From contig JAWNZC010000106.1 of assembly GCA_035771165.1 (NCBI GenBank), positions 1,054,001 through 1,118,000 of the forward strand: DNA of 64,000 nt, given 5' to 3'. This document shows, piece after piece, positions 1 through 64,000 of this stretch. Under the pieces are notes generated by a model that saw only the letters and a list, made by a program, of their open reading frames with translations, did no database searches and was not told the origin of the DNA. Source of the stretch: Paragorgia papillata. Lineage: Eukaryota > Cnidaria > Anthozoa > Scleralcyonacea > Coralliidae. The first letter of the stretch is position 1; each line of letters opens with the position of its first letter. The position numbers and the translations under genes were made by a program.

Positions 1-940
1 GCATACATTCGCGGATTGGAGTGTTCTAAACAATACGGGAGATCATTAATATAAATAAGGAACAATAACGGACCCAGTATGGACCCCTGAGGAACTCCGC
101 AAGAGATTGGTCTAGGGGTTGAAATATTACCGTTCACAACACATTGTTGTTTGCGGTTATTTAAATAAGACGTAAAGAATTCCAATGATTTACCAGATAT
201 ACCGTATAAAGATAATTTATGTAGTAAAATTTTATGATCAACCGTATCGAATGCTTTAGATAAATCAAGGAATACTACCAAGTTAAGTTTCCCTTGATCC
301 ATATTTACAAACCATTCCGTTGTTGCATCTAACATTGCCGTAGTCGTCGAATGGAGTTGTCTGAAGCCGGATTGATATTTGGACAGTAAATTGTTGGCAG
401 AAAAATACTCGTGTAACTGATTGTATATAAGCCTTTCAAATACTTTTGCAATTGGTGAAAGTACAGAAATTGGCCTGTAGTTGTTTAGATCGTCTTTTTC
501 ATCACTTTTGTAAATTGGAGTTACACGGGCAAGCTTCCCAGTCGGACGGAAATATTCCGGTTTCAATTGACTTATTGAAAATTATACAAATTGATTCTGC
601 AATTACTCGTGCGGCTACTTTAACTAGATGGCAGGGGATTTTCTCAAGTCCAGCAGCTTTGTTTATGGATACATTTTTTAGATGATATAATACATCAGTG
701 ATACTTATTGAATTCAAATTAAAAACACTACTTGCTGCATTAATATACTCATCATAATTTCTAATTGACTCTCCGAGTTTGGAAGGCAAATTTGGCCCAA
801 CCTCAGTAAAATGTTTGTTGAAAGCCTCAGAAATTTCCACTGGGTCCGTCAAGGTGCCACTTTCTGTTTTAATAGATTGAATGTTGTCAGTTTTTCTTTC
901 ACGCGACATATCATTTATTGTATGCCATAGTGAGACAGAG
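1..940 (-). pseudogene. LINE (non-LTR) reverse transcriptase fragment
   Basis: Minus-strand coding remnant of a CR1/L2/Jockey-like retrotransposon reverse transcriptase. Reading from 940 down there is an N-terminal RT region, then the motif NNYRPISVL, then the catalytic motif A region [17 protein letters not shown] (about 205-295), then motif [20 protein letters not shown] (about 45-115). The YxDD motif would lie beyond position 1. A one-base insertion near 540 (TGGGAAGC where the frame needs TGGAAGC) breaks the frame between the two halves. The 5' end stops at a GACAGAGA simple repeat near 935, so the copy is 5'-truncated. RT identity is certain from the motifs; the clade is inferred. Confidence 0.9.
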
Positions 941-976
941 AGACAGAGAGACATAGACATAGAGACATAGATACGC
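930..976. repeat. GACAGAGA / ATAGACATAG simple repeat
   Basis: Short purine-rich microsatellite at the 5' breakpoint of the LINE fragment. It probably marks the junction with older sequence. Confidence 0.7.
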
Positions 977-1117
977 TTAACGCAATCATCAGATGACTAA
1001 CGGACTAACGATGTATCACTGAATTTAAATTTAAATTAAACCGTAACTACATTAAAGTCAGTTGCAGTTGTATGCCTAACATATCGAGCATTGTCAATTC
1101 CCACAATCAGAAGGTTC

Positions 1118-1799
1118 TTAAGGTGGCTCCATGTAGTTTGTTGAAAAATGGAAAATACAAGTTTGAGAGTCCAAAATACGTGATTAAATAATTCGGAAAA
1201 AGAATAAAACTAAATGTTATGCATAGTTAAACAGTCTGACAATCAAAAACTGTTACCAAATAAATAGCAACAGTTGTTGCTATGGCAACAATGGCGTTTC
1301 AAAATGGCTGCCAATTACCCTTCAAACTAATTTTATTCGAAAAAAACTTTGGTGACCCCCAATTTTTTTTTCATTAAACCTTTTCTTGAAGTACGAGTAA
1401 TCAATAGGCCGATTTTAAAAACATTCTGTAGAACGAATAATTTTTTTTCCAGAAAAATCATGTTTGTTAATGTTTAAAAAATTTCCTTCTACAGAATTTT
1501 TTTTAAATCGGCCTATTGGTTACTCATACTTCAACAAAAGTTTTAATGAAAAAAAAATTGGGGGTCACCAAAGTTTTTTTCGAATTAAATTAGTTTGAAA
1601 GGTAATTGGCCGCCATTTTGAGAAGTCATTGTTGCCATAGCAACAACTGTTGCTATTTATTTGATAACAGCTTTTGATTGTCAGACTGTTTAATTATGCA
1701 TAACATTTAGTTTTAGCCTTTTCCGAATTGTTTATGCACGTGTTTTGGACTCTCAAACTTGTATTTCCATTTTCAAGAAACTGTGTGGAACCACCTTAA
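1118..1799. mobile_element. Foldback MITE with TTAA ends
   Basis: A 680-bp element that is almost entirely one inverted repeat: 1118-1440 pairs with 1480-1799. It begins TTAAGGTGGCTCC and ends GGAACCACCTTAA, so TTAA is the likely target duplication, as in piggyBac- or Kolobok-type elements. It carries no coding capacity. It sits at the left edge of a Penelope remnant. A half copy lies at 28638-28862, and the same terminal motif occurs at 42396-42413. Confidence 0.8.
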
Positions 1800-2216
1800 C
1801 AACAACCAAGAATGTCAAACTCGAAAAAGCAACTGCAAAACCAAAGAAGAATGCCCCCTGCAAGGTGAATGGCGCACGTCACTAACGATAAAGATAGCAA
1901 TCACGCTAACTACATTGGACTCACAGAGCACTCCTTCAAAGACCGCGACTGTACAAGGACCGAAACTCGCTTCGCTACCGAAGTAAGATAAACGCGACAG
2001 AACTTTCCAAATATATTTCGAACCTACGAGACAACAACGTCAAAAATGCCAAAATAAAGTGGTCAGTCTTAGACAGACCGCCCGCCTTTAAAAACGGATC
2101 AAAGAGATGCGAATTCTGCCTGACTGAGAAATTTCATGTTATATTTCAGAAATTCCCTCTACTCAACAAAAGAAATGAACTTTTATCAAGTTGTCGCCAT
2201 GTAAACAAGAACCCCG
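1800..2216 (+). pseudogene. Penelope-like element endonuclease remnant
   Basis: Decayed C-terminal part of a Penelope-like retroelement ORF. Visible in shifting frames are the Cys-rich stretch (NCKTKEECPLQGE), the GIY-YIG endonuclease core (YIGLTEHSFKDR), NATELSKYI, and the end block SKRCEFCLTEK followed by LLNKRNELLSSCRH. The order and spacing match the intact copies at 35-39 kb, but the sequence is divergent, so this is another, older family. At least two frame breaks are present, near 1890 and 1985. Confidence 0.8.
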
Positions 2217-2534
2217 TGAAGTTAGCTGCCAATTCGCCAGCTGCAAATTCACTGCCAATTAAGATAGCTGCCAATTCAGTTTCGCGATGATGCTTCCAGG
2301 GGGGAGCGCTCGAGCAGCAGTCGGCTTCGCAGAATGTTTCGCCGGTCTTTTAACTCGTTCAATCCAACTTTAACAAAAAATAATCATTCACTGTCGATAA
2401 TTTAAGACATTTAGCTTCATATAAACTACACTTCAAGTAAAATTATGTTTTAAGAATGCTAGACTTTTATATATTTTCCTCCATATATTAAGACAAACAA
2501 CCGTGACTTAATAACAAACAATTACTCTGCCGCG
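2217..2534. other. Intergenic spacer
   Basis: No gene, RNA or repeat structure recognised between the Penelope remnant and the satellite array. Confidence 0.5.
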
Positions 2535-5500
2535 AAGTATTTTGAAGCTACAGAATTTTCTGATCGGTAGATGGGAAATCCGAAAACACCGTTGGATTCC
2601 GTATAAAATTCTGCATCTGGCAATATGAAAATCCCCTTTTCAATTAAACTGATTAATTTGACTCAAGTCCTAAGATAATTTTTCTGTTTACGCGCGCTAA
2701 AGTGCATGACGTTTTTAAATATAGTGCTACACAATCTTTTGACGCTACAAAATTTTCTGATCGGTAGATGGGAAATCCAGAAACACCGTTGGATTCCCCA
2801 TAACATTCTGCATCTGGCAATATGAAAATCCCCTTTTCAATTTTAAATTGATTAATTTGACTCAAGTCCTAAGATAATTTTTCTGTTTACGCGCGCTAAA
2901 GTGCATGACGTTTTTTAAATATAGTGCTACAACATCTTTTGACGCTACAAAATTTTCTGATCGGTAGATGGGAAATCCAGAAACACCGTTGGATTCCCCA
3001 TAACATTCTGCATCTGGCAATATGAAAATCCCCTTTTCAATTTTAAATTGATTAATTTGACTCAAGTCCTCAATCAATTTTTCTGTTTACGCGCGCTAAA
3101 GTGCATGACGTTTTTAAATATAGTGCTAAACAGTCTTGAAGCTACAGAATTTTCTGATCGGTAGATGGGAATCCGAAAACACCGTTGGATCCCCGATAAC
3201 ATTCTGCATCTGGCAATAGGAAAATCCCCTTTGCAATTTTAAATTGATTAATTTGACTCAAGTCCTAAGACAATTTTTCTGTGTACGCGCGCTAAAGTGC
3301 ATGACGTTTTTTAATATAGTGCTACAAAATCTTTTGACGCTACAAAATTTTCTGATCGGTAGATGGGAAATCCGAAAACACCGTTGGATTCCCCATAAAA
3401 TTCTGCATCTGCCAATATGAAAATCCCCTTTTCAATTTTAAATTGATTAATTTGACTCAAGTCCTAAAACAATTTTTCTGTTTACGCGCGCTAAAGTGCA
3501 GGAGGTATATAAATATAGTGCTACACAGTCTTTTGAAGCTACAACATTTTCTGATCGGTAGATGGGAAAGCCGAAAGTAACTTTGGATTCCCCATGAAAT
3601 TCTGCATCTGGCAATAGGAAAATCCCCTTTTCAATTTTAAATTGATTAATTTGACTCAAGTCCTAGATCAATTTTTCTGTTTAAGCGCGCTAAAGTGCAT
3701 GACGTATATAGATATAGTGCTACACAGTCTTTTGAAGCTACAGAATGTTCTGATCGGTAGATGGGAAATCCGAAAACACCGTTGGATTCCCCATAAAATT
3801 CTTCATCTGGCAATATGAAAATCCCCTTTTCAATTTTAAATTGATTAATTTGACTGAAGTCGTAAGACAATTTTTCTGTTTACGCGCGCTAAAGTGCATG
3901 ACGTTTTTAAATATAGTGCTACACAATCTTTTGACGCCACAAGAGTTTCTGATCGGTAGATGGGAAATCCGAAAACACCGTTGGATTCCCCATAAAATTC
4001 TTCATCTGGCAATATGAAAATCCCCATTGCAATTTTAAATTGATTAATTTGACTCGAGTCCTAAGACAATTTTTCTGTTTACGCGCGCTAAAGTGCATGG
4101 GGTTTTTAAATATAGTGCTACACAGTCTTTTGACGCTACAAAATTTTCTGATGGGTAGATGGGAAAGCCGAAAACACCGTTGGCTTCCCCATAAAATTCT
4201 GCATCTGACAATATGAAAATCCCCTTTGCAATTTTAAATTGATTAATTTGACTCAAGTCCTAGGACAATTTTTCTGTTTACCCGCGCTAAAGTGCATGAC
4301 GTTTTTAAATATAGTGCTACACAATCTTTTGACGCCACAAGAGTTTCTGATCGGTAGATGGGAAATCCGAAAACACCGTTGGATTCCCCATAAAATTCTG
4401 CATCTGGCAATATGAAAATCCCCTTTTCAATTTTAAATTGATTAATTTGACTCAAGTCCTAAGACAATTTTTCTGTTTACGCGCGCTAAAGTGCATGACG
4501 TTTTTAAATATAGTGCTACACAGTCTTTTGACGCTACAAAATTTTCTGATGGGTAGATGGGAAAGCCGAAAACACCGTTGGCTTCCCCATGAAATTCTGC
4601 ATCTGGCAATAGGAAAATCCCCTTTTCAATTTTAAATTGATTAATTTGACTCAAGTCGTAAGACAATTTTTCTGTTTACGCGCGCTAAAGTGCATGACGT
4701 TTTTAAATATAGTGCTACACAGTCTTTTGAAGCTACAACATTTTCTAATCGGTAGATGGGAAATCCGAAAGCACCTTTGGATTCCCCATAACATTCTGCA
4801 TCTGGCAATATGAAAATCTCCTTTTCAATTTTAAATTGATTAATTTGACTCAAGTCCTAAGACAATTTTTCTGTTTACGCGCGCTAAAGTGCATGACGTT
4901 TTTAAATATAGTGCTACACAATCTTTTGACGCTACAAAATTTTCTGATTGGTAGATGGGAAATCCGAAAACACCGTTGGATTCCCCATAAAATTCTGCAT
5001 CTGACAATATGAAAATCCCCTTTTCAATTTTAAATTGATTAATTTGACTCAAGTCGTAAGACAATTTTTCTGTTTACGCGCGCTAAAGTGCATGACGTTT
5101 TTAAATATAGTGCTACACAATGTTTTGACGCTACAAAATTTTCTGATCGGTAGATGGGAAATCCGAAAACACCGTTGGATTCCCCATAAAATTCTGCATC
5201 TGGCAATATGAAAATCCCCTTTTCAATTTTAAATTGATTAATTTGACTCAAGTCCTAAGACAATTTTTCTGTTTACGCGCGCTAAAGTGCATGACGTTTT
5301 TAAATATAGTGCTACAGTCTTTTGAAGCTACAGAATGTTCTGATCGGTAGATGGGAAATCCGAAAATACCGTTGGCTTCCCCATGAAATTCTGCATCTGG
5401 CAATAGGAAAATCCCTTTTTCAATTTTAAATTGATTAATTTGACTCAAGTCCTAAGACAATTTTTCTGTTTACGCGCGCTAAAGTGCATGACGTTTTTAA

Positions 5501-5973
5501 ATATAGTGCTACACAGTCTTGAAGCTACAGAATTTTCTGATCGGTAGGCGGGAAATCCTAAAACACCGTTGGATTCCCGATAAAATTCTGCATCTGCCAA
5601 TATGAAAAACCCCTTTTCGATTTTAAATTGATTAATTTGACTCAAGTCGTAAGACAATTTTTCTGTTTATGCGCGCTAAAGTGCATGACGTTTTTTAATA
5701 TAGTGCTACACAGTCTTTTGACGCTACAAAATTTTCTCAAATTCGGGTAGCCCGCCTCGCGGGCTTTCCAAATATATAAGTCTCGACGCCCGAGGCGCAA
5801 ATCGAATTTATGACCTTATTTGGGCTGCCACGCCCACAGTTTTGATGGGTAGATGGGAAATTCGAACACATCGTTGGATTCCCGATAAAATTCTGCATCT
5901 GGCAATATGAAAATCCCCTTTTCAATTTTCAATTGATTAATTTGACTCAAGTCCTAAATCAATTTTTCTGTTT
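2535..5973. repeat. 199-bp satellite array, block 1
   Basis: About 17 tandem copies of a 199-bp unit. Each has a GCGCGCTAAAGTGCATGACG box, the phrase GATCGGTAGATGGGAAATCC and an AATTTGACTCAAGTCCTAA end. Unit starts repeat every 199 bp (for example 4243, 4442, 4641, 4840, 5039). Most units contain a roughly 70-codon open stretch on the minus strand, but 199 is not a multiple of three and each stretch ends in a stop, so these are not one repeat protein. A second block of the same satellite flanks the other side of the transposase-like gene (11.9-14.7 kb). Confidence 0.92.
5738..5842. repeat. 105-bp insert inside a satellite unit
   Basis: One satellite unit is interrupted by foreign sequence that contains a GC-rich hairpin (AGCCCGC-CTC-GCGGGCT) and a TATATAAG box. 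The unit resumes at TGATGGGTAGATGGG. No ORF is present. Confidence 0.55.
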
Positions 5974-6038
5974 CAAGGCCAGAAATTTAAGACATTGAGC
6001 CGAAATTGGTACAGTGGCTAACCACAAGAAAATTCAAA

Positions 6039-7110
6039 ATGGCTGCCAAGCGTTCACACACACGATTGACAGATTATGCCGAGTTAAACAATTTTAGTTC
6101 TGTTGTGTTGTACGATGCGGCGCCACGAAGGAAAAAGGGCAAGATATTTCAAGTGGAAAGGATAATAAGTAGAAAAAAAGAGAGAAACGTAAGCTGATCA
6201 CGTTAATATCTATCTGAGAAAGTACTGTTGTGAGAGGCACATCACAGTGATCACTTGTCACAGTGTATATTAAATGACTTGATGCCATGGACCTACCTGA
6301 AGCCACAGTTTTTAATTAGATTGAAAATCATGTCGCAGTTTTGTACTTATGTATCTATAGTTTAAGGGTTTTTTTATGTTTATGTATTTATGAGCTGAAG
6401 TTACATTGTAAATAAATCATGTGTTCAATTCAGTCATTGTAAATTATTTTATTTTAAATGTCTTCTGGACTTTTTATATCCCATTAAGTGGGAAGGATGG
6501 CCCTTACAGTCCAGCACATGGGAACCTTCTGCGCATTTACCCGACCATCTACTGAGGCGAGTGGAATACCTGATTAAATGCTATAACATTTTGATTCGGG
6601 TTTGTAGATAAGTGAACATATGCTTAGGTACTGGTAACAATGCAAAACTACTGCATTTCATGTCCTATATGTTTAGGGGTTATGAAAAACCACCGAAGCC
6701 CACTGTCGTCAGGTTTGAAATTGCTGCCAGAGCATTTACTAATGGTGTATTAACCATGTTGAAATCGAAAGCCTTAGCAAATGGGTACATAGAAATGGAT
6801 TTGGATATATGGCGCTATGTTGTCCAAGGAAGGGGAGTACCATGTGAACACAGGGGCCGTTTTCTTTACCAAAAAGAAGATTTCAACCGCTTTAGAGCAC
6901 TTCCTTCAGATTGGTGGTATTATTTGACTGCACACGCTGAAGGCAGAAAAGTAGATTTCCCCCTAAAGGCTAAGCCAGTGATTCTTTGGTCACCTAAGAA
7001 ATGCATCATCAAAGGTGGTGAGGTTGTGGAAGCACCAAGATATCCCATAGAGAAAATGCACATCTCCTTTGCTCGAAAGCCATGCAATAAAGAGAACATT
7101 TTAATATAAT
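6039..7110 (+). CDS. Chromodomain-containing protein, about 3 exons
   Basis: Exon 1 (6039-6188) starts at ATG in an AAAATGG context and encodes a basic leader followed by the first half of a chromodomain (KIFQVERIISRKK). It ends at a consensus donor AAC|GTAAGC. The second half of the domain is about 6451-6611: YPIKWEGWP, then STWEPSAHL, the usual hydrophobic/aromatic signature. A third open stretch of about 160 codons (about 6628-7110) has no recognised domain; it contains DLDIWRYVVQGRG and ALPSDWWYYLT. Exact acceptors for exons 2 and 3 are not clear and phases could not be closed, so the model is provisional. It is convergent with the transposase-like gene on the minus strand. Chromodomains bind methylated histone tails and also occur in mobile-element proteins; which applies here is open. 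Confidence 0.55.
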
Positions 7111-7167
7111 ATGAGCACAACAGTAAATAGTATATTATTTACATGTACAATATTCAATTTTGTTGGA

Positions 7168-7353
7168 TACAGTAAAAACCTGCTAACAAGAACCTACCAC
7201 TATTAAGAACCTACCACTATTAAGAACCTACCACTATTAAGAACCTCAGGCTGAAATTAAGAATTTATTTATATAAGAATATATAAGAATATAAGAACCT
7301 ATCCCAGGCTGATTTGGTAAAATGTAGGTTCTTGTTAGTGGGTTTTTACTGTA
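7168..7353. mobile_element. Short palindromic MITE, TA target (mariner-like)
   Basis: Terminal inverted repeats TACAGTAAAAACC...GGTTTTTACTGTA of about 30 bp with TA at the ends. Inside is a threefold tandem repeat of AAGAACCTACCACTATT. A closely related copy in inverted orientation is at 44351-44492. The TA duplication suggests Tc1/mariner mobilisation. Confidence 0.75.
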
Positions 7354-7361
7354 TTATCAGT

Positions 7362-10300
7362 TTAATCTTGGAGTGCCCTTTGAAGAATATCTCTCAACTT
7401 ATCAAGTTTTCTAACACGGGTTTGCACTCCCAATTCTCTCAGCTTTTCTTTAATTTCAAAAATGGAGAGACTTTGGACCTCTAAAATGTTTGCAGAATTA
7501 TCTTCTTGCAGTTCAGAACAGAGAGATAATTGTCTTCTTTTATTTCATTTGACCAATAATAAGAATTCCTCTTGCGGTACGGCCTTGCTGTTCTTGCTTG
7601 TTCACTTGTTACTTGTAACCGTTTGCAAACAAGCAGGACATCTCTAGGTGCATCCCATTTATTTGATTTGGTCAAATGGAATTTCCTTACATCATCATTC
7701 TTCTTTTCAACTCCTTTGAATTAAATAATAGATATAGATAAATATACTATAATTACTATAATATACATATAATATATATACCCTTGTGGAAGTTTGAGCA
7801 CTCTGGGCCCATGCGCATTTCACGCTATCTGAATGTATTTCACCGATGCTGTCCCACATGCGGTTGTCACCGACGATCGCATGTGTATAAGTAATTGATG
7901 AAATTCATTCAGATTGCTCCAAGCTACACTGATGAGCTGTTGTACAGCGAAACACCGTGTCTGTAGATTGAACTATGTACGCTCCTTCACTTCGGTGTTG
8001 TTGAGCACTCTGCGAAGTTGCTGTGGGTACCTATTAGCGATAATGCAACGCTCACTACCCTTGTGGAAGTTTGAGCACTCTGGGCCCATGCGCACTTCAC
8101 GCTATCTGAATGTATTTCACCGATGCTGTCCCACATGCGGTTGTCACCGACGATCGCATGTGTATAAGTAATTGATGAAATTCATTCAGATTGTTCCAAG
8201 CTACACTGATGAGCTGTTGTACAGCGAAACACCGTGTCTGTAGATATATATATATATATTGTATATATATATTGCAATGTTTGCAAATGTTTATATGTAT
8301 GTTTCTTAATACGTATGATTTAAGCATGTCCAAATAATATATCAATAAGATAAAATTACCTTGTCCTGTGAATTTTTTTACACCACCATGTTTTAGCATA
8401 AAGGTTGGGACGTGATAAACCAAGCAATGCATGTATGGTGTAACTGGTTGCTTTCCACACCCCGACACTTCACCACCAAGGGACACAAATAGATTAATCC
8501 ATGCAGATGCCTATAGTTCAGAAAAAATGCATTAAAGTAATATTGATTTAAAGAATATATTCAATAATCAGTTAGCACTTTATGTCTTATTTGATGTAGT
8601 GGTGAGATAGTGTCTGTACAGTATATATGTATGTACTATGTTTATTTCAAAAGGTTGTGCAACAATATTTAGTAGCAAACCTTTTTGAAAACATCATCGA
8701 CATGTGCAGCTGAAGGACTACCCTTATTAACCATTTCAGAAATCTGACTGAAGTCCTAAAATAAAGAAAACCATTGACAGCTTATTTGCACATTTGTTTT
8801 TCTAATAAGAAATTGTTGCCATATTAAATTTTGTGAATAGCTTCCAAAGCTTAATTACAGAATCTATGTTGTTTGGATTAATGCAGTCCTTTAATTTCTC
8901 TGGGAGGTGTTTCAGCAGCAGCTTCTTATCTGTACCCATCAGACTTGTAAAATCGTAAATGCCACTTCCTTTTCCATCTGCGTTCTTCTTTTCCCACACG
9001 TTAAATGAGACTCCACATTCATTTACACATTTTACTAATACAGTTGGATGACTGTTTGTCCTATCTTTGGGTGCTCTGGGAAGGTTGTCCTTAGTGTCCC
9101 ATTCAAGTGCTTCGTTAACCAAACATTTTGTTAACACATCTAAAAATGTCAATTGTATAAGAATAGTACATGGAATGAAGGACTTCATACATGTACAGGT
9201 ACCTTCAATAGTATTTTGTTCCACATAATTAACTTCACCTGTGATACGAAGCATTAAATGTAGTTGATCGATAACAACATTGACAAGTTGTATATCTAGC
9301 AGTGGTTGGAATTGACAAGAAAATTGACTTTTTATAGCGCAATCTTGAATGTCCTTAATTGATCGACTCTTTTGACTTCCCCAGTAGTCGAAATGGTTTT
9401 GACATATCTCATCTAATAAAATTGGTTACAGTAACTATGAGTCAAATTTTACATTTACAGTGGCTGGGAATTATACTAAATCATTATGCATGACTCACCT
9501 TTCTGTCTTGTGTATTTTGCACCCTATACAGGCATAATCTGACGTAGCACCTTTCATGCCAAGTACCAACAGAAGGAACTAAAAAGAAAACCAAGAATTG
9601 TATTTAACAGGATAGATTGTTATTATTGACAGCTTTTTAAAGGTGCATTAATTATCTAGTAATTTATAGTTGTAAATACTTTGTAGTCACCTCCTAGGTA
9701 AAATTCAACGAGAACATCCTTCCCTTTAATGTTGATTTTCCCTGCTTTTTTCAACCTGTTAATGCTATTAAAAACCTTTGAGCATGAATGTTTCAAAAGG
9801 TTGTAATCCTCATGACCCTTGATAATAGCCACCGCGTGGTTCCCTTATAAAGACAATGACAATGAAATGTATTATTTTTATGAAAATTATGATATAGTTT
9901 TTGTATTTACTCAATTTGTATCTGTTTCCTTATTTTGTATTTCAATTTACCTTTAAAAGACATTACAGTTTCTTCAACATTTAAAATAAAGAAGCTGATC
10001 ACAATGAAATTTGTCAATCTGGTCATCTTCGCACCATCCCCACTGATTTTTACCTTGATTGGAACTTCTCCCAATTTATTGTCCTTTTCCATCTAAAATC
10101 AAAAAATATCCTGCATAAATGTTGTTTTCATGTTGTCTCAGTCTAATCCCCATACCAAACTGAAAGACCATCTGATAAATAATCTTATCTTCTTTACCAG
10201 TTTTTCAATTACGCAGCCTAACTCGTCTTCAAAATTGAGAGATGCACCATTTGCATTTGCAGGCGTTCTTTCAATATAAAATTGCTTATTGAGATCATCG

Positions 10301-11163
10301 TTGCAATCCTTTACCAGGTAGGACCTTGGAAGCTCCTCTCCTCCTGCGCAACATGTTAACTCATGGTATGCAGCTTCTCCAATACAAAACTTACCCATTA
10401 CATGCAAAACTTGTTGAATATTTTCCTGATCAACATTTGGGAGTTCTTTATAAGATTTCAATCCCTTCTCTCCAAATGATATAGAATGAGGTTTGCCAGA
10501 GTCACTAATCAAGTTCACACTGTCCAAATGAAGTCCAAAAGATTCACTGAACCACAGTGCTTGCTCAATTCTTGTTGCCAATATTTTAAGTTTGCGATCT
10601 TGTTGCCGTTTGCCTACTTCTGAAATTGTTTTCCCTTTATCCTCAAATCTCATTTGGGGGGAAAGTTTTTCAATGTTGTTGTACTTAAGGCCAATTTCTT
10701 TATTATCTCTAGAAATTGTAGCATTAATATCTTCAAGCCGTGATACCTGGTTTTCCAATTCACTTAGCAACGCGACACCGCCAACGGTACTAATTTCATC
10801 TTGACGAATAGCAATACTCTTCACCTTGGTGAACAGATTTTCGCGACGTCTTCCTGTCTGCCCGATAAATTTCTTGGCCACTCTCGTGCAACTTAACCGC
10901 AAGCATTCATCGATCCTTGAACAGTTCTCTTGAATCTTCAAAAGATACCTTTTGCCAATAAATGCATTCAGTATTTGTACATAGCTATTGTGTACCAATG
11001 TTGTTTGCTTGGCTTCAAAACATTTAAGTTGTTCGAAAGGAATATGAACGGTGAATTCAACTTCGTTTGGTGTAACAATGACCTTTTTTATATATCTTTC
11101 ACAATGCTCCCTATCAACAACTATATCTCTTAAAGTTAGTCTTGGAAAAGGCATCAAATGCAT
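7362..11163 (-). CDS. Transposase-like multi-exon gene (unclassified family)
   Basis: Nine exons can be placed by consensus junctions: 11163-10198, 10092-9951, 9843-9680, 9578-9499, 9412-9239, 9139-about 8802, 8755-8681, 8510-8360, 7713-7362. Most phases agree; E4/E5 is off by one, the end of E6 lacks a GT donor and the last exon has a frame break near 7510. Exon 1 holds a coiled-coil stretch (RLEDINATISRDN). Later exons carry Asp-centred blocks ISGDGAKMTRL and VVIDQLHLML, a CxxC module (DYACIGCKIHK) and the C-terminal block FTGQGVEKKNDD. The last exon ends in a SAP-like helix pair (IFEIKEKLRELGV). I read it as a DDE-type transposase of a repeat family typical of cnidarian genomes; the family name is not known to me. 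Whether this copy is functional is doubtful given the breaks. Confidence 0.6.
7924..7966 (+). ncRNA. Type I hammerhead ribozyme
   Basis: Stem I CTACA/TGTAG; core CTGATGA; stem II G-CTGT/ACAG-C with loop TGT; core GAA; stem III ACA/TGT with loop CCG; cleavage after GTC at 7961. All invariant core positions are present. The very short stem III is the form typical of animal retrozymes, which usually act as dimers. Confidence 0.88.
8201..8243 (+). ncRNA. Type I hammerhead ribozyme
   Basis: Identical core and stems to the ribozyme at 7924; predicted cleavage after 8238. The repeat stops five bases after cleavage and runs straight into (TA)n, so the 3' end of the insertion almost coincides with the cleavage site. 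Confidence 0.88.
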
Positions 11164-11602
11164 TCGCCATAAGTCAAATGAAATAGAGAAGTACTAAATT
11201 TCCCGCTTGACTGCTCGTTGCCAAGGTTATGAGACAGGAAGTAAATATAAAAATGTGTAGTACGCTGACCCGTAACATCGAAGTCCCCCCAAATATACTG
11301 AATAAAAAAGCTCTGTCTCTAAGCTTCATTTTGATGCATGGCGCGACGAATTACGACAATGACAAGGTTGAAAACTTTGTAATCAAAGACAAGGCGTCTG
11401 CATGTCATTCTCCACAACTAAAGTATCGCGGTTTTCCCGTCTTCGAGTTCAAAACATCGTTATTTGATGATCAAAATGGAAACGTCAAACAACATGCAAG
11501 TTTGTAATGGAAAGAGATGTTGTGTAGTCCAGATATTCAACCTGTTAGATCGATGTGTACAAATTGACGGACAGTGTTCAGTAGCCCGTTAAAGGCTCCT
11601 CA
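11164..11602. other. Spacer present only in the first copy of the duplicated locus
   Basis: This stretch upstream of the transposase-like gene is missing from the second copy at about 13375-13385. It includes a 92-codon open frame at 11229-11507 (+) with no recognised domain, which may be a divergent first exon or chance. Confidence 0.4.
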
Positions 11603-11889
11603 ACATCACAATATTTTACTTTTCCTTGGATTTTAAAGGTTAGTAATAGCAGCGATGCGACTAAACTTCGCGATCGATTTGGAAATGTCAAATTAGCTAA
11701 CTATAACCTCCAATATAGTTTAATGCAACTATTTGGCCGTATACAACTTAGAACGATGTGTACAAATTCGAATTGTTTTGTAGGTCGAGTTCTATTTCGC
11801 TTTTTGTGAAATCTTGCTATTAATCCCTTGTTATTTTGAATGACCATGTTTTGCTGTGCCCGCGCTTGCGCAGTGTCGCATGTCTTAAA

Positions 11890-12300
11890 TTTCTGGCCAT
11901 GACGCGCGCTAAAGTGCATGACGTATATAAATATAGTGCTACACAGTCTTTTGACACTACAACATTTTCTGATGGGTACATGGGAAATCCAAAAACACCG
12001 TTGGATTCCCCATAAAATTCTGCATCTCGCCATATGAAAATCCCCTTTTCAATTTTAAATCGATTAATTTGACTCAAGTCCTGAGACAATTTTTCTGTTT
12101 ACGCGTGCTAAAGTATATGACGTATATAAATATAGTGCAACACAGTCTTTTGAAGCTACAGAATTTTCTGATCGGTAGATGGGAAATCCGAAACACCGTT
12201 GGATTCCCGATAAAATTCTGCATCTGGCAATATGAAAATCCCCTGCATAAAGCATCTGCATCTGGCAATATGAAAATACCCTGCATAAATGTTGTTATTT
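11890..12300. repeat. 199-bp satellite, two units of block 2
   Basis: Same unit as block 1, with GTATATAAATATAGTGC in place of the GTTTTTAAATATAGTGC variant. The last unit is truncated at 12240 and followed by a partial duplication of its CATCTGGCAATATG end. Confidence 0.85.
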
Positions 12301-12327
12301 CAGTCTACGTCCCCATACCGCTATAAT

Positions 12328-13330
12328 TTAATCTGAAATATCAATCGATATTTCAATATAAAATTGCTTATTGAGATCATCCTTGCAATCCTTTACCAGG
12401 TAGGACCTTGGAAGCTCCTCTCCTCCTGCGCAACATGTTAACTCATGGTATGCAGCTTCTCCAATACAAAACTTATCCATTACATGCAAAACTTGTTGAA
12501 TATTTTCCTGATCAACATTTGGGAGTTTTTTATAAGATTTCAATCCCTTCTCTCCAAATGATATAGAATGAGGTTTGCCAGAGTCACTAATCAAGTTCAC
12601 ACTGTCCAAATGAAGTCCAAAAGATTCACTGAACCACAGTGCTTGCTCAATTCTTGTTGCCAATATTTTAAGTTTGCGATCTTGTTGCCGTTTGCCTACT
12701 TCTGAAATTGTTTTCCCTTTATCCTCAGATCTCATTTGGGGGGAAAGTTTTTCAATGATGTTGTACAGGCTATTGTTCTCCTCTTTCAATTTTTCAATGT
12801 CCACAGTGGCCTTGTCAATCGTAGTTTGGGTTTGACTAAACATATTCGATATCTCCTTATACTTAAGGCCAATTTCCTTATTATCTCTAGAAATTGTAGC
12901 ATTAATATCTTCAAGCCGTGATACCTGGTTTTCCAATTCACTTAGCAACGCGACACTGCCAACGGTACTAATTTCATCTTGACGAATAGCAATACTCTTC
13001 ACCTTGGTGAACAGATTTTCGCGACGTCTTCCTGTCTGCCCGATAAATTTCTTGGCCACTCTCGTGCAACTTAACCGCAAGCATTCATCGATCCTTGAAC
13101 AGTTCTCTTGAATCTTCAAAAGATACCTTTTGCCAATAAATGCATTCAGTATTTGTACATAGCTATTGTGTACCAATGTTGTTTGCTTGGCTTCGTACCA
13201 ACATTTAAGTTGTTCGAAAGGAATATGAACGGTGAATTCAACTTCGTTTGGTGTAACAATGACCTTTTTTATATATCTTTCACAATGCTCCCTATCAACA
13301 ACTATATCTTAAATTTAGTCTTGGAAAAGG
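12328..13330 (-). pseudogene. Duplicate of exon 1 of the transposase-like gene
   Basis: Near-identical copy of 10350-11170. It keeps 96 bp (12767-12862, 32 codons of coiled coil) that the first copy lacks. A four-base change near 13197 (CTTCGTACCAAC) shifts the frame toward the 5' end. The downstream exons (9-10 kb equivalents) are absent: the copy runs directly into truncated satellite. It is therefore a partial tandem duplicate, not a working gene. Confidence 0.8.
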
Positions 13331-13676
13331 CATCAAATGCATTCGCCATAAGTCAAATGAAATAGAGAAGTACTAAATATTAAGTATCACAATATTTTAC
13401 TTTCCCTTGGATTTTAAAGGTTAGTAATAGCAGCGATGCGACTAAACTTCGCGATCGATTTGGAAATGTCAAATTAACTAACTATAACCTCCAATATAGT
13501 TTAATGCAACTATTTGGCCGTATACAACTTAGAACGATGTGTACAAATTCGAATTGTTTTGTAGGTCGAGTTCTATTTCGCTTTTTGTGAAATCTTGCTA
13601 TTAATCCCTTATTTTGAATGACCATGTTTTGCTGTGCCGCGCTTGCGCAGTGTCGCATGTCTTAAATTTCTGGCCA

Positions 13677-14712
13677 TGACGCGCGCTAAAGTGCATGACG
13701 TATATAAATATAGTGCTACACAGTCTTTTGACACTACAACATTTTCTGATGGGTAGATGGGAAATCCGAAAACATCGTTGGATTCCCCATAAAATTCTGC
13801 ATCTCGCCATATGAAAATCCCCTTTTCAATTTTAAATCGATTAATTTGACTCAAGTCCTAAATCAATTTTTCTGTTCACGTGCACTAAAGTGCATGATGT
13901 ATATAAATATAGTGGTACACAGTCTTTTGAAGCTACAGAATTTTCTGATCGGTAGATGGGAAATCCGAAAACACCGTTGGATTCCCAATAAAATTCTGCA
14001 TTTCGCCATATGAAAATCCCCTTTGCAATTTTAAATTGATTAATTTGACTCAAGTCCTAAGACAATATAATATGAAAATCCCCTTTTCAATTATAAACTG
14101 ATTAATTTGACTTAAGTCCTAAGACAGTTTTTCTCTTTACGCGCGCTAAAGTGCATGACGTATATAAATATAGTGCTACACAGTCTTTTGAAGCTACAGA
14201 ATTTTCTGGCCGGTAGATGGGAAACCCGAAAACACCGTTGGATTCCCCATAAAATTCTGCATCTCGCCATATGAAAATCCGCTTTGCAATTTTAAATCGG
14301 TTAATTTGACTCAAGTCCTAAGACAATTTGTCTGTTTAAGCGCGCTAAAGTATATGACGTATATAAATATAGTGCAACACAATCTTTTGAAGCTACAGAA
14401 TTTTCTGATCGGTAGATGGGAAATCCGAAAAAAGCGTTGGATTGCCGATAAAATTCTGCACCTGGCAATATGAAAATCCCCTTTCCAATTTCAAATTGAT
14501 TAATTTGACTCAAGTCCTAAATCAATTTTTCTGTTTACGCGCGCTAAAGTGCATGACGTATATATAGATATATAGTGCTACACAGTCTTTTGACGCTACA
14601 AACGTTTCTGATGGGTAGATGGGAAATCCGAAAATACCGTTGGATTCCGAATAAAATTCTGCATCTGGCAATATGAAAATCCCTTTTGCAATTCTAAATT
14701 GATTAATTTGCA
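13677..14712. repeat. 199-bp satellite array, remainder of block 2
   Basis: About five more units following the duplicated exon 1, including one with an extra internal duplication at 14066-14110. Together with 11890-12300 it makes the second satellite cluster and shows the whole satellite-plus-exon block was duplicated (about 10.3-12.2 kb against 12.35-14.2 kb). Confidence 0.85.
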
Positions 14713-14771
14713 ACTTCAGTGAACACGAGAAGTGCTCTCTGGGTTGACTTTTGTGTCTGAGTATTAATTGT

Positions 14772-16112
14772 CGTCGTTTCCATGCATCGCCTGGGATCTG
14801 TGAATTCCGTGAATCACAAACACCTAACCTCGAATAGCGATTTATCAATGTTTCTAGAAAAATCAAAGTTATGTTTGTCTTCCACAAATTAGAGATAGGA
14901 AACTTATAAAACTAAGATCTGACGTTGTCATGGTCCATTCTTGGTACATTAGAACTGAGACGTTAGCACGCATCGCTAAACTTTTTTACTACAGGTTTTT
15001 AGTCGAAAGTTGAATATTTTGAACTCCTAACTACAATCGTGAGATGCGTTATATTGCTTGTGGCTTTCTTATAACAGATCTTTGAGTTCTCAGTAACGTG
15101 TATAGTTGATAGCGTGAAATTTACATCTTCGGTTGTGCTTTGAATGATGGTGTTTACACAGATGTCCAGAAGAATGTGATTGGTTTGATTCGCGACATTT
15201 GCATATTAATTAAGTGGGCGTTATTGATTTACCCCTAGGTTTGTTGCAGGCTCTCATTTCACAACGCCGCGTTGGGAGAGCCTGCCCGCAGGCTAAGAGT
15301 ATCCTGACGTTTGTATCCATCCACATACCTAGAGAATTCAAAATCTTCTGTAGATTTACCAATTGTTCTGACACTGCAACCTAGAACCATTTACTTCGTC
15401 GCATCAAAGTGGTTATTGCAAGGAAACATTACATTGGCAGGTTACATTGGAAGGTTAAAATGGAAAGAAAAAAACTGAAAAAGAATAAATGGCGTGGGGG
15501 AACTTAACTGTATCGCCATGGAACAGCGCGCTGAACTTCTTAATAATTCATGATCAGCCAATTACAATAGTTCATTTAATCACCTGATTGAAGATGGATT
15601 AGTCGTTCCCATGCATCGCCTGGGATCAGTGAATGCCGTGAATCACAAACACCTAACCTCGAATAGCGATTTATCAATGTTTCTAGAAAAATCAAAGTTA
15701 TGTTTGTCTTCCACAAATTAGAAATAGCAAACTTATAAAACTAAGATCTGACGTTGTCATGGTCCAATCTTGGTACATTAAAACTGAGACGTTAGCACGC
15801 ATCGCTAAACTGTTTCGCTACAGGTTTTTAGTCGAAAGTTGAATATTTGGAACTCCTAACTACATACCCGACAATCATGAGATGCGTTACATTGCTCTGG
15901 CTTTCTTATAACAGATCTTTGAGTTCTCAGTAACGTGTATAGTTGATAGCGTGAAATTTACATCTTCGGTTGCGCTTTGAATGAGGGTGTTTACACAGAC
16001 GTCCAGAAGAATGTGATTGGTTTGATTCGCGAATTTGCATATTAATTAAGTGGACGTTATTGATTTACCCCTAGGTTTGTTGCAGGCTCTCATTTTACAA
16101 CGCCGCGTTGGG
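14772..16112. repeat. Two direct copies of a 505-bp segment
   Basis: 14772-15275 and 15607-16112 are near-identical (shared CATGCATCGCCTGGGATC, CTAAGATCTGACGTTGTCAT and so on), offset by 835 bp. No ORF of note lies in either copy. The segment between them holds a short GC hairpin at 15278-15292 (AGCCTGCCCGCAGGCT). Confidence 0.8.
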
Positions 16113-16179
16113 AACTTGGAAAAGATTTTTCGAACCTCTGAAATAGATAAAAACATAAAATATATATATATATATTTAT

Positions 16180-16260
16180 CAGGTCGTCATTACACTGTGT
16201 TTTGTGCTTAACGCAATCTTATGATGCGTTAAGCATGAAACACAGTGTAATGACGACCTG
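16180..16260. mobile_element. 81-bp near-perfect hairpin in TA repeats
   Basis: CAGGTCGTCATTACACTG... pairs with ...CAGTGTAATGACGACCTG across a loop of about 9 bases. It is flanked on both sides by (TA)n. It is either a minimal MITE with TA target or a cruciform-forming palindrome. Confidence 0.7.
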
Positions 16261-16375
16261 TATATATATATTAGATTATTTAGTTGCAAATAAACTGTAT
16301 ATTATAATATATAATATATAATAATATATATATATTAATATGTATATATATATATATGTATAACATAACGCATTG
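16261..16375. repeat. AT/TA microsatellite
   Basis: Compound (TA)n and ATAATATATA repeats following the hairpin. Confidence 0.7.
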
Positions 16376-17393
16376 GTACCTTGCTTTTATTGGAACTATC
16401 TTTCATAACATGTTGACCAAATTTTCTGTTATGACGTCCATAACCTAAGAAAAGAATATGAAGATATATTTACACAAGTTTGAACACTACCGTATAGATG
16501 CAAGTGTTCTACTAGTATTTCTGTCAAATAAAAACAACCTATCAAAATAAATTTCAATGCTGGATATTTCTTTTTCATTTATACAAATTTTGATGCAAAA
16601 AAGCTTATATATGACCATTATTCACTGACGTTGAAGCAAATGTCGGTGGATATTGGAGACGAAGTCTAAATTTTTTAATTGTCATAATATAATTTCAGCG
16701 GTGAATATTCCATAAGTTTAAAGCGACGCTTCCATGCCTGTGTTAATATTATTTATACTGAGACTTAAATTTCAAGATTTAAAGATAAACAATTTCTTTA
16801 CTTTGAATATGTTTAACACAATTAAATCTCCTGCCTGCTATAGCTTTTTAGAGGCACTATAACTATCTAGATACATATATACCGCAAGTGTTCTGAAATT
16901 TGTCAAAAGAGTGTATTTGAAACCAGATGACAGTTTTTGTTGTTATTCGTCAAATTTGATAATCTGCAAATATTTTGTTCCTGGCGATTTTTAAACGTAC
17001 CTGATCTGTCAGGTCGGAAAATAAGAATGTTCTTGTCCTTTTCATCACTCCTTTCTGTTTCAAGAACTGGGAATTAGCTTTTTTAATCCAGTCCCATTCG
17101 TCAACGTCTTTAATCCTTCATGTAAAATATAAGCAAAACATAACATAGCTTATTGTTTTATATAACAGTAAATATGAGAAAACAAAGCCTTACGTTTCAT
17201 CTCCCATTGAAAAAAAATCCTGAGTGCTGTTGGTTTATCTATTAAAGAACATATTAACAATATTATGCTACAAAACTAACTTTAAGATATTGTAAGCTTC
17301 AATACTTTTACTTGCATATTTGGCAACGGAGGATTCTTTCCCAATCCAAAAGGAGGGACAATATCCACTATCCAACATTTGTTTGTTGTTGCA
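16376..17393 (-). CDS. Exons of an unrecognised gene
   Basis: Four short exon-like stretches with plausible junctions on the minus strand: 17393-17313 (KCWIVDIVPPFGLGKNP, donor CAA|GTAAAAG), about 17231-17194 (PTALRIFFQWEMK, donor GTAAGG), about 17105-17002 (HVDEWDWIKKANSQFL, FLFSDLTDQ, donor CAG|GTACGT) and about 16450-16396 (YGRHNRKFGQHVMKD). The second-to-third junction is in phase. No domain is recognised. It could be part of another mobile-element gene. I cannot see its start or stop. Confidence 0.35.
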
Positions 17394-17460
17394 ACTGATT
17401 ATAAAAATATAATTTTTCAAATTATAAAACCTGACATTGGATTATTTAGTTCTTTCTTTC

Positions 17461-17582
17461 ATCCTTCCCTTTTCCCCTTTTCCCCCCTTTTCCCCCTTTT
17501 CCGCCCTTTTCCCCCTTTTCCCCCTTTTCCCCCCTTTTCCCCCGCTTTCCCCGTTTTCCCCGTTTTCCCTTTACCCCCGATT
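17461..17582. repeat. C/T minisatellite (CCCCTTTT)n
   Basis: About 15 imperfect repeats of CCCCTTTTC, a strict homopyrimidine run about 120 bp long. Mirror symmetry makes triplex (H-DNA) formation possible. Confidence 0.8.
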
Positions 17583-17631
17583 TTGGACTTTGGCTTTGTT
17601 TAAATAATATACACTTGTTGACTGACGCCGA

Positions 17632-17752
17632 GGGAAACATCGAGTTTTATGGACCCGAAGGTTTCGATGTCACCCGAGGGCTTTAGCCCGAGGGTGACAA
17701 TGAAACCCGAGTGACCGTAAAACTCGATGTTTCTCGAGGCAAACGTCAACAA
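17632..17752. repeat. Nested palindrome downstream of the Crypton gene
   Basis: Outer arms GAGGGAAACATCGAGTTTTA and TAAAACTCGATGTTTCTCGAG enclose an inner hairpin GTCACCCGAGGGC-TTTA-GCCCGAGGGTGAC. A related GAGGGAAACA palindrome lies on the other side of the Crypton gene at 22290-22390, so the two may mark its ends. Confidence 0.55.
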
Positions 17753-17934
17753 GCGTTTTGTTATATATCAAAGACTAGTTTTTTTCAACAAAAGGCATAA
17801 AAGCTGCACAGAATGAAAAGAGTATAAAAGTATCAAGTGTTTATTTAAAAATCAAGACAACAGTTAGTATAACACAGATAACACGTTAAAAGATACAGAA
17901 CTTCGAAAGCGCAAAAATACAAGTTAAAATTGAA

Positions 17935-19021
17935 TTATTTAAAATAGTTAAAATTAACAGTAACATTTGTTCCTGTTGCAAACGCTCCCGGTTGAAAGTT
18001 GACGGTTTCCCTGTTTTGAGTTGCAAAGTTCTGCGTTAACAGAGGAGAGGTTGGGCCATTCACATTTCTTGTTTCAGCTACTTCACTGCTAACAGCCGTC
18101 GAACAGAAATCGCTTAGAATAGCAGACATTTCTCTCTGTTTCGGCTCTGACAAGCGCGTGGAGTAAGCTCGAATACTTGTCTCAGATTTGTGTCCGGAGA
18201 CTCGCATTATGTGCCTTGCTTCGAAGACTTCATCCAAAACAGTGACAGCAGTTGCTCGGATGCAATGATTTGTGTATGGTTTTGACAAGCCTGCTCTTTC
18301 TGAAATTGTGTTCATAAGTGAACCCAATGTATTCTTTCCCAAAGGAGATTTGCAATACCAAATCGATTCGTCTTCGTCAACAGTGTCCTTTGGCCTTTGC
18401 CACAGCCAAGAAAGGTCGGGGTTGAGCTTCGATAGGTACAATTCGTAGGCACTCACTGGACAAAAAGGACTACCTGCTCTTTCATATATTCTTCCGTCGC
18501 CTGTAGAATCGCTTGAGTCGCCGTTTTCGCGGTGATTCTTGTCCGACTCGTCCAGTGCTTGATAGACATACCATCGTCCAGACCCATCAACTTTCACCAA
18601 GAACGATTGTTTAGTTTGAAGACGAAGGTTTTCCCTTCGTCTTCGAATAAGGTGGAACATGATATCAAACCATACCTTGAGTTGACGTTTTTGCGGTGAG
18701 GAAGTGTCAAGCCATGCATATAGCTTTTCAAGATCTTCTTTAGTAATACAATCGTGGTGGTCGACCTTTGCCAGCCCTTGTCTTTTCAGTTCCACAACTG
18801 TTGCTTCATAGACTAGATTAGACGATTGAAAAACACTGTCTACAATAAGGTTTATTTGCTTCTCACTCTTCATATACCTTGTAAGTCCAAACCGTATATT
18901 CTGTAAAGTATTTTTCTTGTAAGATTCTCCATTTTTCTTTCTGGTGTTGGGGTAAAAGTCTGCGAGGAGTTGGTTGAGATTTTCCTTCGGCAAGTTTTCA
19001 AAGTCTGTTTCGATGTTTATC
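17935..19021 (-). pseudogene. Crypton-type tyrosine recombinase, C-terminal part
   Basis: About 360 codons encoding the core-binding segment (LPKENLNQLLADFY, KKNTLQNIRFGLTRYM) and catalytic domain of a Crypton/DUF3504-type tyrosine recombinase. Visible catalytic landmarks are the Arg-rich FHLIRRRRENLR, the HxxR box (NHCIRATAV), the GH box (VSGHKSETSIRAY) and the nucleophilic Tyr nearby. The gene is interrupted after position 19022 by a 2.99-kb insertion; the first part of the protein lies at 22013-22230. The residues upstream of 19022 in this frame come from the inserted element's end, not from the recombinase. The break is a clean insertion, so the host element was intact here when hit. Confidence 0.88.
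19016..19021. other. Target-site duplication, left (TTTATC)
   Basis: TTTATC directly precedes the AGTAGATGACC end of the insertion; the same six bases follow its other end at 22013-22018. Confidence 0.88.
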
Positions 19022-19075
19022 AGTAGATGACCCCCATCCACCGTCCAAAGGGATGCCGCCTCATTAATATTCAGC

Positions 19076-19109
19076 ATGACGAACGCATGACGAACGCATG
19101 ACGAACGGA
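19076..19109. repeat. 11-bp subterminal repeats, left end
   Basis: Three copies of CATGACGAACG just inside the left inverted repeat. The right end has an equivalent array of CATGACTCACG-type repeats at 21898-21957. Confidence 0.75.
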
Positions 19110-19166
19110 GTAACAGAATAATAGGACATGTTTGGACAAGACTGGGATAATTAGTGCGCATGAAGC

Positions 19167-19174
19167 TATATAAG
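19167..19174 (+). promoter_or_regulatory. TATA box TATATAAG
   Basis: Consensus TATATAAG about 146 bp upstream of the start codon at 19313, with a GC-containing flank. It is the likely promoter of the small gene carried by the inserted element. Confidence 0.5.
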
Positions 19175-19312
19175 CTCGGAGCTGAGCTATAATCACTACG
19201 ATGTTAGGATTACACCTGGTCTGGTCGGCTAAGTTCGTTTGGCGATTCTACACTTGTTCGAGACTTTAGAGAAGGATTGGAACGTTTGTTGAAAGCCGTT
19301 TAGAACTGAGAC

Positions 19313-19807
19313 ATGAATACTCGACGATCTAGAAACCGTAAATGTGAAGCCTGGGGAAATCAAGTACATGTCGATGAAGTGTCCATTGTTGAATACCAAA
19401 AGCTGTTTCCATTAATAGAGACCATATACACAGACGCCATCGCCACTGAAATCGATAAATTATGCGAGGAAAAATGTTGTGGTTGTAAGATTGATCACCC
19501 CAATCAGTGCCAGCATGATTGCCTCATGATGACCGAGGAAGAAAGATGGGAGTTGTACTGTAAAGATGCCATTGCATTTGTAAACGATAAACGATTAATT
19601 TGGGACGAGTTTATTGAAGCGACAAGAGTGCTAAAGATCAGGTGTCATAAAGACGCTCTTGAACGTTTAAGACAATTAGAAAACACGTCAGAGTCGATAT
19701 TGTATGTAGTGTGGCAATTATATAACAATGCGGAGAATCCGGAAATGAAATGTATTCTAGGATATCTTCTTACTGGAGAGAAAGTAATAAATAGTTTTCT
19801 TGTATAA
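19313..19807 (+). CDS. Small Cys-rich protein of the inserted element
   Basis: Complete 164-codon ORF from ATG (ACATGAAT) to TAA. The N-terminus is basic (MNTRRSRNRK). A Cys/His cluster follows (CEEKCCGCKIDHPNQCQHDC, residues about 51-70), which could bind zinc, and then a helical acidic/basic C-terminal half. I do not recognise a named family; small proteins with a similar CxxCxxDHPxQxxHxC pattern are, from memory, common in uncharacterised animal Polinton-like loci, which is weak support. It is the only intact gene in the 2.99-kb element and has its own TATA box. Confidence 0.65.
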   Translation: MNTRRSRNRKCEAWGNQVHVDEVSIVEYQKLFPLIETIYTDAIATEIDKLCEEKCCGCKIDHPNQCQHDCLMMTEEERWELYCKDAIAFVNDKRLIWDEFIEATRVLKIRCHKDALERLRQLENTSESILYVVWQLYNNAENPEMKCILGYLLTGEKVINSFLV

Positions 19808-19977
19808 ATGTTGTGTTTTCTCTTATATAAGGCTAATAGTTGTTGAGCAATACGTTCCATTTTTTGATCGGAGGTATACATAGCGTTCAAGACAGGCGAC
19901 TGCTGATAAGATTGTTTCGTAAAATAAGACCTCAAAACAACGTTTTCTCCAGGTAAAACTTTAGTCTTGTTGATCAT
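19808..19977 (-). pseudogene. Truncated ORF abutting the pyrimidine arm
   Basis: Minus-strand open stretch starting at 19977 (MINKTKVLPGENVVLRSYF), convergent with the small gene, entering from the repeat arm. It appears to be the tail of a larger lost gene of the parent element. No family recognised. Confidence 0.35.
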
Positions 19978-20720
19978 CCTCTTATCCTCCTTATCTTCCT
20001 CTTATCTTCCTCTTATCTTCGATTTATCTTCCTTATCTTCCTGTTATCTTCCTGTTATCTTCCTTTTATCTTCCTTTTATCTTCCTTTTATCTTCCTGTT
20101 ATCTTCCCTTTATCTTCCACTTATCTTCCTCTTATCTTCCTTGTCTTCCTCTTATCTTCCTCTTATCTTCCTGTTATCTTCCTGTTATCTTCCTTTTATC
20201 TTCCTCATCTTCCTGTTATCTTCCCATTATCTTCCCTTTATCTTCCCCTTATCTTCCTCTTATCTTCCTCTTATCTTCCTTATCTTCCTCTTATCTTCCT
20301 TATCTCTTCCTCTTATCTTCCTCTTATCTGCCTTATCTTTCTCTTCTCTTCTCTTCTCTTCCTTATCTTCCTCTTATCTTCCTCTTATCTTCCTCTTATC
20401 TTCCTCTTATCTTCCTCTATTCTTCCTGTTTTCTTCCTCTTATCTTCCTCTTCTCTTCCTTATCTTTCTCTTCTCTTCTCTTCCTTATCTTTCCCTTTAT
20501 CTTCCTCTTATCTTTCCCTTTATCTCCCTCTTATCTTCCTCTATTCTTCCTGTTTTCTTCCTCTTATCTTCCTCTTATCTTCGTTATATTTCTCTTATCT
20601 TTCTCTTATCTTCCTCTTATCTTCCTGTTATCTTTCTCTTATCTTTCTTCCCTTCCCTTTATCTTCTTTTTACCCTCCTTATCTTTCTTATCTTTCTCTT
20701 ATCGGCCTTGTTTCCCCAAT
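19978..20720. repeat. Pyrimidine arm, CTTATCTTCCT tandem repeats
   Basis: About 740 bp of nearly pure C/T tandem repeats with an 11-12-bp period. It forms an inverted pair with the purine arm at 21180-21570. The open frame of about 284 codons across it is a by-product of the low-complexity sequence. Confidence 0.9.
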
Positions 20721-21179
20721 TTTCAGTCCCAGACCCCTCAAGGATATCTGTCACAAATTCAAAATATATAAACATGCTCTGGTGGAGTTCAACCATTTGC
20801 AACCTTACTTTCATTGAGTGATGTTTAACAATGAACAGAGAGCATTTCTTCAGTTTTTGTGGTGATGGAAACACTTAGCCCTTACCAGGACGATCTACAC
20901 ATTTTGGTTGATCCCCGACGAGGTAGTGGTAGTGCATTTGCCAAAAATTATGCGCACACTCGCATATACACCGAACTTGCTCAGGGCTCGCAGACTCCAA
21001 AACAACTCGCTGTTGTACGATTTTGAGAGACACAAAAACTGAAGAAATGCTCTCTGTTCGTTGTTAAAGATCACTCAATGAAAGTAAGGTTGCAAATGGT
21101 TGAAGTCCACCAGAGCATGTTTATATATTTTGAATTTGTGACAGATATCCTTGAGCGGTCTGGGACTGAAAATTGGGGA
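20721..21179. repeat. Unique inverted arms and loop of the inner palindrome
   Basis: 20717-20862 pairs with 21027-21180 (for example CCAATTTTCAGTCCCAGAC with its complement, and AGAGAGCATTTCTTCAG with its complement). The loop of about 165 bp is at 20863-21026. Arms differ at a few positions. Confidence 0.85.
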
Positions 21180-21570
21180 AATAAGGCCGATAAGAGAAAG
21201 ATAAGAAAGATAAAAGGAAGATAAGGAGGGTAAAACCAAGATAAAGGGAAGGGAAGGAAGATAAGAGAAAGATAAGAACAAGATAAGAGGAAGATAAGAG
21301 AAAGATAAGAGAAAGATAAGGAAGATAAGAGGAAGATAAGACGAAGAAAAGAGGAAGAATAGAGGAAGATAAGAGGAAGATAAGAGGAAGATAAGAGGAA
21401 GATAAAGGGAAAGATAAGAGGAAGAGAAGGAAGAGAAGAGAAAGATAAGGAAGATAAGAGGAAGAATAGAGGAAGAAAAGAGGAAGAATAGAGGAAGATA
21501 AGAGGAAGATAAGAGGAAGATAAAGGGAAAGATAAGAGGAAGATAAGGAAAGAGAAGAGAAGATAAATAA
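21180..21570. repeat. Purine arm, AGGAAGATAAG tandem repeats
   Basis: Complement of the pyrimidine arm, shorter by about half, so the tandem repeat number has diverged between arms. Confidence 0.9.
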
Positions 21571-21629
21571 TTAATCCTTAGCGCTTAATCTTCTTAACCT
21601 TAGCAACATTAACAAGATGCTTGACGACG

Positions 21630-21845
21630 TTAATAAAATAGCCGAGTCATGCGTTTAACCCCTGACAGTTTATATTCTGGCAAACCCCTGTGAAGAAAGT
21701 GTTTCAATGTCTTTCGAACAGCTTGCCGAACGGTTTCTTCATTCAAGGCATCGTTTACTCTATAAACTAAAGCCAAATAAGCGACAATTCGGCACATATC
21801 TCCTAGCTTATCACACTTAATATGATATTCATGAATGCTATTAAT
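21630..21845 (-). pseudogene. C-terminal fragment of an element gene
   Basis: Seventy-one sense codons ending at TAA (21630), with well-formed helical content (CDKLGDMCRIVAYLALVYR, EETVRQAVRKTLKHFL). There is no start codon: it opens after an in-frame TGA at 21846. Either a last exon (AG acceptor TTAATAG at about 21839) or a truncated gene. It lies just inside the right end of the inserted element and points inward. Confidence 0.45.
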
Positions 21846-22012
21846 TCAAGTCTATACCTTATCTCTACCAACTATCCCAATCTTGCCCAATCATGTCACA
21901 GGCGTGAGTCATTCGTGAGTCATGCGTGAGTCATTCGTGAGTCATGTGTGAGTCATGCTGAATATTAATGAGGCGGCATCCCTTTGATACACTGGATGGG
22001 GGGTCATCTACT

Positions 22013-22018
22013 TTTATC
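22013..22018. other. Target-site duplication, right (TTTATC)
   Basis: Second copy of the six-base target next to CATCTACT. Removing the element and one copy rejoins the recombinase frame without a base gained or lost. Confidence 0.88.
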
Positions 22019-22230
22019 TCCAAGCAAAAGGCCCTTAAAACAGCCACGGCGTTCTTAGTTGACGATTTAGTGCTCGATGAGTCTTTGTTTCTGACCAGGT
22101 CTTCTATGTCTCCTCTTGAGCGGCAAGCAAAACGCTTACTTACAGGCTCCATTACGATTTCATCTTGGTTTAACTTTAATACTTTTGAAGCGGGAAGCTC
22201 GAAATCTTTCGCAATACTCGAAGAGTCCAA
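22013..22230 (-). pseudogene. Crypton-type recombinase, N-terminal part
   Basis: Minus-strand frame encoding a Lys/Ser-rich leader and the start of the core-binding domain (TKNAVAVLRAFCLEI), where Crypton recombinases have an NTxWAVRVFxEW-type helix. It runs up to the insertion site and continues, after removal of the element, at 19021 with the residues NIETDFENLPK. There is no clear ATG: upstream a TGA closes the frame near 22260, so it probably begins at a splice acceptor (GCATCAG). Confidence 0.75.
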
Positions 22231-22284
22231 AGTTCTTGATCTGATGCAATAATAATTGTGTATTCACGTGAACAACGCATGATT

Positions 22285-22392
22285 AAAGCTGACGTCAGAG
22301 GAAAACATTGCACTGTTTCCCTCTTCATTGTTGACGTCAGAGGGAAACAGTGCAATGTTTCCCTCGGCAGAAAGAAACATTGAGTTTGTTGA
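22285..22392. promoter_or_regulatory. Palindrome with two CRE-like sites
   Basis: Two TGACGTCAGAGG motifs (CREB/ATF-type TGACGTCA) flank an inverted pair GGAAAACATTGCACTGTTTCC / GGAAACAGTGCAATGTTTCC. It lies upstream of the Crypton N-terminal part. Either a promoter element or the left-end palindrome of the Crypton element. Confidence 0.45.
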
Positions 22393-22559
22393 ACAACACG
22401 TGACCATGATTTGACCAATAAGATTTCATCTTTGGCAAAGGAAAATCTATGGTATATAACAACTTCTGTTAAATGTTTCACTCAGAAGCATATTTTACAT
22501 GTTATGATACACTGATATTTTGCGAAATAAACTGTACATTGGTGGTGTGCATTTATCCC

Positions 22560-25500
22560 TTTACCTATTGTCTCCACTTTCAGAATCGTTGATTTCAATC
22601 TTAGACATGCTCAACCTGTAGAAAATAAAGCAATTTATATTTATTTTTAATCACCACTGACAACTCACCATGCAGGGTATATTGACCTGAAAAAATTTCC
22701 GTGTTGCCTCATACCCTGGACAAGTGCTTGTTGCTGTCCGCCTCTCTGAAACAAGAGTATTCAATACAATTAAGTAAAGTATATTGTGCTTAGCAATATT
22801 TAACTTTTGTAATTGCACGGCTAGGCTGGTTAAGATTTTAACAAACAAAGAGACTCTGAGTACAAATATGCTATTCCCCGGCATACCATGGACTTCTTGG
22901 ATGTACATAAATTATATTTACAAATGAATATATACAAAGTAATGATAATTAACCATGACAATAAAGAACAAAATGAATACATAAGATTGTCGTAACACAT
23001 TTTTTTGTTCAGCTTATATATAATCTCGTAAAGTGTTAAAAAATTGCTCGCTTGATAGTACCTGCTCTTGCTAAGTAAAAAAGATTTCATCCATAACCGA
23101 ATGGAAGGAATATCATCCTATGGTAAAGGTACAATATTGAAATATTTATGCTTTGTTTATTGTATAAAAGATAGTATATGATGGATATTTAGTAAATTTA
23201 ACCTACTTGACAAAACGGCAAAGATTGAAAGCCTTCAGACAAACACCAGGCGAACTATAATAATTATGAATGGAAACAAGACGTTAGACTGCAGTGCCTT
23301 TGTCTAATGAAGATGTAAAAGAATGAGGAATTTGATTTAGCTTTCCGTACCGCACAGACAAATACACCACAATCACTCAGATTTTCTTGCTGTGGAACCT
23401 GACATAAAGGAAGGAACCGTTACAGTAATTATTAATACGTTACATTTTTTGTTGACGTAGTGGTGTTGTAGATCGTCGGGTATAATTAAATAACATTATA
23501 TTACCTTTATCTCTGGGATTATCCATTCCAGCTTGTCTGGTGCTGTCGGCAAATAACGAGTTATATCCATTTCTAACCAATTCCTATAAGTTGATTAAAA
23601 CAACTTTGGGAAACATGCACTTTTTAGCAAAATTGTTCCTGCAACAGAATCTGGAGGACATTTTCGTCAGTGGCACAAGTTGGTTGCGGTTAGCAATTAA
23701 GCTGGAAAATTTTAAAATGCTATCACTTGTGCATACCTTAAAATTCCCAGCACAACTTCATCGTCTATTCCCTCTGTCATAGAGTCCAGAACACCCATGC
23801 TTAAAACTCCACGGTGTAACTGTGCTAAATTAAAAAACTTAAAAAGGAATTTGTGCACAATATTTTCCAGAATATATTAAAATACGACACATAAACTTCG
23901 ATGACAACAATAATCACATAAATTTGTTTACAACCTGAAATTTAAAATATAATATAAGTTTACATTTAAAATGAACAAATAAGAACAATTGACAAAGTTT
24001 TAGCAGTCTAGGATAGATTATTAAAAGTAAACCAAAAAGAACCATTCTATCGATGCGGTAAATATGTAACGTATGATATTTATGCAATTATTCACCTCAT
24101 CAATCTAGCCAATTTCCAGTGTTCAGGGTGTTAAAGCTTTGCAGAGGAAGACTATCTATACATCTTGGATCTGGATCATTGCACTCCTTCAGAGATTCCT
24201 ACGATTTTCATATCAAAACGCAATGATCATAAAAAAGTAGATAAATTATATAACAGGAGCGTACGGAAATTCTATCAAAATAAATATGAATGTGTGACTT
24301 AATGTAGTAAACGAATATATACTGGAGAAAAATGGCACCAGTACCTGAGACTGATCTACGTATGAACGCCACGGAAATTTCACCATCCGATTATGAGAAC
24401 ATTCGTCAACTTCTTTGAATGTCTTTTCGAAACATAAAATATACACACCTTTCTGTTTTTTTGTCAAAATTAATACGTTTTGCTACTACATACAATGTTA
24501 AAGTTTACAAATGCCCAAACGATGAAGGAACAAACGAACGAACGAAACAAAAATACCTTGACACCAGGAACAGAATTTACATCCGATCCAAGTTCCATAT
24601 GTATGCGAATGTCATCGAATATTACCAAAGTCTCCTTTTCTAATAATTCTAGTATCTAATAATTTATACACACGATTACAATATAAATTGTAAAATAATT
24701 GCGTATTGTTTGTTTGTTAATTAAGTTACGTTTGAAAGACCATCTTGTACACAGCTAATGAAAGATGTTATTGCAAATGCGCGGTAGAAGCAGGAACGAA
24801 AGAGAATTCACTTTCACATGTGTCCAAATTAAACTAAAACGTCGTTGTCTGTATTGAATGGTTTTCCATAAATCATACTTATTAGTTTACATATAAGTAG
24901 TCTTCATCTCGTACTTACAATGTCCGCTGCTATACGTTCCTTCATGAATCTACACAAGTGTAATTTTACAACATTTATTAAGTAAAATATCAATGGACAA
25001 ACAAATGCTCGTGCAATGCCTAATGAAGTTAAGCAATTAAAATCCGGCAAAATCAAGATTCAATATACTGAACATTTGAACGTTTCTGGACCTTTATACT
25101 TTTTAGTCTTTAAGATAAAAGTAAATCTGAGAAAACAATTCAGTAACTATAAGTATATCGAACTACCATACAAATGAACTAAACGCGAACTGTTTTAGAT
25201 TCAAAATGTTTTTCTTATATTTTGAGGTAAAGTGAGTGCGCGCAACAACAGGCTGACGGTAACGTTGTTTATCAATATACATTTAGCCGTTATCTGAAAA
25301 CGTCCATCTTAAGATGAAGGTACATTTACTAGACGTCACTACAGTCGTAAAAACCTTTTGCAGGGTTATCCTAACTGATATTAATTATAAATGTTTACGT
25401 ATATAAACCATGAAGAATGCTATAGTCTAAATCAACTCAGTCTGTATTGCGCAGTTTTTCTAGCTGAAAAGAAAAAACATAATTGCAGTGTCTGGCTTAC

Positions 25501-26511
25501 CATCAGCAACTGTGGACAATAAGTAGTATAATATATACATTACATTGCATTGCAGTACATTGCAGTACATTGCATTGCATTACATTACGATTACGTTACA
25601 TTACGTTATATTACATGTTATGTCATGTTACGTTACGTTATGTTATGTTATGTTATGATGCACGTAATACTTCTATCAGTGTATCCAGGTGATATTCTTC
25701 GTCATTTATCTCAACTGACCTAAACAGAAAACAACTGTGCAAGTTAATGAAATATTTCGAAATATAAAAATTGCGATTGCATGCGTGTTTATAAAGCCCA
25801 GTAATGCACATGAATGTTCCGCAAATATCTCTGTTCACAAAATATGGTGTAGGAGTGTAGACTGCTGGCGGCATTATGGAATAACGAATAACTTAAGAAT
25901 AACTTACCTGGGTATGTCAATTTCTTTGTGTATTTTCCTGCAACGATCGCCAGTAAATCTGGAACTTTAACAAGCTTAGTCTCGACCCGATGCGGCGTAA
26001 CAAATCCACAACTTTCGCACTTTCTAAAACGCCAATAATTAAAAATGAAGGTAGTAGGTATATCTAAGCAAAAGAACAACCCTTGTTAATAATTAAAAAT
26101 AAAAGTAAGAGTATTTGACTCTGATATAATCACGAACCTGCCATCGTCAATTGTCAAAATTTCTTCCTTGAATGTCTCATCCCAGCAGTCGTTAAAGCTA
26201 ACTGGTAATGTACCACGTTGTGCAATATCGAGGCTAATGATGTTTTGCTCAGCGGTAGAAGAAGTTCTCTACATAAAATATTTTAGATAGCTTTAATTTG
26301 CTTTTCTTACATATACATGCAGACTCTTGGTACAGTCGCGTGACGCACACTGAGTTTGAGTCTTAAATACTCAACAAGAATGTATTCCTATCTTTACGAT
26401 GGAATAGTCACTCCTTTAGATTTATTTACTTACAGTAGTGCAGTACGTACAGGTTACACTCGTGGAACATCTTGATGTGAACTGCGACGCTATGTCGGGG
26501 TTAATGGACTA
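22560..26511 (-). CDS. Many-exon gene with Ulp1/C48-like cysteine motif
   Basis: A chain of small exons on the minus strand with GT...AG borders: 26511-26432 (RCSTSVTCTYC), 26273-about 26142 (TLPVSFNDCWDETFKEE), 26029-25909 (KCESCGF, PDLLAIVAGKYTKK), 25721-25645, 24950-24920, 24644-24557 (LVIFDDIRIHMELG), about 24460-24345, 24200-about 24100, about 23824-23732, 23584-23505 (NWLEMDITRYLP), 23399-23353, 23261-23207, 23121-23059, 22747-22669 and 22620-22560. The exon at 23399 reads VPQQENLSDCGVFVCA, matching the Q-x-N-x-x-DCGVFVC box around the catalytic Cys of SUMO/Ulp1 proteases. The upstream CxxC pairs resemble a zinc ribbon of ubiquitin-type hydrolases. The catalytic His/Asp exon was not found. 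The 25645 exon ends in a stop, so this may be two genes. Confidence 0.42.
25535..25660. repeat. TTACATTGCA / GTTATGTTAC microsatellite
   Basis: Imperfect short tandem repeats just after the 25645 exon. Confidence 0.7.
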
Positions 26512-26539
26512 ATAAAATATTGTAATGAAATAAGACATT

Positions 26540-26745
26540 TAACCAAGGAAGCACGCCAGACTGACCTGTGTTTCTTCTTCTTTGTTCGGAGTTCCTTCAT
26601 TTATATTCAGCCATTTTAAATAATGCGGTATATATCATTAGCGTATCGCAGGCGCGGGTTACGGCGCCGAACGAAACCCGAGCGCGTTACGAAAATTAAA
26701 TAACGGTCGGAAGGAAGATATATAGAAGGGGAGTGAAACGCAAGA
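26540..26745 (-). promoter_or_regulatory. Promoter/first-exon segment shared with 56.6 kb
   Basis: On the minus strand this carries GTAACCCGCGCCTGCGATAC, a TATATA box, AAAATGGCTGAATATAAATG and a donor ACACAG|GTCAGT. A near-identical segment lies on the plus strand at 56578-56773. Differences are one base in the TTTCAAAATGG run and a three-base AAG insertion. The first ATG yields only MAEYK before a stop; a second ATG opens MKELRTKKKKH up to the donor. It is the likely start of the minus-strand gene ending at 22560. Confidence 0.6.
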
Positions 26746-26846
26746 GATTTTGTAAGATGATGCTGGTTGACCGTTGCTAGGAACATTTCCATTGCTAGGA
26801 ACATTTCGAATTACCTAATTAGCTGTTCTTATTACTGGTATATGCT

Positions 26847-27257
26847 ATGTCACTATCACGCGATCCAAGGAGCATTTCATTTGATGATATGTGAGTAAAT
26901 TGTATTACAATTTTTCGACGTGTTTCTTTAAGATCTATTCTATACTTTTCAAAACGAATTTAAAATTTCATTTGGACAATTTAATTCAATAATTACAGCA
27001 TTCGAACAGACTTTTGTTTCTCTCGTGGTTCGCTGTTGACCAGCGATTATGTTTACCAACATTATATAAAGAAATGCCAAGAAATAGAGAATGTGACACC
27101 TGAAAATCCTGCGGTGTTTGGTCGTGGTCTTTCTAAACTGATGCCTCACGTCGAAAAGATAAAGAAAAGGATCCCTTGTACAAGTAGTCAATATCAGTAT
27201 CCTTTTATAAAACGTTCTGATATACGCCGTGGTACTATAAAAGGTTTACCAGTGTGA
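26847..27257 (+). CDS. RFX-like winged-helix protein, two exons, interrupted
   Basis: Exon 1 26847-26890 (ATG, MSLSRDPRSISFDD) ends at donor AT|GTGAGT in phase 2. Exon 2 starts at 26999 after AATTACAG and is in matching phase. Together they give an N-terminal leader and a segment VYQHYIKKCQEIENVTPENP...FGRGLSKLMPHVEKIKKRIP...YQYPFI. The order lY-hYxxxC, FG-x-x-l-x-x-x-P-x-v-x-x-x-K and Y-x-Y is that of RFX-type winged-helix DNA-binding domains, although the Arg-rich RRLGxRG turn is replaced. It lies head-to-head with the C48-like gene. The 3' end meets a 3.8-kb foldback element at 27258; the frame's likely original end is just beyond it near 31085-31157. Confidence 0.6.
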
Positions 27258-28637
27258 AGGTAGCCTCACATTCGGCCTCGGATTCGGCCTCGGATTCAGC
27301 CTCGGATTCGCAAAGCAAATATTTCACCTTAAATAATTCCCTCAATAATCAACCGATCGGCACACACGATGCACCAAATTAAAGCTTATCATTCTATCTT
27401 TCTGGCCCAATATTAATGGCGTTCGTTTGAACAATTTGTTGAGGAAAAAAATAACCATTTAATATAAAGTATTCACTTTTTAGGTAAACAAATAGATCAA
27501 ATTCGCCGGGACGGCTTTGGGGGGGAAAATTCGATGGCTTCCCTTACTTTTTAATGCCCTTGCTATACATCAAAATGAAGCTCATTCTATCGTCTCGCTG
27601 GCCCAAGAAAAACTAGAAGTGGCCCAGATCTGGTTCAAGAGTTGTTCGCTTTTAAAGCAAGAAGCCCAAACTGTCAATTACATCGCGCCGGAAACAGAAA
27701 TCTTTATTAATTGTAGTTCCGAACATAGTCTTTGGGGGAAACATTGCGATGGCTTCTGTTAACTTTAACCAGCTTTCCTATATATAAAAATGAAGCTCAT
27801 TCTATCGTCTTTCTGGCCCAAGAAAAATTATAAGTGGCCCAGATCTGGTTTAAGAGTTATTCGCAAACGCCGAAACTGTGAAGGTAGCACCACATTCACT
27901 TGGGGGGGAAATTTCGATGGCTTATTCTAATTTTAACCGGCTTTCCTATATATCAAAATGAAGCTCATTCTATCCTCTTGCTGGCCCAAGAAAAATTAGA
28001 AGTGGCCCAGATCTGGTTCAAGAGTTATTCGCTTTTAAAGCGAGGCGCGCAAAATGTCAATTACAGCGCGCGATAAAAATAGAACACTTTATTATTAAAT
28101 TCGTCGGGATGGTCTTGGGGGAAAGATTTCGATGGCTTCTTTTAGATCTGGTTCAAGAGTTATTCGCATTTAAAGCGAGACGCCCCAACAGTCAATTTAT
28201 GCGCACTGGAAATAGATTTCTTTATTAAGTGTAGTTGCCGACATAGCCATTGGGGGGGGGGGGGGGGATTTCGATGGCTTCTGTTATTTTTTATCGGCTT
28301 TCCTCTATATCAAAATGAAGCTCATTCTATCGTCTTGCTGGCCCAAGAAAAATTATAAGTGGCCCAGATCTGGTTTAAGAGCTATTCGCTTTTAAATCGA
28401 GACGCACATACTGTTAATTACACAGCGCGCTAAAAATAGAACACTTTATTATTAAATTCGTCGGGATGGTCTTGGGGGAAAGATTTCGATGGCTTCTTTA
28501 AATTGTAATCGGCTTTCCTATATATCAAATTGAAGCTCATTCTACCGTCTTGCTGGCCCAAGAAAAATTAGAGATCTGGTTCAAGAGTTATTCGCTTTCA
28601 AAGCGAGAAGCCCAAACTGTCAATTACAGCGCGCCGG

Positions 28638-28862
28638 AACTCATACTTCAAGGAAAATTTTAATGAAAAAAAAATTGGGGGTCACCAAAATTTTTTCCGA
28701 ATTAAATTAGTTTGAAGGGTAATTGGCAGCCCTTTTGAAACGTCATTGTTGCCATAGCAACAACTGTTGCAATTTATTTGGATGCATAAGATTTAATCAC
28801 GTGTTTTGGACTCTCAAACTTGTATTTTCCATTTTTCAAGAAACTGTATGGAGCCACCTTAA
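28638..28862. mobile_element. Half copy of the TTAA MITE in the foldback loop
   Basis: Matches 1541-1799 of the complete MITE (AAAAATTGGGGGTCACCAAA, GTTGCCATAGCAACAACTGT) and ends GGAGCCACCTTAA. It occupies the centre of the foldback element between the two arms, with the other half deleted. Confidence 0.75.
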
Positions 28863-30767
28863 TAAAGATTTCTATTTCCGGCGCGATGTAATAGCGAACA
28901 ACTCTTGAACCAGATCTGGGCCACTTCTAATTTTTCTTGGGCCAGCAAGAAGATAGATTTAGCTTCAATTTCATATATAGGGAAGCCTGTTAAAAATAAC
29001 CGAAGCCATCGAAATCTTTCTCCCAAAGGCTATGTCGTGAAATATAGTTAATAAAGTGTTCTATTTTTAGCGCGCTGTGTAATTGACAGTTTGGGCGTCT
29101 CACTTTAAAAGCGAATAACTGTTAAACCAGATTTGGGCCACTTCTAATTTTTCTTGGGCCAGCAACACGATAGAATGAGCTTCATTTTGATATATAGGAA
29201 AGCTGGTTAAAGTTAACAGAAGCCATCGAAATGTTTCCCCCAAAGACTATGTCGGCAACTACAATTAATAAATATTTCTGTTTCCGGCGCGATGTAATTG
29301 ACAGTTTGGGCTTCTTGCTTTAAAAGCGAACAATTCTTGAGCCAGATCTGGGCCACTTCTAATTTTTCTTGGGCCAGCAAGAGGATAGCATGAGCTTCAT
29401 TTTGATATATAGGAAAGCCAGTTAAAATTAAAAGAAGCCATCGAAATTTTTCCCCCAAGACCATCCCGACGAATTAAATAATGAAGTGTTCTATTTTTAG
29501 CGCGCTGTGTAATTAACAGTATGGGCGTCTCGCTTTAAAAGCGAATAACTCTTGAACCAGATCTGGGCCACTTCTAATTTTTCTTGGGCCAGCAAGAGGA
29601 TAGAATGAGCTTCATTTTCGTATATAGGAAAGCCGGTAAAAAATAACAGAATCCATCGAAATTTCCCCCCCAAGGGCTATGTCGGCAACTATACACTTAA
29701 TAAAGATTTCTATTTCCGGTGCGCGGAAATTGACAGTTTGGGCGTCTCGCTTTAAATGCGAATAACTCTTGAACCAGATATGGGCCACTTCTAATTTTTC
29801 TTGGGCCAGCAAGAGGATAGAAAGAGCTTCATTTTGATATAGAGCAAAGTCAGTTAAAAGTTATAGAAGGCATCGAAATTTTCGCCCCAAGGGCCACCCC
29901 GGCGACTATACATAATAAAGTGTTCAATTTCCGGCTCGCTGTGACAGTTCGGGCGTCTCGCTTTAAAAGCGAATAACTCTTTAACCAGATCTGGGCCACT
30001 TCTAATTTTTCTTGGGCCAGCACGAGGATAGAATAAGCTTCATTTTGATATATAGGAAAGCCAGTTAAAATTAAAAGAAGCCATCGAAATCTTTCCCCCA
30101 AGACCATCCCGACGAATTTAATAATAAAGTGTTCTATTTTTATCGCGCGCTGTAATTGACATTTTGGGCGCCTCGCTTTAAAAGCGAATAACTCTTGAAC
30201 CAGATCTGGGCCACTTCTAATTTTTCTTGGGCCAGCAAGAAGATAGAATGAGCTTCATTTTGATATTTCTTGGGCCAGCAAGAAGATAGAATGAGCTTCA
30301 TTTTGATATATATGAAAGCCGGTTAAAATTAAAAGAAGCTACCAAAATATTTCCCCCAAAGAGTCATGTCGGCTACAAGTGAATTTGGCTCGCTGTGCAA
30401 TTGACAGTTTTGGCGTCGCTCTTTAAAAGCTAAGATATCTTGAACCAGATCTGGGCCACTTCTAGTTTTTCTTGGGGCAGCGAGACGATAGAATGAGCTT
30501 CATTTTGATGTATAGCAAGGACATTAAAAAGTAAGGGAAGCCATCGAATTTTTTCCCCCAAAGCCGTCCCGGCGAATTTGATCTATTTGTTTACCTAAAA
30601 AGTGGATACTTTATATTAAATGGTTATTTTTTTCCTCAACAAATTGTTCAAACGAACGCCATTAATATTGGGCCAGAAAGATAGAATAATAAGCTTTAAT
30701 TTGGTGCATCGTGTGTGCCGATCGGTTGATTATTGAGGGAATTATTTAAGGTGAAATATTTGCTTTG

Positions 30768-31066
30768 CGAATCCGAGGCCGAATCCGAGGCCGAATCCGA
30801 GGCCGAATCCGAGGCCGAATCCGAGGCCGAATCCGAGGCCGAATCCGAGGCCGAATCCGAGGCCGAATCCGAGGCCGAATCCGAGGCCGAATCCGAGGCC
30901 GAATCCGAGGCCGAATCCGAGGCCGAATCCGAGGCCGAATCCGAGGCCGAATCCGAGGCCGAATCCGAGGCCGAATCCGAGGCCGAATCCGAGGCCGAAT
31001 CCGAGGCCGAATCCGAGGCCGAATCCGAGGCCGAATCCGAGGCCGAATCCGAGGCCGAATCCGAGG
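30768..31066. repeat. 12-bp minisatellite GAATCCGAGGCC, about 25 copies
   Basis: Perfect or near-perfect head-to-tail repeat inside the right arm of the foldback element. The left arm has only about three copies (27268-27310). Because the unit is a multiple of three and stop-free in several frames, it creates long spurious frames (SEAE, RIRG, SASD repeats) on both strands. Confidence 0.93.
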
Positions 31067-31400
31067 CTACCTTCACACTGGTAAAAGGTTTACAGTATTA
31101 AATAAGACTCGTAAAATTGTGTGGGTGGGCGATAATCGGAACACCGTTGGGTCATGAATTGTAAATTTCAAACGTTTTAGGTAGAGTAGCGATAAACGTT
31201 GTCTGATAAATTTGCCTGTTTTCTTTCCCTATATTTTTTAGTGTATCTAAAACGATATTTACTTTTGTACTCGAATTCTTTTACAATTTTGTTAAAATTA
31301 ATTAGTTAAAATTAATTTTAAAATTTAAATAAACAATGTTAAAATTTTAATAAATACTATATTTAAGTCATTGTATTCAACCTTGACTCAGTGATTTTAT

Positions 31401-33813
31401 AGATATTATTACAAACACTTAGCAGTTAAACAACAAGACGATTCTTTAAAGGAAAATATAAGTCCTTCTGCAGCTAAAGCAATGAATGCCCAAATTATGT
31501 CTGACCCATCACTACCACAGTTATGCGATCAGGTTGAGTCTTTCCTCGAAATGAAGAAATCTACATGTAGCTTCAACAATAGTCAATGGAACGTGCTATT
31601 TAGAAATAAAGAATTTTTTGAAATTGGAAAATATAACATTGCAAACAAAAATTCCCATATATTTACAAGATTTAAAGTATATGAAGACAGGAAATGGAGT
31701 ATATTATTTTGTGGGGACAAATTATTTAACTCAAGTAGCTTGCACAATGGCATAACAAATAAAATCACCTGTGTGAATGACATGGCTTATGTAATGTCAG
31801 TCACAGACAATCTCTGCATATGCACTGGTGTTACCTGTACATCATATGAAGTTCTACCAAGATTGACAAAGGACATAACTGGGAGGGTGGTAAGCCAATA
31901 TGAAGATACTGTACCAGGTTGCAGAAGGTCTATTGACTGTTCTGGATTTCTTAGCCAAGATTCTTTTGCAAGTGTTTGTAATCCTTGCAGTAACCTACGC
32001 AAACATCTCAGTGCACAGCTTTCTAAATTAAAGAAAAACAAGCAGCAAACAGCGATAGAAAACCCATGCACCTCAAAGGGAAATGTTAATAAAAGATTCC
32101 TTACAGTATCACAGTTAACTGAACGAGAAGATGATCAAAAGCGAAGGAGGAAAAATGCTGAACAAAGAGAAAAATACTGGCGTACTAAAGCGGTGGAGGA
32201 AAAGAGATTGAAAAAGATTGTAGAACAGGACAACCATGATTTGTTTACTATGTTTGAAACAGTGAACAAAGAGCAAAACACTTCCTTTCCAGAAAACCCT
32301 GAGATGGCCATGTTTTGGGAACTTCAGAAAGATGTAATAAGTAAATCAGCAGACTTAAGACACAAATCAGATGGCACCCATTGTAAGTGTAAATATATAT
32401 ATTATACACATGTTCATTATAATTATATATATATAATTATGTATAATATATATATATGTGCCCATGCGCACTTCACGCTATCTGAGTGTACTTCACCGAT
32501 GCTTTCCCACATGCGGTTGTCGCCGACGATCGCATGTGTATAAGTAATTGATGAAATTCATTCAGATTGTTCCAAGCTACACTGATGAGCTGTTGTACAG
32601 CGAAACACCGTGTCTGTAGATTGAACTATGTACGCTCCTTCACTTCGGTGTTGTTGAGCACTCTGTGAAGTTGCCGTGGGTACCTATTAGCGATAATGCA
32701 ACGCTCACTACCCTTGTGGAAGTTTGAGCACTCTGTGCCCATGCGCACTTCACGCTATCTGAGTGTACTTCACCGATGCTTTCCCACATGCGGTTGTCGC
32801 CGACGATCGCATGTGTATAAGTAATTGATGAAATTCATTCAGATTGTTCCAAGCTACACTGATGAGCTGTTGTACAGCGAAACACCGTGTCTGTAGATTG
32901 AACTATTATATATATATATATATATTATATATGACACATATGACATAACCATATTATTTTTGGATATATTACTAGGGTTGTGAAGACATGCCTAGCCATG
33001 TGGCATCGTTCAAAGAATGCATATCAGGTCCTTGCAGAATCTGGTTTCATCAAATTGCCATCAAAACGACTTTTGCAATACTACAAATCTAAAGTAAAAC
33101 AGTTATACATGTAAATTGTACTTAATACATGTAGCAACTGCACAAAGCTAACTAGGCAGTGTAAAACATTTTACGAACATTGCCAGGTCACCCAGCTCAG
33201 TTAAACAAAAGATTAAAATGGACTTCTGTATCTTTGGTTACAATACCATCCAAAAAAGTATCATAAAATTACTGACATAATTTATCTTTTATTAATTTAT
33301 ATATACATTACTGGTAATGTACAGAACAAGTGAGCTAGGTGGCTGTCAGTTACTAAGATCAGTATAGGCTTTAATAAAGAAAATTCTCAACCAATTATAG
33401 TGATGTCAAATGTGTCGGGTGTTTTTCAGAGACCTGGTACAAATAAGGAAATGCTGCTATTAATGCAACAAATGGCTCAGGATAGCAAGATGCCTCCAGC
33501 AGGATATTGTGGCTGCATACTTTTTGATGAAATGTCTATTCAGGTGAGTTAAAATAACAAATGGCAAATTTTGCAATAATCATAGTGATAGTTGCTGTAA
33601 AAACCTGCATGTAAGGACAATCATTTTTCAAGTCAACCCAAAAAAGTGCTTAATATATATTTGGTGTCTACATGTATAGAGAAATAAGGCTGTTGAGATT
33701 CTTAAACATGTTCTTATATTTTCAAGGGGGGGGGGGATGCTTGTTGCTAGTAAAAAGATTGATTCAATATATGTGGTTCCTCATGCCATAAATCATACAC
33801 TATATCAAGTTCA

Positions 33814-33851
<38 letters not shown>

Positions 33852-36800
33852 TGAGTTATGGTTCACGAAATGTTAGAGAGTGCTCAATACCATATAGATA
33901 GAGCAAAATACAAAGTATAAAGTATAGTTTTACCTTAAAGTCTTCGCTACCAGAGGTTTCACCCTAAACGGGATCATCAGGCGACTGGAAAATATCGGTT
34001 AGTGGGCTGCTTAAATGCGTTAGTTGGGGCGTGGGTGTGGGCGTCGAAACGTCCGGCGCATTCATTTGGAGCGTGGGTGTGGGCGTCGAAACGTTGCGCG
34101 CATTCCTTTGATTGTTTAGGTTGTTGATCCGAAATCTATTTTTGTGCCGACACGTCGAAACTATTTCTGATCTTTTGTTGAGTAAGAGTTGTTTGTCTGC
34201 CTTCATGATGAAAAGTTTTTCGTCCAAACATAAATTGCATCTTTTTGATCCTCCCGTGTAAGAAATTGAGTGTTTTAGTATAGACCAGGTTATGTCGAAA
34301 CTTTGGTTTTTTTCTTTTAGATTCCAAATGTATTTCGAAAGTTCCGTCTCATTTGAATACTTTTTATTCTGGAAAGATTTAGTATGGTTACGATATCGCT
34401 CTTTAAATGTACTTGCTGTCATGCCAATGTATTGCTTGGTGATGTTCGTGTTGCTTATGGAAATAGATGCCTTGTATACTATGTTGTTTGTCATGCATTG
34501 CCCACGTAGGGGGCAATTGTCCTTAATCCTGCAATTGCAACTGCTTGTAACTATGCTTCGTGGTTTGCTTTTCCTGATTGTGCGTGAATTATGTTTCGTG
34601 ATAATAGACTTGACGTTGTTCATGCAACTATAGCTAATCTTGACTGTGTTTCTGTTAAAAAGTTTGTGAAGCTTGTGTCCTGGTGGAAAGTGCTTGTCAA
34701 TAAGGCTAAGAAAGTTGCGTCCTATGTTTGTTTTGACATTTCTGTTAAATGGAGGGTTAAACCAGATGATATTGCGGCGTCTATTTCTGCGTGTTTGCTG
34801 TGGTGCTTCTTGTGTGTAGTTTAGCTCATGGTTGAAATTGCTGCGCCTTAATGCATCTTGGTAAATTGGTGCGGTTTGATGGAATGTCCGCTCGTCAGAC
34901 GAGAGGAGGGAAATGCGCTTGTTGATTGATGTAGGTAGCTGTCTTAAAATGCTTGGTGGGTGGTTTGATTGCTTGTTTATGTATAATGGATCGTCATTGG
35001 GCTTTCGAAAAGGTTTGTATTTTCCATTGCTTAGGTCGAAAGTGACGTCTAAGAAGTTTACTGAAATTAAATTTGCTTCTGCCGTGATTTTTAAGCCAAA
35101 CTGTTCGAAACTTTTGTGAAGATCTTTTCTTGTTTTGTCTGCCAATCGTGCGGTCTTATTTTTTAGTACTGCCAATCCGTCGTCTCTATATAGGCCAATA
35201 TTTTGGTTGCCAAACTTTTTCCCTAGGTCGTTTAGAATGAAAAGGCCTACTAGTTCGCATACTTCAGCGCCGTCATAGCTACCCATGTAGCTATTAAAGT
35301 AATTCTTGATAAAATCAACTCTAAGTTAAGGAACATTTTGAACGTAAATCAATGGAGAAGCACACAAGAAGTAATCGAATGGTTTGGCAACATTGAAGAG
35401 AAAAACAGACATACCTTCATTTCGTTTGACATTGTTAATTTCTACCCTTCAATTTCTGAAGACCTCCTGGACCAAGCATTATCTTGGGCCAGAAATTTGG
35501 CTATTATTACCGAAAGTGACATTTCAATTATAAAACACGCTAGAAAATCGCTCCTTTTCAACAACGAAAAACCGTGGATAAAAAAAGACAGCAACAGTTT
35601 ATTTGATGTTACCATGGGTAGCTATGACGGCGCTGAAGTATGCGAACTAGTAGGCCTTTTCATTCTAAACGACCTAGGGAAAAAGTTTGGCAACCAAAAT
35701 ATTGGCCTATATAGAGACGACGGATTGGCAGTACTAAAAAATAAGACCGCACGATTGGCAGACAAAACAAGAAAAGATCTTCACAAAAGTTTCGAACAGT
35801 TTGGCTTAAAAATCACGGCAGAAGCAAATTTAATTTCAGTAAACTTCTTAGACGTCACTTTCGACCTAAGCAATGGAAAATACAAACCTTTTCGAAAGCC
35901 CAATGACGATCCATTATACATAAACAAGCAATCAAACCACCCACCAAGCATTTTAAGACAGCTACCTACATCAATCAACAAGCGCATTTCCCTCCTCTCG
36001 TCTGACGAGCGGACATTCCATCAAACCGCACCAATTTACCAAGATGCATTAAGGCGCAGCAATTTCAACCATGAGCTAAACTACACACAAGAAGCACCAC
36101 AGCAAACACGCAGAAATAGACGCCGCAATATCATCTGGTTTAACCCTCCATTTAACAGAAATGTCAAAACAAACATAGGACGCAACTTTCTTAGCCTTAT
36201 TGACAAGCACTTTCCACCAGGACACAAGCTTCACAAACTTTTTAACAGAAACACAGTCAAGATTAGCTATAGTTGCATGAACAACGTCAAGTCTATTATC
36301 ACGAAACATAATTCACGCACAATCAGGAAAAGCAAACCACGAAGCATAGTTACAAGCAGTTGCAATTGCAGGATTAAGGACAATTGCCCCCTACGTGGGC
36401 AATGCATGACAAACAACATAGTATACAAGGCATCTATTTCCATAAGCAACACGAACATCACCAAGCAATACATTGGCATGACAGCAAGTACATTTAAAGA
36501 GCGATATCGTAACCATACTAAATCTTTCCAGAATAAAAAGTATTCAAATGAGACGGAACTTTCGAAATACATTTGGAATCTAAAAGAAAAAAACCAAAGT
36601 TTCGACATAACCTGGTCTATACTAAAACACTCAATTTCTTACACGGGAGGATCAAAAAGATGCAATTTATGTTTGGACGAAAAACTTTTCATCATGAAGG
36701 CAGACAAACAACTCTTACTCAACAAAAGATCAGAAATAGTTTCGACGTGTCGGCACAAAAATAGATTTCGGATCAACAACCTAAACAATCAAAGGAATGC

Positions 36801-39440
36801 GCGCAACGTTTCGACGCCCACACCCACGCTCCAAATGAATGCGCCGGACGTTTCGACGCCCACACCCACGCCCCAACTAACGCATTTAAGCAGCCCACTA
36901 ACCGATATTTTCCAGTCGCCTGATGATCCCGTTTAGGGTGAAACCTCTGGTAGCGAAGACTTTAAGGTAAAACTATACTTTATACTTTGTATTTTGCTCT
37001 ATCTATATGGTATTGAGCACTCTCTAACATTTCGTGAACCATAACTCACTTATATTCGCACCCGTATACCGGTTGTGCACTCTTGTTTACGTAGTTTTGT
37101 AGTTTTATAGTATTATATACCTTAAAATGCGAAAATTTCGGTTTGACCACTCACTGAAAAACATTCCAATACCACCACAAGATGCTTATTTGAAAGATTT
37201 GATCGAAAAAATTGAAAGCGTAATAAAACGTATGAGATGGAAAGCTCACTTTTTTCTTAATGGTGATAGAAACCCGTCAAAAAATAACCATTTCGGACTG
37301 CCTTCTAACAAAACACCTCCCACTGTTTTGGATTTCAAACCTTTCGAAGACGACTTAATAAAACTCATTGAAAACACCAAATTTCGGCATACGAGCAATC
37401 CATTTCAGGAATCTTTGGCAAACGATTTGAAGAAAATTAATTCGTCACCTAATATTTTCGTCTTCGCCGACAAAACTAGAAACATTTATGAAACCTCGCT
37501 CGACACATACAACAATCTTTTGCATGACAATATAACAAAAACATATAAACATGGATCAGAGGGCACCATAGAACAGATAGACAATGAACTGAAACACATT
37601 TCGAATAACTTGGGAATTGGCGACCGTATTGAACACATGAAAAAACGCGAAACATTCATTTCTCTCAAAGATCATAAGGATAATTTCGAAAACAACCCAA
37701 CATGCCGATTAATTAATCCTGCTAAAAGTGAGTCCGGAAAGCTCAGCAAAGTAATTCTTGATAAAATCAACTCTAAGTTAAGGAACATTTTGAACGTAAA
37801 TCAATGGAGAAGCACACAAGAAGTAATCGAATGGTTTGGCAACATTGAAGAGAAAAACAGACATACCTTCATTTCGTTTGACATTGTTAATTTCTACCCT
37901 TCAATTTCTGAAGACCTCCTGGACCAAGCATTATCTTGGGCCAGAAATTTGGCTATTATTACCGAAAGTGACATTTCAATTATAAAACACGCTAGAAAAT
38001 CGCTCCTTTTCAACAACGAAAAACCGTGGATAAAAAAAGACAGCAACAGTTTATTTGATGTTACCATGGGTAGCTATGACGGCGCTGAAGTATGCGAACT
38101 AGTAGGCCTTTTCATTCTAAACGACCTAGGGAAAAAGTTTGGCAACCAAAATATTGGCCTATATAGAGACGACGGATTGGCAGTACTAAAAAATAAGACC
38201 GCACGATTGGCAGACAAAACAAGAAAAGATCTTCACAAAAGTTTCGAACAGTTTGGCTTAAAAATCACGGCAGAAGCAAATTTAATTTCAGTAAACTTCT
38301 TAGACGTCACTTTCGACCTAAGCAATGGAAAATACAAACCTTTTCGAAAGCCCAATGACGATCCATTATACATAAACAAGCAATCAAACCACCCACCAAG
38401 CATTTTAAGACAGCTACCTACATCAATCAACAAGCGCATTTCCCTCCTCTCGTCTGACGAGCGGACATTCCATCAAACCGCACCAATTTACCAAGATGCA
38501 TTAAGGCGCAGCAATTTCAACCATGAGCTAAACTACACACAAGAAGCACCACAGCAAACACGCAGAAATAGACGCCGCAATATCATCTGGTTTAACCCTC
38601 CATTTAACAGAAATGTCAAAACAAACATAGGACGCAACTTTCTTAGCCTTATTGACAAGCACTTTCCACCAGGACACAAGCTTCACAAACTTTTTAACAG
38701 AAACACAGTCAAGATTAGCTATAGTTGCATGAACAACGTCAAGTCTATTATCACGAAACATAATTCACGCACAATCAGGAAAAGCAAACCACGAAGCATA
38801 GTTACAAGCAGTTGCAATTGCAGGATTAAGGACAATTGCCCCCTACGTGGGCAATGCATGACAAACAACATAGTATACAAGGCATCTATTTCCATAAGCA
38901 ACACGAACATCACCAAGCAATACATTGGCATGACAGCAAGTACATTTAAAGAGCGATATCGTAACCATACTAAATCTTTCCAGAATAAAAAGTATTCAAA
39001 TGAGACGGAACTTTCGAAATACATTTGGAATCTAAAAGAAAAAAAACCAAAGTTTCGACATAACCTGGTCTATACTAAAACACTCAATTTCTTACACGGG
39101 AGGATCAAAAAGATGCAATTTATGTTTGGACGAAAAACTTTTCATCATGAAGGCAGACAAACAACTCTTACTCAACAAAAGATCAGAAATAGTTTCGACG
39201 TGTCGGCACAAAAATAGATTTCGGATCAACAACCTAAACAATCAAAGGAATGCGCGCAACGTTTCGACGCCCACACCCACGCTCCAAATGAATGCGCCGG
39301 ACGTTTCGACGCCCACACCCACGCCCCAACTAACGCATTTAAGCAGCCCACTAACCGATATTTTCCAGTCGCCTGATGATCCCGTTTAGGGTGAAACCTC
39401 TGGTAGCGAAGACTTTAAGGTAAAACTATACTTTATACTT

Positions 39441-39494
<54 letters not shown>

Positions 39495-42400
39495 TTAACC
39501 ATTCAAGTTTTTAAAATCATTTTAACTGATTATTGGAAATATACCCTAATAATCCATTTCATTTTTAGACTAAACATGTTTTTTATATAATATTATTATA
39601 TTAAGGTCAATATTATTAAGGATAATATTATTAAGGTCAGTCTACGGTAAATGCAAAATTTCAGCCTGCATTTTCTTAATTGGCTTGGTCCTTACAATTG
39701 TATGCATGTTTTTACTGTACTGTAACTTGCAAATGTCAAGTATGGTTGGATTAGAACGCAGCACCAATGTTAATGTACTAATTGAACTAGCAATTCTTGC
39801 ATTTCAATAGGATGATCTGCAGTTAAGGAGGAATGGGGATTCGTTTGAAATTGTTGGAATAGTGAATCTTGGGGAAATATACAATAACATCAAAGCATTA
39901 CAAACAGGTTAACATTCAAGCAGAATGCTAGTTGTACTAAGTTATTACATTTCACTATCTGTGCTCGAAATGTTAGATTTTAATCTATTTTATTGTCAGG
40001 GGTGTGGCCAGCCCTGAAAAAAATAAGGGGGATTAGGTGACGACACATTTTTAATGGTTTCTTTTTGCATTATTGCATGCATAATAATTATAGTTAATAT
40101 TAATTATATTTTGAAGGTGAAGACCGAACTGCAATTGCAAGCCACATTCTTCAATTTATGTTTGTTGGTTCCACTGGTTTTAAATTCCCATGTTGCTATT
40201 TCCCAACAGTTGAAGTAGATCCAGATTATATAACTCTATATAACATCTTCTGGGATGTTATCTTTGACCTTCATGAATATGGTTTTGAAGTCATCTTGTG
40301 TGTTTGTGATGGAGCCGAAGCTAACCGCTCATTCATTAAGTATCATTTTGAAGATGGCATTGTTAAAGAAAATTTCACAACAACAAATGTGTATACAGGA
40401 GAACCAATGATTTTCATGGTTGACCCATCTGTAAGTGCAATAACATTTCTATAATTTTACTACTGACTTGTGTCAACACTGTTTGAAATACCAAACAAAT
40501 CTCATTCTTTAACAACTAATTCAGCCTTTTAATAATTATAATTACACTGTAGTCAAAAGAAAGGTGAGGGTGTGAAAATTGTACATTGTACATTTGGAAC
40601 TATATGTTATGTGATAAATGAGTAAAATCTGTAGAATTTTAGTGTTTGAGGCTAAGACAGACCTGATATGCACTGTAAGTATGATACAGCAACTATTATG
40701 GTATCTAACTCTATTTAGTTTATTCATGCATAAATTATCTTTGATGTGGGGTCATGTGCCGCGTTTAATATATAGGTTATTGACCTTGCATAATTATATT
40801 AAATGACCTACCGGTACTATATTCCTTTAACAACAAATATCATGAATAAACTAAATCAGTTAATTACCTTGAAGTCGGTAACTAAGCTAAAGTTAGTTAC
40901 CTCCTTCTCAGTAAAGTAGTCCTGTTGTATCAAATGATACTGCGAGGCATGGTGGTTGTCTTTAACATTTACAACACCTAAGTAATCATTAATTTATTTT
41001 GAATTTTCTCATGAATTATTAATGATATTCTAAGTTATTATTATTCCAATGACTGATGTATATGAGTTATGTGTATCTAATTATTACTCTTCTCGTTTGA
41101 TTACAGCATAACTTCAAGAAACTGAGAAACAATCTTCTTAAAAGTACAACTGGCAAATCGCCACATCACTTCCAATTGTCTGGGTACAACATACTTTGGT
41201 CCCACTTGAAAGATGCATTCACCTATGATGTTGAAACAAACCCCATTGCAACATTCAAGTTTCTTACTCCCGAGCATTTTGAACCCAGCAGTGCAGGAAA
41301 AATGAGAAACTATCTAGCAGATGATGTTCTTGGTAAAAGAATGCTAGAGGTTCTTCAGGTAAATAATATACAGGTACATGTATAACTAAAATACTGTACC
41401 TGATGAATAACGAAAAATACATGTACCAGTTCACCACCAAGCTTTGTTACCAGTAGTGAAAATTACAGTACAATACATCAGGTGCATGTGTTAAATGCAG
41501 TTGTCATATATAAAATTATATATATATATATATATATATAATATCCCCCCTTACAAAAATAAACTATAGTTTTAAGACCCTAAAACTATAGTTTTAAAAA
41601 ACTATAGTATTTTGGAACAAAAACTATAGTTATTTAGACTATAGTGGTCAAAACTATAGTTTTCGTAACTATAGTTTTCAGGTAGTATAGTTTTTCAAAG
41701 AACTTAATCGCCTTTACAATATCTTCTTCAATCACTTGACGTGGCATATCTGAATATTGCACATTTTTTGCATGCCCTATAGAAGAAAAACAAAAAATAA
41801 TTCTACCACCAATTCCCAAATGAAAACTGCTCCCAAAACGGGGTGCTTATCAAAATATCTTAAATACTCATTACTAATTGAAGAAGCCTTTTTCAACATA
41901 CATAATACTTTAATTATAACTTACCAATTAATGAAGTAGTATATGTGGCATCAAGCCTGGGCTTCACTTGACCATTTTTTCCCTTTTGTCCTTTATAGCT
42001 ATGGGTGGCCATGTGCTCTCTGGACAGTGTAGCCCCCATGATACTTGCCACATAGGTCCCTACTTTCCTTATTTTAATTCTCTTCAACACTGTTTTTGAT
42101 ATTACCAAACCAGGTCCTAAGACAACCTACAAAAAAAAAAGGTGCAAATTGTGGCTCAGGTTCTATCCTTATGCATATCTTTAAGATAAGTAATATATTC
42201 ATATAAGTAACTTCCGTTGGTTCAAAACATTTTCAGAATGTATTGCCTGATAACATAAAGTCACTTTGCCTATTCCAATCCAGACAATGTTTTCCAATTT
42301 TACTATGGCTAATGCCAGATGATTACAATCGTTCATACAATGTAAACGGTACGCTAGAACTTCTAGCAAAGAAAAAAACTGTAAAATACCATGCCTTAAG

Positions 42401-45400
42401 GTGGCTCCCTCGAGTGTTATGAGAGCACGCGAGCTGCAGGTTACTAATTTGGCATTTTGGTGGGAAAATTCTTGATAATTGTGAAAAAGTATGACATCAC
42501 ATGTGTAAAAAAGCCCAAAAAGGAATGCAATTTTCACAGCTGTATACTGTATGTATATATAAGTAATAACCTGATAATTGTTAAATTTAGGTGCATAGAA
42601 TAGAAATAGTGATACATACCATATCAGAAGATATATATCTAGTACCAGGTGTTTGATCGATATGTTGGGTACATTCTACTGCATTGTCGGTGTGCTCATC
42701 CTCCTCTGGCATAAAATCGAATTCTTCTCCAGTGGAATTTTGACATGGTGTAATAGGTGAATGGTTGTGGAAAACTGGTTGTGTTGTTGATGTCATCAAT
42801 ATCTGGGAATTGGTTGTCACACAAGTTGCTGTGGGTGAAGTTCTGCCAGTTGCCATGGGTGAGGATCTGCCAGTTGCCATGAGTGAGGATCTGCCAGTTG
42901 CCATGGGTGAAGACCTGCCAATTGCTAATGGTGAAGATCTGCCAGATGACAATGACGATCCTGATAGTGAAAAGGTTCGTGTTGAGGCTGAAGACTCTCC
43001 AGATACTGGAGATGGCATTCTTGGAGCACCTTCCAAATTGGCTACATATCTCTTCAGTTTTTTCAGAGAGCTTTTCAAGTCTGCCAACAATTAGAAGCAA
43101 ATAAAATAGATCAATAACTATTAAGTTGAAGATTTTGCTAGCGTGGGTTGTACAAACAAGTGAACAGTGAACTCAATAATTCATGTACCATTCTATGATT
43201 GGTGAGTGAATAACAGTCTAGCCATGGAGCTACAGTCAAAAGGAACAACCTCAATTTGCTACTAAATGCAATTTTGATTGAAGTAAAACTTACCATCAGT
43301 GCTTGCAATATGTAATTGCAATATGTAATATGTAATTGTGCCATCCAGCATCATGAGCAATGTGCCTGTTGTAAATATAATGTTCTGACGTGCAGGCCTA
43401 TTAACATTGTAAATAATAGATTGTTCAGGTGTGCTCTTTTCAACATAGCTTCTGATTTTTTATCAGAGGTATCAGAATCTTCACAACTAGTTGTTTCACT
43501 ACAATTGCATGAAATAGTGAGCAAGTGTATTAAAGTTGAGCACAACAACAAAATGTACCTTATTGACATGCCGAATATGGTTGAGATGGAATAATGGTAT
43601 TCTTGTATATTCTAAGAACTATTTATTCTGTAAATATTTATTCGGTAATGTTATATAATAGTTATTCGAGTGTATTATAGTGTAGTTATAGCTTAATTGT
43701 TAATTAATGTAAATAAACTAAACTGGCCATATCATTAAATCTGTATTGGTTTTCTTTAACTTAACTTAACCCTTTCAACCCTTGGTGTAAGCCAGAGTAA
43801 AATACTAAAAGAGAATTCCGGATTGAGAGGGTTAATTGAGATAGGTTTTAACCCTTTCAATCCTAGCAGCCTCCCAATATGACGAGTAAAATCGTCTGGC
43901 ATTAGCCAGAGTAAAATACTAAAAGGGAATTCAGGGTTGAGAGGGTTAATGAATTCTGACAAACATTTTCATCATTCTAGCATTTTCTAAAGTATGAATG
44001 TAATCTGACCAGACTAAAACCATAGTTAGAAAAATTGTGATGGTGAAATTACGGGTGTCACCAATGAGACCAGTTGCGAAAAATGCTACTACCAGGACAA
44101 CCCTGAGAAACTGGTCCAGTGCCCTTACCGACTGGGCCACAAAGGACATTGCTATGAGGTGGAAGGTAATACTGGTGGATGTATAGGGTATATTACCAAT
44201 AGTATTAAAGATTAATATTGGCATTTCCTTCCGATTATATATTAATCTAGTGAAACCATTGTTTATGACTAAAACTAGATCACTATTGTTTGTAGAAAAT
44301 CAACTATATAATTTCTTCTAAAAAAGAACTACATAAACTACCATATATAGTACAGTAAAAACCCGCTAACAAGAACCTACATTTTACCAAATCAGCCTGG
44401 GATAGGTTCTTATATTCTTATATAAATAAATTCTTAATTTCAGCCTGAGGTTCTTAATAGTGGTAGGTTCTTGTTAGCGGGTTTTTACTGTAGCCTGCTT
44501 GCAGCCAGAAACTATAGTTGGTTGCAGACTATATAATTTCCAATACAGTTTTCTTCTGAAAACTAAAGTTGATGACCGAAAACTGTTGTTTGCAGAAGAT
44601 CAACTATATTATTACAGAAATTATAGTTGAGACAAAGAACTATAGTGTTTTGGTAGGAAACTATAGTGTTCTCGAACGTTTGACTAAAACTATAGTTTAC
44701 AAAAGATAAACTATAGTTTCTTTGTAAAAAGAACCATAGTTATTTACAGAAACTATAGTTGAGAAAAAAAACTATAGTATTTTGGTTACAAACTATAGTT
44801 TTCTTAAGGAAACTATAGTTTTAAAGACAAAAACTATAGTTTTATGCCTAAAACTATAGTTTGTTTTGGCCTGCACTTATTTAGTGTAAAATCAGACCTC
44901 ATGGGCACAATATTTGAACCAGGCATTTAATAATGGTGACAGCTGACATGTAATACAGTATATTGTGTTACTTCAATTACAAAAAATTGTTTGTTTACAG
45001 AATTACAAGAGACATCTGGAGCAAAATAGAAACAATACAGTGACATTCCTAGACAAGACCATAGAGTTCATTCAGACCACAAGTACTTTACTCAAGAACT
45101 TTAAGGCTAAGTCGCCATATAGGTAAGACTTAAATTAACCCCAGTGAATTAACTTTACACACATGTTTGTATTAAGCTATTATATGGGTTCTGTGTTATT
45201 AGTGTTAGTGTTATGGTTCTGTGTTATTAGCATTACCAGTGCTAAATCGATATTCCTGTTCACACACCCCTCTATACTCCAATTATACAGTATTTAAAAT
45301 ATTATTAATTTATTACATTAAATTATTCATGATAATAATTCATGAAGAAAATTCAAAAGAAAGTAATGTTTAAAGGCGATGTACAGTCCGTTCTGCGCAT

Positions 45401-47097
45401 GTCCGCCATGGAGTCCCCAAAACATGACATTTGTAGATAATTACATGAAGTACTCGGCTCAATGTAAACTGTTAGGAAGAACATGGCAGAAAACCAAGTG
45501 ATTTGGCAAGGATATCTCTTCGGATTTCTTCCGAAAATGTTTTGTTTTGGGTACAAGTAATGAAGAGGAAGTAAGAAAAGCTTACAATCTTGAATAAGGT
45601 ATTCAGTATATTTTTTGTAAATAAAGATGTAAACATTAGTTTTGTACATGCACAGAACAGACTGTACATCACCTTTAAACAGGTGTTGTAAATTGGATGC
45701 AGCATTGATTAACAAAACATCAATGCTGTATCAGATATACAGCATACTAACACCCATTGGCTGAAATTGAGCTCTTTCCTTGTCTAAATAATTTGGGTTT
45801 TTTCAACGACTGCTAAACAAAGTATTCATGATATAAACTTATTGTAGTTTGAGTAAGATTTGTATCCAAACTATGGGATTTACAACGGAAGTCTATTACA
45901 TAAAGAACTTTCCAAAAAACAAGGTATACTTATAATTTTAATCAAACCCTGCATAGGAAAGTCATTACATCCATTTCTGACCTAATGAGGGTGTCTGGGT
46001 TCCCAGGCTATTTCTGACAATGTAACTTGTACAATTTATATTTGTGGAATATACAAGTGTGTATGTTACAGTATATAATGTCACTCACATATTGTTCTAA
46101 TTGTTTTGCTTGGCTTGCAGACCTTGACATGATCCAAGCAAGATCCCAGCAAAATTGTAAAAGCTATGGTTTTCTTTTTCTTATAAGCTCACTTGAAGAT
46201 CCACGGTTAATTGAAAATGAAAGCTGTATGGCATGGATCATTAGATGGGAAGAAGATGTGCAATCACTTTCTCAGCTGAAACCAAGAGAAAGAAACAAGA
46301 GATTTCTTAGCTTCAAAACAAAGTTTGATGTACTCTCAATGATACTTGGCTTCAAGTCTTATTGTACAACTTTATTCAGCAAATTCCCAGGGAGTCAGGC
46401 TAATGTGTTATTCTCAAACCAAGATGCCCTAGAGAATTTCTTTGGTGAACAGAGGGCACAAAATGGTCAAGCTGATAATCCAACTGTACTACAAACAGGT
46501 AACAATCTCTCAAATGCACTGTAATTATTGTACTTAAGAGTAATAAGAATTTTTTAGATTGTGGGTTGGGAGTGTCAAAATGCATGGCAGCCATGAAAAC
46601 AATACCCACAGGGTCAAGCAATCTTTAAGTAGTAGTTAAAATATTCACGGCCGATCTTTATGGGCATCTACAATGCCTTGCCGAACTTATCAAATTCTAA
46701 GTGTACATGATGAATACTTTGTTTAAGAATTGTGAGAAACGTTAGATAAGATCATTTTAACTCAGAAAAAAATTAATTTGAGCCGCGAGTGTCTAATAAC
46801 TTTGATAAAACATTGATGTTTTATTAATCAATGTTTTAACAGTATTTACAAACACCTGATTAAACATTAATTTCTTTTGAATTTTCCTTATGAATTATTA
46901 ATGAATTTGATAATGTACAATAAGTATCAGTAGCCCATTTAGAGTTATTTGTTAATTTTATAAATTAAAATTAAAATTGTTTATTTTGTAAATTATTTAC
47001 AGAACATGCCACACCAACAATCGTACAGATGAAGAATATCAACACCCATAAGGGAAACTGCATGTCAGTGAGCAGACCAAAAGCCATCAGGTGTTAA
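31401..47097 (+). CDS. P-element/THAP9-like transposase gene, nine exons
   Basis: Exons: about 31401-32382, 32976-33093, 33430-33543, 39811-39907, 40117-40430, 41107-41358, 45001-45122, about 46121-46498, 47003-47097 (stop). The RNase H-like catalytic blocks of P-type transposases are recognisable: WHRSKNAY and SGFIKLPSKRLL, then GCILFDEMSIQ (first Asp), VCDGAEANRSF (second Asp), DPS|HNFKKLRNNLL, and the C-terminal FSNQDALENFFGEQR followed by DNPT. Exon 1 has a Cys-rich stretch (CICTGVTC, VCNPCSNL) and a coiled coil (residues about 200-260) but no visible THAP zinc finger, which may lie further upstream. Phases agree at 39907/40117, 40430/41107, 41358/45001 and 46498/47003, but not at 32382/32976 or 45122/46121. 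The third intron carries 5.6 kb of Penelope copies, so the copy is probably dead or very long-spliced. Confidence 0.72.
32577..32619 (+). ncRNA. Type I hammerhead ribozyme
   Basis: CTACA-CTGATGA-G-CTGT...ACAG-C-GAA-ACA...TGTC|TGTAG. Cleavage expected after 32614. Confidence 0.88.
32854..32896 (+). ncRNA. Type I hammerhead ribozyme
   Basis: Second ribozyme of the dimer, identical stems; cleavage after 32891, exactly 277 bases from the first. Confidence 0.88.
33816..33848. repeat. (AT)n at the left edge of the Penelope cluster
   Basis: AT dinucleotide run adjoining the inverted Penelope copy. A matching (TA)n of about 50 bp at 39443-39491 closes the other edge. Confidence 0.85.
33944..33986 (-). 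ncRNA. Hammerhead ribozyme of the inverted Penelope copy
   Basis: Same motif as at 36914 on the opposite strand; cleavage between 33948 and 33947. Confidence 0.75.
33964..35286 (-). pseudogene. Penelope RT/EN ORF, truncated inverted copy
   Basis: Intact 440-codon frame lacking RT motifs upstream of MGSYDGAEVC. Contains the catalytic YRDDG box, a Cys-rich stretch (CNCRIKDNCPLRGQC), the GIY-YIG endonuclease (QYIGMTASTFKERYRNH, ETELSKYIW) and the end block RCNLCLDEK. The A-run at the end of the endonuclease has seven bases, so the C-terminus is in frame. Truncated 5' end means no function. Confidence 0.9.
35296..36952 (+). mobile_element. Penelope-like element, 5'-truncated direct copy
   Basis: Begins at AAAGTAATTC, equivalent to 37748 of the full copy, and runs to the ribozyme cleavage site, where the next copy begins without a gap. 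This partial-then-full tandem order is the usual 'pseudo-LTR' arrangement of Penelope elements. Confidence 0.92.
35338..36936 (+). pseudogene. Penelope RT/EN ORF, truncated direct copy
   Basis: 532 codons, open from NVNQWRSTQEV to stop. Holds RT motif A (FISFDIVNFYPSISEDLLD), motif B (GSYDGAEVCELVG), motif C (YRDDG) and the GIY-YIG endonuclease, but lacks the N-terminal 225 residues of the full copy. Seven-A run, frame intact to the C-terminus. Confidence 0.9.
36914..36956 (+). ncRNA. Hammerhead ribozyme in Penelope 3' region
   Basis: Core CTGATGA (36920-36926), stem II CCC/GGG, core GAA, stem III ACC/GGT with loop TCT, cleavage after GTA at 36952, stem I TCGC/GCGA. The ORF stop codon TAG lies in the stem II loop, so coding and ribozyme sequences overlap. 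The base next to stem II is a U-U mismatch, weaker than the retrozyme motif. Hammerheads are known in Penelope-like elements. Confidence 0.78.
37127..39389 (+). CDS. Penelope-like reverse transcriptase/GIY-YIG endonuclease, one frameshift
   Basis: Start ATG (ACCTTAAAATGCG). N-terminal region (MRWKAHFFLNG), the conserved TCRLINPAKSESGKLSK block, RT motifs A-C as in the truncated copies, then the Cys-rich linker and C-terminal GIY-YIG endonuclease; the EN-last order is the canonical Penelope layout, as opposed to Naiad. An eighth A at 39039-39046 (seven in both other copies) shifts the frame after IWNLKEK, so translation ends at 39217 with an unrelated tail; the proper frame resumes at 39126-39389. 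RT and most of EN are intact. One base separates this copy from coding competence, so it is either a recent mutation or a homopolymer sequencing error. Confidence 0.92.
39367..39409 (+). ncRNA. Hammerhead ribozyme of the full-length Penelope copy
   Basis: Same sequence as at 36914; predicted cleavage after 39405. Confidence 0.78.
39443..39491. repeat. (TA)n
   Basis: About 24 TA units bounding the Penelope cluster on the right. Confidence 0.9.
41560..41700. repeat. AAACTATAGTTT palindromic repeats, block 1
   Basis: Clustered copies of the self-complementary AAACTATAGTTT, within and after the last BEN exon. A second block is at 44500-44870. Confidence 0.8.
41634..43354 (-). CDS. BEN-domain protein, four exons, nested in a P-gene intron
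   Basis: Exons 43354-43294, 43080-42620, 42126-41925 and 41776-41634, with consensus junctions and matching phases. The protein has a short start (MMLDGTITYY), a Lys-rich helix (DLKSSLKKLKRYV), a Ser-rich low-complexity tract with a sixfold GRSSPMAT repeat, an acidic stretch, and a BEN domain across exons 3-4 (GPGLVISKTVLKRI, TLSREHMATHSYKG, PRLDATYTTSLIG). BEN domains bind DNA and mediate chromatin repression and also occur in viral and mobile contexts. The C-terminus runs into AAACTATAG repeats before a stop, so the natural end may have been altered. The gene lies wholly within the 41358-45001 intron of the P-like gene on the opposite strand. Confidence 0.68.
42396..42413. repeat. Solo end of the TTAA MITE
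   Basis: TTAAGGTGGCTCCCTCGAG, the same terminus as the MITE at 1118, without a visible partner. Confidence 0.4.
43766..43949. mobile_element. MITE with TTAACCCTTTC ends
   Basis: Inverted ends TTAACCCTTTCAACCCT and AGGGTTGAGAGGGTTAA, with an internal duplicate of GCCAGAGTAAAATACTAAAA. The phrase GACGAGTAAAATCGTCTGGC recurs in altered form at 60449-60470. Confidence 0.7.
44030..44165 (-). repeat. Possible tRNA-derived SINE head
   Basis: On the minus strand TGGCCCAGTCGGTAAGGGCA fits a pol III A box (TRGCNNAGYNGG). No proper B box (GGTTCGANNCC) is seen, only GGTTGTCCTGG. Weak. Confidence 0.25.
44351..44492. mobile_element. Palindromic MITE, TA target, second copy
   Basis: Same family as 7168-7353 in opposite orientation, with one instead of three internal AAGAACCTACCACTATT repeats. 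Confidence 0.78.
44500..44872. repeat. AAACTATAGTTT palindromic repeats, block 2
   Basis: At least 15 diverged copies spaced at roughly 20 bp, on the far side of the BEN gene from block 1. Confidence 0.82.
45371..45678. mobile_element. MITE with TTAAAGG ends
   Basis: TTAAAGGCGATGTACAGTC and GACTGTACATCACCTTTAA inverted ends of about 30 bp, 308 bp in all, TTAA at both termini. Lies in the P-gene intron after exon 7. Confidence 0.75.
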
Positions 47098-47163
47098 TAA
47101 ACAAGTGTTAATAAATGAAATAGCAACAGAACATTCTTGAATGCTGTACTTAAAAAATGTTAT

Positions 47164-47412
47164 TACCCTTATCAAAGTAAAACTATGGAAATTCTATGGT
47201 ACTTAATGGGCCATATGTGACCCATAGATGTGAATCCTATGGGAAGGTACGATGGTATATGGGACTACTATGGTGCACTTTTTCGCTAAATTTCAAGGTA
47301 TGGAAAATACATGGGATGGCGAGTCTATGTTACACACAATACGGAAAAGCTATGGGGATGATAAGCCCATTAAGTACCATAGAATTTCCATAGTTTTACT
47401 TTTATAGGGATA
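47164..47412. mobile_element. CCATAG-rich palindromic MITE
   Basis: AAGTAAAACTATGGAAATTC at the left and GAATTTCCATAGTTTTACTT at the right; the interior is dense in CTATGG/CCATAT words. Left terminus TACCCTTATCAAA. Confidence 0.65.
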
Positions 47413-49909
47413 TGGCATTGATATGGGTTGAGCCCATAGGTTTTCCATACCAACCTGGTAACAGCAACTTTATAATTTTTGAGAACTTTGATAACTTTCA
47501 AATTGTGGGAGACTGACAGTTACAACTATGTGTGATAGTTTTTAACCTAAATTGGGATCTAAAACAGCTCCCCCACCCCCTAGGTGAAGAAACTACAATA
47601 TGTAAAAGTGCATCAGTCATGAAAAAATTGAAAATTATAACAAATATATAAAGCAATATTAAAACATGTAAACAGTCTGTTATGCCAATATAATAAAAAA
47701 TGCAAACAACGTGTAGCACAGTCCACATCCGTTACGAAAATTTCACATAAAATACCAATTTCTTAATATATCATAAACATAAGCTTATGTATTGGCCGAG
47801 TGGCGAATTGGTGTGAAAATTCATGGGAACGACAAATGTGTTGGCGCCATAGACTGGGAACGAGCACCACACGCAAAGCATCATGGGATATCTGTCACCT
47901 CCATCTTGGCGAGTTTCTTTCTCGTGTTCACGTGTTGTTTTGATCCAAGAACATGAAGATATCTGCTTCATTCTAGTCCGGGCTATCGAAGTTTCCTGCC
48001 TACTCTGTTTCTAAAAATGACTTCACTGCTTGTGGGAATATTTGTCGTATCGTTTGTCAACGAGCAGCCAAACTATTGAAGGTAAGTAATTCTGTTAATA
48101 TTGATATATCTTTGGGCTTTAGTTAGATCAAAGAGGTTGTGGCAGTTGATCTTTCTTAACGTCTTGTCGACTGACAGAAGCTTGGATTTTGTAATTTTCC
48201 TTACAGATACCGGATTTTTCAATAGCAGGGGAATCGCATAACTACATGCTATAAAAGCCTGAAACTTTATGAAAGTTTGGAGAGTGAAAAATCATCTCTG
48301 CATGACTGGGGTAAGTCATCTTTTGCGAAACTCAAAACATGCAATTTGCACTCAGACATCTGCCATTATTAATACATATAACATGTTTCGAGTAACAACA
48401 TTGAAAGGGGTGTGTGACAATTTACTTGACCTAAATTGTAAAAGGGATTACTGAAAGGGACCCATCCAGTCCTTGCGAGGCTTTTCCAAAATACAATGTA
48501 TGTTGTCGATAACCTAACAACAATCTTCTCAATAACCTAACAACAACAAAAACTCTAGCCCTAATCAGAAATCTGGTTTACTGTCTAGGTTTTTGGAAAA
48601 ATATACTAGTACAGTATTTGACAACATACAGTATTTTGGAACAGGTGCAAAAGGACTGGACAGGTTCCTTTGAGTCATCGTGCTTATCAATTAGCATGGC
48701 ATTACTTGCTCAAGTTGTTTCAACTAATCTTAGCAATGATTGTAGGCTCATCATGAAAACAAATTGCATTGTGTTACAGAGAAAGTAGAAGCAGGCAGCA
48801 AGCAGCTTCTACTTTTTGGAATGCTACACGACAAGTTGCAGTGTGTAAGACTAGTTCACTGCAACTTGCTACACATGTTACAGTATGACCCAGGCTGTAA
48901 TCAGGTTCAGTTGTTTGGAAAATGTTTTTTTGATGATAAAAACAATTTGTTTCAAATCTTACAAAAAAGATCTTACAGCAAAAAGTACATTCTGCTATTA
49001 TAAATTCTTTATACTCTTTATTGCTTGTTGGCCACCTTTTATTCTACTGTAGCTGTTAAATAAAACATCAGGCAATTTTATTTGATGTGGAAGAGCACCT
49101 GGATTAAAAGGGGTTAAGATATTATAAGTCATCTTCACTAACTAGACTAAGATTTTTAGTGTGTTAATGATTTATACTGTATTTTCAAGGATATTGTTAT
49201 AAGCTAGTGAACTCCGGTAGCTACTTTCCAAATCATCCCTGCCTATTAAAGTTAAATTTTGTTAAGTATTCAGATATGGTATCAGCTTTTAGTTTAGCAG
49301 CTTAGTCACCTTTCAAAATTAATGAAACTCTTGGTTGTATACAGTAGAACAAAAAATAATTTAAAAATGCCATCTTGGAAACTCAAGATAAGAGTTAAAA
49401 CAAGTGAAATAATTTTACAGTAGTTGCAATTGTTTTAACTCAACTACTGTACCTTGGGTTTTCAGAATGGCATTATTTTTTGAAATATGTTTTATTTTAT
49501 ACTTTTTCAACTGTCAAGTTGTCAGCTGGTCTTGGTCCCTGATTGTATGTCATTTCCATTTTCTAGTCTACTGTACAATGTACATTGACACCAAATGCAT
49601 TATTGGAGTTGGATAGTAAAAATATTGGTAAGTAATTTCTTGATGTAATTGCCATGATGTACCCTAAGAGTGTCTGGAGAAACTTGAAAAACTAGTGTAT
49701 ATGTTGTAACTGTAAGAATTAGCCATATCTTTTTTACAAACCCATTCTAGAGAAAGGACAAAACATGGAACTCCTCGACCTGGTTACCTCAACACGGTTT
49801 ACCAGAGGTCCATGTTTTCTCATCTCCTCATTTAAAGTAGTGTCAAATTAGTTGGTTGGTACATGTGAATATTTTTAGATTTCTGTTTTATACCAGTACT
49901 GCAGTATTA

Positions 49910-50230
49910 GGGAATGTTTACACGAGGCTGGTCCGAACTCAGGCCAGACTGACTTTAGGTTCGTTGTAGTGTTTTTACTGTAGATCATTTTCATGAGTCC
50001 GGACTGAGATTCAGTTCACGCCGGCCTAATCTCAGGTTGCCCACTATGGTGTCATATCCACATAAAATAATGATTCTCTGGTGGTAATGAGCTAAGGCAA
50101 TTGACACAAATCTTGAAGCAACAGCGAAACCAAGCCTATAATAGTTTCAAGGCCAGCCTCATGTAAACAAAAACTGAAATGCAAAATTCAGGCCGGTCCG
50201 AGTTCAAGCTGGCCTCATGTAAACACCCCC
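49910..50230. mobile_element. PIF/Harbinger-like MITE
   Basis: Inverted ends GGGAATGTTTACACGAGGC and GCCTCATGTAAACACCCCC with a TTA duplication on each side (49907-49909, 50231-50233), the 3-bp target typical of PIF/Harbinger. Interior repeats of CAGGCC-GTCCGA words. Located within an intron of the candidate lncRNA. Confidence 0.78.
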
Positions 50231-50836
50231 TTACTTGAATCGATTACTGCATTAATTTTGTATCACCATACAGTTTGTAAAATTAGATGCAAGATGTACA
50301 TAATGGTTTTAGAACAATTAGCCTATTGTGTTTATATTATCAGCTTAATCAAATGCTAGATAATTTATGTTATGAGAGGCTGTCATAAACAATATTAAGT
50401 TAAGACCTACAGTACATGTATCTTAATCCATTTCTACTTGGACAGCCCCTTAATGTTTTATTGTAGTTAACACAGAAATGTAGGAATGGTTCAACAAATA
50501 ATTTATACATTCCTTCCTTTCACTTCACAGTAGCCATGTTACGGCTTATAGCAAAATTTAGCAATACATGTAGTTTGATTTAGGAAAAAGGTAGCAATGG
50601 GTTAAGTTGTTAGCAGGTCATGTCTTTAATTTCACATTGATGTGTACAGTAAATTGCACATATCATATACATGTATTCATTGATTTTCTCCTTTTATTTC
50701 CAGGATAAGTTAGTCAAAGTTTTCAATTTGTGACAAGAGCTACCTGCAATTTTTATCAAAAACTAAAGACAGAAAGGAAACATTCAAGAAAACAAAAGAA
50801 GGAAAGAAGTGAAAGCTGAGTAGACAGTCTTTGAAT

Positions 50837-50861
50837 GAATGAATGAATGAATGAATGAACA
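50837..50861. repeat. (TGAA)n microsatellite
   Basis: Six TGAA units. Confidence 0.8.
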
Positions 50862-51449
50862 AACATTATATTAAATTAATAAATTATTATACTTGTAGAT
50901 AACTGTATTTATTTGAAATTGTATTATCTTAAGCATTGACTGGATAAGTGACAACTTTTAATCGTTGTTTGAGTTGCATTTCAATTTTAGCCAAAATAAT
51001 ATGCATGACATAATTACTGTATGACAAAATTTATATTAAGCTATTTATTATTTAGAGTTGAAAGGGACCTTTTCATTAAGTACATAATTATAAATGAATA
51101 ATTTATACTTAATTATAAATTATATGTAGTTTAAGAAATCATAACATTTTAATGTGTTTGCTATATTATAATGAAAATAGCTTTGTATTATAGCGTTCAC
51201 ATTAAGCGATAGTTTTGTAGTGAAATTAACAACAATGGTTAGATTTGTTACACATAGAAAAACCATTTGTTGGATCCTGTGTCACTTGACCCCTTGCGGT
51301 TGAACAGTTGCAATCAATCATTATGGTTTTATTAAATTGAATCTATCAAATACCTTTCTATGACATGTGTGGCTCTCATACGATCACAAGAAATCAACAC
51401 ATTAAGCCAATCCCAATTGTTTAATGTAAGGTAAACAATGTTATAGTAA

Positions 51450-51898
51450 CTCGTACAGAATTTCCATAGTTTTCCCATAGTTTGCAGAAAAAGTACTGAA
51501 TATATGGCAATACTATGAAACTCCATATAATTCCCATAAGGAATGTGGGAATCCTATGGATTTTTGCCAATTTCCTACATTTTCCATATATATGGCTCTG
51601 ATATGGGGAGCAGAAGCCCATAGCAAAACCATACCCTCTTCCATAGTTTTCCCATAGTTTGCAGAAAAAGTAATGAATATATGGGAATACTATGAAACTC
51701 CATATAATTCCCATAAGGAATGTGGGAATCCTATGGATTTTTGCCAATTTCCTACATTTTCCATATATATAGTTCTGATATGGAGAGTAGAAGCCCATAG
51801 CAAAACCATATCTACCCCATGAATAGGCCATAGTTCAACCCATATTTTTTCCATACTTGGGCCATATATGTCCCATATCCCCATGTTTGGTAAGGGTA
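51450..51898. repeat. CCATAG-rich tandem duplication
   Basis: Two copies of about 180 bp (51462-51640 and 51641-51820) with CCCATAGTTTGCAGAAAAAG and CCAATTTCCTACATTTTCC, then further CCATA words ending GGTAAGGGTA. Same word style and terminus as the MITE at 47164. Confidence 0.7.
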
Positions 51899-52690
51899 CT
51901 GTAAGTAATAGTTTAACTATACTGCATTATTCTGTGCCTGTATATCTGCTATATATTTCGGACATTTCAACTTATCTCAATATTTCTTTCGATAACCTCC
52001 TTGTCCACAATAGCTGCATTTTCTTTTTTGGGTTGGCAATCTGAAAGTAAATCACATTGTATTTTATACAGTATTGTATTATAGTGTATTATATTGACTC
52101 TTTTGCCTCATTAATTTTATTATAAATAATTTATTAAAATATAACAACCAAATTGAACGACGTTTTTTCTGTATGCTGGCCTTTATTTTCCTGCACACAT
52201 TAACTTTTATGTTCACTCAGATATTGACATCATTTCCATGCAATTCAAATTATAATATGCTTTGCTCCATCTACAGTATGTGCATAGTCCATTACATTCA
52301 CATTTTTAACATTAATGCCTTTACAAATGAGTAGCTGTAACATAGTTTTTGGTATTATACATGTAGAATTGATGATGAACCGCCAATCACATGCATGTGT
52401 ATTTCAATTAACATAGCATAAATTATTGATTATAAACAACACCCACTTGTTAACAGAAACCACCTTATAATTATAAAACAGTACTGTCTTCCCCAACCAT
52501 ACCTTCCCAACCATACCTTCCCATGACTTGAAACCTACAATACCAATAATATATTGTAGACAAGAATAGACAACATTAATTTCTGGACACCAAATAAAGA
52601 AAGAAATGATGGAACCACCAATTATATTTGTTTGGTACATTGTATGTCATGTGTTTTGAAACATGTATCTGTCCGGTTATAAAACAATAA
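51899..52690. other. AT-rich stretch without features
   Basis: No gene, RNA or repeat structure recognised; downstream flank of the helicase gene. Confidence 0.5.
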
Positions 52691-52696
52691 TGCTCA

Positions 52697-55600
52697 CTAA
52701 CCATTTGTGACTCTTGGATTTGGGTCATCTGGGGTATTCGGTTGATGTTCCATATTGGTTACAGGTACTGATTGAGTTATATTGGCTACAGGTTCTGATT
52801 GAGTTACATGTGCATTACCCCCTTGTCTTTTTCTTTTTATGCAATCAAATGACTCCTGAGTCAGTTTCTCTGGGCATGGCATAGAGTCCCCAATGGTTTT
52901 CAATGTTTGAGTAAATGCAGCACAATAATGTTCTTTTCGATCTCTGGAATATGGCAAAGCATAGCCCTGTAATATGAACTTTAACTCTGCATGGGAAAAG
53001 TGTTCAAATATCTCAGGACCCTTGTGTGCTTGTGCCTTCAAGCAATGGTGGATGAACTTCTTAGGTAACTGGTCACTTATAATTTCACTCACAGTTGGCA
53101 TGCCCTTGGGTACAGAATGTTTCGATCCAGCCTTGCTAGAACCAGCAATACCAGGGCACAAAGCAACTGACTTTTTAAGCTTTTCTTCTTTTTTAACTCT
53201 TCGAATAAATTCTGCACTGTACATGTTGGTAAATCGGTGTAGAATTCTGTAGTGTAAATCTTTTCCAATGCCATTACAAAACTGGGTGTCTTCACCATTA
53301 ACATCCATGACATCCTGCCCATCAGTAGTTTCAAAATCTATGGGTGTATAAATAGAACATAAATGTTCAACATATTGTCAACAGGTATGAAAATTTAAAG
53401 GTATGAACATTTAAAGGCATGAAAAGACTCCTTCACCCCTTGTCCCATAAATATTCACTATGACAGATGAAAGCTGCATGTTCCCTAAGGGGCATGCAAA
53501 CATGTACAAAATTGCAGCTAAATCAGCTAGTACGGTATTACTGGTAGTTAAAAAAAAATTCTTAAGATTTAAATTTGGGGTTGAAGACTTAAACAGTGAA
53601 TTGAAGGTACAATATTATTGCAATAACAATGTAAAGTACTGATAAATATTAAAACTGTTAAAAATATTCAACATTATTTAATTCCAACTTGCACTGTACA
53701 GGTATAATAATATATTTATGCTGCACTGATTGAGTTACATCAATATAAGGGGCATTTAAAACAATGTCTTACTCTTACCCACAATATTGTCATCAAGAAA
53801 TGACTCGGTAGATAAATACATATCATCAACAGTCTGGTCACCATCCATCATACTATCAGACTCCTCATTGAACTCTGGTTCTGTTGCAACTGATTCACTC
53901 TCAAATGATCCCAATACTGGTACATGTATGTCATTAGAGATACTTGGTTTTGAAGAAGTACACATGTTAGAGACATTGAGGTGGTTTAACATTACCTAAA
54001 ACAAAAACAACACTAATTTTATGGTAGTGGGGGTGGGGTGGGGGGGGGGGGATGTTCAAGGCCAGCCTCAGCAGGAATATGTTAATTTTAATTAAATCAT
54101 TTAAATATAATTTAATTAAACTTAAATATATTTACCTCAAATTTGTGTTTTAACTCCTTATTAGAAATTAACGATTTCCACGCATGCTTTAAGGAATCTT
54201 GTTTGAACTTATGGAAAGTTTCATCTGAAAACAAAGTTGCAGCAGACAATGCAGTGGCTAACATAAATTCAAAGAATCCATCTTTGACATAGGCCTTCCC
54301 ACCTTTGTCATGCCTTTCTATATGTTTCATTGATTCCGGATTTTTGGTGGTTTCTAACAAAACATCTTTGTTTTCTTTCAGATTATCTAAAATATACTTG
54401 ATTTCTCTCTCTTTTTTAACTCTTTGCTGTACTTTTTGATCTTTGGACCCTTTAAATCTTTTGATGTAGGTCACATATGCATGGCTGTCCTTCACTATAA
54501 CCCATCCTGCTATATCTCTTACCTTACCCATTGATTCATGAGACACAAAATGCACAAGTCCTTGCTTGAAGTTTGCATTGTTGTCTGCAAATTTCTCTCA
54601 TCTCCTTAGCAGACATAGCCAAATATGTTTGATATATAGCTCGTGCCAAAGCCAGACATGCTTTCCTGTGCAAACCACCAACACCCACATCAATGCAACC
54701 AATCCCCATATATTTCAGACACTTTTCCCATTTTACCAATAGTTCAGTGGAGCGTAGAAAAGAATGAATTTGAGAGGTTATTCCAGCCCATTTTTTTCTA
54801 GCTATGATGAAACAACCTGTTGTATTGGTTTCTGGTTTAGAGGCAGTTTGTGGAGTGTAATATCCAATCATCCACATGATAAAGCTGATAAGGTTAGGGT
54901 TCAGTTGTTCCACATTGCTTACAGATAGAAGGCCTATATAATTGAAGAAAGTTTTCATTTCCTCACTTACGACATGTTCTTGTAACCACTGTAGAGCTGG
55001 GTGCAAATCTTTAACCTCCAGCTGTTGTTGAGGGACAAATTCTTCTCGAAGAGTGGGTATATTTGGTTCACTTGCTGTACTCTTAAATGTTACCTTAGTG
55101 GTCAGATTTACTTCACCCAAGTCAGTAATGTCTCTCAGTTTTGGGGGCAATAAGTTAGCAACCGATAAACAGAGCTTTACATCTTCGGAAGACATTAGTG
55201 TCAAATAAAAAAACTTAACATGTTCATTTGCAGTAATTGTTCGCTCACTGACATTCAACACCCTTAAACCAGACAATGTCTCTGCCCTTGATAAGGCGAC
55301 GTATGCCTGTCCATCTTCAAAAACTCTTTTAAGGTCAACTTCAACTTGACTAAAGCTCGTCGCTTGGCTCTTGTGAATTGTCATTCCATAGCACAAATCA
55401 AGTGGTACTTGATTGCGGGTTCCCATGACACTGTCACCTTCTTCCACAATAAATTGTGTCATTCCAATGACACTAACACTGCATGCCGTTGTCAAAACGT
55501 ACAAGTGGAAATCCATCGCTGATTCCGATTACCGTCCCTCTAAGACCATTGACTAAAGTTCTATCCAGATTTTTTAACAAAACTACCCTTGCTTGAACTT

Positions 55601-56443
55601 TTATAGTTACAACAGAAGAAGCTGAACACCTACTATCGAGTACAGACGTATTACCTCTGTCTTGCGAACGATATACAAATGTTTCTCCAGGAATGAGCTC
55701 AAGGCACTGGTCGTTTGCTTTAATGGCATCTTCTCTAAGAGGGATTAGTCTAACTTTATCCAAAGGGTCGCATTGCAACTCGCGACCTAAATAATGAATT
55801 AAAAAACGCGACCCAGGGGGAATATGACCATTTCTGACATCATCAAGGAGATGTAAAAGTTCTTGTTCGTTCTGTCGATATACTTTTGTCAGCTCCATAC
55901 TAAAATCAACACATTTATTCCACAGAACAGATCGAAAACAGTAGTCCTGTTTCTCACCGCCATCGGTGCTGACAGTGACAGGCTCAAGCTGATAAAAATC
56001 TCCACACAACATGATAATTGAATGCCACCAAATGGTCGAGAACTCTTTCTAACTCCACGTGCGATATAATCAAGCTTTTCGAACAGAGCACATCCAATCA
56101 TAGATATTTCGTCTATAACTAAAATTCTGCAGTCCATCCAACGCTTAACAGCTTCTTCGTTCGGAAGAACAGTGCCTAAGAGCTCGTGGGCTGATTTCGT
56201 TCCAGTGTTTATTCCAGCAAAGTAATGGAGAGTTGTTCCACAGACATTAACTGCTGCAATACCAGTTGAAGCGGTCACAAAACATCCTCCATGACCAGAT
56301 TCCCTCTCCACGATTTTCTTTAGCAAATACGACTTTCCACAGCCACCCTTTCCAGTTACGAATACACTGTATTTCAGGTCGACCAACTTTAAAATATTTT
56401 CCTGTTCGCAACTTAAAATATGCATAGATTGCTTCGAATTCAT
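52697..56443 (-). CDS. PIF1-type DNA helicase with long C-terminal extension
   Basis: Three exons with fully matching phases: 56443-54136, 53995-53779 and 53337-52697. Helicase landmarks in order: Walker A VFVTGKGGCGKSYLL, Walker B ILVIDEISMIG, LCGDFYQLEPV, KVYRQNE, then LCYGMTIHKSQATSF and QAYVALSRAETLSGLRVL. PIF1 helicases unwind DNA 5' to 3'. After the helicase core comes an extension of about 590 residues with no domain I recognise, including KYMGIGCIDVGVGGLHRKAC, a basic coiled coil, an acidic linker (exon 2) and a C-terminal region with LPKKFIHHCLKAQ. Exon 1 has three single- or double-base frame breaks (about 56020, 55490 and 54560). Start ATG is at 56443; it lies head-to-head with the shared promoter segment at 56.6 kb. 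Confidence 0.78.
54030..54053. repeat. G-rich run
   Basis: GGGGGTGGGGTGGGGGGGGG in the first PIF1 intron; potential G-quadruplex on the plus strand. Confidence 0.6.
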
Positions 56444-56577
56444 TTCGCGCTCCCGCGAACAACCTAAATATAGATCTGATTACTGACATGTTGACAGATC
56501 AAGGGCTACGAGCATAGCTAGATTTCTAAACCCAAATAACGCATCGCCATTGGTCAATACTCCTTCACGTGACGGTT

Positions 56578-56773
56578 GTTTCACTCCCCTCCTTTTCTCT
56601 TCCCTCCTTTCTCCGCCTCGTAAACGCTCGGGCCTCGGGTTTCCTTCGGCGCCGTAACCCGCGCCTGCGATACGCTAATGATATATACCGCATTATTTCA
56701 AAATGGCTGAATATAAATGAAGGAACTCCGAACAAAGAAGAAACACAGGTCAGTCTGGCGTGCTCCCTTGATT
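56578..56773 (+). promoter_or_regulatory. Promoter/first-exon segment, second copy
   Basis: Plus-strand copy of 26540-26745: GTAACCCGCGCCTGCGATAC, TATATA, AAAATGGCTGAATATAAATG and donor ACACAG|GTCAGT. It diverges from the PIF1 gene, whose start is about 135 bp away. No following exons of the C48-like gene are seen downstream. Confidence 0.6.
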
Positions 56774-57735
56774 TAACGAGCACTTTCACAAGGACATATG
56801 TTTCATCGTACATAAAGAGAAACGTTATATTGTTTAACTTCATATATACCATTATGTTGTTTAACAGATGAAACGCTGTAAATCCCATATCCTTTTGCGT
56901 GCTCATCTAAAAGGATTGAATACGTTTAACTCAGATAATAATTAAAATAAATATCATAACGTAAATAGTTTAATAACGTTACACTGCAAGTTTTAACGTA
57001 AACAAATCGGTGCGTGATTTTACCAGAAGTAGATTTTGCCATATAATGAAGTGATTTAATTTTAACTCAGATCGAAGCTCGTGTGATACGCCGCGCTACC
57101 CCACGCCACGCCGCGCCACGTCATTTGATTTATTATTTCGTTCATGTATGTTTCTACCAGTGGGATTGTTTCTTGAAAAGAACATGTTTTGGCGCTAGAC
57201 AAAGTGAAATATTGAATTCTGCATCGTTTTATATTGATCGATATGATAATCAAGAATTTTAAATACTGAATTGAACCACAGAACCTAGCCAACATGAGTT
57301 CCCGACATTGATTATCCCAGTGGTGGTACACTGGGCCGTTGGTTGAGAACTAGGTACGTTTTCGTCTTTCTCATTGGTTGTGTTTCTTGTTTTCCTGTAA
57401 AAAAACGACGTGTTAATGTCGAACAATTTTCACCGAACACCACAAGCAGTATAGTTTTGTTTGAGTGATTGAGGTAATGCAAAAAAAATTGTACGTGTTA
57501 TCTTTAGAAACTAAAGTCCAGAAACTAAAAAACTTTCTGGCTCTTAAATGGTTTCTCTGGTGGTTTGAAGAAGCGACTTTCTTTGTGTTTGGTGACTTTT
57601 ACACTTTTCTTTTTACTCCAGCGTTCTTCTGCCATGCTCAAATTATCCTTGTTACCCTTGTTACATTTGATGTCATTTTGAATCTTCGTCATAAAAATAA
57701 TAATTGAAAACTGGATGGTTATTCATATAGTTCCA
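56774..57735. other. Spacer between the helicase promoter and the transposase-like gene
   Basis: No gene supported. Contains a short CACGCC-type GC repeat at 57085-57120 and an 80-codon hydrophobic frame at 57465-57707 that I do not trust. Confidence 0.45.
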
Positions 57736-57746
57736 AATGAATAAAT

Positions 57747-57863
<117 letters not shown>

Positions 57864-58261
57864 AATTAGTAGTTTATATGTAGCATATGTGCTCATGAAC
57901 CAAGAGTAACCTTTGTTTTCAAACCAGATTTCCTCTTAGTTTTAAGCAACTTTGTTCCATCCAAGAACCTTCGGTATCTCCCTTTTAAATTGCGATACAT
58001 GCGTACCAACTTGGTGTCCAGACAAAAAAGAGCGTCGCCTTCACCATCATCGATTTTAAAAATTTTCTGCCATTGCCCTTGAATTGCGTCAGTGCACCGA
58101 GTCACTCCCTTTTCCTTAAAAGTAAACGTAATTAATTGCTTAAGTATTGAATGCTAAGATACGAGTTTTAGAGTAATTACGTAAGTTATCAGAGATATTT
58201 ATTTTTCGTTTATCTATCTGCCTTTTTGTTTGTGAATTAAAAGTAACGGTATAATAAACTT

Positions 58262-58362
58262 GGTTGGTTGGTTGGTTTGTTTGCTTGTTTGTTTGTTTGT
58301 TTGTTTGTTTGTTTGTTTGTTTGTTTGTTTGTTTGTTTGTTTGTTTGTTTGTTTGTTTGTTT
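58262..58362. repeat. (TTTG)n microsatellite
   Basis: GGTT then about 22 TTTG units, in the last intron of the transposase-like gene. Confidence 0.93.
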
Positions 58363-58794
58363 AATACTAACCATTACAATTTTTTTGTTTCCTTGTGCTT
58401 AAACGTACTTCCACTCTCTCCCACGGAAACTTTATTATGTCTTTGCAGATCACCTTTCACAAACAATTAAGTTAGGTATTATAAGTATTTGTTCTTAAAT
58501 GGCAATTAACTTGAAGTAAATTGGAGTTGTATTAAATCATTGTTTAGCGTGGTCCATTGAGTTATGGATGCCCGCGAGAAGTTGAGAGTTCAGTCGGAAC
58601 GAAAGTAAATACTAAGTTTCCAAATTCCAGTCTATACGTCTTATATCTCCAGGGTTCTCGTTCTTTATCAACAGTTAATAAATCTATACGAATTTTTAAA
58701 CTAGTAGATACCTATTAACTAAGGACCAATGACCCACGGATGGATGAATGGATTATAAATAAACACAAATGCACATAAACACGCATACACATAG

Positions 58795-58960
58795 ATAGAT
58801 GGGTGGATGGATGGATGGATGGATGGATGGATGGATGGATTGATGGATGGATGGATGGATGGATTGATGGATGGATGGATGCACGGACGGACGGACAGAT
58901 AGATAGACAGATGGATAGAAAGACAGATAGACAGACAGATAAACAGATAGACAGATAGAC
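58795..58960. repeat. (GGAT)n and (ACAGATAG)n microsatellite
   Basis: GGAT units followed by GGAC and ACAGATAG variants, ending 15 bp from the exon border at 58975. Confidence 0.92.
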
Positions 58961-60409
58961 TCACGATTTTAAAGACTTTTTCTTGATTTCACTCACAACG
59001 TGAGCATTGCAGACGTGCGGGTTGCACTTCCGAAAATCTGTTTCGCTTCCCTTTCCAGTAACGATACTATGGGCACGTTGGAGGAAACTGGGCATATCTT
59101 CGCAGTTGTAAGCCTTAAGTACCGAGAGAATCATCGCCATGCTGTTATCTATTTCAAAAGTTCTTAGAGGTGGACTGGAATTACAGGTCAAGCGTACATC
59201 TCTGAGAAACTTCGATAGAAAGAAGGATATGGAATCGACATCATGCTCAGATGTAATTAATTCAGCAACAGCGATAGGCGGTTCGGCACGTTTGGGATGC
59301 TGTAAAACGAGATTGTAGTAAATAATTCTACCATTGTTGGTTGAAAGCACTAGCTTCTTTACTTTAAGGCCAGTAGCGTCGAAGAATATTTTTGTGTCAA
59401 TGGCAAAGTCATTGTATAAACGAACACTGGTTTCAGACCAGAGGAAGACTTGTAAGGGACTCGGACAAAATCGTTGAATGTATCCTGAGACTTTACCTGC
59501 CAGAATGCTTTCCTTTTCCATTTTTGATTTCTGGTGCAATATGCTCAGAATAACATTTCTGTGTTCAGAACTTGCGCTTGTTGCCTCCGATTTAATTTTA
59601 TGGAGTACCCGGACATTCGTAGTACTGGCATCTCAGTTACCGGCGGCGTAAGCGCCGCTTGGAATGGCGTTGAGCCTGTCGTGTCGTGATGGTACTTGCT
59701 CGGACAAACGTTTGAAAGTTTTTCAGCAATTTCTTGTCTGACTTTCCCTTTTACCTGTCGCGCGGTGATGTACGATGTGTTGTGGTTGACGTTGTCAGTG
59801 TATGTGAGCGTCACTGTTCGGCTGGCTTCATTGGTAGTGACGGTTAAACGAACCTGTACAAGACCATCAGAATGCCGACAAACTGCTTTTCCACGAAAAT
59901 ATGGCGTTGCACGTTTTCTGCTTCCCAATGCCCTAACTCTGTTTCCATTGAAACTGAAGCAACAATATGGATTAGTTTGCTTCATATGCTCCAAAAATAT
60001 TTCCGTCCACCCAGTTGGCAACTTCAGTCTCCCAGACTTACTTCTAACTGAGGTTAGTTGCTCCCATTTGCCTGGCGTGAGCTTAAACTTTACTTTTTCA
60101 GGAAGATTCTTCTGAAACATGTTGTTTGGAAATGTGCCTAATTCTTCACCAATTATGCACTTTAGTGTATCCCTAGAGAATGCAGTCTAGAACAGAAAAA
60201 GGTATTGTTGTCTCAATGTTTTCTTAGTTGAATTGTATACTTGTTAGACGGATTTTTAAAACTCGAACAAGCAAGCCTGACCTGTATCGGAACGTCGTTA
60301 TCGTAAATCTTATAATTCTTATAATTAAATTAACTGCATGATGCTTTCTCTTTGTTGTTTAGAAATAAATAACGTTTTTAAAACTTATGTTTTCGGCAGG
60401 TATATATAT

Positions 60410-60535
60410 ATATTAATTCTTTCTCTACCATGAGTTCTCCTTTTGACGAGTAAATCGTCTGGCGTTAGACAGAGTAATATACAAAAGTCCGTATATGGTT
60501 CGAAATTGAACTAGGGTAGAGAAGGAGTTTTAAAA
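60410..60535. repeat. Diverged MITE related to 43766-43949
   Basis: Contains GACGAGTAAATCGTCTGGCG and TTAGACAGAGTAATATAC, with loosely inverted ends TTCTTTCTCTACC and GGGTAGAGAAGGAG. Confidence 0.5.
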
Positions 60536-60734
60536 CATTTTTTAGAATAACACATGATTAATTATATAAAATTATCGGATTATATTTGTTGTCATATTTC
60601 TTCACACAACGTAATGGTTATGATTTTCATCTGTCTTTTCCCCAATAATTAATTAGCCTTTGCTTTTCCAGTTGAGAAATTCACGGTTAGCTTTGACAAC
60701 TAAACGCGTCCTGACGAAAATTTCACATCTGTCA

Positions 60735-61020
60735 TATATGAAATACCAATGTCATGCATATATGAAATGAACAATTTCATATATGGAATGAAAATTTCAT
60801 AAATGGAAGGGATAATTTCATATATGAAATATGAAAAATTTCGAGAGAATATTAATTTCATATATGGAATTAGTATTTTACATATGGAATGTTGTATGAA
60901 TTTTAGTTTTATTTATGAAATTGGCATTTCATTTATGAAACTTATTCAAAACATTAAAATTGGCAATTGATATTTTTATTTCAGATACGAAGTATAAATA
61001 TTTCACATATGGAATCGGCC
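60735..61020. repeat. ATTTCATATATGAAAT palindromic repeat cluster
   Basis: About a dozen variants of the self-complementary word TTTCATATATGGAAT/TTTCATATATGAAAT at irregular 15-30-bp spacing inside an intron. Confidence 0.8.
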
Positions 61021-61445
61021 TTATAATGTACTATATTATCAAAGATGAATGTTTGAATGATATCAGAACTGGTCCTATACAGATAATAACGCCAAATTTT
61101 GAAAAGATTTTTTTACAATCCCAATGTTACTTTGTTAATGAAATGCAAAATATTTGGCAAACAGAAGATATACTATAAGAATATACGTCGTACAAACTAC
61201 CTGCTCAGCGCTATCTGTCCCGGTATTCCCGTTTTTAGCAGCATCTGTTTGCAAATAGACTTGGTTGTTTTCCTAATAATAGCATATTTGAAAACTACAT
61301 TAATTTCCTTCTAATTAGAATTACTAAAAAAACAATTTTATTGTCTTGCCTTTAACAAGTCGTAAACGTAACGCAGGATTTATTTTAATTTGTCAGTTTA
61401 TTTATATATTTATTAACATTATTAATATAAATATATTATTAATAT

Positions 61446-61462
61446 AAAATTAATATATATTA

Positions 61463-61519
<57 letters not shown>
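61446..61519. repeat. (ATT)n microsatellite
   Basis: About 23 ATT units next to the donor of the 61532 exon. Confidence 0.92.
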
Positions 61520-61521
<2 letters not shown>

Positions 61522-61802
61522 TAAAACTTACTTGTTCGACATCATCACTATCCATAGTTTCTTCTTTTAAGGAGCTATTGAGGCATTCGTTGTCGTTTGA
61601 TGACTGTTTTGCCTACAATTATAAGTACGGTTATCGACTGGACTTTTTTCTGGACTTTTTTTCTTGGTTGTTAACCGCTGGTCAATCGCCGGCTCATAAA
61701 CTACGAACATGGCGTCGTCGTATCGTTCTATATTGTTTTTGCTTGTTGAATTATCTTCGAAGTGCAATTCTGTTTTTCCTCCCTCCTTGTTCTGCAAAAT
61801 AA

Positions 61803-62951
61803 TAATCTTGAACGTGCGGATTTAATCGAACGTTACTTTCATATGGGACTAGGTTACAACGAAATATTGCTTTTTTGGGCTTATTGCATGGATATTTTTT
61901 GAGCATTCGTCAATTGAGGAGAATTCTACAACGCCGTGGCTTTGGAAGGAGAAGAAACCGTTCTAATCCTGAAGACGTTTCTCGGGCGATCGAAAGGGAA
62001 TTGCGTGGCAGCGGAAGCATGATGGGATATAGACAACTGACTCAAAGACTTTTACATGGCCATGGCATGTTTGTCGACAAGGAAACAGTTAGAAACCTTT
62101 GAAGGATTTTGGATCCGGAGGGGGTTGATGCCCGGTCAAGACATCGATTACAAAGGAGACAATACAAGACTGAGGGTCCAAATCATGTGTGGCACATAGA
62201 CGGTTATGATAAAATAAAACCTTTTGGATTCTGTATACATGGATCAATAGATGGATATAGCAGGCGCATAATGTGGCTAGATTTGGGCCCTTCTAATAAT
62301 CACCCGTGTGTGATAGCTCAATATTATGTTGATTGTGTACAGCAGATTGGGGGTACTGCCAGAGTAGTATGAGCAGATTGTGGAACAGAAAAATGTTTAT
62401 GTTGCGGCATTGCAACGTTTCTTTAACAATGATGATCAAAGTTTTTTATATGGAAAGTCCTGATCTAATCAACGTATTGAGGCCTTCTGGGGATGCTTAG
62501 GAGAGGTTGTATGGATTGGTGGAGCAGTTTCTTTAAAGACCTTAGAGATAGTGGCCTTTTTTGTGATGAAGATGACATTCAATTTGAGTGTCTTAAGTTT
62601 TGCTTTATGAAAATTATATGCGAGGAACTGTACAAATTTTCCAAAGAGTGGAACTTGCATAAGATAAGGAAATCAACAAATGCAGTATCTGCAAGTGGTC
62701 AACCAGATTTCCTCTACTTTCGCTCATCAAATGTAACTGATGCAAGAGACCTTATCACTCCTGTTTCTCTGGATGATATTGAAATAGCACGGCAGAGATG
62801 TTGTATCCAAACTCCAGAACATGGTTGCTCACAAGAGTTCTTTGAATTAGCATCAGTTATAATGGAAGAGAGGCATCTAAGAATGCCTACAAATGCTGAG
62901 GATGCTGTTATTTTCTATTCAACCTTGGTGGAAGACATTGAAAAAATATAA
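61803..62951 (+). pseudogene. Integrase-core (rve-like) transposase, decayed
   Basis: An HTH-like start (ADLIERYFHMGLGYNEIL, then SIRQLRRILQRRGFGRRR), the DDE core (HVWHIDGYDKIKPFGFCIHG, ADCGTEK, NQRIEAFWG) and a C-terminal block (DWWSSFFKDLRDSGLF, FCFMKIICEELYKF, SGQPDFLYFRSSN). The catalytic Asp, Asp and Glu are all still visible. Breaks: one-base shift at about 61870, in-frame TGA at 62101 and 62371, shifts and stops at 62395-62470, and a one-base loss near 62510. The order is that of integrase-core domain genes common in fish and cnidarian genomes. Dead copy. It lies opposite to and just upstream of the transposase-like gene. Confidence 0.82.
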
Positions 62952-63870
62952 CATTGTTATTATACAGTGCATGTACTAAACTTTTCACATATACAGTATA
63001 ATAGTAATATTTCTGCAAATTTCCATTTAATACAGTATATATTCTTTTTCAAATTAACAATAAATTTTCTACATTTTATGCATTTAAAAATTAGGAAGTT
63101 AAAGATAAAAAGGAAGCTAAAGGAATAAATTAGCATAAATTATTAGCAAGCTTGTGTTCATTGTTGTGCAGTCATTTTCTTCTTTAGAATAATTGGGACT
63201 GCACATATCGCTACAATCAGTGACACACTGGGACACTGCCTCACCCTCCCAATGTCGTTTACAGGTTGACAATCGCTAACCTTAAATATATTTTTAACTA
63301 TTCAAAATTGAAATAGGGAGGGTGGTTATGAGGTGATGAACTATCACCTTTAGTGTATTGTAAGGAGGGTCTGCTTGCAAGGTGCTACTGTAGTTTACAA
63401 TCTATTGATTATAGTGTATTTTCTGTGAAGTACATGTAGCCATTACCCAAGAATTGGGGCTAATCAAACCAATTTAGTTAAAATCAACTCAAATAGAAGT
63501 ATGTTTGCATTGTGTATACATATTTGCATACTGTATACATACAATTGTGCATACACAATTTCAGCATGGTGAATTTTTTAACAATTTGTGATTTGTGAAC
63601 ATGGTCGAGTTCAAACCTTGGATGCGACGTGTAATTTAGTTAATCTCAACCTTTTTCCGAATATTGTGGCTTGAAATTTTTCTTTGTTATTTAAACAATT
63701 GTTTTATTTCAAATATTATACTTGAATTAAAAGTTTAGAACTATATTTTGAATTGTTGCAACAGAACTCGGGAGTGGCACTGATTATTTCCAGGCTCTGT
63801 AATAGCGGGGGGTTGGGGGGTTGGGTTGTTGTGTTAACATATTTCTAGTAATACTCACACAGAGCTTTCT
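62952..63870. other. AT-rich stretch without features
   Basis: No coding or repeat structure recognised apart from a GGGGGG-rich run at 63805-63825. Confidence 0.5.
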
Positions 63871-63871
63871 T

Positions 63872-64000
63872 CATTGTTGTCTTTTACATCAACTTGCAGT
63901 AATTTGTCATTGTTCGGTGTACTTTTATCAACATCAGGCAACATAGATTGGCATATTGTACTGGCATTTTCAAATCCCAAGAACTGTATTTCATCATCGG
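63872..64000 (-). CDS. Partial exon at the window edge
   Basis: Open on the minus strand from the edge: DDEIQFLGFENASTICQSM, then an Asp/Asn-rich stretch ending NNEESS at a donor TCTGT|GTGAGT. Acidic, no domain recognised; the rest of the gene is outside the window. Confidence 0.4.

Follow-up and report, generated by a model that had tools for sequence, protein, structure and literature searches.

In the current analysis of a 64,000-nucleotide stretch of DNA (the window) we have identified an insert of 2,991 bp (19022-22012), with inverted AG...CT ends, that splits a Crypton gene. The insert is most probably (a probability of about 0.87) a non-autonomous Polinton/Maverick derivative that was converted into a palindrome by a fold-back error and mobilised in trans. 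Observed directly are its ends, the 6-bp duplications, the empty site, the occurrence of the same ends in an element bearing PolB and an rve-like integrase, and the palindromic architecture.

Insertion site in the Crypton gene

The features of the site are as follows.

17935..19021, minus strand: the Crypton tyrosine recombinase gene that the element interrupts, C-terminal portion (Pfam DUF3504 6e-8, Phage_integrase 1e-6)
19016..19021: TTTATC, the left target duplication, present as a single copy in the Crypton paralog without the insert
19022..22012: the whole element of 2,991 bp, a probable non-autonomous Polinton derivative (ends, palindromic arms, empty paralog)
22013..22018: right copy of TTTATC, likewise a single-copy site in the empty paralog
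22013..22230, minus strand: N-terminal portion of the split Crypton gene (flank joining and the empty paralog L046)

The Crypton frame is open after the flanks are joined by script with both copies of the 6-mer retained and, because six bases amount to two codons, it is by inspection still open when one of them is removed. A Crypton copy referred to as L046 (C461:2659314 onward) aligns to the joined flanks with one 6-mer over 1,670 columns at 96.9%, with an unbroken junction, and serves as independent proof of the empty site. The target reads AGAAAA in L046 and GATAAA at the same place in the window. The first-pass annotation had described a precise 2.99-kb insertion with a 6-bp target site duplication (TSD) and AG...CT ends, the excision of which restores the Crypton frame. 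The ends, the TTTATC pair and the empty paralog bear out the insertion, and the open frame of the joined flanks and the alignment of L046 through the junction agree with the restored frame. An empty Crypton allele had also been proposed for search; an insert-free site does exist and belongs to the paralogous copy.

Ends and internal organisation of the element

The sequence of the element runs AGTAGATGACCCCC...GGGGGGTCATCTACT and is organised as follows.

19022..19080, plus strand: left terminal inverted repeat (TIR), strong part (AGTAGATGACCCCC...CATGA), with the end motif common to the relatives
19074..19107: subterminal tandem repeat of 11 bp, (GCATGACGAAC)n
19313..19807, plus strand: P164, a gene of 164 aa with a conserved Cys/His cluster and an all-helical model, found inside the long TIR of relatives
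19780..19989, minus strand: remnant, in antisense orientation, of the C-terminal portion of a finger-ATPase (42% identical to type-B residues 233-307)
19973..20703: left minisatellite, 68 copies of the 11-bp unit ATCTTCCTCTT
20344..20861, plus strand: left inner palindrome arm, 91.6% to the right arm
20821..20921, plus strand: pieces of gene X that cover residues 1-13 and 54-73
20862..21030: palindrome loop of 169 nt, composed of two pieces of the Polinton gene X in opposite orientations
20926..21071, minus strand: part of gene X covering residues 1-49 of 105, split over two frames
21031..21566, minus strand: right inner palindrome arm
21189..21566: right minisatellite with the 11-bp unit GATAAGAGGAA, which corresponds to the left one in inverted orientation
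21902..21958: subterminal tandem repeat of 11 bp, (GCGTGAGTCAT)n
21953..22012, minus strand: right TIR, strong part, an inverted match to the left end

The inverted repeats are near-identical over the outermost 59/60 bases, and the local alignment of the TIRs goes on more weakly to about 300 bp, with 217 identities in 271 aligned columns. Within the window a 22-bp inner end motif, at a tolerance of up to 3 mismatches, is confined to the two ends of this element, and none of 100 shuffles contained two matches to it. The centre aligns with gene X of the relatives in both orientations and includes a turn and a skip of about 118 nt. Judged from its sequence, the element folds back on itself as a palindrome, with a rearranged piece of the 105-aa Polinton gene X in the middle. 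The palindrome is less evident than in the relatives since the outer TIRs have drifted to 80%. Clear deletions are present, and the copy of P164 is absent from the right arm. The palindrome, the missing gene copy of the right arm and the size of the family are points that the first-pass annotation did not contain.

Relatives with common ends

The end motif of the window element is also found in C9 (L017-L019), a Polinton of 21.7 kb that encodes the type-B DNA polymerase PolB in two separate open pieces (PF03175, 5.4e-29 and 6.8e-9) and an rve-like integrase (L017/L018; PF00665, 3.2e-5, with a score of 24.6 bits, short of the 32.6 that Pfam sets as cut-off). C9 is damaged, as seen from its divided PolB and from a TSD that matches at 5 of 6 bases. 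It also has ORFs resembling capsid proteins and an adenain-like protease; these are presumptive names given by resemblance, and the ORFs have no Pfam match. C9 and C261, both of which bear PolB, have the ends and the TIR core in common with the window element. An exact 6-bp TSD has been identified in 11 of the 12 elements with both ends read, including L015, which is located within an AT repeat, and the twelfth matches at 5/6 bases. The left end of L009 is AC and not AG, and a search for the terminal motif in L011 found none.

Tblastn with the pieces of PolB and of rve from C9 gave no match in the window element, the capsid-like and protease-like ORF queries found nothing in it, and the packaging ATPase is represented by the 42% tail remnant only. 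In 14 stretches of relatives the PolB, rve, capsid-like and protease-like queries gave two marginal matches only (E 3e-4 and 1e-3). As PolB was not found in it, the window element is filed as a derivative and not as a Polinton proper. The 6-bp duplications and AG...CT termini had earlier been read as a Polinton/Maverick signature, which the PolB and rve-like integrase of C9 and the 6-bp TSDs support; the description as a non-autonomous derivative is upheld by ends common to a full element and by the missing enzymes. The relatives proposed for search, with the same ends and encoding PolB and rve, are represented by C9, with the rve match below the cut-off. Another transposase class or another TSD length among relatives with the same ends would have spoken against this assignment; C9 has instead PolB and the rve-like integrase, and the TSD length is as given above.

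The fetched relatives are mostly without polymerase and have long inverted repeats. L010 and L013 are palindromic as whole elements (99.4% over 9.8 kb and 98.8% over 9.6 kb respectively). The left and right arms are mutual best matches in 9 of the 13 elements compared, the others being E022, E027, C9 and the window element.

The P164 gene

The one intact gene claimed earlier for the element is present as P164, with the reservation that its last 13 or so residues are unlike those of the relatives. The AlphaFold model of P164 has a pLDDT of 82.5. A structure search of viral and PDB libraries gave no match at E<=0.001 (best 0.42 and 1.2), and in sequence comparisons there was no match in Pfam, the best values being 0.036 for PHROGs and 0.16 for PDB sequences. 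In viral contigs, relatives of P164, matches to the P164 alignment, the TIR motif and the ATPase were all not found. Outside the genome, the longest contigs for P0002 (kin of P164) and P0138 (kin of the ATPase) are 15,821 bases each and may be one contig.

The genome has at least 155 matches to P164. Among the matches listed, 29 of 30 neighbouring pairs are convergent; none of the 30 close pairs encloses any of 91 listed PolB, and none of the 29 convergent pairs encloses any of 32 further PolB-family loci. Of 57 distinct changes among 18 different intact P164 copies, 32 are nonsynonymous (omega 0.34-0.50). P164 was considered as a gene restricted to satellites, and this was ruled out by C9 and C211, which hold both P164 and PolB.

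ATPase of the palindromic elements

A related class of elements retains a packaging-type ATPase with a zinc finger. At least 98 copies are 92% or more identical to that of L010; with 34 neighbour links subtracted they occupy about 64 places, and 69 of the 98 listed are near full length without stops. By start coordinates, none of these 98 lies less than 10 kb, and one less than 20 kb, from any of 123 listed PolB. Among the copies listed, 33 of 34 neighbouring pairs are divergent, that is, palindromic. Five intact copies show 12 nonsynonymous among 26 distinct changes (omega 0.24-0.34, p 0.0004-0.005), and by this measure the ATPase in these copies is under purifying selection. The type-B ATPase occurs in at least 95 places, of which one is within 20 kb of the 91 listed PolB and none for the 32 further PolB.

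Among lower-identity copies (79-80%, finger included), 6 of 44 listed start 2.8-4.8 kb from a PolB. A fingered ATPase beside PolB in 6 places makes the finger a trait of full Polintons of this host also, and rules it out as a mark specific to satellites. A satellite adaptation had at first been suggested by two results: the C2H2 pattern is found in none of the best 120 of 251 outside ATPase homologs, and A, C320 and B, the ATPases with a finger, do not form a single clade (p-AU 8e-7).

Proposed origin and alternative explanations

The ancestors of the window element would be relatives with P164 within long terminal inverted repeats. A fold-back replication error (snap-back or strand-switch) within gene X may have given the present shape, after which P164 would have been lost from the right arm. 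An integrase of a full Polinton, acting in trans, would have attached the element by its AG...CT ends at a cut in the Crypton gene staggered by 6 bp, and gap repair of this cut would have generated the TTTATC duplication. Replication of the element is presumed to be protein-primed.

There is about an even chance of a weaker version of this explanation, in which the palindromes are ordinary dead deletion derivatives, each arising separately when replication of a full Polinton went wrong, passively amplified and without a lineage of its own. PolB-bearing elements are palindromised too (3 of 3 neighbouring PolB pairs, among the PolB listed, are convergent, and the arms of C261, compared over 1.4 kb, have 99.5% identity), and the deletions in the window element fit such an origin; however, the many near-identical, constrained ATPase copies in divergent pairs resemble one amplified lineage. 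A stronger version is possible, though unlikely, namely that the polymerase-less palindromes are a self-perpetuating lineage of Polinton parasites that kept their own ATPase and P164 and are replicated and packaged by helpers, the window element being a decayed offshoot. The number, intactness and divergent pairing of the ATPase copies, their distance and that of type B from listed PolB, and the coding constraint on ATPase and P164 favour such a lineage, but the distances rest on the loci listed, so that unlisted PolB may lie nearby, and the ATPase may be a passenger with a constraint dating from full Polintons, as six lower-identity copies adjoin PolB. Selection on genes kept without helper genes could predate the loss of the latter. 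It is more doubtful still that these are recently amplified satellites in which P164-type proteins and the zinc-finger packaging ATPase are under selection for the copying and packaging of the palindromes by helper Polintons, a putative role.

Fold-back artefacts are known in long-read sequencing, yet an origin of the palindromes from assembly of such reads is highly improbable, as the flanks of L009, L010, L013 and L020/L021 differ between the two sides (in the bases shown) with matching 6-bp duplications, and their arms differ by about 0.6-1.7%. The least probable explanation is a different class of DDE transposon with 6-bp duplications that is not related to Polintons. The window element is itself without a transposase, and AG...CT ends plus 6 bp are by themselves not unique, but C9 and C261, with PolB and a common TIR core, and the gene pieces common to the window element and Polinton relatives contradict it.

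Polintons are thought to be integrated viruses. Literature searches outside Repbase Reports found none on non-autonomous, miniature, satellite, defective or truncated Polintons, and almost nothing in print on Polinton parasites or defective genomes; going by these searches, this kind of element may not have been catalogued. One genome contains full elements together with PolB palindromes and numerous near-identical palindromes that lack a polymerase and have conserved genes, which makes the question of such parasites and defective genomes testable. Fold-back duplication of one end offers a route to long coding TIRs and to small non-autonomous Polintons. If the palindromes were helper-dependent satellites, they would represent a parasite of a virus-like transposon beyond protists and giant viruses, in which the palindrome is the form that replicates.

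Comparison with known systems

The window element resembles Polinton/Maverick elements (Polintoviricetes; adintoviruses) in its 6-bp target duplication and AG...CT inverted ends, and in the PolB and rve-like integrase of a relative with the same ends. It differs in being a 3-kb fold-back palindrome, against a usual size of about 15-20 kb, in which PolB, integrase and capsid were not found, and in the location of the coding gene P164 within the TIR of relatives.

Symmetric recombinants of adenovirus are snap-back defective genomes. In AAV snapback defective genomes one genome end is duplicated in inverted form around a short loop (PMC8235507). The inverted duplication of one end around a short loop is the likeness to these viral genomes, and the difference is that the present elements are integrated into a host genome, where target duplications flank them, and that conserved genes are kept in one class.

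Virophages and phage satellites depend on the replication and capsid of a larger element. A similar dependence is putative here; in contrast, a capsid gene was not found in the fetched mid-size elements. Foldback/Galileo-type transposons are similar in having very long and internally repetitive inverted repeats, but they belong to another transposase class, whereas the ends of the window element are common to PolB-bearing elements.

Insertion into a Crypton gene

A Crypton gene with matches to DUF3504 (Pfam, 6.4e-8) and Phage_integrase (9.9e-7) is split in the window by an element with the following coordinates.

19022-22012: inserted element, 2,991 bp
19313-19807 (+): P164, a gene of 164 residues

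TTTATC is present on either side of the element, whose ends are inverted repeats starting with AG, and the Crypton frame is open once the flanks are joined with both 6-mers retained. The first-pass annotation had described a precise insertion and suggested looking for an empty site. Such a site has been identified in a Crypton copy (L046) that is unbroken at the junction, with one target copy and 96.9% identity over 1,670 columns. The flanks, the open joined frame and this unbroken copy with its single target establish both the insertion and its borders. Upstream of the interrupted gene lies a stretch of 244 bp (22219-22462) that is found in the empty copy and in at least 38 more places at 94-97%, possibly a Crypton-derived short repeat.

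Other repeats and genes of the window are as follows.

2536-5737: tandem array, period about 198 bp, shifted copies 92-93% identical
27263-30815: nested inverted repeats of 567 and 505 bp, 89-91%
33845-39445: 440-residue ORF and its DNA in three copies, inverted and direct (100% over 1,443 bp, 99.9% over 1,381 and 1,698 bp), by its look a recent Penelope-type reverse-transcriptase element; 37127-39214 gave no match to Pfam at 1e-3
55892-56443: PIF1-like helicase piece (PF05970, 2e-27), possibly Helitron-derived

Relatives with the same ends

The element as query against the assembly (617.9 Mb, 473 contigs) gave 102 matches. Judging by its genes, the DNA would be that of an animal. The 39 best besides the element itself all fall in query positions 4-954 (91-97%), the left end that includes P164. 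The ends common to the fetched relatives read AGTAG[A/G]T[A/G]ACCCC(n) then AAAGGGATGCCGCC, where as many as two positions may be substituted. Both ends were read in 12 elements, the window element included, and one or none in the other fetched relatives; a search for the terminal motif in a thirteenth element, L011, found none. The 6-bp target duplication seen in the window holds among the relatives, being exact in 11 of the 12.

Target duplications of the elements with both ends read
Window element: TTTATC
L009: GACGTT (left end AC, not AG)
L010: CATGTG
L012: GGCGAT
L013: CTTAAG
L014: CCCGCG
L015: 6 bp, ambiguous because located inside an AT repeat
L020/21: ATGGCC
L022: ATCATC
L027: CTTGTG
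C261: AACATG (read by eye)
C9: AACTAT/GACTAT (not exact)

In L011 (C354:5818600-5826200) the sequence just beyond one core of the terminal inverted repeat (TIR) recurs in inverted form just beyond the other, which would fit an element lying within a larger palindrome.

Palindromic architecture

From left to right, the window element comprises the left TIR together with P164 and an antisense remnant of the tail of an ATPase, an 11-bp minisatellite, fragments of gene X (a Polinton gene of 105 residues) and a mirror image devoid of P164. Compared with gene X of the relatives, its centre runs in one orientation, turns, follows the other for about 60 nt, skips about 118 nt and then continues, as a fold-back strand switch in replication would leave it. 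Its inner arms are 91.6% alike and its outer repeats 80%, and the copy therefore looks old relative to L010 or L013.

These two relatives are their own reverse complements over the whole length (9,799 bp at 99.4% and 9,585 bp at 98.8%, respectively). L009 has arms of 4.1 kb (99.1%), and inverted repeats of 1.2-2.0 kb are present in L012 (99.0%), L014 (99.1%), L015 (94.0%) and L027 (99.7%); that of L022 is only about 100 bp. The arms of C261, which has PolB in both halves, were compared over 1.4 kb and are 99.5% identical. In nine of 13 elements each arm has the other as its best match (E009, E010, E011, E012, E013, E014, E015, E020 and C261), the remaining four being E022, E027, C9 and the window element.

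The P164 gene

The element had been credited with one intact gene; P164 is indeed present, with its last 13 or so residues altered in the window copy. Single-sequence search gave 15 relatives, all below 1e-30, and a profile search 509 at E<=10, the best 120 of which were listed. The strongly conserved block C-x3-C-x-G-C-x3-H-P-[S/N]-Q-x2-H-x-C suggests zinc binding; its first Cys is absent from the 90%-conserved columns in a wider set of 55. The predicted structure is all-helical (pLDDT 82.5), with nothing at E<=0.001 in BFVD and PDB. Pooled dN/dS is 0.35 (231 pairs, 22 intact copies). With each change counted once in 18 distinct intact copies, C9/C211 left out, 32 of 57 are nonsynonymous, below the neutral expectation (p = 8e-5, 0.001 and 0.007 for transition weights 1, 2 and 4).

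The genome has 155 P164 matches, and the 150 listed merge to 136. Among these, neighbours within 12.5 kb form 30 pairs, 29 convergent and one direct. None of the 30 encloses any of the at least 91 listed PolB loci akin to that of C9, and none of the 29 convergent pairs any of at least 32 further PolB-family loci. P164 occurs within 20 kb of seven of the 91 among the matches listed.

PolB-bearing relatives

The annotation had proposed a search for relatives with the same ends that encode an rve integrase and a protein-primed DNA polymerase. One such relative, C9, spans about 21.7 kb in three separate pieces (L017-L019) and encodes PolB (PF03175, 5.4e-29 and 6.8e-9); its rve match (3.2e-5) is below the cut-off, as is that of an A32-like ATPase (4.9e-3). 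Some of its ORFs we take, by their look and not by score, to be capsid- and protease-like. C9 itself looks damaged, as PolB is split over separate open pieces and the Walker A motif of the ATPase is altered (GTKTAKTT). Many of the at least 91 PolB loci akin to it have open frames of more than 1,000 residues; the at least 32 others were chosen by eye from the matches listed.

The C261 element (L043, L044; C261:178500-199500), which measures about 12.3 kb from end to end and has the TSD AACATG, has its PolB copies in inverted orientation, and similar PolB pairs occur on C311 and C236.

Finger-ATPases

A C2H2 finger precedes the ATPase in L009, L010, L013, L020 and L026. In L010 it matches zf-C2H2 at 4.7e-7 and the ATPase matches Pox_A32 at 5.6e-4, below its cut-off; the L010 ATPase is 82% identical to the C9 ATPase over the aligned part. 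At least 142 matches of this type are found, 98 of those listed at >=92% identity and 44 lower. Among the 98, 69 are stop-free and begin no more than four residues from the start, and close pairs are divergent in 33 of 34 cases. Measured from their starts to the 123 listed PolB loci, none of the 98 lies within 10 kb and one lies within 20 kb. Six of the 44, finger included, have their start no more than 10 kb from a PolB. Five intact copies show 26 distinct changes, 12 of them nonsynonymous (p 0.0004-0.005).

Type B, of 445 residues, matches Pox_A32 above the cut-off (2.5e-5) and has 96 matches, merged to 95 places; one lies within 20 kb of the listed 91 PolB loci and none within that distance of the other 32, and only nine have P164 within 10 kb among the copies compared. 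In a 3.5-kb stretch of C24 it adjoins gene X and one more shared gene, and none of the core genes of C9 is present there. The start of this type-B gene (L057, C24:293000-296500) faces another copy of the tail of the same gene, which is truncated. A tree test on 67 rows rejects a single clade of the finger-bearing types (A, C320 and B; p-AU 8e-7) and does not reject a grouping of A and C320 alone (p-AU 0.41).

Interpretation and comparison with known systems

The cautious interpretation is a family of non-autonomous Polintons that are mobilised in trans and shaped by fold-back replication. The palindromes with an ATPase may be true satellites, parasitic on helper Polintons that would package them; their numbers, layout and constraint among the matches listed favour this. 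The literature covered yielded nothing on Polintons that are non-autonomous, miniature, satellite, defective or truncated, and entries for non-autonomous Polintons may exist in Repbase Reports.

For the non-autonomous family, Polinton functions would act in trans: from what is generally known of Polintons, the protein-primed polymerase would replicate the element and rve would integrate it, and the palindromic shape would result from a fold-back strand switch as the element is copied. Both enzyme roles are described for Polintons (PMC6431247, PMC11071308). In AAV, defective genomes of the snap-back type have been described (PMC8235507).
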